Shown one piece after another: positions 1 to 42,194 of a stretch of DNA of 42,194 nt (the stretch's first letter is position 1; every line of letters begins with the position of its first letter). The notes under the pieces are model-generated. The model searched no databases. It worked only from the letters and a program-made list of their open reading frames with translations, and was not told the origin of the DNA. The DNA is from an uncultured Roseburia sp. (GTDB taxonomy: Bacteria; Bacillota; Clostridia; Lachnospirales; Lachnospiraceae), in the NCBI GenBank assembly GCA_947088345.1, contig CAMUGE010000027.1, positions 1 to 42,194 on the forward strand, in the 5' to 3' direction. The translations under genes were made by a program, and so were the position numbers.

Positions 1-1
1 T

Positions 2-916
2 TATCTGCTTTCTGTAACCGTTTTTTGCGGTGTCGATATTTCGCGTCTGTGGTTTGGAGGAAGCATATGGGCGGATATCATGGTACGGATTGTCTTGGAG
101 GCAGCGATTGTTTTGATATTTGTCACAAAAATTCGGAAAAGTTTTCTGGATGGAGCGGATTATCTGCGGGAGGAGATGGATTGGTTCAGCGCCGTTACCC
201 TGCTGCTATCTGTCCTGATTGCTTCTATGGTGGCATTCTGGCCCGGCAGCCATGATTTTTCCCTCCTGCATATCGGACGGACGGCGATCCTTTTGTTTAT
301 GACAGGGCTGATTCAGTATATGGTATTTCATTTGTATCTGCATCGGGGGAGGGAAAAACGTTACCGTACGGAGCATGAACTGATTGAGATGAACGAACAG
401 CTGATACGGCATCAACTGGAGTTTATCAATCAGTCGAAGGAGGGTGGGGAGGACGTAAATAACGGGAGGAAGCGTTTCTGTGAAAATGAGACATTGAACA
501 GTCTTTTGTTGGCTTATGAAAGTCTGGCGGAGAAGGAAAATATTCAGACGGATATCTATGTGAGAATGAAAGGAAATATTGCGGTGCGGGATATTGATCT
601 TGCCACTGTGATTGTAAATACATTTGAAAATGCTATTCATGGCTGTATGGAATCGCAATCTTCTGGGATGCAGATTTATTTATCCATCGTCCGAAAGGGA
701 AGGAAGCTTGCTATTCTATGCAGGAATACCTGTGTGCCGGAACGAAAGCTTAAGGATGGCGTGCAGGAATCAGGCATTGGCGGCGGAGCAGGCGTTTCCG
801 GTATAATGAGGGTCGTATCATTCTATCATGGGGAAGCAGACTTTTCCGTGGAAAACGGCATGTTTACCGTCAGGATTCTTTTAAAGCTAACGGACAACAT
901 GCAATCTGTTTCATAA
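2..916 (+). CDS. GHKL/AgrC-type sensor kinase, 5'-truncated by window edge, lacks H-box region
   Basis: The reading frame is open from the first complete codon at position 2, so the gene begins outside the window. The first internal ATG is at 80. The visible part starts with hydrophobic segments (VLEAAIVLIFVTKI, AVTLLLSVLIASMVAFW, then ILLFMTGLIQYMVFHLY), followed by a coiled linker and a HATPase_c domain of the GHKL type: FCENETLN, an N-box-like VNTFENAIHGC, and a glycine-rich SGIGGGAGVSGI. This is the layout of peptide-sensing AgrC-like kinases. Oddly, the linker runs from LEFINQSKE almost directly into the ATPase domain. The usual stretch of about 40-50 residues with the RHD/RHDxxxH phospho-acceptor histidine is absent, and the G-box is loose. 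I infer a degenerate or non-phosphorylating kinase. No response regulator is visible because upstream sequence is missing. Confidence 0.72.
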   Translation, partial: YLLSVTVFCGVDISRLWFGGSIWADIMVRIVLEAAIVLIFVTKIRKSFLDGADYLREEMDWFSAVTLLLSVLIASMVAFWPGSHDFSLLHIGRTAILLFMTGLIQYMVFHLYLHRGREKRYRTEHELIEMNEQLIRHQLEFINQSKEGGEDVNNGRKRFCENETLNSLLLAYESLAEKENIQTDIYVRMKGNIAVRDIDLATVIVNTFENAIHGCMESQSSGMQIYLSIVRKGRKLAILCRNTCVPERKLKDGVQESGIGGGAGVSGIMRVVSFYHGEADFSVENGMFTVRILLKLTDNMQSVS

Positions 917-1033
917 AAATTGCAAACCATGCCAAATGGATTGCTTTCTTAAATTTAACGGATATTGTCGAACTATATAAGCGAAATGAAAACGATTAAG
1001 AAGTTTTAACAACACACGCCTGATTGCCATGCA

Positions 1034-1072
1034 CAAGCCTGATGCAGCCTTAGCGGCGGGCGATCAGGCTTG
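1034..1072 (+). terminator. Stem-loop downstream of the GHKL gene
   Basis: A perfect 10-bp inverted repeat (CAAGCCTGAT at 1034-1043, ATCAGGCTTG at 1063-1072) encloses a 19-nt loop. A third, imperfect arm (GCCTGATTGCC) lies just upstream near 1019, so two alternative foldings are possible. The downstream tract TTATTTT is weak, so this may be a terminator or a remnant of mobile-element DNA. The rest of 917-1118 holds nothing I recognise. Confidence 0.4.
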
Positions 1073-1118
1073 CAGCGGTTATTTTGGGGGCAGGATGAAT
1101 AAATCCTAAAAAAAGTGA

Positions 1119-1529
1119 TATAGTTCAACACCAAAGACAGACGCAGGTATCCGTAAGATTCCTATGGGGAAAGAGACACGTCAGGCACTACAGGAAATTA
1201 AGCAGTATCACATAATAATGGGATTTTTTGCACAACAGAAATGGATGGGTATACAGATTTTGTATTTATGAATCGCTTTGGACGGGTGATTTTGCAACAG
1301 GATTTAGAACGGGTATTAGAGCGCATGAATGATGCATATAATGATGCAAAGCTTCACGGCGCAAAAATGAAAAATAGAGAACCACTTATTCTGCCTCATT
1401 TTACCTGCCATAGTCTGCGCCATATATTTTAGTGCAGGATTTTGTGAGAATGAGAGTAATCTGAAAGTAATCCAGTCAGTGATGGGACACGTTGATGCTA
1501 TCCACAAAGCCTTTAAAATCAACACTTAA
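1119..1529 (+). pseudogene. Tyrosine recombinase (phage/ICE integrase) C-terminal remnant with two frameshifts
   Basis: Translation in pieces gives the catalytic half of a tyrosine recombinase. Frame 3 from 1119 gives STPKTDAGIRKIPMGKETRQAL. Frame 2 from about 1241 gives MDGYTDFVFMNRFGRV and CHSLRHIF, the HxLRH box, stopping at TAG 1430-1432. Frame 3 again from 1431 gives SAGFCENESNLKVIQSVMGH, ending at TAA 1527-1529. The first change is near 1230-1241; the second is one extra base in the T-run at 1427-1430. The N-terminal domains are gone and the final segment lacks the nucleophilic tyrosine motif, so this cannot be active. It lies immediately beside the 3' end of a tRNA-Thr gene, a common integration site. 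Confidence 0.82.
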
Positions 1530-1532
1530 GAA

Positions 1533-1605
1533 AGCTGCTGACGGGAATCGGACCCGTGACCTCCGCACTACCAATGCGACGCTCTACCGACTGAGCCACA
1601 GCAGC
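1533..1605 (-). tRNA. tRNA-Thr (anticodon GGT)
   Basis: The reverse complement folds as a full cloverleaf: a 7-bp acceptor stem GCTGCTG/CAGCAGC, D-arm with GGCTCAGTCGGTAGAGC, a 7-nt anticodon loop TTGGTAG giving anticodon GGT, and a T-arm containing GGTCCGATTCC. Position 1533 supplies the discriminator base, and CCA is not encoded. The 3' end is 3 nt from the integrase remnant stop codon, which fits integration at the tRNA 3' end. Confidence 0.96.
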
Positions 1606-1650
1606 TTAACAGAATAGAAAATGAATAGATCATTTTCTCTGACTTGTTCT

Positions 1651-1679
1651 ATTCTACTATAAGGAGTGAATTTTGTCAA
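1651..1679 (-). promoter_or_regulatory. Promoter of tRNA-Thr
   Basis: On the minus strand TTGACA (1679-1674) is separated by 17 bp from TAGAAT (1656-1651), a near-perfect vegetative promoter. The short transcribed leader can form a perfect hairpin (GAAAATGA at 1617-1624 with TCATTTTC at 1630-1637) before the mature tRNA. Confidence 0.8.
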
Positions 1680-1691
1680 GAAAAATGATTT

Positions 1692-1747
1692 TCAATTGTT
1701 AAAAATCAATTGTTAAAATTGCATTTCGAGTCCAAATTATTTATAAT
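1692..1747 (+). promoter_or_regulatory. Promoter of the ABC exporter with tandem direct repeats abutting the -35
   Basis: TTGCAT (1719-1724), a 17-bp spacer and a perfect TATAAT (1742-1747) form the promoter. Two identical copies of TCAATTGTTAAAA (1692-1704 and 1706-1718, period 14) end exactly at the -35. A weak -35 with direct repeats beside it is the usual arrangement for a response-regulator-activated promoter; the regulator is inferred, not seen. The leader to the ATG at 2002 is about 250 nt. It contains only a possible 17-codon ORF (1761-1814) and no recognisable exported-peptide precursor. Confidence 0.62.
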
Positions 1748-2001
1748 AACGAAAGCAGGCAAATGGAGGTGATGGAAAAGCTGCCGGCGTTTTACATTAA
1801 CGTTACACGCAATTGACAAGGATATACGCGGCCAGAGCAGAGTACATGATTGTGTGCTGGATTACTTTCATAGACGATTTTGCCATACTGGACGCACACC
1901 GTTTTGGGAAATCGAAGAAAATACGGAAATTATCGCGCTTTGAGGCATGTATACCCGTTTCAATTGAGTGTATTGGGAACAATTAAAGGAGGAGAGGGAA
2001 A

Positions 2002-3912
2002 ATGTTATATTTGTCAGGTGTATATGCCGACAGGAACAGAAGAAAATATGGTCTTGCCAGCAACTTTATTTACAATATGAAAGCAGCGAAAGAATGGGAC
2101 AAAAAGCTGTTCTATTCTCAGGTGCTTTTTTTCGTGCCAAATGTAGCGGCATCCTTTTTAGGTACGCTGCTGCCGGCAAGGCTTGTTTTGGGGCTTGAGA
2201 CACATGCGCCCGTCGGCCGGATTCTGCTTGAAATGGCGATGATTGCATTTGTAATGTGGATTTGCAATACGGTTTCGGGCGGAATGGACAAATACTGCAG
2301 ATTTCAGGGAAAGCAGCTGTCACTTTACTATATGAAAAAATATTTTCATAAAATTATGGATGTCGATTATGAGATGCTTGAAGACGAGGGGTACCGTCAG
2401 GTAGAGAGCAATGCATGGTCTGTCGCGCGCTACGGCAGAGGCGTATCGGAAGCCGTCATGGCATTTCCATGGTTTGCGGCCGGATTGTGCGGCGTTTTGT
2501 TTTATGGTATTTTGATTGCAAGAGAGAGTATCCTGTTGATGCTGACCGTGATGGCAACGCTTGGCGCAAGCCTGTTCCTTTTGTCTGTCGTGCGAAAAAA
2601 ACACGCGCAGTATTTTGGCAAAATTCAGGAGTATTCGAGAAAAGAATCCTATATTACGGCGCAGGCGACAGAAGCGGCAGCAGGCAAGGATATTCGAATT
2701 TATCGTATGATGGACTGGTTTTTAAAGAAATATGACGAGTCGCTGCAGGAAATTGACCATATTTTTGCGGTCATACATAACTGGTATCTGTTACGGGGGA
2801 TTTCCAGCGCCGTATTGGAAGTGTTTCGGGACGGACTGGCGTTTGGGCTTTTGGTCTGGTTTTTGGCCACCGGGAAGATGAGCGCATCCGAATTTGTATT
2901 CTTTATTGGTCTTGTCAGCGGTTTTTCCCTCTACTTTGAGGATATGCTGCGCAAAATTATGCGGTTTAATAATATGAGCACATCTATCAGCTACATGCGG
3001 GAATTTTTAGAGACAGAGGACAGATGGAACCGCGGGGAAGGGATTGGCGAACAAAAACTGACGGAAATCAGAAAGTCGCCGGTAAAACTGGAACTGCGTC
3101 ATGTTTCGTTCACCTATCCAAACAATGAGAATCCCACGCTCTCCGATATTAATCTGGTGATACGGCCGGGTGAAAAGCTTGCGATAGTCGGTTTAAACGG
3201 AGCGGGTAAGACTACGCTGGTTAAGCTGATCTGCGGATTTTATCAGCCAACGGAGGGGGAAATTCTGTTAAATGATATCCCGATCAGCCGGTTTGACAGA
3301 GATGAATACTATAGTCTGATCACAATACTATTTCAGGATTATACACTGCTTCCGATTACACTGGACGAAAACATTACAGGGGAGCAAAAAAATCAGATCG
3401 ATCAGCCGCGGCTGAAAAGGGCGTTGGAACTGTCCGGTTTTTCGGAGGTTTATGATAATCTTCCGAAGAAAGGGGAATCGCTTTTGATCCGTGAGTTAAA
3501 TGATAAATCTGTGGATTTTTCGGGCGGAGAAAAACAGAAGATGTTATTTGCCAGAGCATTGTATAAGCAGGCGCCGCTTGTGATTCTGGACGAACCGACA
3601 GCAGCGCTTGACCCGATCGCGGAAAACGAACTGTATATGCGTTATGGGGAAGCGATGACGGGCAGAACATCGCTTTATATCTCGCACCGTCTGTCCAGTA
3701 CGCGTTTCTGTGACAGGATATTGCTGCTGGAACATGGGAAAATCATAGAGGAGGGCACGCATGAAAGTTTGATTGCCGGTAATACGCGCTACGCGTATCT
3801 GTTTGAGATTCAAAGTCAGTATTACAGAGAACAGGATAAAAGGAAAGCGCGCAGCCAGGTAATGGACGATGTGTTTGAGCATTTGGAGGAGGGAGGCGTT
3901 TTCAGTGAATAG
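2002..3912 (+). CDS. ABC exporter half-transporter (permease-ATPase), subunit 1
   Basis: This 636-residue protein fuses an N-terminal six-helix ABC exporter membrane domain (about residues 30-330) to a C-terminal ATPase. Walker A GLNGAGKTT lies near 397, the signature FSGGEKQK near 506, Walker B LVILDEPTAALD near 527-538, and the H-loop ISHRL near 560. The ATG follows a strong AAAGGAGGAG site. The next gene overlaps its last codons, so the two products probably form a heterodimeric exporter in the cytoplasmic membrane. Both ATPases keep their catalytic glutamate after Walker B. No peptide precursor, maturation enzyme or immunity gene is beside the pair, so the substrate (peptide, drug or lipid) cannot be named. 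The direct-repeat promoter suggests inducible expression. Confidence 0.9.
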   Translation: MLYLSGVYADRNRRKYGLASNFIYNMKAAKEWDKKLFYSQVLFFVPNVAASFLGTLLPARLVLGLETHAPVGRILLEMAMIAFVMWICNTVSGGMDKYCRFQGKQLSLYYMKKYFHKIMDVDYEMLEDEGYRQVESNAWSVARYGRGVSEAVMAFPWFAAGLCGVLFYGILIARESILLMLTVMATLGASLFLLSVVRKKHAQYFGKIQEYSRKESYITAQATEAAAGKDIRIYRMMDWFLKKYDESLQEIDHIFAVIHNWYLLRGISSAVLEVFRDGLAFGLLVWFLATGKMSASEFVFFIGLVSGFSLYFEDMLRKIMRFNNMSTSISYMREFLETEDRWNRGEGIGEQKLTEIRKSPVKLELRHVSFTYPNNENPTLSDINLVIRPGEKLAIVGLNGAGKTTLVKLICGFYQPTEGEILLNDIPISRFDRDEYYSLITILFQDYTLLPITLDENITGEQKNQIDQPRLKRALELSGFSEVYDNLPKKGESLLIRELNDKSVDFSGGEKQKMLFARALYKQAPLVILDEPTAALDPIAENELYMRYGEAMTGRTSLYISHRLSSTRFCDRILLLEHGKIIEEGTHESLIAGNTRYAYLFEIQSQYYREQDKRKARSQVMDDVFEHLEEGGVFSE

Positions 3913-5725
3913 GCGGGACTGGAAATATATATGGTATGTGTTAAGGGACTTTTCCAAACGGTACAAAGCAGTATTGGTATCGACTCTGTTCTGGGGAATT
4001 GTGGAGGCATTAAAACCATATATTGCGGTGATTATGACAGGGTATCTGCTGGACGGCGTTTATGAAGGCAAACCGGCGAAGACTTTGGTGCTCTATGCGC
4101 TTGCAGGCGTCGGTGCAGTGTTTGTGATCGCGGTGATTAATTCCATATTGATCGAATATACCAATACAAAATTTGAATATATGATGGAAATACAAAACCA
4201 GTATCTGAATGAAAAAGGGATGAGCATGGATTATGATTATCTGGAGAGTATGCATGTACATGACATGCGTCAGCGTGTGGAAAAGTGCTGTGGAGATTTC
4301 AGTCTTCTCGGGGCGATCTACAGTACGATGCGAGACTGGCTGGTGGCTGGATTTTCCATGCTTTTTGCAGTAATTATTGTTTTGCCGATGTTTTTGCATT
4401 CGAATCGTACGGGAGGCATCATCGGGTCCTGGTATATGTCAGCCCTGTTTTTTATCATACTTGGCGTGATTATCTGGATCAATTTTAAGGCCGGTGTTTT
4501 TTACAATGAAAGGATTCGTGTTGCCTGGGATAAGTTTTCTCCGTTTGAGAACAGAAGAAAATTTTATATGGATATCTTTACCGGCTATGAGGGGCAGAAA
4601 GATCTGCGTATTTACAGGGAACAGCCGATTTATGAGAAAGAAGCCGAAGTAATTGCAAACGGGGAAAAACAGGTGCAGGACGAAGTGACGCGCGATCAGA
4701 TCCGTCATGGCGTCGTGGGGCAGGCGCTCTCTGCAGTCACTGGTCTGATGGTTTATCTTTTTGCAGGTCTGCAGGCATATGTCGGATTAATCAGTATCGG
4801 CAGCGTCGTCGCATATGCGGCAAGTATTTTGAAATTTACAACTGCGGTGAACCAGTTTACAGAGCTCTCGAGCGAGATGAAATCATATGCGAAATATGCG
4901 GTGGATTATGCGGAATATATGGAACTGGAGAAGAAGCACAAAGAGGGCAAAAAAATAGTAGAGAAAAGAAAAGACGGACATTTTACGGTGGAGTTTGAAC
5001 ATGTATATTTCCGGTATCCGGGAACAGAGCGGTACGTGATTCATGATTTAAATCTGCAATTTGAGGTTGGGGAAAAGATGGCGATCGTCGGAAAAAACGG
5101 TTCCGGAAAGACGACATTTATCAAACTTTTGTGCCGGCTTTATGATGTGACGGAGGGATGTATCAGAGTCAATGGAACGGATATACGCGAGTATGACGAG
5201 GAAGACTACAGCAGACTGTTTTCCGTCGTTTTTCAGGATTTTCGAATCTTTTCGTTTCCACTCGGTGAAAATATTGCGGCCAGCGCCAGCGTCGATTCCG
5301 GCCGGGCAAATGATGCGCTTGCGCGCGCCGGATTGAAAGAGCGCATGGAACGTCTTCCCAACGGACTTGCCACATGTGTGGGCAGGGAGTTTGAGGAGAA
5401 CGGCGTCAGCTTTTCCGGCGGCGAAAAACAGAAAATGGCCATTGCGCGTGCAATCTATAAGGACGCGCCGTTTATCCTGATGGATGAGCCGACGGCGGCG
5501 CTTGACCCGCTCTCGGAGTGCGAGGTGTACGAGGGATTTGACCGGATGGTGGGGAAGAAGACAGCGATTTATATCTCCCATCGGCTCGCTTCCTGCAGGT
5601 TTTGTGAGGATATTCTGGTATTTGACAACGGAAGTGTAGTACAGAAAGGAAATCACGATAAGCTGGAGAAAGAGGAGGGACTCTACCGCGAGCTATGGAA
5701 CGCTCAGGCGCAGTACTATGCGTAA
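3905..5725 (+). CDS. ABC exporter half-transporter (permease-ATPase), subunit 2
   Basis: This is the second half-transporter, 606 residues from a GTG start at 3905. The GTG is chosen because GGAGGAGGGAGG lies 8-18 nt upstream and the start overlaps the end of subunit 1 (stop 3910-3912), giving translational coupling; an in-frame ATG at 3869 has no comparable site. The membrane domain has long hydrophobic helices (for example AGFSMLFAVIIVLPMFL and MSALFFIILGVIIWI). The ATPase has Walker A GKNGSGKTT near 395, signature FSGGEKQK near 503, Walker B FILMDEPTAALD near 522 and ISHRL near 557. It resembles subunit 1 in architecture but diverges in sequence, as in heterodimeric exporters. No clear terminator follows before the CIRCE promoter. 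Confidence 0.9.
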   Translation: MNRRDWKYIWYVLRDFSKRYKAVLVSTLFWGIVEALKPYIAVIMTGYLLDGVYEGKPAKTLVLYALAGVGAVFVIAVINSILIEYTNTKFEYMMEIQNQYLNEKGMSMDYDYLESMHVHDMRQRVEKCCGDFSLLGAIYSTMRDWLVAGFSMLFAVIIVLPMFLHSNRTGGIIGSWYMSALFFIILGVIIWINFKAGVFYNERIRVAWDKFSPFENRRKFYMDIFTGYEGQKDLRIYREQPIYEKEAEVIANGEKQVQDEVTRDQIRHGVVGQALSAVTGLMVYLFAGLQAYVGLISIGSVVAYAASILKFTTAVNQFTELSSEMKSYAKYAVDYAEYMELEKKHKEGKKIVEKRKDGHFTVEFEHVYFRYPGTERYVIHDLNLQFEVGEKMAIVGKNGSGKTTFIKLLCRLYDVTEGCIRVNGTDIREYDEEDYSRLFSVVFQDFRIFSFPLGENIAASASVDSGRANDALARAGLKERMERLPNGLATCVGREFEENGVSFSGGEKQKMAIARAIYKDAPFILMDEPTAALDPLSECEVYEGFDRMVGKKTAIYISHRLASCRFCEDILVFDNGSVVQKGNHDKLEKEEGLYRELWNAQAQYYA

Positions 5726-5779
5726 CATACTGAAAAAATTTGACGGAACGATACATAAATCTAAAATAAAAATAAATTA

Positions 5780-5806
5780 TTGGCACTCGCTATTGACGAG
5801 TGCTAA
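5780..5806 (+). promoter_or_regulatory. CIRCE operator (HrcA binding site)
   Basis: TTGGCACTC, a 9-nt spacer and GAGTGCTAA match the CIRCE consensus (TTAGCACTC-N9-GAGTGCTAA) at all but one position. CIRCE is bound by the heat-shock repressor HrcA. Here it covers the -35 of the hsp20 promoter. HrcA itself is not in this window. Confidence 0.95.
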
Positions 5807-5821
5807 CAATGGTGGTATAAC
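5793..5821 (+). promoter_or_regulatory. Promoter of the small heat-shock gene
   Basis: TTGACG (5793-5798), 17 bp, TATAAC (5816-5821). The -35 lies inside the CIRCE operator, so bound HrcA would block RNA polymerase directly. The leader to the ATG is about 95 nt. Confidence 0.75.
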
Positions 5822-5923
5822 AGAATCAGAACAGGAAAACAAAACGTATCAATCGTTTGTTTTCGGAAACAATGATTATGTGGTAAATTCTACAGAATGT
5901 ATCGTTAAAAGGAGGAATGATTT

Positions 5924-6367
5924 ATGTTACTGCCCAGTATTTTCGGAGAAAATTTACTTGACGATTTCTTTGGTGATATCGCGCGCCCGATGGCGAATAC
6001 TGCAAGATACAGTACGCCGGTAAATAATGTGATGCGGACGGATATACGGGAGAGCAAGACAGGGTATGAGATCGACGTCGACCTTCCCGGTTATAAAAAG
6101 GAGAATGTAAAAGCCGAGTTAAAGGAGGGATATCTGACCATCAGCGCCGAGACAAAGCAGGAGAACGACAAAAAAGATGAGGGCGGCAGATATATCAGGC
6201 GTGAGCGTTATTACGGAACCTGCAGCAGAAGTTTCTATGTCGGGGAACAGGTGACGGAAGAGGATATCAGAGCACGTTTTGAAGACGGAATCTTAAAGCT
6301 GTCTGTTCCGAAGAAAGAGGCGCAGCCCAAAGTGGAAGAGAGTAAGTTTATCCGAATCGAGGGATAA
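5924..6367 (+). CDS. Hsp20 family small heat-shock protein
   Basis: A 147-residue ATP-independent holdase that binds unfolding proteins in the cytoplasm. The alpha-crystallin domain spans about residues 38-135 with MRTDIRESKTGYEIDVDLPG at its start and the conserved FEDGILKLSVPKKE near the end. The C-terminal tail FIRIEG resembles the IxI anchoring motif of the family. The start has AAAAGGAGGAATG-type spacing. It is monocistronic, between a CIRCE promoter and a bidirectional terminator. HrcA control of hsp20 is inferred from the operator. An overlapping reading frame at 5718-6023 starts before the promoter and is not a gene. Confidence 0.95.
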   Translation: MLLPSIFGENLLDDFFGDIARPMANTARYSTPVNNVMRTDIRESKTGYEIDVDLPGYKKENVKAELKEGYLTISAETKQENDKKDEGGRYIRRERYYGTCSRSFYVGEQVTEEDIRARFEDGILKLSVPKKEAQPKVEESKFIRIEG

Positions 6368-6404
6368 GGGAACAGGAGTATTTGAATTATTTGAAATCTC
6401 ACAA

Positions 6405-6448
6405 AACAAGCCGGAGAGCCGCATATATGGCGGACTTTCCGGCTTGTT
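6405..6448. terminator. Bidirectional Rho-independent terminator
   Basis: AACAAGCCGG (6405) pairs with CCGGCTTGTT (6448), with an inner GCCGC/GGCGG stem. A-rich sequence lies on the left and T-rich on the right, between the convergent hsp20 and symporter genes, so it can serve both. Confidence 0.85.
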
Positions 6449-6457
6449 GGCTTTATG

Positions 6458-7819
6458 TTATCTGGAAACCAGACCCTGTATAATTAAAAATAGAATCAGT
6501 ACGGGCAGAATAAATGTAACATAGATCCGTATCCAGTTTGGTATCTTTAATCCCTCGCCGGTATTGGCCTCCTTTTTGTAATTCTCGAATCCCCAGCCAA
6601 ACCGTGTCACACAGAACAAAAGATAACACAGAGAACCGATTGGCAGGATCAGATTGCTCACAAGGAAGTCTTCCAGATCCAAAACAGCGCTGCCGTCTCC
6701 AAGCGGTTCAAATGCAGACCACAGATTATATCCGAAAACGCATGGCAGCGATAACAGGGCAATGACAAACAGGTTGATCAGACAGGATTTTTTTCTGCTC
6801 CAGTGAAACAGATCCATACCGCAGGAGATAATATTTTCAAACACGGCTATGATGGTGGAGAATGCCGCGAATGTCATAAAGATGAAAAACAGGGTTCCCC
6901 AGATGCGTCCGCCGGTCATTTCGTTAAAAATATTGGGCAGCGTGACAAAAATCAATTTCGGACCCTGGTCAGGGCTGATGCCAAATGCAAAACAGGTTGG
7001 GAAGATGATCAGCCCGGAGACAAGCGCTACAATTGTGTCCAAAATTGCAATATTAACCGATTCGCCTAAAAGGCTTCGCTTTTTATCAATGTAACTGCCA
7101 AAAATACCCATGGCGCCGATGCCAAGACTTAATGTGAAAAATGCCTGGTTCATTGCGGCAGTCACTGTCTCCCAGGCGCCGACTTCTTTCATGCGGGAAA
7201 AATCGGGAAGCAGATAAAATTTCAGACCCGAAAGACCGCCATCCAGCGTGCAGCTATGTATGGCAAGTACCAGAATAATGACAAGCAGCAGGCTCATCAT
7301 TATTTTTGTGATCTTTTCCACACCTTTTTGCAGACCCCTTGAGCAGATAAAGATGCCCGCTGCCACAATGATCAGCATGGCAACGGTCAATACAGTCGGA
7401 TTCCCTAACATTTCTCCAAACATGTTCCCGACTGCCTCGGTATCTTTCCCTTTGAATCTGCCGGTGAGCATCAGATAAAAATAGTACAGCATCCAGCCTG
7501 TTACTGTTGTGTAGAACATCATTAAAAGATAATTGCCTGCCATTCCAAGATAGCCGTTAAAATGCCACTTCTGACCCGGTTTTTCAAGTTCGCGAAAGCT
7601 TTTGATAATGCTTTTTCTGCTGGCGCGGCCAACGGCAAATTCCATTGTCATAACAGGTATGCCCATAGCTACAAGAAAAAACAGATAGAACAGTACAAAG
7701 GCGCCCCCTCCGTATAATCCTGCGACATAGGGAAAGCGCCAAACATTTCCGATGCCGATCGCACATCCTGCCGACAGCAGGATAAATCCCATACGTGATC
7801 CCAAACGTTCTCGTTCCAT
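6458..7819 (-). CDS. Sodium-dependent symporter of the neurotransmitter:sodium symporter (NSS/SNF) family
   Basis: A 453-residue integral membrane protein, the usual length for bacterial LeuT/TnaT/MhsT-type carriers that import amino acids or amines with Na+. The N-terminus carries the family's sodium/substrate-site signature in helix 1 (SAGCAIGIGNVWRFPY) followed by YGGGAFVLFYLFFL and GIPVMTMEFAVGR. About 11-12 hydrophobic helices follow, ending at VTFILPVLILFLIIQGL. The ATG at 7819 follows an AGGAGGAAGT site. It is the last gene of a minus-strand run and starts 23 nt after the lipoprotein stop. The substrate cannot be told from sequence. Confidence 0.92.
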   Translation of the reverse strand: MERERLGSRMGFILLSAGCAIGIGNVWRFPYVAGLYGGGAFVLFYLFFLVAMGIPVMTMEFAVGRASRKSIIKSFRELEKPGQKWHFNGYLGMAGNYLLMMFYTTVTGWMLYYFYLMLTGRFKGKDTEAVGNMFGEMLGNPTVLTVAMLIIVAAGIFICSRGLQKGVEKITKIMMSLLLVIILVLAIHSCTLDGGLSGLKFYLLPDFSRMKEVGAWETVTAAMNQAFFTLSLGIGAMGIFGSYIDKKRSLLGESVNIAILDTIVALVSGLIIFPTCFAFGISPDQGPKLIFVTLPNIFNEMTGGRIWGTLFFIFMTFAAFSTIIAVFENIISCGMDLFHWSRKKSCLINLFVIALLSLPCVFGYNLWSAFEPLGDGSAVLDLEDFLVSNLILPIGSLCYLLFCVTRFGWGFENYKKEANTGEGLKIPNWIRIYVTFILPVLILFLIIQGLVSR

Positions 7820-7842
7820 TACTTCCTCCTTTTGAATGGTTG

Positions 7843-9150
7843 TTAAATTTGTTTTATATTTTCTTTTGTTATCTCCAGATAATCAATTTGCAGCGTGTCA
7901 CTATTCCCGTAGGTTTCATCTAAAAGCCGGTTGTATTCCGTAACGTCAGACGGGGCGGGTTGTGTCCCGTCTGACGGAGCGTCGTTTCGATAGATATAGT
8001 AGACAAATCCGGAATTGCTTGTGTCTGCTTCGTCCGGAAACGCGGCTCCGTCATAGTCTGTCGGAAACAGGTTTTTGTCCCATGCGTCGATGTAAGCGAC
8101 GTGCAGGTAGGAGTCGGTGGCCGCGTCATACTGAAAAATACTGTAAGGCCAAAAATCTCCGGCCATGCCCTGATTGTGCGAAATTTCAGCCGTTATGTAG
8201 CCGTTTTCGTAGAAAGTAACACCCGGAAAAGCTCCAAATTCTTCCCGAAAAGAGCCGGTGGCCGTGTCGTACTGAAAAATATAAAAAACCATTCCGGCCA
8301 TAGCGGCGTCCGTATAAGAGATCAAAAGCTCTTCGGCTCCGTCTGCATCTATATCACAGACGGCATAATCACCGCAGGTGAAATCAGATTCATCAAGAAA
8401 AGTATCGTCCGCCGGCATGCCGTTAGGGAAGACATGGTTTTCTATCAGTTCGTTCAGCGCTTTTTGGTATTGCTGGCGGCAGAGAACAAAATCCGTGGAA
8501 GCGTTCGCATCCCCCGGAGCAGATGTGGAAAATTTTTCCGCATATTCTCTTGCGGTGGAAATCGTAAATTCTGTCAGAGTTTTGGATGCAGTTTCACTAA
8601 GCGTCCGATCATACGAAAATGCGCCGCTTTTCGACGATTTATAATATTTTACAAGAGAAACGCCTGTGCCGGTATCCGGACCGCCCAGGATATCATAGCT
8701 GTTTATAATGATAATATCGTCGTATCCGTCGTTGTTGTAATCGGGAAAAGAAACGGCCTCGACTTTGGAAAAAAACATCGTTGCAGCCGTAGAAGAGTCA
8801 TCCAGGATCTGCAGGGTCTCACCGTCCTTTTCGATGCGAAAGACGGCGTCTTTGCCGGAAGCGGTCGGATCTTCCGGAACCAGGCTGCAAAATCGAATTT
8901 TACCAAGCGGATTATGGTCAACGTGAAAGGATTGCGTCTCATCTGTCAGATAGTTTTCGGCGTCGGCGGATAACCCGGTGTCCGCTTCAAAAGTGTGCGG
9001 CTGCGTTTGGGCAGCGGTGTTTCCTGTTTCCGGTTGTGTTTGCGGACGGACGCCGCATCCGGACAACAAAAATACAGTAAGCGCCGACGGCAGCAATCGC
9101 ATCAGACGGGAAAACGTAAAATTTGATGTATGTGTTGTAAAAGGGTTCAT
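7843..9150 (-). CDS. Secreted lipoprotein with EF-hand-like DxDxDG repeats
   Basis: I start this 435-residue protein at ATG 9150 because it follows AAGAGGAAAT and begins a signal peptide ending in lipobox LLSGC (Cys32). A longer open frame to 9537 runs over the M15 peptidase gene and is spurious. After a Thr/Gln-rich spacer come repeats of the type YNNDGYDDIIII and DIDADGAEELLISY, which resemble FG-GAP/VCBS or dockerin-like calcium loops, alternating with YDAATDSY and YDTATGSF segments. I infer an extracellular lipid-anchored protein with beta-propeller-like repeats; enzymatic function is unknown. It sits 40 nt downstream of the M15 peptidase and upstream of the symporter. Confidence 0.8.
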   Translation of the reverse strand: MNPFTTHTSNFTFSRLMRLLPSALTVFLLSGCGVRPQTQPETGNTAAQTQPHTFEADTGLSADAENYLTDETQSFHVDHNPLGKIRFCSLVPEDPTASGKDAVFRIEKDGETLQILDDSSTAATMFFSKVEAVSFPDYNNDGYDDIIIINSYDILGGPDTGTGVSLVKYYKSSKSGAFSYDRTLSETASKTLTEFTISTAREYAEKFSTSAPGDANASTDFVLCRQQYQKALNELIENHVFPNGMPADDTFLDESDFTCGDYAVCDIDADGAEELLISYTDAAMAGMVFYIFQYDTATGSFREEFGAFPGVTFYENGYITAEISHNQGMAGDFWPYSIFQYDAATDSYLHVAYIDAWDKNLFPTDYDGAAFPDEADTSNSGFVYYIYRNDAPSDGTQPAPSDVTEYNRLLDETYGNSDTLQIDYLEITKENIKQI

Positions 9151-9190
9151 ATTTCCTCTTTTCTGCAGGAGATTAATGCAGTTTTTTGTA

Positions 9191-10102
9191 TCAGAAAGCG
9201 TCCGTTTTTTGAAAGTGCTGGTAATCTTTGACACTGTTCCAGTTTCCGCCCCAGGTAAAGCCATGTTCGGTGAACAGGCGGTAACAGAGATCCTGTGCGT
9301 CAATTTTATAGGAAAATACATGGGAACGTTCGGCATAGGCGAGCGAAGCGGAAGGGGAAACATTGCGTGTCCCGTCGCTGTTATAAGTAATATAGGGGTT
9401 ATAAAGCGGATTGATATCAATCGCAAGTCCGAGTGCATGTTTGGACAGATTTTTAGTACCCTCAACAGGACGGTAATTAAAACATGACGTATTGTTATCC
9501 TCCATGGAAGCCGTGTCGTTTCCATTGTATTTGTCAATCAGCAGTACCTTTTCTATCGGATATTCCTGTGTATATAATTCGTAAAAAATTTCTGCCAGAT
9601 CTTTGGCAATCAATTTGTTGCAGATCAGCTCGCCTTCTGTTTGATTTCCGTTAAAGTCATAGTGCATGATATGAAGATAGCGCAGGTCATCCAACGTGAC
9701 AGCCAGGTTTCCTGCGTCGCCGGACGGAAATGAAATGCCTGTCATATACCGGCGAAGCCGGTCGGAAAGCGGTTCGAAATAAAATCCCCGGCTTAAAGTT
9801 GTGCGTTCTTCCAGCAAGGACGTTCCGTTTAGTCCGGCTCCGGTCAGTCTGGGGACGGCTTCCCGCGGCGTTGTCTGCGGCGCCTGACATTCCTGCTCTT
9901 TTCGCGCAAATTGCGCAAGAGTGGACACGCCGGCACAGACAGCCGCAATCGACGGGTTTTCCGTGTCTTTCGTCTGCGAGTCAACGATTTTTTGCCCTGT
10001 CCAACGTGAGGGGTTTGCCCTGGCAAAATGGATGATGATGCCAGCAATTACTGCGATGGCAGCCAGAATGATAAGTATGGTCAATAATCTGCTCCTGTTC
10101 AT
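9191..10102 (-). CDS. Membrane-anchored M15 family peptidase (VanY/endolysin-like)
   Basis: A 303-residue protein from ATG 10102 (AGGAAAAC upstream). A longer frame reaches 10246 but has no ribosome site and passes through the promoter at 10123-10151. One N-terminal membrane anchor (LLTILIILAAIAVIAGIII) precedes an extracellular domain. The zinc-site motif SKHALGLAIDIN (about 219-230) and the C-terminal DYQHF (about 294-298) give the His/Asp/His ligands of M15 LAS peptidases, and TWGGNWNSVKDYQHF is typical of the M15C branch. It probably cuts peptidoglycan stem peptides (D,D-carboxypeptidase or L-Ala-D-Glu endopeptidase). It heads the minus-strand run. Confidence 0.88.
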   Translation of the reverse strand: MNRSRLLTILIILAAIAVIAGIIIHFARANPSRWTGQKIVDSQTKDTENPSIAAVCAGVSTLAQFARKEQECQAPQTTPREAVPRLTGAGLNGTSLLEERTTLSRGFYFEPLSDRLRRYMTGISFPSGDAGNLAVTLDDLRYLHIMHYDFNGNQTEGELICNKLIAKDLAEIFYELYTQEYPIEKVLLIDKYNGNDTASMEDNNTSCFNYRPVEGTKNLSKHALGLAIDINPLYNPYITYNSDGTRNVSPSASLAYAERSHVFSYKIDAQDLCYRLFTEHGFTWGGNWNSVKDYQHFQKTDAF

Positions 10103-10122
10103 GTTTTCCTCTTTTCTGTCTA

Positions 10123-10151
10123 AGGATAACACAGATGAAATGTTTTGTAAA
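10123..10151 (-). promoter_or_regulatory. Promoter of the M15 peptidase-lipoprotein-symporter run
   Basis: On the minus strand TTTACA (10151-10146), 17 bp, TATCCT (10128-10123), about 20 nt before the M15 start codon. It supports the shorter start at 10102. Confidence 0.55.
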
Positions 10152-10230
10152 TCGGCAAGTTGTTTGTTGCTGTCAGATTTAATCCGTTCTGAGTCAATTT
10201 TATTAGATTTTTTTTTAAAGGAGTGGTAGA

Positions 10231-11523
10231 ATGGAACACGGATCAAATCGCGAACGCAAGATTATGCAGAAAGGTGTACTGGCAGTGATGAAAGAAAAAC
10301 GATTTAAGACTTGGATCAAAGTACTGTTATTCCTGTTATTTATGACAGCCGCAGTCGCAGCAGCAGTAAGAATCGGACGACGCAAATTTGAAAATTATGT
10401 GGAAGAACAGAAGAGGAACCGGATTCAGGAAGTAATTGGACAGGACTTTTACCCTGTTTTTGAGGTAATGAAAAAGAGCGGATATCAGGAAAGCGCGCCG
10501 TATGTATTTCAAAAAGAAGTCTCCGGTAAAAGAATAGAAGTTGTATTTGATTTTACAGAAAAGGTGTGCCGAAAAAATTTATATGAATTTTCACTGCACA
10601 ACGGGTTTTGGATTGAGCAGGAAAACTATTATGTCAGAAGGGATATTCTGGAGTCCATACTGAACTGCACGCTGAAGTTTGTCGACGGGATTGTGGTTTC
10701 GCGGCCGATCGAATTTGAGACGCATGCATGGACGCGTTATCCGTCGCTGATTGCGCATGCCGGCGGAAGCGTGCGGGAGAAGAAATATAATGCGCATTAT
10801 ACAAATTCACTTGAGGCGATTGTGACAAACTATAATCTTGGCCACAGGGTGTTTGAGGTAGACTTTTATCTGACAAGCGATGAAAAGCTTGCCGCTGTGC
10901 ACGACTGGGAAAAGTTTGGGAATCAGGATGGTACGCCGCTTTCCTCCGAACAATGGAAACAGCTGGGAGCGGTCTCTTCTCCGGAGACGGAGGGACGGTA
11001 TACGGCTGTGTTTGTGGAAGATATTCTGGATGAAATGCTGGTAAACCGCGATCTGTTTCTTGTGACGGACACAAAATCGTTTGAGTTTACCGAGGAGGAG
11101 ACAAAGAAACAGTTTCAGATTATTGTTGAGGAGGCGAAAAAGCGGGATGTAGAATTGCTGGACCGCATTATACCGCAGATCTATCATGAAGAAATGTATG
11201 ATCTTCTTCAGACCATCTACGAGTTTCCGAGTATTATATATACGGTTTATGCAACGGAGACGCCCGCGGATCAGGTGATTTCATTTGCCGGCGGAAAGGA
11301 TCAGATTAAAGTGATTACCGCGCCGGCGAAAGACAAAAGATTTGACGAGGCGGCGATTGCTTCTTTGCATGGGGCAGGACTGTTGTTTTATACGCACACG
11401 ATACAGACTTACGATAAGCTGGCAAAAGGCAGAGCGAAAGGGGTGGACGGATTTTATACCGGCCTGCTGCTGCCGCGGGATATGGAGACTTATAATCATA
11501 TTGAAGAGAAACAGGAATTTTAA
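10231..11523 (+). CDS. Membrane-anchored glycerophosphodiester phosphodiesterase-like protein
   Basis: A 430-residue protein starting after AAAGGAGTGGTAGA. An N-terminal anchor (VLLFLLFMTAAVAAAV, about 28-45) is followed by a small domain and then a GDPD-like TIM barrel: LIAHAGG (about 172-178), TNSLEAI, EVDFYLTSDEK (about 209-219) and HDW near 224. The catalytic His pair and acidic residues of the GDPD fold are kept. The Arg of the classical HRG motif is Ala here, as seen in an HAGG-type subgroup. The substrate could be a glycerophosphodiester or a teichoic-acid-like polymer. It diverges from the M15 peptidase gene across a 128-nt gap. Confidence 0.8.
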   Translation: MEHGSNRERKIMQKGVLAVMKEKRFKTWIKVLLFLLFMTAAVAAAVRIGRRKFENYVEEQKRNRIQEVIGQDFYPVFEVMKKSGYQESAPYVFQKEVSGKRIEVVFDFTEKVCRKNLYEFSLHNGFWIEQENYYVRRDILESILNCTLKFVDGIVVSRPIEFETHAWTRYPSLIAHAGGSVREKKYNAHYTNSLEAIVTNYNLGHRVFEVDFYLTSDEKLAAVHDWEKFGNQDGTPLSSEQWKQLGAVSSPETEGRYTAVFVEDILDEMLVNRDLFLVTDTKSFEFTEEETKKQFQIIVEEAKKRDVELLDRIIPQIYHEEMYDLLQTIYEFPSIIYTVYATETPADQVISFAGGKDQIKVITAPAKDKRFDEAAIASLHGAGLLFYTHTIQTYDKLAKGRAKGVDGFYTGLLLPRDMETYNHIEEKQEF

Positions 11524-11560
11524 TGTATAAAACGAACTCAGGAGTTAAAACTACATAGAA

Positions 11561-12250
11561 ATGAAAGAGATAGTCATAGACGAGATTTCTGTATTTGTCA
11601 TCCGAAAACCGATCAAAAATATGTACCTGCGGATCAAACCGCCGGATGGCAGAGTGGAGGTCACTGTACCGCGAAACATAAGCGAGGGGGAGATTATTGC
11701 TTTTGTAAACAAAAAGCTGTCCTGGATCAGGAGGCACAGAAAGGAGATGGCAGGGCGAAACCTGCCGTCTGAAAAAGGGTACCGGACGGGGGATGAAGTT
11801 TTTGTCTGGGGGCAAAGGCGCCGTCTGGAAATTTATCCGACAGACCAAAAAGGGTATGTGGAGCAGAAAGGGGACCGTCTTTTGCTCTATGTGAACGATG
11901 GGAGTACGGCAAAGAACAGAGAGCGGATTCTTTTGGAATGGTATCGAACGATACTAAAAGAGGCAGTGCCGGAAGTTATGGCACGATGCGAAGCGATTGC
12001 GGGGGTATCTGCAAATGAATGGCGCATCAAAAATATGCGCACGAGGTGGGGAACCTGCAATGTGAAAGAACGACGCATCTGGATTAGTCTGAAACTTGCT
12101 GAAAAACCGCCGGAATGTCTTTCCTTTGTGATCCTGCATGAATTGGCTCATTTGTATGAACGAAAACACAACAAACGTTTCTATGCGCTGCTCACATTAT
12201 TCTGTCCTGATTGGAAAAATGTGATGTATCTCTTAAATGAACAAAATTAA
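11561..12250 (+). CDS. YgjP-like (DUF45) metallopeptidase-domain protein
   Basis: A 229-residue cytoplasmic protein of the YgjP/DUF45 family. The N-terminal beta-rich half (IRKPIKNMYLRIKPPDGRVEVTVP) leads to the family signature MRTRWGTCN and the zinc motif HELAHLYERKHNKRF at about 193-207. HExxH here reads HELAH. The product is a predicted zinc hydrolase; its substrate is not established for the family as far as I know. It begins 37 nt after the GDPD-like gene, with a rather distant CAGGAG (about 16 nt). It ends just before the OPT promoter. Confidence 0.88.
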   Translation: MKEIVIDEISVFVIRKPIKNMYLRIKPPDGRVEVTVPRNISEGEIIAFVNKKLSWIRRHRKEMAGRNLPSEKGYRTGDEVFVWGQRRRLEIYPTDQKGYVEQKGDRLLLYVNDGSTAKNRERILLEWYRTILKEAVPEVMARCEAIAGVSANEWRIKNMRTRWGTCNVKERRIWISLKLAEKPPECLSFVILHELAHLYERKHNKRFYALLTLFCPDWKNVMYLLNEQN

Positions 12251-12251
12251 G

Positions 12252-12280
12252 TAGACAAAATCTTAAATATTTGTTAAAAT
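12252..12280 (+). promoter_or_regulatory. Promoter of the OPT-PqqD-phosphopantetheinyl transferase operon
   Basis: TAGACA (12252-12257), 17 bp, TAAAAT (12275-12280), directly after the YgjP-like stop codon and about 30 nt before the OPT start. Confidence 0.55.
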
Positions 12281-12312
12281 TGTCTTAAAAAATAAAAGGA
12301 GAAGGACTACAA

Positions 12313-14253
12313 ATGAGTGAGAACAACGACTTTAAACCTTTTGTGCCGGCCAACAAGACACTGCCCGAATTTACAGCGACATCTATTATACTCGGTGTGG
12401 TACTGGCTGTTGTGTTTGGCGGGGCAAACGCGTACCTGGGACTCCGCGTCGGAATGACCGTATCGGCGTCGATTCCTGCGGCGGTAATTTCCATGGGGAT
12501 TATCCGAAAGATTTTAAAGAAAGACTCGATTCTGGAAAACAATATGGTGCAGACGATCGGATCAGCCGGAGAATCTGTAGCGGCAGGTACGATTTTTACG
12601 CTGCCGGCGCTGTTTCTCTGGGCGAAAGAGTGGGGGACGAATGCGCCGTCTTTAATCGAAATTGCAGTGATCGCTTTTATCGGCGGAGCGCTTGGAATTT
12701 TATTTATGGTGCCGCTGCGCAAAGCGCTGATTGTGCAGGAACATGGAACGCTCCCGTATCCGGAGGGCAAAGCCTGCGCGGAGGTACTTATGGCAGGCGA
12801 AGAGGGTGGAGATAAAGCGACTACCGTGTTTGCCGGTCTTGGAATTGCGGCGTTGTATAAGTTTATCACGGACGGACTTAAAGTATTTCCGAGCGAGGTA
12901 CACTATGAGATTCCGGTTTATAAGGGGTCCGGTATCGGTATGGACGTATTGCCGGCTCTTCTTGGCGTAGGTTATATCTGCGGCCCGAAGATCTCGTCTT
13001 ATCTGTTTTGCGGAGGAATATTGGGCTGGTTTGTGCTGATGCCGTTAATATTACTGTTTGGAGCAGATATAATTCTGTTTCCGGTCGATATACCGATTTC
13101 GCAGTTGTATGCGGAAAAGGGGTCGTTTGGAATCTGGTCAAACTATATCAAGTATATCGGTGCGGGCGCTGTTGCCTGCGGCGGCGTGTTAAGTCTGATC
13201 AAGTCGTTTCCGTTAATTGTAAAAACGTTCGCGGAGGCGTTAAAGGGATTTGGGAAAGGCCAGGTCAGCAATGAGCGTACCAACCAGGATTTGAATATCA
13301 AAGTAATTCTTGCCGGCATTGTAGTGCTCGCTCTTGCCATCTGGCTGGTGCCGGTGATTCCGATCAATCTGTTCGGCGCATTTTTAATTGTAATTTTCGG
13401 TTTCTTTTTTGCGACAGTATCGTCGCGTATGGTGGGGCTTGTCGGAAGCAGCAATAACCCGGTTTCCGGTATGACGATTGCTACGCTTCTGGTTGCGTCC
13501 ATCGCATTAAAAGCTACCGGTATGGTTGGACAGGCCGGTATGACGGCAGCGATTGCAATCGGCGGCGTAATCTGTATCGTTGCTGCGATCGCAGGCGATA
13601 CGTCGCAGGATTTAAAGACAGGATATATTTTGGGTGCAACGCCAAGGAAACAGCAGATTGGAGAGCTTGTAGGCGTATTGGCATCCGCGATTGCGATCGG
13701 CGGCGTGCTGTATCTGCTCGACCGCGCATGGGGCTATGGTTCCACGGAACTTTCGGCTCCGCAGGCGACGCTGATGAAAATGATCGTGGAGGGCGTAATG
13801 GGCGGAAACCTGCCATGGTCGTTGGTCGGGGTCGGCGCGTTTATTGCGATTATCGTTGAAATTTTAGGAATCCCCGTGCTTCCGTTTGCAATCGGTCTTT
13901 ATCTGCCGATCCATTTGAGCACGCCTATGATGGTTGGCGGTCTTGTCAAAGTATTTGTAGAGAAGAAAAAGAACCTCAGTGAGAAAGAGAAAAAAGATGC
14001 GGATGCAAATGGAATTTTATACAGTTCCGGTTTGATTGCAGGGGAGGGACTGGTCGGTATTCTGCTTGCAGTTCTCGCGATTATTCCGATTGGTGAAGAT
14101 TCGAATGTCGGCGAGATGATCGGCGGATTTCTGCCGAATCTTATTCCGGCGCTTTCTAACGCGCATGTCGGAAATATTGTTGGCCTTGCTGCATTTGCGC
14201 TGCTGGCACTCTCTCTGTGGAAGTTCTGTTTCCGCAAAATGAAAAAACTGTAA
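12313..14253 (+). CDS. OPT family oligopeptide transporter
   Basis: A 646-residue multi-helix membrane transporter of the OPT family. The N-terminus reads TATSIILGVVLAVVFGGANAYLGLRVGMTVSASIPAAV, quoted here in meaning only as the family's GANAYLGLRVG start, followed by EHGTLPYPEGKACAEVL, GDTSQDLKTGYILGATPRKQQ and LGIPVLPFAIGLYLPI, all hallmarks of the bacterial OPT branch. It probably imports small peptides or peptide-like metal chelates by proton symport. The start follows AAAGGAGAAGGA. The PqqD-like gene begins 17 nt after its stop with its own GGAG site, so the two are likely cotranscribed. Confidence 0.93.
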   Translation: MSENNDFKPFVPANKTLPEFTATSIILGVVLAVVFGGANAYLGLRVGMTVSASIPAAVISMGIIRKILKKDSILENNMVQTIGSAGESVAAGTIFTLPALFLWAKEWGTNAPSLIEIAVIAFIGGALGILFMVPLRKALIVQEHGTLPYPEGKACAEVLMAGEEGGDKATTVFAGLGIAALYKFITDGLKVFPSEVHYEIPVYKGSGIGMDVLPALLGVGYICGPKISSYLFCGGILGWFVLMPLILLFGADIILFPVDIPISQLYAEKGSFGIWSNYIKYIGAGAVACGGVLSLIKSFPLIVKTFAEALKGFGKGQVSNERTNQDLNIKVILAGIVVLALAIWLVPVIPINLFGAFLIVIFGFFFATVSSRMVGLVGSSNNPVSGMTIATLLVASIALKATGMVGQAGMTAAIAIGGVICIVAAIAGDTSQDLKTGYILGATPRKQQIGELVGVLASAIAIGGVLYLLDRAWGYGSTELSAPQATLMKMIVEGVMGGNLPWSLVGVGAFIAIIVEILGIPVLPFAIGLYLPIHLSTPMMVGGLVKVFVEKKKNLSEKEKKDADANGILYSSGLIAGEGLVGILLAVLAIIPIGEDSNVGEMIGGFLPNLIPALSNAHVGNIVGLAAFALLALSLWKFCFRKMKKL

Positions 14254-14270
14254 CAGACAAAGGAGCCGCA

Positions 14271-14621
14271 GTGCGTAAAAAAAATAAAAATTTTATGGAT
14301 TATATCCCTGTCTGCAACCCGGAGTATACCTGGGATGCAGATCAGGCGGGGCGCGTTACGGTGCATGTGGTAAACAAGGGGTTTTATAACCGTATTGCGC
14401 AGAAACTATTTAAACGGCCGCCGGTAAGCCATATTGCGCTGGATGAATACGGAAGCTTTGTATGGCATCAGATGGACGGCAAGCGCAGTGTTTATGAGAT
14501 TTCAAAACTGATTTTGGCTCGTTTCGGGGAGGCGGCCGAACCGGTCGTGCCACGGCTTGTGCAATATATCGAGACACTGTATCAAAATAAGTTTATCGGT
14601 TATGTAAAGAAAGAAGAGTAA
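14271..14621 (+). CDS. PqqD-like peptide-chaperone-domain protein
   Basis: A 116-residue protein from GTG 14271, chosen because AAAGGAG lies 5 nt upstream; the upstream ATG at 14217 is inside the OPT gene. Residues about 40-110 match the PqqD fold: HIALDEYGSFVWHQMDGKRSVYEISKLI, given here as the key pieces DEYGSFVW and DGKRSVYEI, then LVQYIETLYQNKFI. PqqD domains (RRE) bind precursor peptides for radical-SAM and other RiPP enzymes. Here no radical SAM gene or precursor is adjacent; its partners in the operon are a peptide transporter and a phosphopantetheinyl transferase. Whether it binds a peptide imported or made by this operon is unknown. Confidence 0.8.
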   Translation: MRKKNKNFMDYIPVCNPEYTWDADQAGRVTVHVVNKGFYNRIAQKLFKRPPVSHIALDEYGSFVWHQMDGKRSVYEISKLILARFGEAAEPVVPRLVQYIETLYQNKFIGYVKKEE

Positions 14622-14645
14622 AATTAGCAGAAGAGGCGATATTCT

Positions 14646-15362
14646 ATGAAGCGTATCGTAATTTATGTATTGAATATTGTCCCGTTGATTGAGGACGCGG
14701 TATTTGAAGCGCATTTTGCACAGATGCATCGTGACCGGCAGAAAAAAATCCTGCGTCTTTCACACAGAATGGATCAAAACAGAAGCCTTGGCGCCGGCAT
14801 ATTGCTGGCGCAGGGGCTTCTTTCTTATGGGATTGCTTACAGGGACGCAGAGATTACAATGGATCAAAACGGGAAACCATACCTGGCAGGTATCGCAGGC
14901 GTGAGCGGTTCTTTTGAAACGTCGCAGGAGAGGCCTTATCAAAATATTCATTTTTGTCTGACGCATTCCGGCAATTATGCCGCGGCAGCGTTTGCGCCGG
15001 TTCCGGTCGGAGTCGATCTGGAGCATTTAAGAGCATGCAATGAAGCATTGATACGGCGCTGCTTTACGGAGGAGGAACAAAAAGAGCTTACCCTGTGCAG
15101 CGGCCGTAACAGAGAGGAATTATTCCTGCGGTACTGGACAGTAAAGGAGAGCGCCGCAAAATGGAACGGGCGGGGAATGCGGCTGCCGTTTCGTCAGATA
15201 CGGCTGCGGGAGGATCGTATGGTGGAAATAATGGATCAGCAAAAACGCACGGCGTGTTATCTGCGGGAGTATGAGATTCGGGACGGGGATGAATTATATC
15301 GTATCGCAGTGTGCGCAGGAACGGAGGATTTTGCAGAGAGACCATTGTGGATTAAGGTATAA
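14646..15362 (+). CDS. Sfp-type 4'-phosphopantetheinyl transferase
   Basis: A 238-residue enzyme that moves the phosphopantetheine arm of CoA to a serine of carrier proteins. It has the Sfp/HetI-type signatures FCLTHSGNYAAAAFA, GVDLE (about 122-126) with the metal-binding Asp/Glu, and RYWTVKESAAKWNG (about 162-175). Length matches the Sfp group and is longer than AcpS. The start follows AGAAGAGGCG. It lies 24 nt after the PqqD-like gene. No NRPS, PKS or carrier protein is in the window, so its partner is elsewhere; fatty-acid ACP is possible if AcpS is missing. Confidence 0.9.
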   Translation: MKRIVIYVLNIVPLIEDAVFEAHFAQMHRDRQKKILRLSHRMDQNRSLGAGILLAQGLLSYGIAYRDAEITMDQNGKPYLAGIAGVSGSFETSQERPYQNIHFCLTHSGNYAAAAFAPVPVGVDLEHLRACNEALIRRCFTEEEQKELTLCSGRNREELFLRYWTVKESAAKWNGRGMRLPFRQIRLREDRMVEIMDQQKRTACYLREYEIRDGDELYRIAVCAGTEDFAERPLWIKV

Positions 15363-15393
15363 CGTCGTATTTGAGGATTCTCTTAGAAAACTA

Positions 15394-15421
15394 TTGTAAA
15401 TTTGTAAAAGTTCTGTAAAAT
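15394..15421 (+). promoter_or_regulatory. Promoter of the glmU(N)-pth-mfd genes
   Basis: TTGTAA (15394-15399), 16 bp, TAAAAT (15416-15421). TTGTAAA is repeated in the spacer. The leader to the ATG at 15486 is about 55 nt. Confidence 0.4.
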
Positions 15422-15485
15422 AATAATAGATTTTAAGCGCATCACCGACAGAAAATAAAAACGGGGGCGCGGAAAAGGGGAAATA

Positions 15486-16226
15486 ATGAAAGATTTAAGA
15501 GCAGTTATACTTGCGGCGGGAAAAGGAACAAGAATGAAGTCGGATCTGCCGAAAGTTGTACACACGATAGAGGAAAAATGTCTGGCGGATTACGTGATTG
15601 ACGCTGCAGTTGGCGCCGGTGCAGAGGAGATCTGCCTTGTGGTCGGATATAAATATGAAATAGTCCATGAGCGCATTGCGCACAAGGACGTCACATTTGT
15701 TCTTCAGGAAGAACAGCTCGGAACCGGTCATGCCGTTTTATGTGCCAGAGATTTTCTGGGGGATATAGGGTATACGATGATACTGTTTGGAGATACGCCG
15801 CTGATTCGGGCAAAAACGCTGAAACGGTTATTTGAATATCATACCGTACATCAAAATACGGTTACCGTACTTTCCGCAATGGTTGACGATCCGACAGGCT
15901 ACGGCAGAATTATACGCGACGCATCCGGAACGTTTGTGAAAAGCGTGGAGCACAAAGATGCGAGTAAAGAAGAACTGCTCTCGCATGAGATCAATTCCGG
16001 CATGTATATTTTTGATACGAAGGAGTTAAGGCAGGCATTAGAACAGATTCAGCCAAATAATGCGCAGGGAGAATATTACCTTCCGGACACATTAACAATT
16101 ATCAAAGAAAAGGGCTTAAGAGTAGATGCATTTGCACTGGAGGACGCGGAGGATATCACCGGTGTCAATGACCAGGAACAGCTAAAGAAAGCCGCCACAG
16201 TGATTTTGGGAAGATCCGGCAGGTAG
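15486..16226 (+). CDS. GlmU-like N-acetylglucosamine-1-phosphate uridylyltransferase domain, no acetyltransferase domain
   Basis: A 246-residue sugar-nucleotidyltransferase. The N-terminal LAAGKGTRMKS..PK loop (9-23), EEQLGTGHAV near 78, FGDTPLI near 100, GYGRIIRD and HEINSGMYIF are all GlmU uridylyltransferase signatures, so it likely makes UDP-GlcNAc from GlcNAc-1-P and UTP in the cytoplasm. Bifunctional GlmU is about 450 residues with a C-terminal left-handed beta-helix acetyltransferase. Here the frame ends cleanly and pth begins at once, so the second half is absent, not frameshifted. It may need a separate glucosamine-1-P acetyltransferase elsewhere, or a second full-length GlmU exists. 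A ribose-phosphate pyrophosphokinase gene often found here in clostridia is also absent. Confidence 0.85.
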   Translation: MKDLRAVILAAGKGTRMKSDLPKVVHTIEEKCLADYVIDAAVGAGAEEICLVVGYKYEIVHERIAHKDVTFVLQEEQLGTGHAVLCARDFLGDIGYTMILFGDTPLIRAKTLKRLFEYHTVHQNTVTVLSAMVDDPTGYGRIIRDASGTFVKSVEHKDASKEELLSHEINSGMYIFDTKELRQALEQIQPNNAQGEYYLPDTLTIIKEKGLRVDAFALEDAEDITGVNDQEQLKKAATVILGRSGR

Positions 16227-16243
16227 AAATAATGGAGATTAAT

Positions 16244-16807
16244 ATGTTTCTTATCGCAGGTTTGGGAAATCCGGGAAAGCAGTATGAGCATACGCGGCAT
16301 AATGCCGGGTTTGATGTCATAGACGCGATTGCCGGAAAATATAATATCAGTGTCAGTGAGAAAAAACACAGAGCGCTCTGCGGCAAGGGCGTGATCGCAG
16401 GTACAAAAGTTATACTCGCCAAACCGCAGACTTATATGAATTTAAGCGGGGAGAGCATCGCTGCGCTGCTCCATTATTATAAAGCAGACGCGAAGACGCA
16501 GCTGCTGGTGGTTTACGACGATATCAGCCTTTCGCCAGGGAGGCTGCGCATTCGAAAAAAAGGAAGCGCGGGCGGTCATAACGGGATGAAAAATATCATT
16601 GCGATGCTCGGTACGCAGGAATTTTTGCGCTTGAAGATGGGGGTCGGGGAAAAGCCGCAAGGCTCTGATCTGGTGGAGCATGTGCTTGGGCGTCTGTCCA
16701 AAGAAGAGCGTCCTCTGGTTGATGAAGCGATTTCGCGCGCTGTTTTAGCTGCGGAGCTGATTGTGGCCGGAGAGACTGACAGGGCAATGAATGAGTTTAA
16801 TGCCTGA
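16244..16807 (+). CDS. pth: Peptidyl-tRNA hydrolase
   Basis: A 187-residue enzyme that frees tRNA from stalled peptidyl-tRNA. The start MFLIAGLGNPGKQYEHTRHN carries the catalytic His19 and Asn9, KPQTYMNLSGES is the second signature, VYDDISL supplies the catalytic Asp, and GSAGGHNGMKNI the third motif. I choose ATG 16244 because TGGAGAT precedes it; an in-frame ATG at 16232 would add four residues. Its 3' end overlaps the long mfd frame, but the likely mfd start is 20 nt downstream. Confidence 0.96.
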   Translation: MFLIAGLGNPGKQYEHTRHNAGFDVIDAIAGKYNISVSEKKHRALCGKGVIAGTKVILAKPQTYMNLSGESIAALLHYYKADAKTQLLVVYDDISLSPGRLRIRKKGSAGGHNGMKNIIAMLGTQEFLRLKMGVGEKPQGSDLVEHVLGRLSKEERPLVDEAISRAVLAAELIVAGETDRAMNEFNA

Positions 16808-16826
16808 TGCGGGCATGGAGGTTACA

Positions 16827-19800
16827 GTGGAAACATTTACGGCCCCGCTGCGGGCATATAAAGAATTTGAGGATCTGGAAGCAGCCTTTTCCAAAATAAA
16901 GGGCATTCTTCAGATTTCAGGATGTATTGACGCGGCAAAGCCGCATATGATGTACGGCATTCGAAACGGAGCCGGAAAACGCCTGATTGTTACCTTTCAG
17001 GAACAAAAGGCAAGAGAATTTTGTGAGGAGTATCGTTTTTTCTGTAAAAACACGGCATATTATCCGGCAAAAGACATTCTGTTTTACCAGTCGGACCTGC
17101 GCGGCAATGCATTAACGGCGGAGCGAATCAATGCGCTTAAAATGCTGGCCGAGGAGGAATCCTGCGCCATTGTGACTACGTTTGACGCGCTTATGAATCC
17201 GATGCCGGACGCGAAAAGAATTTTTCTGTCCGTTTTAAAAATAGCAGCTGCGCAGCCGGTCAGGATGGAAGATATCGTACGTCGTCTGATAGAACTCGGC
17301 TATGAGAAGAATTATCAGGCGGAGGCGATCGGGGAATTTGCTGTTCGAGGAGGCATTATCGATATTTTTCCGCTGACGGAGGAGAATCCGATCCGTATTG
17401 AGCTCTGGGGAGACGAGGTGGATTCCATCCGCTCTTTTGACGCGTCGAGTCAGCGTTCGATTGCAAATTTAGAAGAGGTTGTTATTTATCCGGCATGTGA
17501 GCTTGTTTTAACAGAGGAAGAACGTCTTGCGGGCGCAGAACGGATTGAAAAAGAGGCGAAGGAGGTCGGCGCTCTTTTGCGCAGACAGGGGAAAACGGAG
17601 GAGGCTTACCGTATTCAGTCGGCGGCCGAACAGGTTGCGGAGCAAGTGAGGGAGCTTCATGCAGGCGCCGGACTCGACGCATACCTGTCCTATTTTTGTG
17701 ACGGCAGAGTCTCGCTTCTTGATTATTTTGACCGTAATGAGGCAATTGTTTTTTTAGATGAAGGATTGCGCTCGGCCGAGCAGGGGCTTGCAACCGAGAC
17801 GGAATTTTCCGAGTGTATGCGTCAGCGCATGGAAAAGGGGTATATTCTGCCTGGACAACTGCGGGAGTTGTTTCCGGCAAAGGAAATTTTCGGTAAACTG
17901 GAAAATCGAAAATGCATTTCTCTCGTATCGCTTGACTTGAAAAATAAGTATTTGAATATTTCGGAAAAGATCAATATAGAGACGAAAACAGTAAATCCAT
18001 ACAACAATAGTTTTGAGCTTCTGGTCAAAGATCTTTTGCGTTATAAAAAGAACGGATACCGCACGGTGCTGCTTTCCGGTTCCAAAAGCCGTGCGAGAAG
18101 GCTTGCCGATGATTTGAGGGACGAGGGCTTAAGCAGCTTTTATACCGAAGACTGCAATCATGAGGTAAAGCCGGGCGAGGTGATGACATCGTATGGCAAG
18201 TGTAAAAAGGGGTATGAATACCCGCTTGTCAAGTTTGTCGTTATTTCAGAGAGCGATATTTTCGGCGCGGAAAAGAAAAAGAAAAAAAGACATAAAACAT
18301 ACAGCGGAGAGACAATTGCAGGCTTTTCTGATTTAAGCGTCGGAGATTTTGTCGTGCATGAAAATCATGGGCTTGGCGTATACCGCGGGCTTGAAAAAAT
18401 GACGGTGGACGGCGTTGAAAAGGATTATATTAAAATTGAGTATGCGGACGGCGGAAACCTTTATATACTGGCAACGCAGCTGGAGTTAATCCAGAAATAT
18501 GCGAACGCGGGGGAACGAAGACCCAGATTAAACCGGCTGGGCGGACAGGAATGGAATAAGACGAAATCAAGGGTGCGCGGCGCTGTAAAGGAGATTGCGG
18601 AGGATCTGGTACAGTTGTATGCAAAGCGCCAGAGCAGGGACGGATTTTCGTATGGGCCGGATACGGTCTGGCAGAGGGAATTTGAGGAAATGTTTCCGTT
18701 TGAGGAGACAGAGGATCAGGAGGCCGCCATTGCTGCGACAAAGGCGGATATGCAGAGCAAAAAGATTATGGACCGCCTGATCTGCGGCGATGTGGGATAC
18801 GGGAAAACGGAGATCGCCATTCGCGCGGCGTTTAAAGCAGTTCAGGATGGAAAGCAGGTCGCGGTACTGGTGCCTACAACGATTCTTGCACAGCAGCACT
18901 ATAATACTTTTTCACAGCGTATGAAAGATTTTCCGGTAAATGTGGATCTGCTCTGCCGTTTTAAAAGCAGCAGCCAGCAGAAGAAAACGGTGGAACGCTT
19001 AAAAAAAGGCATGGTTGATATCGTAATAGGAACGCACCGACTGCTCTCAAAAGATGTTGTCTATAAAGATCTGGGACTTCTTGTCGTGGATGAAGAGCAG
19101 CGATTTGGCGTGACGCACAAAGAGAAGATCAAGCAGATGAAAACAGATGTGGATGTGCTGACGCTTACTGCAACACCGATTCCACGTACGCTTCATATGA
19201 GTCTGATCGGTATACGCGATATGAGTGTTTTGGAGGAGCCGCCGATGGACCGGCTGCCGATCCAGACTTATGTCATGGAATATAATGAGGAATTGATCCG
19301 GGAAGCGGTAACACGAGAACTCTCGCGGGGCGGCCAGGTCTATTATGTCCATAACCGCGCACGCGTGCTGGGCGACATTGCGGCAAAGATTGCAGGACTC
19401 GTCCCGGACGCGGTTGTCGCCTATGCGCATGGCCAGATGAAAGAGACAGAGCTTGAAAATATCATGTATCGTTTTATAAACGGGGAGATTGACATTCTTG
19501 TCGCAACAACAATTATAGAGACCGGCCTCGACATTTCCAATGTGAATACCATGATTATACAGGACGCCGACAATATGGGACTCTCTCAGCTGTATCAGCT
19601 GCGCGGGCGGGTTGGCAGATCAAACCGTACTTCTTATGCGTTTTTAATGTATAAGCGTGATAAAATGCTAAAGGAGATTGCAGAAAAGCGTCTTGCGGCC
19701 ATACGGGAGTACACCGAGCTTGGCAGCGGCTTTAAAATTGCGATGCGGGATCTTGAGCTGCGCGGCGCCGGGAATCTGCTGGGCGCAAAACAGCACGGGC

Positions 19801-20354
19801 ATATGGAAGCTGTCGGTTATGATCTGTACTGTAAAATGTTAAACGAGGCAGTCAGAGCTGCGAAAGGCGAGGCCAAAGAGGAAAGTTTTGACACGTCGGT
19901 CGATATTCATATCAATGCGTTTATTCCGATGGGATATATTCCAAATGAGATGCAGAAGCTTGATATCTATAAACGTATTGCGGGCTGTATGGACGAGGAG
20001 GAGATTGAGGAGATTCTGGAGGAATTGATCGACCGGTTCGGCGACCCTCCGCGAAACGTCGAAAACCTGATTACGGTTGCACGCGTCAAAGCGATGGCTC
20101 ACCGGCTTTACTTTACCGAAATTTCACAGAAGGGAGAGGATCTTGTGTTTCTCCTTTATGAAAAGGCAAAGCTTGATGCGGCAAAGATTCCGGAGTTTGT
20201 CGCTTTGTATGGAGGGAGCCTGAAATTTGTCGCGGATGTAAAAGCGCCGAAGTTTATCTATCGCCTGCGGGCAAACTCCAGAGAGAAAAATACAGATGTG
20301 GCCCAGCTTCTGATTCGTATCCTGACAGAGGCCGGACAAATCTTTTTGCCATAG
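16827..20354 (+). CDS. mfd: Transcription-repair coupling factor
   Basis: An ATP-dependent translocase of 1175 residues that removes RNA polymerase stalled at lesions and recruits UvrA. Domains in order: UvrB-like N-terminal region (residues 1-300, [13 protein letters not shown]), RNA-polymerase-interacting domain (about 500-560, [19 protein letters not shown]), SF2 translocase with Walker [10 protein letters not shown] (about 654), DEEQ box (about 754), [11 protein letters not shown] and QLRGRVGRS, then the C-terminal TRCF domain. I place the start at GTG 16827, five nt after GGAGG, instead of ATG 16791, which lies inside pth without a ribosome site. Confidence 0.96.
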
Positions 20355-20414
20355 GCGCCCGGACCTTTTGTTACTATGAATTTATAAAATGGAGAAACTC
20401 AGACAAAAAAGATA

Positions 20415-20443
20415 TTGCGGATTTTGACAAAAAGACTTATAAT
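20415..20443 (+). promoter_or_regulatory. Promoter of the foldase lipoprotein
   Basis: TTGCGG (20415-20420), 17 bp, perfect TATAAT (20438-20443). A TTGACA within the spacer is too close to the -10 to serve. A short imperfect hairpin (GTCCCG...CGGGAGAC) follows in the leader. Confidence 0.5.
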
Positions 20444-20511
20444 ACAAAATGATTGTCCCGGAACTTATGGCGGGAGACGATCGTTAAGGAACCGGATGGG
20501 AGGAAATAGCA

Positions 20512-21576
20512 TTGAAGTTAAAAAAGATTACTGCATTTTTATGCAGTACAGTATTGGCAGCGTCCCTGCTTGCAGGATGTGGCGGGGTAAATAATGGGGC
20601 GGCTGTTGCCACCATAGACGGACAGAAGATTGAATATGGCCTGATGCATTTTGTTGCAAGGCTGGAACAGGCGAACTCAGATGATTTTTATACGATGTAT
20701 TATGGTCAGCAGGGGATGTCGTTCTGGAAAAACGATAACGGCGAAGGCATTCCGATGGATCAGGCGCTTGCAGAGGATGTGTTAAACACAATGCAGGAGA
20801 TCTATACATTAGAAAAGCATATGGAAGAATACAATGTATCTTTGACAGAGGAAGAGCAGAATGCAATCAGCCAGGCGGCGTCCGGATTTCTCGCTGCAAA
20901 CAGTAAAAAGGCGCTGAAAGCCCTTGGGGCGGAGCAGGCTTATGTCGAGGAGTATTTAAGGCTTTCTACTATTCAGCAGAAAATGAAAAAGGCCATCATC
21001 GCGGACGTGGATACAAACGTTACGGACGAGGAGGCGAAGACAGGAGCCTATAGTTATGTAGAGATTTCAAAAAGTTCCGAATCACAGGATGCCGATACGG
21101 TTGCGGCTGATCTGGAACAGCTGAAAACACAGGCATCGGCATTTGCGGACGCGGCAGGCGCAGGTACGCTTGAGGCTGCAGCGGAAGAGTACGGCCATAC
21201 GGTTTCCACCGGAACATTTAAGGCGGACGACGATTCCGTGGATGCGGAAGTTGTAACGGCGCTTGGCGGATTAAAGGAGAGCGAGGTTTCCGGCCTGATT
21301 GAGACGGCGGATGCTTATTTTGTCGTGCGCCTGGACGCGGAACTTGACCGGGAGGCGACCGACGAAACGAAAGAATCAATAATCGAAGAACGCGAGGAAA
21401 CTTTGTACAGCGAGACAGTCGAGAAATGGAAAGAAGATTCGGAATGGACGATTGATGAAGATGTGTTGGCAAAGATTTCGTTTGACAATCTCTTTACAAC
21501 GACACCCGAGAGCAGTGAATCGACGGAGTCCGTGCCTGAAGGGACGGAACCTGTCGTTGACGCTACGGAAGAATAG
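20512..21576 (+). CDS. PrsA/SurA-like peptidyl-prolyl isomerase (foldase) lipoprotein
   Basis: A 354-residue exported lipoprotein. The start is TTG at 20512, 8 nt after GGGAGG; no ATG fits. The signal peptide ends in lipobox LLAGC (Cys23). An N-terminal SurA-like helical region (VATIDGQKIEYGLMHF to NVSLTEEEQNAIS) leads to a central parvulin-like segment (TDEEAKTGAYSYVEI, AAEEYGHTVSTGTF, SGLIETADAYFVVRLD), then an acidic Ser/Thr/Glu-rich tail. It probably helps fold exported proteins at the membrane. The rotamase core is divergent, so chaperone activity is more certain than isomerase activity. Confidence 0.82.
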   Translation: MKLKKITAFLCSTVLAASLLAGCGGVNNGAAVATIDGQKIEYGLMHFVARLEQANSDDFYTMYYGQQGMSFWKNDNGEGIPMDQALAEDVLNTMQEIYTLEKHMEEYNVSLTEEEQNAISQAASGFLAANSKKALKALGAEQAYVEEYLRLSTIQQKMKKAIIADVDTNVTDEEAKTGAYSYVEISKSSESQDADTVAADLEQLKTQASAFADAAGAGTLEAAAEEYGHTVSTGTFKADDDSVDAEVVTALGGLKESEVSGLIETADAYFVVRLDAELDREATDETKESIIEEREETLYSETVEKWKEDSEWTIDEDVLAKISFDNLFTTTPESSESTESVPEGTEPVVDATEE

Positions 21577-21592
21577 GAACCGGAAAAGCAAG

Positions 21593-21636
21593 ACAGGGGT
21601 GTGGCACAATGCGGTTTGTGCACCCCCTGTTGTTTT
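21593..21636 (+). terminator. Rho-independent terminator after the foldase gene
   Basis: ACAGGGGTGTGGCACAA pairs with TTGTGCACCCCCTGT (one bulge), followed by TGTTTTC. It spans the ATG at 21609, which argues that the next gene starts at 21657. Confidence 0.8.
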
Positions 21637-21656
21637 CCTGTGGAAGGACAAATAAA

Positions 21657-23192
21657 ATGCCAAAGAAAAGCATAGATTTAAAGAAAGCCATTCAGGTGTC
21701 CGTTCTGCCGGTTCTTGTCCTGCTGTTGGCAGTCGGCGCGCTTGCGGGAAAAGTCAGCATCGGTCAGAAATATCAGAAAGTGATCATAAACGGTGCGCAG
21801 ATTGGGTGTGTATCGCTTCGCGTGCCGGTCGAACCGCTGGTTTTACAGGCAAGGCGGGAGCTTGCCATGGAGAGCGAAGAGCGTTTGCAGCTTGATTTCG
21901 ACTGGGAGAGTGTGACAGAAAAGCAGTGGTTTGAGCCGCTGATGCAGGAAGAGGAGTTAAAAGAAGCAGTCAAAGCGGCGATCAGCGGTACCTGCGTCAG
22001 CACAAAGGAGCGTGTCTATACGGTCGCAATTGAAGACTTCCGTGCGAATTTTTCTTCCATGGAGGAGGTCGGAACGTTTTTATCGCAGGTAAAGGCTCCT
22101 GCCGATACAAACGGCGAATATGAGATCGTCTATGAAAAAGATGATATTCATATCAGCGGCGTGTTAGACGCCGCTCTTGCCAGAAAAGAGGAGAGCAAAA
22201 CGAAAGACAGCGAGCAGGCGGATGAAATCGGCGCGCTCTCGGGCGTTTCGGCCGAGCTGGCAAAAAACTCTGTCTGGGCCGGGGCCGGGTATCACGCAGG
22301 TATTCTGGATATTGATTTTGTGGAAAAAGTTGAAGTTTTTGAAAACTATGTGGCAAAAGAAGAAATTTCCGATCTGCAGGAGGCCGTTTCGGAAGTAACA
22401 AAACAGAAAGAGTCGAATAAAATATATGTAGTGGAGAGTGGTGATTGCCTTTCCGTAATAGCAATGGATCATGATACCAGCGTATCTTCGATCATGGCGT
22501 TAAACGGCCTTAAGGATGCCGATGTGATAAGGGACGGACAGGAGCTTGTGATAGCGGTTCCGGAGCCGGACTTGAAACTGAGGCTGAAAGTGGGAGAGGT
22601 CTATGAAGAAGATTATGACGAAGAGCCGGTTATTATAGAAAATGATTCCTGGTATACCACCAAAGAAGTAGTTTTAGAAGAAGGGATGACAGGGCATCGG
22701 GAGCGCAGCGACATAGTTGTTTATGAGAACGGACTTGAAATCAGCCGTAATATGATAGATCAGAATATTATGACGGCATCGGTGGCGCGGGTTGTCGAGC
22801 GCGGTACGATCAAACCTCCGACTTATATCAAACCGCTCTATGGCGGAAGGTTCAGCTCCGGCTATGGAAGGCGCTGGGGAAGAATGCACAAGGGCGTTGA
22901 TTTTGCCTGTCCGACCGGAACAACTGTATTTGCGTCAAGCGCAGGGACTGTTGTCGCTGCAGGATATAACAGCGGCGGATATGGCAATCAGGTTGTGATC
23001 AGCCATCCTGACGGCAGGATGACGCGCTATGCACATAACAGCAAAATTCTTGTGCGCGTCGGCCAGCATGTGGAGCAGGGGGAAAAAATTGCGTTGAGCG
23101 GCAATACCGGGCGTTCTACGGGGCCTCATGTACACTTTGAACTGTATGTGAACGGTTCTCCGGCTGACCCGATGAAGTATATCAGCTATTAA
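21657..23192 (+). CDS. Cell-wall hydrolase: membrane anchor, LysM, G5-like, M23 peptidase
   Basis: A 511-residue protein from ATG 21657 (GGAAGGAC upstream). A single N-terminal hydrophobic helix (VSVLPVLVLLLAVGALAG) acts as anchor or uncleaved signal. A LysM domain (about 254-302, YVVESGDCLSVIA...) binds glycan, a G5-like region (about 325-395, WYTTKEVVLEEGMTGHRE) follows, and the M23/LytM endopeptidase occupies about 395-511 with zinc ligands in HKGVDF (about 411) and HVHFEL (about 491). The intact HxxxD and HxH motifs predict an active peptidoglycan endopeptidase, or a sporulation-type wall remodeller. It is flanked by a terminator and the murA promoter, so it is probably monocistronic. Confidence 0.92.
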   Translation: MPKKSIDLKKAIQVSVLPVLVLLLAVGALAGKVSIGQKYQKVIINGAQIGCVSLRVPVEPLVLQARRELAMESEERLQLDFDWESVTEKQWFEPLMQEEELKEAVKAAISGTCVSTKERVYTVAIEDFRANFSSMEEVGTFLSQVKAPADTNGEYEIVYEKDDIHISGVLDAALARKEESKTKDSEQADEIGALSGVSAELAKNSVWAGAGYHAGILDIDFVEKVEVFENYVAKEEISDLQEAVSEVTKQKESNKIYVVESGDCLSVIAMDHDTSVSSIMALNGLKDADVIRDGQELVIAVPEPDLKLRLKVGEVYEEDYDEEPVIIENDSWYTTKEVVLEEGMTGHRERSDIVVYENGLEISRNMIDQNIMTASVARVVERGTIKPPTYIKPLYGGRFSSGYGRRWGRMHKGVDFACPTGTTVFASSAGTVVAAGYNSGGYGNQVVISHPDGRMTRYAHNSKILVRVGQHVEQGEKIALSGNTGRSTGPHVHFELYVNGSPADPMKYISY

Positions 23193-23254
23193 GTTCTGTT
23201 AATAATGGATACATATTGCAGGAAATAAGCAATATTTTTGTAATGTGTGACTGC

Positions 23255-23284
23255 TTGACAAGGCGGCAGTTTATCTTCTATAAT
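23255..23284 (+). promoter_or_regulatory. Promoter of murA
   Basis: TTGACA (23255-23260), 18 bp, TATAAT (23279-23284), both perfect. Its position inside a longer open frame that reaches 23216 shows the true start is downstream. Confidence 0.85.
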
Positions 23285-23338
23285 TACGTATTTGTATGGG
23301 GAAGTAGCAGTATTACGTTGAAAGGCATGGTTGTTAAT

Positions 23339-24631
23339 ATGGAACAGTATGTGATTAAGGGTGGAAACCCGTTAGTAGGGGAAGTAGAAATCGGAGGCGC
23401 AAAGAATGCTGCACTGGCGATACTTTCCGCCGCAGTTATGACAGACGAGACTGTTACAATAGAAAATATCCCGAATGTCAGGGATATCAATGTACTGCTG
23501 AATGCAATACAGGAAATCGGAGCGTTGGTGGAGCGAGTTGATGCACATACTGTACGTATCAACGGTTCCTTTATACGTGATTTTAACGTGGACAGTGAGT
23601 TTATCCGCAAGATACGTGCTTCCTATTATCTGATCGGAGCGCTGCTTGGGAAATATAAAAGGGCGGAAGTTGCGCTTCCGGGCGGATGCAATATCGGCAG
23701 CAGACCGATCAATCTGCATTTAAAAGGATTTCAGGCGCTTGGCGCTTCTGTAGATATTCGCCATGGGCTTGTGATTGCCACGGCGGAGAAATTAAAGGGC
23801 ACGCATATCTATTTAGACAAGATTTCTGTCGGTGCGACAATTAATATTATGATGGCGGCGACAATGGCCGAGGGCAAAACAATCATTGAGAATGCGGCAA
23901 AAGAGCCGCATGTCGTTGACGTAGCAAACTTTTTAAACAGTATGGGAGCAAATATCCGCGGAGCGGGCACAGATGTGATCCGAATTGTGGGAGTGGAGAA
24001 GCTTCACAGGACGGAATACTCCGTCATACCGGATCAGATAGAGGCAGGTACATTTATGCTTGCCGCTGCCGCGACAAAAGGCGACATTATGATAAAAAAT
24101 GTCATACCGAAGCATTTGGAAGCCATCAGTGCAAAATTGCTCGAAATCGGGTGCGAAGTGGAAGAATTTGACGATGCCGTGCGTGTTGTGTCGGCAAGAA
24201 GGCTGCACCACACACAGGTGACGACATTGCCGTATCCGGGGTTCCCGACGGATATGCAGCCGCAGATGACAGTCGTTCTTGCGGCGGCTTCCGGAACCAG
24301 TACAGTGACAGAGAATATTTTTGAAAACCGTTTTAAATATGTGGATGAACTGACGCGTATGGGCGCCGATATTAAAGTCGAGAGCAATATCGCCATTATC
24401 AGCGGTGTGGACGGTTTTACCGGGGCCAGAGTGAATGCGCCGGATTTGCGGGCAGGAGCTGCGCTTGTAATTGCAGGCCTTGCTGCGGACGGAATCACCG
24501 TTGTGGATGATATCTATTATATAGAGCGCGGCTATGAAGACCTGGAGAAAAAACTGGCGTCTCTTGGCGCGGTGATCGAAAAAGTCGGTACGGAAAAAGA
24601 AATCAGAAAATTTCGTCTGAAAGTATCCTGA
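23339..24631 (+). CDS. murA: UDP-N-acetylglucosamine 1-carboxyvinyltransferase
   Basis: A 430-residue cytoplasmic enzyme that adds enolpyruvate from PEP to UDP-GlcNAc, the first committed step of peptidoglycan synthesis. The N-terminus KGGNPLVGEVEIGGAKNAAL has catalytic Lys22, and LPGGCNIGSRP has the PEP-attacking Cys117, the residue fosfomycin alkylates. VIPDQIEAGTF and PGFPTDMQPQ are later signatures. Start at 23339 matches the family N-terminus; the spacing from AAAGG is long (13 nt) and ATG 23327 is an alternative. It is transcribed from its own promoter and ends at a 17-bp terminator. Confidence 0.96.
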   Translation: MEQYVIKGGNPLVGEVEIGGAKNAALAILSAAVMTDETVTIENIPNVRDINVLLNAIQEIGALVERVDAHTVRINGSFIRDFNVDSEFIRKIRASYYLIGALLGKYKRAEVALPGGCNIGSRPINLHLKGFQALGASVDIRHGLVIATAEKLKGTHIYLDKISVGATINIMMAATMAEGKTIIENAAKEPHVVDVANFLNSMGANIRGAGTDVIRIVGVEKLHRTEYSVIPDQIEAGTFMLAAAATKGDIMIKNVIPKHLEAISAKLLEIGCEVEEFDDAVRVVSARRLHHTQVTTLPYPGFPTDMQPQMTVVLAAASGTSTVTENIFENRFKYVDELTRMGADIKVESNIAIISGVDGFTGARVNAPDLRAGAALVIAGLAADGITVVDDIYYIERGYEDLEKKLASLGAVIEKVGTEKEIRKFRLKVS

Positions 24632-24661
24632 CAGAAAGCGATGCGATTTTATGATTCCGGA

Positions 24662-24700
24662 AAAAAAGATGATGTATGGAGCTCATACATCATCTTTTTT
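24662..24700. terminator. Rho-independent terminator after murA (bidirectional shape)
   Basis: A perfect 17-bp stem (24662-24678 with 24684-24700) has six As on the left and six Ts on the right. It lies between the convergent murA and HD-GYP genes. Confidence 0.92.
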
Positions 24701-24758
24701 ATGTACAGACCCGCGCACGGAGTGCGCGGCGAGCAGGGGAAGAAATCTTCCCTGCTCG
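24695..24758 (+). repeat. Post-terminator repeat, copy A
   Basis: It begins in the T-run of the murA terminator with TTTTTATGTACAGACCCG. Two perfect hairpins follow: CGCGCAC-GGA-GTGCGCG (24712-24728) and CGAGCAGGG...CCCTGCTCG (24730-24758). Related copies lie at 26174 and 27568. It fits a REP-like or small non-autonomous element, or a structured RNA, but I do not recognise it as a named family. Confidence 0.7.
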
Positions 24759-24811
24759 ATTTAGAGGAAAGAAAAAACTTTATTACAATTGAGCGAAAAG
24801 TGTCTGTCTGC

Positions 24812-25804
24812 TTATAGTATGGACTGGATATGTAAGTCTGACTGTGTAGACAAATCCAGACAGCTTCCGTCGTCGAACTGTACAATCGGTTTTGAGAGAG
24901 AATTTTGGTTTAACATGACAATATTTGCGCTGCGTCCGTCGCTTAACATAATGCGGTTGTTCTGGTACATATTGGCCATATGCTGCAAAAACGTTAAGAT
25001 AAACTGCGGCTTGTATTTGGAGAGGCCGTCCCGTTCAAAATTGGCAATTGCCTGGAACGGACAGAGCGGCGCCCGATAGGAGCGCGCGGCCGTCATCGCA
25101 TCGTATACGTCCCCAATCGCGATCAGCAGTGCAAAATCATTTGTGTCGTTTTGTGTCAGGCGCTGCGGATATCCGGAACCGTCGCAGCGCTCATGGTGGG
25201 AGAGCGCCCCGCGTTTGACGCGCTCGTCGATTGGCAGCGGTTTTAAAAGTTCATAACTTAGCTTTGGATGCGACTGCACAAGGGCAAATTCCTCGTCCGT
25301 ATATTTATCGGGTTTATTTAAGATCTCCGCAGGAATCCGTAACTTGCCGATATCATGCAGCAGCCCGCATAAAGTGACAAGCGCCAGCTCATCCTGTTCC
25401 ATCTTAAGCCAGTGGCCCAGACGGCGGCTGATCAAGGCGACATTTAAAGAATGCGCATAGATGGAATCATCGGAAGCGCGCAGATTATGTACCATATCAA
25501 ATAATTCGAGAGATGTCTTGCAGGAGTGGGAGAGATCAATTGTCTGCTGCAGCATCAGGTTCAGATTCATCGGGACGCCGCCGTTCACATAGTTCTCCAT
25601 GTTTGTTTTGATGGAACTGATAACAATCGTATGGTTGATCTGAAATTCATGAAATTCTTTTGAAGTTTTAAGCTTCTGAGAATATGAGACTGTTACGGGG
25701 GATGCGCCCGGCTGGCTTATGGTCTGTTTTTGCGTTCCTGTTTGCTTATTGTAAGGTTCCGCAGCAGTTACTGTTGTAGATTCGTTTGTATTGGTTTTGC
25801 TCAT
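24812..25804 (-). CDS. HD-GYP domain phosphodiesterase
   Basis: A 330-residue cytoplasmic protein from ATG 25804 (AAAAGAGGTTATGAT upstream); a longer frame to 25861 passes over the promoter. The N-terminal 100 residues are Thr/Gln-rich and unassigned. The HD-GYP domain (about 115-285) has LLHDIGKLRIPAEILNKP, SHHERCDGSGYP and IGDVYDAMTAARSYR, so the metal-binding HD and the GYP loop are intact. Such enzymes cleave cyclic di-GMP to GMP. No sensory or receiver domain is fused, and no diguanylate cyclase is nearby. Confidence 0.9.
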   Translation of the reverse strand: MSKTNTNESTTVTAAEPYNKQTGTQKQTISQPGASPVTVSYSQKLKTSKEFHEFQINHTIVISSIKTNMENYVNGGVPMNLNLMLQQTIDLSHSCKTSLELFDMVHNLRASDDSIYAHSLNVALISRRLGHWLKMEQDELALVTLCGLLHDIGKLRIPAEILNKPDKYTDEEFALVQSHPKLSYELLKPLPIDERVKRGALSHHERCDGSGYPQRLTQNDTNDFALLIAIGDVYDAMTAARSYRAPLCPFQAIANFERDGLSKYKPQFILTFLQHMANMYQNNRIMLSDGRSANIVMLNQNSLSKPIVQFDDGSCLDLSTQSDLHIQSIL

Positions 25805-25848
25805 ATCATAACCTCTTTTCCTTGATGCAAAGATCTCAATATACGAAC

Positions 25849-25877
25849 AGTATAGAAGCATTTCTTAAAAAAGTCAA
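25849..25877 (-). promoter_or_regulatory. Promoter of the HD-GYP gene
   Basis: On the minus strand TTGACT (25877-25872), 17 bp, TATACT (25854-25849). It supports the start at 25804. Confidence 0.75.
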
Positions 25878-25885
25878 TAAAAAGG

Positions 25886-25914
25886 TTGACATTTTCTGAA
25901 TTAAGGTGTAAGGT
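25886..25914 (+). promoter_or_regulatory. Possible promoter of the SAM riboswitch-metK transcript
   Basis: TTGACA (25886-25891), 17 bp, TAAGGT (25909-25914). The -10 is weak. A perfect 12-bp palindrome ATGTCATGACAT (25932-25943) lies between this promoter and the riboswitch and could be an operator. Confidence 0.4.
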
Positions 25915-25978
25915 GAAATCAGTTCATATGAATGTCATGACATGTCAATTGTAAAAATTTCATAATGTACAGAATTTT

Positions 25979-26097
25979 CTTATTCAGAGTGATGGAGATA
26001 CATAGGATCTGTGAAGTCACGGCAACCCCTTTGCGGTAGGTGCCAACCTGAGCGGGCAAATTGTGTGATCTGGCGTTTCATCCAGATCGGATAAGTT
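25979..26097 (+). ncRNA. SAM-I (S-box) riboswitch
   Basis: The closing helix P1 is CTTAT/ATAAG. Conserved elements appear in order: AGAG...TGGAG, CTGTGAAG, GGCAACC (26021-26027), GGTGCCAACCTGAGC (near 26039) and GGATAAG. S-box RNAs bind S-adenosylmethionine and, when bound, favour transcription termination. The terminator at 26153 and metK downstream complete the circuit. Confidence 0.95.
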
Positions 26098-26152
26098 CGA
26101 ACAATAAGAGGATTTGGTAAGATAACGTATGATTGGACGCTGTATATCATTT

Positions 26153-26179
26153 CCGCTTGTTTGTGCAAGCGGTTTTTTT
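26153..26179 (+). terminator. Expression-platform terminator of the SAM-I riboswitch
   Basis: CCGCTTG/CAAGCGG stem followed by seven Ts, about 55 nt after the aptamer. High SAM should favour this hairpin and stop transcription before metK. Confidence 0.88.
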
Positions 26180-26260
26180 ATGCACAGACCCGTGCAGAGG
26201 AGTAAGCTGCTAAGGCGGGTCGCGCGGCGGGCAGGAAAAATCTTCCCTGTCCGGCTGCAC
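26174..26260 (+). repeat. Post-terminator repeat, copy B
   Basis: It begins in the riboswitch terminator T-run with TTTTTATGCACAGACCCG. It shares GCGCGGCG, GCAGG and AAATCTTCCCTG with copy A in the same order, and has outer arms GTGCAG/CTGCAC. It occupies most of the metK leader after the terminator. Confidence 0.68.
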
Positions 26261-26286
26261 TAAGGAGTGAACGGAGGAAAAGAATC

Positions 26287-27474
26287 ATGGAAAAAAGATT
26301 ATTTACATCTGAGTCAGTAACGGAAGGACATCCGGATAAAGTCTGCGACGCGGTTTCGGATGCAATTTTGGATGCCTGTATGAAAGAGGACCCGATGAGC
26401 AGGGTTGCGTGCGAGACAGCATGCTGCACCGGTTTTGTGCTTGTGACGGGGGAGATTACGACAAAAGCGCAGCTTGATATTCCCGCAATTGTGCGCAGCA
26501 CGGTAAACGGGATCGGATATGACGATGCAAAGACAGGATTTGACGGCAATACATGCGCCGTTATGGTCGCTCTCGATAAGCAGTCTCCCGATATTGCGAT
26601 GGGCGTCGACAAAGCGCTTGAGGCGCGGGAGTCAAAAATGACCGATGAGCAGATTGAGGCGATCGGTGCAGGCGATCAGGGCATGATGTTTGGTTATGCG
26701 ACGAACGAGACGCCGGAGCTTATGCCGTATCCGATTTCGCTTGCACATAAGCTTGCGCTGCAGCTGACCAAAGTGCGCAAAGACGGTACGTTAAAATATT
26801 TAAGACCGGACGGGAAAACACAGGTTTCAGTTGAATATGACGAGAACAATAAACCGATTCGTTTAGAGGCTGTTGTGCTCTCGACGCAGCATGATCCGGA
26901 AGTCGGCCAGGATCAGATCCATGCCGATATCAAAAAATATGTTTTTGACCCGATTCTGCCAAAAGAGCTGGTGCGTGATGATACAAAGTTTTTTATCAAT
27001 CCGACCGGACGCTTTGTGATCGGCGGGCCGCACGGAGATGCGGGCCTTACAGGGCGCAAGATTATCGTGGATACTTACGGCGGTTATGCGCGTCACGGCG
27101 GCGGCGCCTTCTCCGGAAAGGACTGTACGAAAGTAGACCGTTCCGCAGCATATGCAGCGCGCTATGTTGCGAAAAATATTGTTGCGGCAGGACTTGCCGA
27201 TAAATGCGAGATTCAGCTCTCCTATGCGATCGGAGTTGCGCAGCCGACCTCTGTGATGGCAGATACGTTCGGTACAGGCAAAGTTTCCGATGAGAAGCTT
27301 GTAACGATTATTCGCGAAAATTTTGATCTGCGCCCGGCGGGTATTATCAAAATGCTTGATCTGCGCAGGCCGATTTATCAGCAGACAGCCGCATACGGTC
27401 ATTTCGGCCGTACCGACTTAAATCTTCCGTGGGAGGCCGAAGATAAAGTCGAAGCTTTGAAAAAGTATTTATAG
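26287..27474 (+). CDS. metK: S-adenosylmethionine synthetase
   Basis: A 395-residue enzyme that makes SAM from methionine and ATP. Signatures: [20 protein letters not shown], named in part as EGHPDKVCD near residue 13; [12 protein letters not shown] near 119, the methionine/ATP loop; and [19 protein letters not shown] near 271, the phosphate loop. The ATG follows GGAGGAAAAGAATC. Expression is under the SAM-I riboswitch, so the product represses its own transcript. It ends at a terminator at 27534-27572. Confidence 0.97.
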
Positions 27475-27533
27475 AAAGTTTAGATATTTTAGATAAATTC
27501 CATAGGAATCTGTAAGCCGGATATGGTATAATT

Positions 27534-27572
27534 GGAGCTGCGCATGAAACGAGGATGCGGCAGCTCCTTTTT
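27534..27572 (+). terminator. Rho-independent terminator after metK
   Basis: GGAGCTGC(GCAT) pairs with (ATGC)GGCAGCTCC with one bulge, followed by TTTTT. The T-run is also the start of repeat copy C. Confidence 0.82.
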
Positions 27573-27640
27573 ATGCGCAGACCCGATCAGGGGAAGTACG
27601 GCGCCGGGCCGTCGCACAGGTCGCGCGTCGAGTACGGGCA
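27568..27640 (+). repeat. Post-terminator repeat, copy C (degenerate)
   Basis: It begins in the metK terminator T-run with TTTTTATGCGCAGACCCG and later contains GGTCGCGCGTCGAG and GGGCAGAAAT, corresponding to GGTCGCGCGGCG and GGCAGGAAAAAT of copy B. It ends just before the histidine kinase gene. Confidence 0.55.
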
Positions 27641-27656
27641 GAAATGGGGGATTTTG

Positions 27657-29159
27657 ATGAAATTTAAAACGAAAGTCATTATCTCGTTTTGTATTATTAT
27701 ATTTGTGCCGATTGCGCTGGCGGTTCTTGTTTTGTTTGGTTTTCAGGCGATCCAGCTGCGGGCGATTCAGCAGACATACGGTATTGAGGAGGCGGATTAC
27801 AGTTATTTTTCCAACTCTATGCAGTTGTTCAGCCGTTTTACGGAGGAGCTTGTAATAAAGCTGCGTAATGTTGCAAAGAATCAGCCGTGGCAGATGGAGG
27901 ATTTGTCCTATCTAAAGGAAATGAACGATGTGCTTGCCGAGAAAAATTCGTATCTTGTTGTAAGAAAAGACGGGGATATTGTTTTTGCAGGAGGCGAGAC
28001 GGAGGAGACAAAACTGGTGAGGCTTCCGGGGTACGGGGAAGCGGGGTCAGATGCAAATACCGGAATTTATATTGACGGGGAGCAGCAGGCGCTGATTAAG
28101 CAGATTGATTTTTCATTTCAGGACGGGGCGGCAGGGAGCGCATTTGTCATTACCATACTTGAGGATACAGTTCCGGAGATTAAAAAGCTGTTGTTTGACA
28201 CGTTGATTTCGATTGTCGTTATCTTGCTGTTTACGGCGTGTATGCTGACGATCTGGACCTATACCAGCCTTGTAAATCCAATTAGAAAGCTTCAGACAGC
28301 AGCGCAGAATATTAAGGAAGGAAACCTTGATTTTACGATTGAAGTGGAGAGCAAGGATGAGATTGGCGAGCTGTGCCGCAGTTTTGAGGAGATGCGCCAG
28401 CGCTTAAAAGACAACGCGGAGGACAAACTTTCAGCGGAACGGGAAAACAAGATGCTGGTCAGCAATATTGCCCACGATTTAAAGACGCCGATTACAGCGC
28501 TCAAAGGTTACGCGGAGGGACTGATCGACGGGGTTGCAGACACGCCGGAACGCCAGGAAAAATATATCAGGACGATTTATAACAAGGCTAATGAGATGGA
28601 TACGCTGATTAATGAACTGACGCTTTATGCCAAAATTGATATGAACCGTATTCCGTATAATTTTGCGCGCATCAATGTGGCAGACTATTTTAACGACTGC
28701 ATTGAAGAAATCGGTCTGGATCTCGAATCCAAAAATATCGGGCTTGGTTACTTTAATTACGCGGATGAGGATATACGTATTATCGCCGATCCCGAACAGC
28801 TGCGCAGAGTCGTTCATAATATTATCGGCAATTCCGTTAAATATCTGGACAAGCAGAAAGGGCAGATTAATATTCGGATTAAAGACGTAGGCGACTTTAT
28901 TCAGGTGGAGATTGAAGATAACGGCCGCGGTATTGCAGCGCGCGATATTCCTTATATTTTTGAACGGTTTTACAGGGCGGACGCTTCCCGCAATTCGGCG
29001 ACCGGGGGCAGCGGGATCGGACTCTCCATTGTAAAAAAGATTGTAGAGGATCACGGCGGAAAAATCTGGGCGACAAGCAAGGAATCCATAGGTACAGTTA
29101 TGTATTTTGTGCTTAGAAAATATCAGGAGGTTATAAATGAGCAAAGTATTGATTGTTGA
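27657..29159 (+). CDS. Membrane sensor histidine kinase (HAMP-HisKA-HATPase)
   Basis: A 500-residue kinase from ATG 27657 (GGGGG 8 nt upstream); the frame extends to 27555 through repeat C without a start site. TM1 (IISFCIIIFVPIALAVLVL), a roughly 150-residue extracytoplasmic sensor, TM2 (about 182-203, ISIVVILLFTACMLTIW), HAMP (about 205-257), HisKA with SNIAHDLKTPITAL and phospho-His near 272, and HATPase_c with NSVKYL near 391, DNGRGI and GGSGIGLSIVKKI. All catalytic boxes are intact. It overlaps its response regulator by 23 nt. The signal is unknown. Confidence 0.94.
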   Translation: MKFKTKVIISFCIIIFVPIALAVLVLFGFQAIQLRAIQQTYGIEEADYSYFSNSMQLFSRFTEELVIKLRNVAKNQPWQMEDLSYLKEMNDVLAEKNSYLVVRKDGDIVFAGGETEETKLVRLPGYGEAGSDANTGIYIDGEQQALIKQIDFSFQDGAAGSAFVITILEDTVPEIKKLLFDTLISIVVILLFTACMLTIWTYTSLVNPIRKLQTAAQNIKEGNLDFTIEVESKDEIGELCRSFEEMRQRLKDNAEDKLSAERENKMLVSNIAHDLKTPITALKGYAEGLIDGVADTPERQEKYIRTIYNKANEMDTLINELTLYAKIDMNRIPYNFARINVADYFNDCIEEIGLDLESKNIGLGYFNYADEDIRIIADPEQLRRVVHNIIGNSVKYLDKQKGQINIRIKDVGDFIQVEIEDNGRGIAARDIPYIFERFYRADASRNSATGGSGIGLSIVKKIVEDHGGKIWATSKESIGTVMYFVLRKYQEVINEQSIDC

Positions 29160-29826
29160 GGATGAAGTGGAAATTGCAGATCTGGAAAAGGATTATCTGG
29201 AATTGAGCGGTTTTGAAGTGGAAATTGAGCATGACGGTATGGTCGGCATGGAGCGCGCCCTTTCCGAAGAATTTGATATGTATATTCTTGATCTGATGCT
29301 TCCGGGTGTCGACGGATTTGAGATCTGCCGCCGGATACGCGATGAGAAAAATACGCCGATTTTAATGGTATCTGCGAAAAAGGATGATATTGACAAGATT
29401 CGGGGGCTTGGGCTTGGCGCAGACGATTACATTACAAAACCGTTTTCTCCGAGCGAGCTGGTGGCCAGGGTAAAGGCGCATCTTGCGCGTTACGAGAGAC
29501 TGATTGGCAGCCGGGAGCAGGAGAATGATATTGTCGAGATACGCGGTATCCGTATTGACAAAACGGCGCGTCGCGTCTGGATTAACGGAGAGGAAAAACA
29601 GTTTACGACAAAGGAATTTGATCTTTTGACATTTCTTGCGGAGAATCCGAACCGTGTATTTACGAAAGAGGAACTGTTCCGGGAAATCTGGGATATGGAA
29701 TCCATTGGCGATATTGCGACCGTCACGGTGCATATCAAAAAAATCAGGGAAAAAATTGAAATGAATACAAATAAACCACAGTATATCGAGACAATATGGG
29801 GTGTGGGATACCGGTTTAAACTGTAG
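29137..29826 (+). CDS. OmpR/PhoB family response regulator
   Basis: A 229-residue transcription regulator starting inside the kinase gene after CAGGAGGTTATAA. The receiver domain (1-120) has acidic D9, phospho-acceptor Asp52 (YILDLMLPG) and the DDYITKPF lysine near 101. The winged-helix domain (about 130-229) has FTTKEFDLLTFLAENPNRVFT, noted as KEFDLLTFL, and ends WGVGYRFKL, typical of OmpR members. Overlap with the kinase gene ties their synthesis. Target genes are not identifiable here. Confidence 0.96.
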   Translation: MSKVLIVEDEVEIADLEKDYLELSGFEVEIEHDGMVGMERALSEEFDMYILDLMLPGVDGFEICRRIRDEKNTPILMVSAKKDDIDKIRGLGLGADDYITKPFSPSELVARVKAHLARYERLIGSREQENDIVEIRGIRIDKTARRVWINGEEKQFTTKEFDLLTFLAENPNRVFTKEELFREIWDMESIGDIATVTVHIKKIREKIEMNTNKPQYIETIWGVGYRFKL

Positions 29827-29867
29827 AGGAAATGCACAGAATCCGCAAACCGGAGAGCGGCGGCAGG

Positions 29868-29898
29868 CCGGATGCAGAAATGTGTCCGGTATTTTTTT
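29868..29898 (+). terminator. Rho-independent terminator after the two-component system
   Basis: CCGGATGCA/TGTGTCCGG stem (two G-U pairs, AGAA-type loop) followed by TATTTTTTT. It isolates the toxin-antitoxin pair downstream. Confidence 0.75.
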
Positions 29899-29905
29899 GG
29901 GGAAC

Positions 29906-29934
29906 TTGACAAATAGCGATCGAAATCATATACT
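29906..29934 (+). promoter_or_regulatory. Promoter of the toxin-antitoxin pair
   Basis: TTGACA (29906-29911), 17 bp, TATACT (29929-29934), directly after the terminator. Confidence 0.85.
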
Positions 29935-29939
29935 GACTG

Positions 29940-29972
29940 AAATGATGGGAAAATAAAAAAATTCTATCATTT
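29940..29972 (+). promoter_or_regulatory. Inverted repeat, candidate autorepression operator
   Basis: AAATGAT (29940-29946) and ATCATTT (29966-29972) are 7-bp inverted arms with a 19-nt spacer, at the predicted transcription start and before the ribosome site. TA antitoxins with HTH domains usually bind such sites; binding here is inferred. Confidence 0.45.
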
Positions 29973-29992
29973 TGCGAAAGATGGAGGACTGG

Positions 29993-30379
29993 TTGGAGAA
30001 AAGCATAAAAGAGATCGAAGACTATCTGGCCGGGGTCAAAGCCGCAGTGAAAAGAGGACGCTGGCAGATTGAGAGAAACAAAAAACGGCAGGCGAATCTC
30101 GCGCTGTTTCGGGAGTATGTCATTGACGAGAGGAGATGCAGGCAGATTATTCTGGAGCTTTCGGCATATGATTTTAGCAGTATATTGCAGAACGAGCATG
30201 CGGGGTATGAACAGGAACAGTTATATGTGTTTGGGACAGAGGTCAGCCTGCTGCAGCGATTTGGGGAGAGAATGGACATAGTGCCGTTATACATTAAATT
30301 AAACAGGTTGGAAGAGCCGTTTGTGATTGTTGTTTCTTTTCACAGGCAGGCTCGCGTATTGAAATATGCATTTCGTTAG
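29993..30379 (+). CDS. MqsR-like mRNA interferase toxin (probable)
   Basis: A 128-residue basic protein if started at TTG 29993, five nt after GGAGG; ATG 29981 upstream has no ribosome site and would add four residues. After a helical, lysine-rich N-terminus (KRGRWQIERNKKRQ), the C-terminal 80 residues follow the MqsR pattern: CRQIILELSAYDF, ELYVFG-like QLYVFGTEV, PLYIKLNRL and VIVVSFH. MqsR toxins have a RelE/YoeB-like fold and cut mRNA. It is the first gene of a tight pair with a zinc-finger antitoxin. The TTG start suggests weaker translation than the antitoxin. Family assignment rests on pattern recognition; another RelE-fold family is possible. Confidence 0.68.
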   Translation: MEKSIKEIEDYLAGVKAAVKRGRWQIERNKKRQANLALFREYVIDERRCRQIILELSAYDFSSILQNEHAGYEQEQLYVFGTEVSLLQRFGERMDIVPLYIKLNRLEEPFVIVVSFHRQARVLKYAFR

Positions 30380-30390
30380 GGAGGACGGGT

Positions 30391-31404
30391 ATGCCGCAGA
30401 CCGGGCAGACAGATTTTTGCAGTAATTGCAGAAAACAGACAGAATACGAACTAAGAAAAGAAGCGGAGAAAGAAACGATACGGGACAGATTGTACGAATT
30501 TACATATACAAAGGCGTATTGCAGGGAGTGCGGGGAGGAGATGGGCCCGTTGGGCCTTATCGACTATAACAGCAGAGAGCGGGACATTCAGTACCGCAGG
30601 GCGGAGCAGATTATTACAGTAGAAGAGATTCAAAAGCTGATGCAGTTATATCATATAGGGAAAGCGCCGCTTTCCCTGGCTCTCGGATTTGGGGAGGTGA
30701 CTGTAGCCAGATATATGGAGGGACAAATGCCGTCTAAGGCCTATTCTGATCTGATGAAAGAGGCTCTTTCAAACCCCTGCTGTATGGAACGTCTGCTGGA
30801 CGAAAATCGCGCAAAAGTTGGAGAAGCCGCCTATAAAAAAGCGCGCAGGGCGGCGGCGGACTTAAAAAGCCTGTTTCAGGTTTCAGATCGAATGCTTATG
30901 GTAATAGCGCGAATTTTTGAACAGATGCAGGAGGTTACGCCGCTTGTATTGCAGAAAATGCTTTACTATATCCAGGGTATCTACAGCGCGGTATATCAGA
31001 GGCCGCTGTTTGAAGAGAACTGTGTTGCATGGCAGCATGGACCGGTATATGAAAAGGTTTATACGCTGTTTCGCGATTTTAAATACAACCCGATTGACGA
31101 TGACCGTTTTGTTCTGTTCGAGGGAAGAGAGAAATATCTTGCCGACGACGAGAGACAGATTGTAGATCTGGTGGCTGAGACATTTGGAAGTTACGGGGGA
31201 AAAGTATTAGAAGCAATTACACATACGGAGCGTCCGTGGCAGGAGGCGAGAAAAGGATATGGGGCGGACGATCCGGCCAGAGTTGTGATACCCAAAGAGG
31301 AGATTGCCGCTTATTTTCGGGAAGTGTCTAAGGCTTTTGATATCCGGACAAAAGAGGGGTTGAGAAACTATATTCAATTCAGGCTGGCTTATGCTTACGG
31401 CTAA
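30391..31404 (+). CDS. Composite antitoxin: CxxC zinc finger + HTH + SocA/Panacea domain
   Basis: A 337-residue protein 11 nt after the toxin, with GGGAGG before its ATG. Domain order: an MqsA/YgiT-type zinc finger with C10-x2-C13 and C44-x2-C47-G; an XRE-like HTH at about 73-125 (ITVEEIQKLMQLYHIGKAPL, seen as LALGFGEVTVARYMEG); a linker; and a SocA/Panacea domain (formerly DUF4065) at about 177-300, with LVLQKMLYYIQGIY, CVAWQHGPVY and ITHTERPW. Known roles: the zinc finger of MqsA neutralises MqsR, the HTH represses the operon, and Panacea domains neutralise many unrelated toxins. Having two potential neutralising modules in one chain is unusual. Function as antitoxin is inferred. Confidence 0.83.
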   Translation: MPQTGQTDFCSNCRKQTEYELRKEAEKETIRDRLYEFTYTKAYCRECGEEMGPLGLIDYNSRERDIQYRRAEQIITVEEIQKLMQLYHIGKAPLSLALGFGEVTVARYMEGQMPSKAYSDLMKEALSNPCCMERLLDENRAKVGEAAYKKARRAAADLKSLFQVSDRMLMVIARIFEQMQEVTPLVLQKMLYYIQGIYSAVYQRPLFEENCVAWQHGPVYEKVYTLFRDFKYNPIDDDRFVLFEGREKYLADDERQIVDLVAETFGSYGGKVLEAITHTERPWQEARKGYGADDPARVVIPKEEIAAYFREVSKAFDIRTKEGLRNYIQFRLAYAYG

Positions 31405-31421
31405 GAAAACGGGAGGGACAG

Positions 31422-32393
31422 ATGAAAAAACACAGTAGAAAAATGATGCTTCCGCTGGTGTTTTGCCTTTTATTTGGCGCATGCGGCGGAAAGCAGGAGG
31501 AAGCAGGAAGCAATTCGTCGGACATTGCGGAAGTCCATATACAGGATACCTCGTCGCGGGAGAACTCATCCGATGCAGAATCAGACTCTTTTGACCGCAT
31601 GTCTGCACCGTCAGCTGATGCGGCGCCGGATTACTCTGGCGAGCCATATATTATTCTTGATGACAATATGCCTGATTTTGCAGAAGAAGACAGGACATTG
31701 GAAGCGTTTGAATATTACAGTGAACTTGACAGCCTTGGCCGGTGCCAGACGGCCTACGCCAATATCTGCCGGGAATTGATGCCGACGGAGGAGCGGCAGG
31801 CAATCGGGATGGTCAAACCGTCCGGCTGGCAGACGAAAAAATATGAGTTTGTGGACGGAAAGTATCTTTATAACAGATGTCACCTGATCGGTTACCAGCT
31901 GGCCGCAGAAAATGCAAATGAGAAAAATCTGATCACGGGTACGCGTTATATGAATGTAGACGGAATGCTGCCCTTTGAAAATCAGGTCGCTGATTATGTG
32001 AAAGAAACAGACGGCCATGTGCTCTATCGCGTGACGCCGGTCTTCCTGGGAGATAACCTGCTGGCGTCCGGCGTTGAGATGGAGGCATTTTCTGTCGAGG
32101 ATGAGGGAGAGGAAATCTGTTTTCATGTCTATGTCTATAATGTCCAGCCCGGAGTTGAAATCGACTACGCCACCGGCGAGAGCCGTCCGGCGAAAGAAGG
32201 GGCAAACGAAAGCGCTGCTCACAGCGATTTGAGCGAAGCTGTCTATATCTTAAATACAAATACAAAAAAATTTCATCTGCCGTCTTGCGACAGCGCGGAT
32301 GAGATAAAATCGGAAAATCGTGCGTCCTATACCGGAAATCGCAGCGAGCTGACAGAACAGGGCTACAACCCGTGTAAGCGCTGCAAACCATAA
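31422..32393 (+). CDS. DNA/RNA non-specific endonuclease lipoprotein with C-terminal cysteine motif
   Basis: A 323-residue lipoprotein: signal peptide with LFGAC (Cys21), a Ser/Asp-rich spacer, then an EndA/NucA-type beta-beta-alpha-metal nuclease (about 75-235) with LYNRCHLIGYQLAAENAN, where the catalytic His is near 154, then GTRYMNVDGMLPFEN. The Arg-Gly-His form of the motif is Arg-Cys-His here, as in other Firmicutes members. The C-terminal 50 residues (YILNTNTKKFHLPSC ... CKRC) match an Ada-like metal-binding module. It likely degrades extracellular DNA or takes part in DNA entry. It begins 17 nt after the antitoxin and may be read from the same promoter. Confidence 0.88.
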   Translation: MKKHSRKMMLPLVFCLLFGACGGKQEEAGSNSSDIAEVHIQDTSSRENSSDAESDSFDRMSAPSADAAPDYSGEPYIILDDNMPDFAEEDRTLEAFEYYSELDSLGRCQTAYANICRELMPTEERQAIGMVKPSGWQTKKYEFVDGKYLYNRCHLIGYQLAAENANEKNLITGTRYMNVDGMLPFENQVADYVKETDGHVLYRVTPVFLGDNLLASGVEMEAFSVEDEGEEICFHVYVYNVQPGVEIDYATGESRPAKEGANESAAHSDLSEAVYILNTNTKKFHLPSCDSADEIKSENRASYTGNRSELTEQGYNPCKRCKP

Positions 32394-32519
32394 TAACAGC
32401 GAACGCTGCGAGCGGACGGCAGTTAAACACAGAAGACGCCGTGTACAGCGTGCGGAAATGCGCTGAACCGTCGTGTATACGCATGGGCGGCGTGTATGAT
32501 AGGCTGCGGGAGGAGATAT

Positions 32520-33179
32520 ATGGATTCACAGATTATAATTTTATATGAAGACGAGGAACTGATTGTCTGCCGTAAGCCGGCGGGCGTGCCTGTGCAGACC
32601 AGAAGTTTGATGGCGCAGGATATGGAAAGTTATCTGAAAAATTACCGCTGCGAAAAGGGCGAACCGCCGTCCATCTGGGTGCTGCACCGCCTCGACCAGC
32701 CGGTCTGCGGCGTCATTGCATTTGCAAAGACGAAAGAAGCGGCGTCCGAGATCAGCCGGCAGATGGCGGTACGGCTTACCGGAAAATATTATTATGCGAT
32801 GACGGACGGTATTGTGTCAAAGAAAAAAGGTACGCTGGAGGACTATCTGCTGCGGGACGGCAGGACAAACACCTCGGCCGTGGTTTCTAAGGGGACGGCA
32901 GGCGCAAAGCTGGCCAGACTGTCCTATCAGGTGACGGAGCAGGGCAACGGACGTTCCATACTGAAGATTTGGCTGGAGACCGGCAGGCATCACCAGATCC
33001 GCGTGCAGCTGGCACATGCCGGATATCCCATAGTCGGGGATAAAAAATATAATTTTCGGGAAAATATTGCTTCGTCCGGTCAAAAACTTGCGCTGTGTTC
33101 CTATAAAATCAGTTTCAGACATCCAAAAACACATAAGAAACTGGAGTTTGAAATTGACAAGCCATTTGCATTATCATAA
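32520..33179 (+). CDS. RluA-family RNA pseudouridine synthase
   Basis: A 219-residue enzyme from ATG 32520 (GGGAGGAG upstream). The catalytic motif is WVLHRLDQPVCGV with Asp near 58, and RHHQIRVQLAHAGYPIVGDKKY is the RluA C-terminal signature, quoted by its key part QIRVQLAHAG. No S4 domain is fused, so it is a short RluA type; the target RNA (rRNA or tRNA) cannot be assigned. The 126 nt before it carry GC-rich imperfect stems but no gene. Confidence 0.9.
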   Translation: MDSQIIILYEDEELIVCRKPAGVPVQTRSLMAQDMESYLKNYRCEKGEPPSIWVLHRLDQPVCGVIAFAKTKEAASEISRQMAVRLTGKYYYAMTDGIVSKKKGTLEDYLLRDGRTNTSAVVSKGTAGAKLARLSYQVTEQGNGRSILKIWLETGRHHQIRVQLAHAGYPIVGDKKYNFRENIASSGQKLALCSYKISFRHPKTHKKLEFEIDKPFALS

Positions 33180-33224
33180 AATGGTATCAGTTTTGAAACT
33201 TATATTTAGATAGGAGAGACAATC

Positions 33225-34667
33225 ATGGCAAAGGATAACAGGAAAATGGTAGAGGCGATTACCTCCATGGAGGAGGATTTCGCCCAGTGGTATACGGATG
33301 TTGTAAAAAAAGCGGAGTTAATCGATTATTCTTCGGTCAAGGGATGCATGATCTTAAAGCCGGCCGGTTATGCGATCTGGGAAAATATACAGGCGGAACT
33401 GGACCGCAGGTTTAAGGCGACGGGGGTCGAGAATGTCTATATGCCGCTTTTTATTCCGGAAAGTCTGCTGGAGAAAGAAAAAGATCATGTGGCCGGTTTT
33501 GCGCCTGAAGTAGCATGGGTGACGCATGGGGGGATGAACCGGCTGCAGGAGAGACTCTGCGTCAGGCCCACTTCAGAGACGCTCTTCTGTGATTTCTATA
33601 AAAACCTGATTCAGTCATACCGCGACCTGCCCAAAGTCTACAATCAGTGGTGTTCCGTGGTGCGTTGGGAGAAAGAGACGCGTCCGTTTTTGCGTTCCAG
33701 GGAGTTTTTATGGCAGGAAGGACATACGGCGCATGCGACCAGGGAGGAAGCGCAGGAGCGCACAATCCAGATGTTAAACGTATATGCAGATTTTTGTGAA
33801 GAAGTGCTGGCAATGCCGGTGATCCGGGGGCAGAAGACGGAAAAAGAAAAGTTTGCCGGAGCAAAAGCGACCTACACAATTGAGGCGCTGATGCACGACG
33901 GGAAAGCGCTTCAGTCAGGTACAAGCCATAATTTTGGGGACGGTTTTGCGCAGGCGTTCGGGATACAGTATACGGACAGGGACAACAAACTGCAGTATGT
34001 TCACCAGACATCCTGGGGGCTTAGCACGCGTCTGATCGGCGCGATTATCATGGCGCACGGCGATAACGACGGACTGGTCCTTCCGCCTCGTATCGCGCCT
34101 GTGCAGGCAATTGTTATCCCGATCCGGCAGCAGGCGGACGGTGTTTTGGATAAGGCAAGGGAGATCAGCGAAATGCTGGGGCGCGTATGCCGGACAAAAC
34201 TTGACGAATCGGAAAAGAGTCCGGGATGGAAATTTGCGGAACAGGAGATGCGCGGAATACCGGTGCGTATAGAACTTGGACCGAAAGATATCGAAGCAGG
34301 CAAATGTGTCGTGGTAAGACGCGATACAAGAGAAAAGACGGAAGTTTCCCTTGCGAATCTGTCAGACGAGGTTGTGCGTATTCTGGATACAATGCAAAAG
34401 GAGATGTTTGAACGCGCAAGGGCGCATCGCGACGCGCATATCTACGATGCTCATAATTATGAAGAGCTGCAGAATATTGCGATAAATAAGCCGGGATTTA
34501 TCCGCGGTATGTGGTGCGGCAGTACAGAGTGCGAAGAGAAAATAAAAGAAGATCTGGCCGTTACCTCGCGTTGTATGCCGTTCCATGATAAGGAGCAGAT
34601 TTCAGATGTATGCGTTTGCTGTGGGAAGCCGGCCCATAAACTGGTTTACTGGGGGAAAGCATATTGA
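33225..34667 (+). CDS. proS: Prolyl-tRNA synthetase (archaeal/eukaryote-like short form)
   Basis: A 480-residue class II synthetase charging tRNA-Pro. The start follows AGGAGAGACAATC. Signatures: [45 protein letters not shown] (motif 2 region), [11 protein letters not shown], and [19 protein letters not shown] (motif 3 region). It lacks the insertion-domain of the longer bacterial ProS, and the C-terminus ends in a Cys-rich zinc-like segment ([16 protein letters not shown]), typical of the short form. No T-box precedes it. It overlaps cca by 4 nt. Confidence 0.96.
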
Positions 34668-35992
34668 CCATGCGCATTGTTCTGCCGGATAAAGTGAAAT
34701 TTTTGATCGAAAAACTGAATCAATACGGTTATGAGGCATATGCAGTCGGAGGATGCGTCAGGGATTCCCTGTTAATGCAAAAGCCGAAAGACTGGGATAT
34801 CACGACGTCGGCGCTGCCTGCTCAGATAAAGAAAGTTTTTCCGCACACGGTGGATACAGGCATTGCGCATGGTACTGTGACGGTTTTGCTCGGGCGGGAA
34901 GGGTTTGAGGTGACTACGTATCGGATAGACGGCGAGTATGAGGATGCAAGACATCCAAAAGATGTGTTTTTCACATCAAACCTTTATGAGGACTTAAAAC
35001 GGCGCGACTTTACCATCAATGCGATGGCCTATAACGACAGCGGCGGACTGGTGGATGCGTTTGACGGAATCGGCGATTTGCGCAAAGGTGTGATTCGCTG
35101 CGTGGGCGATGCAGAAGAACGTTTTTCGGAGGATGCGCTAAGGATGCTGCGGGCAGTGCGTTTTGCGGCGCAGCTCGGCTTTGGGATTGACAAACGTACC
35201 GCGGAAGCGATCAAAAAACGAAGCCGCACAATCCAGTTGGTCAGTGCGGAGCGGATTTGTGCGGAGCTTGTCAAATTGTTGATTTCCAATCATCCGGAAC
35301 AGTTGTTAAAGGCTTATGAGACAGGCCTGACCAGCGTCTTTTTGCCGGAATTTGACGACATGATGCAGACGAAACAGAATCATCCGCATCACTGTCTTAC
35401 GGTTGGTATGCATACGGTGGAGACGATCAGACATGTGCCGCCTCAAAAGACGCTGCGTCTTGCCGCACTGTTTCATGATATTGCAAAACCAAAATGTCGG
35501 ACGACAGACGAAAACGGTATCCATCATTTCAGGGGGCATCCTCTGAAAGGAGAAGAGATGACGGGGCAGATAATGCGCAGACTCAAGTTTGACAATGATA
35601 CGATTCGGCATGTCTGTAAACTGGTGCGTTATCATGACGACAATCCGCCTTTGTCTGCGGGCAGTATACGCCGCGCATTAAACAGGGCCGGCCAGGATGC
35701 GTATCCGGCGCTGTTTGCATTAAAACGAGCGGATATTCTGTCTCAGAGCACATTTGAGCGGGAGAGCAAACTTGCCTATGTGGATGAGTATGAAAAAATA
35801 TACCATGATATTATACAGAAAAAAGAGTGCTTTACAGTCCAGGATCTTGCGGTAAACGGAAGCGATCTGATTGCAGCCGGAATGCGGCAGGGAAAGGAGA
35901 TCGGCGAGACATTAGGGAAGCTGCTGGAGCTGGTGTTGGAAGATCCGGCGCAGAATACAAAAGAAAATTTACTGGAACATGTCATAAAATAA
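34664..35992 (+). CDS. cca: CCA-adding tRNA nucleotidyltransferase
   Basis: A 442-residue enzyme that builds the CCA end of tRNAs, needed here because the tRNA-Thr gene does not encode CCA. The TTG at 34664 overlaps the proS stop (TTGA) and lies 9 nt after GGGGG; ATG 34670 is an alternative. The nucleotidyltransferase head has [10 protein letters not shown] and DWDITT, with [11 protein letters not shown] and [12 protein letters not shown]. An HD domain with [10 protein letters not shown] near 272 follows, so it is of the HD-containing class. It shares a hairpin with the next gene at its stop. Confidence 0.95.
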
Positions 35993-36057
35993 AACCCCGG
36001 ACATATGATAAAAAGAAACGGCGGACAGCCGCAGCATAAACATATGGAGGGGTTTTT
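35991..36057 (+). promoter_or_regulatory. Long inverted repeat: cca terminator that also pairs with the next ribosome site
   Basis: AAAACCCC (35991-35998) pairs with GGGGTTTT (36049-36056), CATATG arms continue inside, and a CGGC/GCCG mini-stem sits in the loop. The T-run follows the stem, as in a terminator, while the 3' arm contains the GGAGGGG ribosome site of the CotS-like gene. It may reduce translation or transcription of that gene. Confidence 0.6.
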
Positions 36058-37053
36058 GTGTATAATCGACCGGAGCAGGTATTGGAAAAATACGAACTGG
36101 AAATAAAGTCAACTTCAAAATGCAGGGAAGGCTATCTGTGTGAGACAAATCAGGGGCCCAAAATATTAAAAGAATATCTGGGGTCAAGGGAGAGGGCTGC
36201 GTTTTTAATGGAAATGCTTGATTTTCTTTGGGAACACGGGGTCAATGTGGAGCGTATCGTTCCGACAGGGGAAAACGAGCCGATTGCACTCCACGAGGAA
36301 GAAACCAGATATCTGCTGACAGACGCCATTCCGGGCGCGGAGTGCGATACCAGAAACCGCAATGATATGATTACGGCAGTACATGCACTGGCGAAACTTC
36401 ACAACGTCGCAGAGCAATATGAAAACGAGGTACCCGAATTTGTAAAAACCAGCAGGGATTCCCTGCTTCTTCTGTATGAAAAACACAATCGCGAACTAAA
36501 TAAAGTAAAAAATTATGTCAGAAACAGAAAGAAAAAAAATGATTTTGAATCCTTATTTTCCGGATGTTATGGGGCGTTTATGGATAAAGCGTTTCGGGTG
36601 ACAGAACTTTTGCAGCAGACAGAGCCGCAAGAGGAAAGTTTTGGGTTTTGTCACGGAGAATTTAACCAGCATAATGTAATTTTTTCCAGAAGAGGTACAG
36701 CAATTGTGTACTTTGACCATTTTTCCTATCATATCAGAGTCAGCGACCTTGCAAATTTTATCCGCAAGATGATGGAAAAAAACAACTGGAACAGAGAGCT
36801 TGGAATGGCGCTGATTCTGGCTTATCATCAGGAGAGAAAACTCTCTGACCAGGAGATGCGCTACTTATACATATACCTTGCATACCCTGAAAAATTCTGG
36901 AAAGTTGCCAATCATTATTATAATTCTCATAAGGCATGGATTTCTGAGCGCAATATAGAGAAGCTTCAAAAGGTAATCGCGCAGGAGGAAAGCCGTACAC
37001 AATTTTTAGAAAGCCTATTTTCATTTCGGGTTGAATCGTGTATACTGAGGTAG
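36058..37053 (+). CDS. CotS/CotI-family spore-coat-associated kinase-like protein
   Basis: A 331-residue protein with a GTG start 6 nt after GGAGGGG. It follows the aminoglycoside-kinase-like fold of CotS/YutH proteins found in spore coats: an N-lobe with KILKEY (ATP-lysine-like) and YLLTDAIPGAECD, then the catalytic region FCHGEFNQHNV (about 197-207) and the DFG-like VYFDHFSYHIRVSDL. In the catalytic loop the usual HGD is HGE, so activity may be altered. The metal-binding FDHF stays. It points to a spore-former. A PEGA lipoprotein follows after 33 nt. Confidence 0.82.
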   Translation: MYNRPEQVLEKYELEIKSTSKCREGYLCETNQGPKILKEYLGSRERAAFLMEMLDFLWEHGVNVERIVPTGENEPIALHEEETRYLLTDAIPGAECDTRNRNDMITAVHALAKLHNVAEQYENEVPEFVKTSRDSLLLLYEKHNRELNKVKNYVRNRKKKNDFESLFSGCYGAFMDKAFRVTELLQQTEPQEESFGFCHGEFNQHNVIFSRRGTAIVYFDHFSYHIRVSDLANFIRKMMEKNNWNRELGMALILAYHQERKLSDQEMRYLYIYLAYPEKFWKVANHYYNSHKAWISERNIEKLQKVIAQEESRTQFLESLFSFRVESCILR

Positions 37054-37086
37054 GATTCCGTTGAACTTACACAGACAGAGGTAAAT

Positions 37087-38457
37087 ATGAAAAATAACAG
37101 ACGAAAAGTATGCAGCCTTTTAATGATACTGCTGTTTTGTGCGCTGGCAGGCTGTTCCGCGCCGGGAGAGCGCGCCGGGTCGCAGGGGATTGTAACCGGC
37201 AGGTACTATAATCCGAATGCGAAAGAGGACAGTGAGTCGCTTGAAGCCATAGAGGACACGCAGGAAGAGGAGGAGGCGTCAAAAGATCAGCCGGGGACAG
37301 ATCTGTTTTTAATTATCAGCAATGATATGAAAGCGCAGAAACTGGTGCTAAAGCAGATTGCGTCCGGAAAACAATATATGTACAATTATTCTACCGCAAC
37401 CTGTTTTTTAAATAAATACGGCGACAGGACTACAGCTTCGGAGTTTGCTTCAGGCCGCTGTATGACAGTGCGGCAAAAAGACGTGCAGGGAAAGCTGCTG
37501 GAGACAAAACTGTCCGATACCGTATGGGAATATCCGGATGTGACACGCTATACGGTGGATGAGGAGCGGGGGATTCTTAAGATAGCGGATATGAAATACG
37601 CGTTTGACGAGTCGCTGTTTGTAAATTCGGATGGCGAGGAGATGGAACTTTCCGATCTTACGGATCTGGATACAATACGTATTGTAGGAATCGGTAAAAA
37701 ACTTCTCTCCGTGTCTGTGACGACAGGACATGGGAAGCTTGCGCTGAAAAATACAGATCTTTTTGAGGGGAGTTTTATTCAGATTGGAAGCAAAATATTT
37801 TCCGAGATTACAAAAGATATGACATTGGAGATACCGGAAGGCGACTATACGGTCACAGTTGCAAATAACGGGTATGGCGGCAGTACGGATGTGACGATTG
37901 AGCGAAACAAGACAAGGGAGCTTGACCTGGATCAGTTAAAAGGGGAAGGGCCAAAGTTCGGGAAAATTTTATTTGCAGTGAATGTGGCGGATGCGGTTTT
38001 GATTATTGACGGGGAAGTTGTGGACTACAGTGAACCAATCTCGCTCCAATACGGCGTCCATAAGCTGATCGTTCTCTCCGAGGGATATGAGACGTATAAT
38101 AAGAAGCTGTTTGTCAATTCGCCGGAGGCAACCATCATTATCGGACTGGATGATGGCAGCATCACGCCGTCCGAGGGCACGACCCAAAAATCGGACAGTA
38201 CGGCAAAAGGCGGAATGTCAGGGAGCAAAGCGGGCAGCCTCGCAGGCAGCAAGGCAGGGGGCTCAACGTCTTCGGGCAGCGGCAGTTCGTCTTCGGGCGT
38301 GAATGCAGATAAGGTAAAAGAGACGGTTACAGACGCCGCTTTAAAAGCGCTTTTGGGCGGTGATTCGGACAGCGGTTCGTCCTCGTCCGATTATCTGTCA
38401 ACATTGACGGAGGTGCTGGAAATCCTGACTGACAAAGAGAAGAAAGAAAAAGAATAA
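37087..38457 (+). CDS. PEGA-domain lipoprotein with Ser/Gly-rich tail
   Basis: A 456-residue exported lipoprotein: signal with LAGC (Cys23), an acidic linker, a unique domain (about 75-245), then two PEGA-like segments (IPEGDYTVTVANNGYGG near 255 and VLIIDGEVVDYSEPISLQYG near 300-345, with KLIVLSEGYETYNKKLFV). A Ser/Gly/Ala low-complexity stretch (about 365-410) precedes a charged C-terminus. PEGA domains occur in surface proteins. The start follows CAGAGGTAAAT. It is next to the CotS-like gene; a role at the spore or cell surface is only a guess. Confidence 0.78.
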   Translation: MKNNRRKVCSLLMILLFCALAGCSAPGERAGSQGIVTGRYYNPNAKEDSESLEAIEDTQEEEEASKDQPGTDLFLIISNDMKAQKLVLKQIASGKQYMYNYSTATCFLNKYGDRTTASEFASGRCMTVRQKDVQGKLLETKLSDTVWEYPDVTRYTVDEERGILKIADMKYAFDESLFVNSDGEEMELSDLTDLDTIRIVGIGKKLLSVSVTTGHGKLALKNTDLFEGSFIQIGSKIFSEITKDMTLEIPEGDYTVTVANNGYGGSTDVTIERNKTRELDLDQLKGEGPKFGKILFAVNVADAVLIIDGEVVDYSEPISLQYGVHKLIVLSEGYETYNKKLFVNSPEATIIIGLDDGSITPSEGTTQKSDSTAKGGMSGSKAGSLAGSKAGGSTSSGSGSSSSGVNADKVKETVTDAALKALLGGDSDSGSSSSDYLSTLTEVLEILTDKEKKEKE

Positions 38458-38557
38458 AGAATAAGAAAAGATGTAATTTAGCAAGAAATCACTTGAAAAA
38501 ACACGGATACAAAGATAAGATAAAGATATAAAACCCAAAAGTCAGGAGGAGATAGCG

Positions 38558-40288
38558 ATGGGATACAAAGAGATGTATCAGGAGTGGTTGGACAATCCTT
38601 ATTTTGATGAGGAGACAAAAAAGGAGCTTCAGGGCATTGCAGGAGATGAGAAAGAGATTGAAGAACGGTTTTACATGGATCTGGAGTTTGGCACTGCCGG
38701 ATTAAGAGGCGTTATCGGGGCGGGGACAAACAGGATGAATGTCTATACGGTGAGAAAGGCAACGCAGGGGCTGGCTAACTATATCTGTTCCGTTAACGGA
38801 CAGGAGCGCGGCGTTGCAATCGCATATGATTCCAGAAGGATGTCGCCGGAATTTGCGGATGTGGCAGCGCTGTGTCTGGCCGGAAACGGGATTAAGGCTT
38901 ATGTTTTTGAATCTTTAAGGCCGACGCCTGAGCTTTCCTATGCAGTCAGAAAACTGGGCTGCATTGCAGGAATTAATATTACGGCAAGTCATAATCCGCC
39001 GGAGTACAACGGATATAAGGTGTACTGGGAGGACGGCGCGCAGATTACGCCGCCGCATGATGCCGGTATTATGGCGGAGGTTAAGAAAGTAACCGATTAT
39101 GCGGCAGTGAAGACGATGGAGCTTGACGCGGCGAAAGAGGCAGGTCTTTATCAGGTGATTGGTTCGGATATAGACGATCCGTATATCGGGGAATTAAAGA
39201 AACTGGTGCTGCATCAGGACTGCATTGATCAGGTTGGCGCAGAGATGAAAATCGTATATACGCCGCTGCACGGAACAGGAAACATTCCGGTTTGCCGCGT
39301 ACTCAAAGAACTCGGTTTTCCCAATGTGTACGTGGTGCCGGAGCAGGAGCTTCCGGACGGGGAGTTTCCGACGGTAAGTTATCCGAATCCGGAAGCTGCC
39401 GAGGCGTTTGAACTTGGACTTGCACTTGGAAAAAAGGTAGATGCCGATCTGATTTTAGCGACAGATCCGGATGCCGACCGCCTTGGCGTTTATGTAAAAG
39501 ATTCCAAAACAGGCGAATATCACAGTTTGACCGGAAATATGTCGGGATGTCTGATTGGAGATTATGTGATCGGACAGCGGAAAGAGATAAACGGACTGCC
39601 GGAAGACGGCGCTTTTATAAGGTCTATCGTTTCTACGAATATGGCGGATGCAATTGCAAAACATTACGGGATTCGGCTGATTGAAGTGCTGACGGGATTT
39701 AAATTTATCGGTCAGAAGATTCTGGAGTTTGAAAAGACAGGAAAAGGCACATATCTGTTTGGTATGGAGGAGAGCTACGGATGTTTAACCGGCACATATG
39801 CGAGGGATAAGGACGCCATAGTGGCTTCGATGACGCTCTGTGAAGCGGCAGCCTACTATAAGACAAAAGGGATGACTCTCTGGGACGCTATGCTTGCCAT
39901 GTATGAAAAGTATGGTTATTACAGGGATGATGTGACTTCCATAACATTAAAAGGCATCGAAGGCCTTGCAAAGATACAGGAAATTATGAATACGCTGCGC
40001 GAAAACGCACCGTCAGAGATCGGCGCGTATAAGGTGACCGCAGTTCGTGATTATAAAAACGAAACAATTACCGACACCGCGTCCGGCGCGGTAAAACCGA
40101 CAGGGCTTCCGTCTTCCAACGTGCTCTATTATGAGATGACAGACGATGCATGGGTATGCGTCAGGCCGTCGGGCACGGAGCCGAAAGTAAAATTTTATCT
40201 CGGCGTAAAGGGAAATTCACTTTCGGATGCAGAGGAAAAATCAGCGGCGCTGTCTAAAGCCGTACTTGCCATGATTGAAAAGATATAA
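38558..40288 (+). CDS. Phosphohexomutase (phosphoglucomutase/phosphomannomutase)
   Basis: A 576-residue alpha-D-phosphohexomutase linking glucose-6-P and glucose-1-P (or mannose phosphates). The phosphoserine loop is ITASHNPPEYNGYK near 143, the Mg2+ loop is DPDADRLGV near 303, the sugar-binding GMEESYG near 403-409, and the phosphate-binding VRPSGTEPKVKFY near 530. The length fits the PgcA/Pgm2-like branch. The start follows AGGAGGAGATAGCG. It feeds UDP-sugar and wall-polymer synthesis. A possible terminator (ACGCCG/CGGCGT, 40350-40396, then TTCTTTTT) lies downstream. Confidence 0.92.
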   Translation: MGYKEMYQEWLDNPYFDEETKKELQGIAGDEKEIEERFYMDLEFGTAGLRGVIGAGTNRMNVYTVRKATQGLANYICSVNGQERGVAIAYDSRRMSPEFADVAALCLAGNGIKAYVFESLRPTPELSYAVRKLGCIAGINITASHNPPEYNGYKVYWEDGAQITPPHDAGIMAEVKKVTDYAAVKTMELDAAKEAGLYQVIGSDIDDPYIGELKKLVLHQDCIDQVGAEMKIVYTPLHGTGNIPVCRVLKELGFPNVYVVPEQELPDGEFPTVSYPNPEAAEAFELGLALGKKVDADLILATDPDADRLGVYVKDSKTGEYHSLTGNMSGCLIGDYVIGQRKEINGLPEDGAFIRSIVSTNMADAIAKHYGIRLIEVLTGFKFIGQKILEFEKTGKGTYLFGMEESYGCLTGTYARDKDAIVASMTLCEAAAYYKTKGMTLWDAMLAMYEKYGYYRDDVTSITLKGIEGLAKIQEIMNTLRENAPSEIGAYKVTAVRDYKNETITDTASGAVKPTGLPSSNVLYYEMTDDAWVCVRPSGTEPKVKFYLGVKGNSLSDAEEKSAALSKAVLAMIEKI

Positions 40289-40547
40289 AAAATAATAGAA
40301 TTTTTCTCTCCCGTACAAGCTGATTTTAGGTCGGTTGAGGAATTGAGACACGCCGGGAAGCCGCAGAAACGCTATGTTTTTGCACGCTCTCGGCGTTCTT
40401 TTTATTCCCTGTTTTTGTGGTGTTTTTTTGGGCAATGGCGCCCAAATCCCACGCGGGGATATAAAGGGCTGTAAAAAGCAGTAACGGCGTTGGAGCATAT
40501 AGAAATTGAAACTCTATCTGCTCTGTTTTTCGCCAGAAAGGAGGACT

Positions 40548-40571
40548 ATGAGCGGTACAAATAATATGTGA
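40548..40571 (+). other. Putative 7-codon leader ORF (MSGTNNM)
   Basis: ATG 40548 follows AAAGGAGGACT and reads seven codons to TGA 40569-40571, just 17 nt before a terminator hairpin. A short translated leader before a terminator is the layout of attenuation, but the codons show no obvious amino-acid bias, so it may equally be the broken start of a lost gene. Confidence 0.25.
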
Positions 40572-40587
40572 AAACGATAGTCTGGAA

Positions 40588-40625
40588 AAGTCCTGACCTG
40601 TGCTGGTTGGGGCTTTATTTTTTAT
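40588..40625 (+). terminator. Terminator or attenuator hairpin
   Basis: AAGTCCTGACC pairs fully (with G-U pairs) with GGTTGGGGCTT around a TGTGCT loop, followed by TATTTTTTAT. Confidence 0.7.
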
Positions 40626-40653
40626 CTGAAAGAAAAAATTTCATATATTCCGC

Positions 40654-40682
40654 TTGAAGTCTTAAGATTTTGCGCATACAAT
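40654..40682 (+). promoter_or_regulatory. Promoter of the small membrane protein and lipoprotein pair
   Basis: TTGAAG (40654-40659), 17 bp, TACAAT (40677-40682), about 35 nt before the GTG at 40717. Confidence 0.6.
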
Positions 40683-40716
40683 AGAACGGGGATCAAAGGA
40701 AGAAAGGAGATAAATT

Positions 40717-41115
40717 GTGAAGCAACTGTTATATGATATTGTTGGATACATAGCAAAAATTCATGGCTACATCCTGCACTTAAACGATTCGTATGAATAT
40801 AATTTTTCGGACAAAGAGCTGCATTTTCTGGTGATAGGGGTGCTTGGAATGGCAATGCTTTTCTGTGTCTATCCCTGTTTTAAGTGGCTGGCGAAGAACA
40901 ACCATGTGATGGTGATTGCCTGGGTTTATGTGTTTACGCTGATTCTTGTGATTACATTTGCGATTGAGATCGGCCAGAAAGTTACGAACACAGGCGCGAT
41001 GGAATTTGCAGATATTGTGATGGGCATTATCGGATTTATGGCAATGTTTTTTGTTTTTGTACTGCTGCGTGCAGTCTGGAAAGGCTTCATCCGGCTGCTG
41101 CATGACGCAAAGTAA
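40717..41115 (+). CDS. Small integral membrane protein, weakly VanZ-like
   Basis: A 132-residue protein with a GTG start after AAAGGAGATAAATT. Three or four membrane helices are clear: LVIGVLGMAMLFCVYPCF, VMVIAWVYVFTLILVITFAI and IVMGIIGFMAMFFVFVLLRAVW. The stretch FAIEIGQKVTNTGAMEFADIV resembles the ExxQ...xxDxxD signature of VanZ-like proteins, which is the only hint of family. Function is unknown. A lipoprotein gene follows after 27 nt and is probably cotranscribed. Confidence 0.7.
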   Translation: MKQLLYDIVGYIAKIHGYILHLNDSYEYNFSDKELHFLVIGVLGMAMLFCVYPCFKWLAKNNHVMVIAWVYVFTLILVITFAIEIGQKVTNTGAMEFADIVMGIIGFMAMFFVFVLLRAVWKGFIRLLHDAK

Positions 41116-41142
41116 AACCGGGACAGGGAGGAGGGCTCAATT

Positions 41143-42087
41143 TTGAAAAACAGATTTAGAAACGGTGCGGCAGGAGCCGTATGCGCTGTTTTCGTCGCGA
41201 TGGGTTATTTGATGTCGACAGGCTGCGCGGGTTTAAATCAGGCAAAAGAAGAAGAGCAGCAGAGAAGCGAAAATGAACAGAACAGTCAGAAGCAGGAGTC
41301 TTTCGAGGAGGAAACACAAAACAGCCGGAAGCAGGAGTCTTTCGAGGAGAAAACAGAAAAAAACGGCAGTGCAGGGCATAATATAGCGGCTGCCGGAGAG
41401 GAAAAGCAGTTTTCTCCTGTAAAAGCGGACGGGTATACGATCAATCTGCCCGAAAGCAAATGGATCGGAGAACCCAATCTGTGGTGTGCGGAAGACAATG
41501 AACTGCTGCAGATTTGGACGGCGCTTTATGCGAGCAGAGAAGAGGCGGAACAGATATTGGGGGATGTCGGCTACACACAAATGGGCGGCGATATGCAAAA
41601 AACGGAATCCGGCTTAAGATACCATGTTCGGATAAAGGAAGCGATAGAGGGCGTTTGGTGCCTGTTTTATCGTTACCCGGAAGAAATGAAAGACATCTAT
41701 GCAGAAGAACTCTCGGAGATAGCCGATACGTTTGCGGTAACGGCAACGAAAGACGACAAATATCTTTACGGATATATCACGAAATTTGCCAGCGGTTCTG
41801 TTACGGTGGATCAGAAAAAATGGGTGACACCAGAAAGTAAAGAGTGGAATGCGTCCTATGACCAGGATGCAGGGTTTGCAGTTGTCGATATTGACAGCGA
41901 AGACGCTGCATATGCGCTTGGGGAAGACTGTACTTTTTCAGTACTGGAAAATCATCAGGGGCCGCCCGTTGGTCTGGATGTGAATGAATTTGAGACATAT
42001 TGGAAAGATGCTGAAAATCCGATTTTATGGGTTATGGAGATGGAGGACGGGCAGATCAGACATATCGCGGAACAATATATGCCATAA
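41143..42087 (+). CDS. Lipoprotein of unknown function with 13-residue tandem repeat
   Basis: A 314-residue exported lipoprotein with TTG start 41143, 7 nt after GGGAGGAGGG. The signal peptide ends in MSTGC (Cys28). Then comes a charged Glu/Gln-rich linker with two copies of a 13-residue unit, and a globular domain from about residue 90 (YTINLPESKWIGEPN ... WTALYASREEAEQIL). I do not recognise the family. It shares a transcript with the small membrane protein. An inverted repeat lies 63 nt after its stop. Confidence 0.75.
   Translation: MKNRFRNGAAGAVCAVFVAMGYLMSTGCAGLNQAKEEEQQRSENEQNSQKQESFEEETQNSRKQESFEEKTEKNGSAGHNIAAAGEEKQFSPVKADGYTINLPESKWIGEPNLWCAEDNELLQIWTALYASREEAEQILGDVGYTQMGGDMQKTESGLRYHVRIKEAIEGVWCLFYRYPEEMKDIYAEELSEIADTFAVTATKDDKYLYGYITKFASGSVTVDQKKWVTPESKEWNASYDQDAGFAVVDIDSEDAAYALGEDCTFSVLENHQGPPVGLDVNEFETYWKDAENPILWVMEMEDGQIRHIAEQYMP
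41281..41358 (+). repeat. Two tandem 39-bp coding repeats
   Basis: Units 41281-41319 and 41320-41358 differ at a few bases and encode NSQKQESFEEETQ and NSRKQESFEEKTE. The unit is a multiple of three, so copy number can change without breaking the frame. Confidence 0.85.
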
Positions 42088-42149
42088 CAATATATTTTAC
42101 AACGGATGGATCATTACGAAAGGACCGCAGCAATATATTTTCTTCAATT

Positions 42150-42177
42150 AGGCTTTTGGAAATTCCTCCAAAAGCCT
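42150..42177. terminator. Inverted repeat after the last lipoprotein gene
   Basis: AGGCTTTTGGA (42150-42160) pairs perfectly with TCCAAAAGCCT (42167-42177). The following T-tract is weak. An 11-nt CAATATATTTT occurs twice before it (near 42088 and 42131). Confidence 0.55.
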
Positions 42178-42194
42178 GCTATACTTTAGCCAGG

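Follow-up and report, generated by a model that had tools for sequence, protein, structure and literature searches.

The window, the whole 42,194-nt stretch analysed here, is contig 27 of a 3.05-Mb draft genome that is 90.5% complete, and carries a small two-gene unit whose second product combines a zinc finger, a helix-turn-helix (HTH) and a SocA/Panacea domain. We asked which of these domains holds the toxin in check and what is left for the others. The locus is real and well conserved, and it is a new member, with a divergent active site, of a kind already described and experimentally dissected. As regards the zinc finger, the puzzle of which domain neutralises has been answered in print.

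Layout and promoter of the locus

Direct reading of the window reveals a hairpin, a promoter, two genes with an 11-nt gap, two CxxC pairs, an HTH and a Panacea domain, all on the plus strand. A query with the antitoxin matches once in the host genome. The strong promoter TTGACA-N17-TATACT (29906-29934) agrees with 11 of the 12 consensus positions, and a ribosome-binding site GGAGG (29983-29987) stands 5 nt before the TTG at 29993, from which the toxin gene (29993-30379) encodes 128 amino acids (aa) of the MqsR superfamily. The reading frame is open from TTG 29972 as well, giving a longer version of 135 aa; the nearby GGAGG and agreement with the start of homologues make TTG 29993 the likelier start. 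The gap (30380-30390) holds another GGAGG (30380-30384) and leads to the ATG of the antitoxin gene (30391-31404, 337 aa), a PanA/MqsA composite. It consists of a zinc-binding domain (ZBD; 30391-30606, residues 1-72, with C10, C13, C44 and C47), an HTH (30607-30774, residues 73-128, with boundaries drawn in the present analysis) and a SocA/Panacea domain (30949-31242, residues 187-284). Thus the promoter, the small basic protein, the 11-nt gap and the pairs C10xxC13 and C44xxC47 of the original prediction were all found as described. The terminator that it also listed corresponds to a terminator-like hairpin with a T tail (29867-29890) between the upstream response-regulator gene and the toxin-antitoxin unit, a feature that is weak on its own, 1 being found where shuffled sequences give a mean of 1.0.

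Counting the window, 46 of 56 toxin upstreams have a promoter-like pair (a -35-like box plus a -10-like box of at least 4/6), whereas 50 Markov-resampled sets give 3.8 on average and never more than 8. With a -10 threshold of 3/6 the count is 50 of 56, against 8.5 in resampled sequence; the scan took the best of spacers 16-18, and the spacer was 17 in 47 of the 50 found at 3/6. By eye, half-sites TGATAG/CTATCA recur in loci of the window's clade, arranged as TGATAGGA-TATTGACAAAA-TCCTATCA about the -35 box and as TGATAG...CTATCA after the -10 box, and a second clade has a different upstream repeat, of ATCAATTGATGCA type. Counted without mismatch, the half-sites come to 1.04 per locus on average where 0.07 would be expected, and 27 of 50 loci lie above expectation, for a motif chosen only after the sequences had been seen. 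In the window the first operator of the relatives, flanking the -35 box, is degenerate, and the second is kept as a predicted inverted repeat AAATGAT...ATCATTT (29940-29972, 7-nt arms 19 nt apart) that holds the family half-sites TGATrG/CTATCA; allowing one mismatch, the window counts 2 half-sites against 1.5 expected, which is not above chance. The co-conservation of the half-sites, together with the joint loss of HTH and promoter in two relatives described below, suggests that an HTH dimer would repress the promoter of the pair at the TGATAG/CTATCA inverted repeats.

Identity of the toxin and the antitoxin

The toxin is a basic protein (pI 9.27). Searched alone it gives no useful match in Pfam, NCBIfam or PDB sequences, and it matches phrog_34059 at 1.3e-9. 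With E values up to 1 accepted, 14 of the 23 members of the toxin alignment, the window toxin not among them, match Pfam MqsR_toxin, the best at 3.4e-4. Bridging by profiles reaches further. Loci with related antitoxins supplied a sister set of 11 toxins, which aligns with the window toxin family at 1.6e-19 (99.2%); 7 of these 11 match MqsR_toxin (best 2.1e-21). Against E. coli MqsR the sister set scores 7.3e-7, whereas the window family, compared directly with the E. coli protein, gives a weak match (0.012, probability 3.6%). We therefore rejected the idea that the small protein is unrelated to MqsR, a relationship that single-sequence and PDB profile searches miss and profile bridging does not. 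From these alignments the protein is assigned to the MqsR superfamily, with a membership visible via intermediate homologues only, and the MqsR-like toxin proposed at the outset is upheld by the homologue matches and by the bridge.

Across all 68 non-redundant pairs, five toxin residues never vary: F80, Y100, K102, S115 and H117. Profile alignments place Y100 as the equivalent of E. coli Tyr81 and H117 opposite Lys96. In E. coli MqsR both Lys56 and Tyr81 are essential for cleavage, alanine mutants being inactive according to the cited part of that study (PMC9636575). The Lys56 position, not conserved in the window family, is S63 in the window toxin and mostly H, E, Y or G among relatives, and since the Lys56 equivalent is absent we file the toxin as a divergent member of the superfamily and not as a canonical MqsR. 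Presumably it is an RNase that cleaves mRNA, and Y100, K102, S115 and H117 would mark the active site. The two named plasmid records inspected label the toxin-family gene simply as a hypothetical protein.

The antitoxin matches SocA_Panacea at 4.1e-23 (82.9 bits against a curated cut-off of 25.7). Ahead of that domain it carries a four-Cys zinc finger and then an HTH, as in MqsA: the MqsA-family model CxxCG_CxxCG_HTH (TIGR03830) matches residues 10-135 at 9.8e-14, its 51.2 bits lying below the curated cut-off of 61.8, and the HTH gives a weak match to MqsA 3gn5 (E 0.059). Its cysteines are at 10, 13, 44, 47, 130, 131 and 211; C10, C13, C44 and C47 are invariant in 26 of 26 aligned antitoxins, and the four finger cysteines also in all 68 non-redundant pairs, which were chosen for having a ZBD match. 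The protein matches phrog_10390 at 6.7e-55. Together the Panacea and MqsA-family matches and the invariant cysteines bear out the predicted composite. Membership of the type VI SocA family was rejected (NF047745, 54 bits against a 190-bit cut-off), and neither protein matches any PADLOC anti-phage defence family.

The ZBD-HTH-Panacea order is shared with Bacillus fungorum MqsR_D2:PanA, whose MqsR-like toxin has, in the cited portion of that report, an essential Tyr with an equivalent kept in the window (Ernits et al. 2023, PMC10440598). Likenesses to E. coli MqsRA are the toxin gene in first place, a toxin (an RNase in E. coli and presumably here) whose Tyr81 has its counterpart in the window toxin, and a four-Cys ZBD plus HTH in the antitoxin; the E. 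coli promoter has palindromes, as described in part of the MqsRA literature (PMC2791442), and the window has a predicted inverted repeat. E. coli MqsA, with its 131 aa, has no room for a Panacea domain, unlike the window antitoxin. That domain is common to type VI SocA/SocB and other PanAT pairs; the window pair differs from SocA/SocB in its MqsR-like partner and in the dedicated zinc finger of its antitoxin, which leaves no reason to assume a proteolysis-promoting type VI action. The families phrog_34059 and phrog_10390 are phage-borne, whereas the window copy is chromosomal.

Genomic site, HTH-less relatives and distribution

In the window and in genomes G056, G467 and G1472 the pair occupies one and the same site, flanked by a response-regulator gene and a gene for an RluA-type pseudouridine synthase. 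G292, from the window's genus, shows the empty site: only 16 nt separate its two flanking genes, and there is no toxin-antitoxin pair. At another locus of this genus (L233, G624:C1:420500-432500) about 8.7 kb, a kinase-like gene included, separates regulator from RluA, and the site may either tolerate or attract other arrangements. In the window itself a gene at 31422-32393, 17 nt downstream of the antitoxin, encodes a DNA/RNA non-specific endonuclease domain (PF13930, 5.7e-24); its product has, judged by eye, a lipoprotein-like signal, and its C-terminus matches an Ada-type metal-binding stretch at 1.7e-4, below the cut-off for that match. We rejected this nuclease as a third gene of the unit; it is absent between regulator and RluA in G056, G467, G1472 and G292.

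G467 and G1472 are two species of one genus other than the window's, and their pairs (L236, 1128-2346, and L237, reverse strand, respectively) lack the HTH. Their antitoxins (281 and 250 aa) keep the ZBD and the Panacea domain, and the antitoxin genes end within the start of RluA. The toxins start 11 and 12 nt after the stop codon of the regulator, a spacing from which we infer that the pair is co-transcribed with the response regulator, and the 170 nt before each toxin hold no promoter-like pair by the criterion of the family scan. G1473 and G1484, of the same genus as G467 and G1472, have both HTH and promoter. Between G467 and G1472, Nei-Gojobori estimates, given without a significance test, are dN 0.094 and dS 0.98 for the toxin, 0.136 and 0.69 for the ZBD, and 0.133 and 1.10 for the Panacea domain. 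With dN far below dS, toxin, ZBD and Panacea look constrained in these two species, and since HTH and promoter are both missing there, the parts for autoregulation appear to have gone together. The junctions in the two species are very similar, which points to probably one shared loss, one event and not two.

One reading of these forms, which we put forward tentatively and rate as rather unlikely, is that in this one genus the pair was captured by the two-component operon next to it, losing promoter, operator and HTH and maintaining toxin, ZBD and Panacea, with the Panacea domain as trigger receptor. If so, Panacea would gate the toxin held by the zinc finger without any part in transcriptional autoregulation, and the range of natural variants, whether full-length, HTH-less or cysteine-free, would make its role directly testable. 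The HTH-less relatives argue for Panacea doing something besides autoregulation, and they are the part of this locus family worth specialist attention, as natural variants of this kind make it possible to tell apart what ZBD, HTH and Panacea each contribute with no guesswork in engineering. Among the matches listed in searches of open-licence PMC articles with general terms, neither an HTH-less ZBD-Panacea antitoxin nor capture by a two-component operon appeared, a weak indication of their absence from print.

Across genomes, the toxin was found in 24 of 299 members of the window's family and in 4 of 40 of its genus, the window included in both. The antitoxin profile, in counts that include partial matches and the window, recovers 52 of 397 family genomes at 1e-40, 44 of 392 order genomes at 1e-20 and, at 1e-25, 27 of 391 class and 39 of 398 phylum genomes. 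On viral contigs all 21 full antitoxins, several of them near-identical copies, have the toxin beside them, and none of the 7 Panacea-only proteins does (plus-strand frames); among plasmid records, 3 cover at least 80% of the antitoxin. The subfamily is thus spread through its phylum and on phage-like contigs. The patchy distribution, the viral-contig copies, the plasmid records and the empty site in G292 would suit an addiction or stability module on mobile DNA, in which Panacea has no sensing role. We regard this as a possibility, though less likely than its negation: the window pair sits between ordinary chromosomal genes, with 0 integrases among the four flanking proteins scanned, and the dN of Panacea stays far below dS after the HTH is lost.

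Pairing with the toxin and the neutralising domain

In B. fungorum PanA, the truncation results in the cited portion of the report show that the toxin is neutralised by ZBD and by ZBD-HTH but by neither Panacea nor HTH-Panacea; the hypothesis preferred by the authors is that Panacea acts as a sensor (PMC10440598). The suggestion that one antitoxin holds two neutralising modules is thus not supported by this relative. MqsR-like domains account for 90 of 1268 putative Panacea-linked toxins (Kurata et al. 2022), and the same study, in the part cited here, describes one PanA-associated MqsR that stayed toxic in spite of its PanA (PMC8832971).

We compared these results with the pairing of toxin and antitoxin domains in nature. 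Of the first 28 loci, all but L025, which ends at a contig edge, have a toxin match upstream of the antitoxin (27 loci); two entries in this set are the window itself and L028 is apparently the same contig as L008. The toxins of L019 and L023 are truncated (98 and 76 aa). A conserved two-gene locus with a small toxin gene is therefore present, as for PanA antitoxins, and the two genes proved to be neighbours across relatives, as had been expected of a genuine pair. For the main count, loci were fetched with the antitoxin profile only, yielding 127 frames that are antitoxin-like frames and not independent loci (L072 gives two). Eleven were dropped: eight at contig edges (L154, L046, L100, L122, L121, L071, L073 and one frame of L072), while the other three, two from L161 and one from L090, were fragments or second frames.

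A toxin or remnant lies upstream of 71 of 78 frames with ZBD and Panacea and of 5 of 9 with ZBD and without Panacea by our profile, against none of the 10 HTH+Panacea frames without ZBD and none of the 13 Panacea-only frames. With ZBD present the count is 76 of 87, against 0 of 23 with ZBD absent (Fisher 1e-15, uncorrected for relatedness). The remnants include weak matches in L124, L125 and L170 (E about 0.01), without which the counts are 68/78 and 73/87; the toxin profile misses remote MqsR forms, and two of the ZBD-less rows, L144 and L160, are short or N-terminally cut. Among frames counted as lacking Panacea, L063 and L065, both with toxin, do carry it by Pfam, and L067 has no Panacea remnant after the antitoxin stop. 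Three MqsA-type antitoxins without a Pfam Panacea match, L067, L168 and L169, still have a weak toxin-profile match. The main frame count agrees with the truncation results: toxin presence tracks the ZBD, not Panacea.

Six frames in which the profile does not match the finger were kept apart from this count (L059-L062, L064 and L159). L159 has both CxxC pairs and a toxin; the other five antitoxins retain only the first CxxC, and with a weak match in L060 (0.0024) the set holds 2 toxins in 6. Upstream of L059, L060 and L062 a protein of 146-166 aa looks MqsR-like by eye.

We consider it probable, on balance, that the window carries a chromosomal type II pair of the PanAT/MqsRA kind, with an RNase toxin, a neutralising ZBD, a repressing HTH and a Panacea domain that likely receives a cue. 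By analogy with the B. fungorum relative, the antitoxin zinc finger would bind and neutralise the toxin. Panacea would then not be the main neutraliser; following the hypothesis in the cited part of the B. fungorum report (PMC10440598), it most likely receives an activating cue, perhaps from phage, and relays it to the zinc-finger/toxin part.

That ZBD and Panacea both contact and neutralise the toxin in the window's subfamily seems to us distinctly unlikely, although several observations lean that way. Panacea can neutralise directly in other PanAT pairs, as given in parts of two studies (PMC8832971, PMC10440598). Among the loci examined, no intact antitoxin of the window's toxin subfamily lacks Panacea, so this domain seems not to be dispensable in nature. 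Toxin distances correlate with Panacea at least as well as with the ZBD: the partial distance correlation is 0.57 for toxin-Panacea and 0.36 for toxin-ZBD (65 pairs, not length-matched), with ZBD higher in 6.8% of bootstraps, and in 40-column windows the peak in Panacea (0.39) exceeds that in the ZBD (0.25; 68 pairs). Mutual information between toxin and antitoxin in the 68 pairs shows no enrichment for the ZBD. Co-variation thus failed to favour the ZBD and pointed, if anywhere, to Panacea, in signals that are weak, drawn from too few pairs and confounded by shared descent. Two phage loci, looked at after the main count and outside it, also run against the ZBD-toxin pattern. In L217 (bIL311, 2157-3385) and L218 (2044-3268), Panacea antitoxins without any CxxC in their first 80 residues adjoin proteins of 98-99 aa that look MqsR-like, the one in L218 by a profile match at 2.5e-4 and the one in L217 by eye. 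The N-terminal 70 residues of these antitoxins look, by eye, like a cysteine-free finger, so that zinc has apparently been lost while the pair persists. These two loci slightly lowered our confidence in the main reading and slightly raised it for dual neutralisation. Against dual neutralisation stand the failure of the B. fungorum Panacea fragments and the 0 of 23 toxin matches upstream of ZBD-less Panacea frames, with 0 of 7 on viral contigs.

Less probable still is an MqsR fold without catalysis, acting purely as co-repressor or partner of the antitoxin: the unconserved position of the catalytic Lys56 (PMC9636575) would allow it, yet Y100, K102, S115 and H117 are invariant, toxin dN is far below dS in G467 and G1472 where no own promoter was found to co-repress, and the B. 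fungorum relative is toxic in dependence on its Tyr, as the cited part of its report states (PMC10440598).

Some Panacea proteins appear apart from any such pair. In L055, L056, L058 and L162-L166, ZBD-less HTH-Panacea proteins of 256-275 aa have no toxin-profile match upstream, and in L055 and L056 the protein stands beside a permease-like gene (by eye); possibly Panacea serves here in regulators outside toxin-antitoxin pairs.

Seven ZBD+Panacea antitoxins have no toxin-profile match upstream. L031 and L157 have no frame of at least 60 aa close upstream; L156 has a transporter-like frame at 297 nt, L087 and L091 have unrelated-looking frames at 77 and 117 nt, and L118 has a 143-aa frame at 89 nt. 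The proposal that the antitoxin protects against other toxins as well found no support here, as only one of the seven, L040, has a close possible partner. In L040 a full ZBD-HTH-Panacea antitoxin (1501-2499, reverse strand) lies 27 nt after a gene for a YhcG/DUF1016 PDDEXK nuclease, with no MqsR, and this nuclease is either a chance neighbour or a swapped partner.
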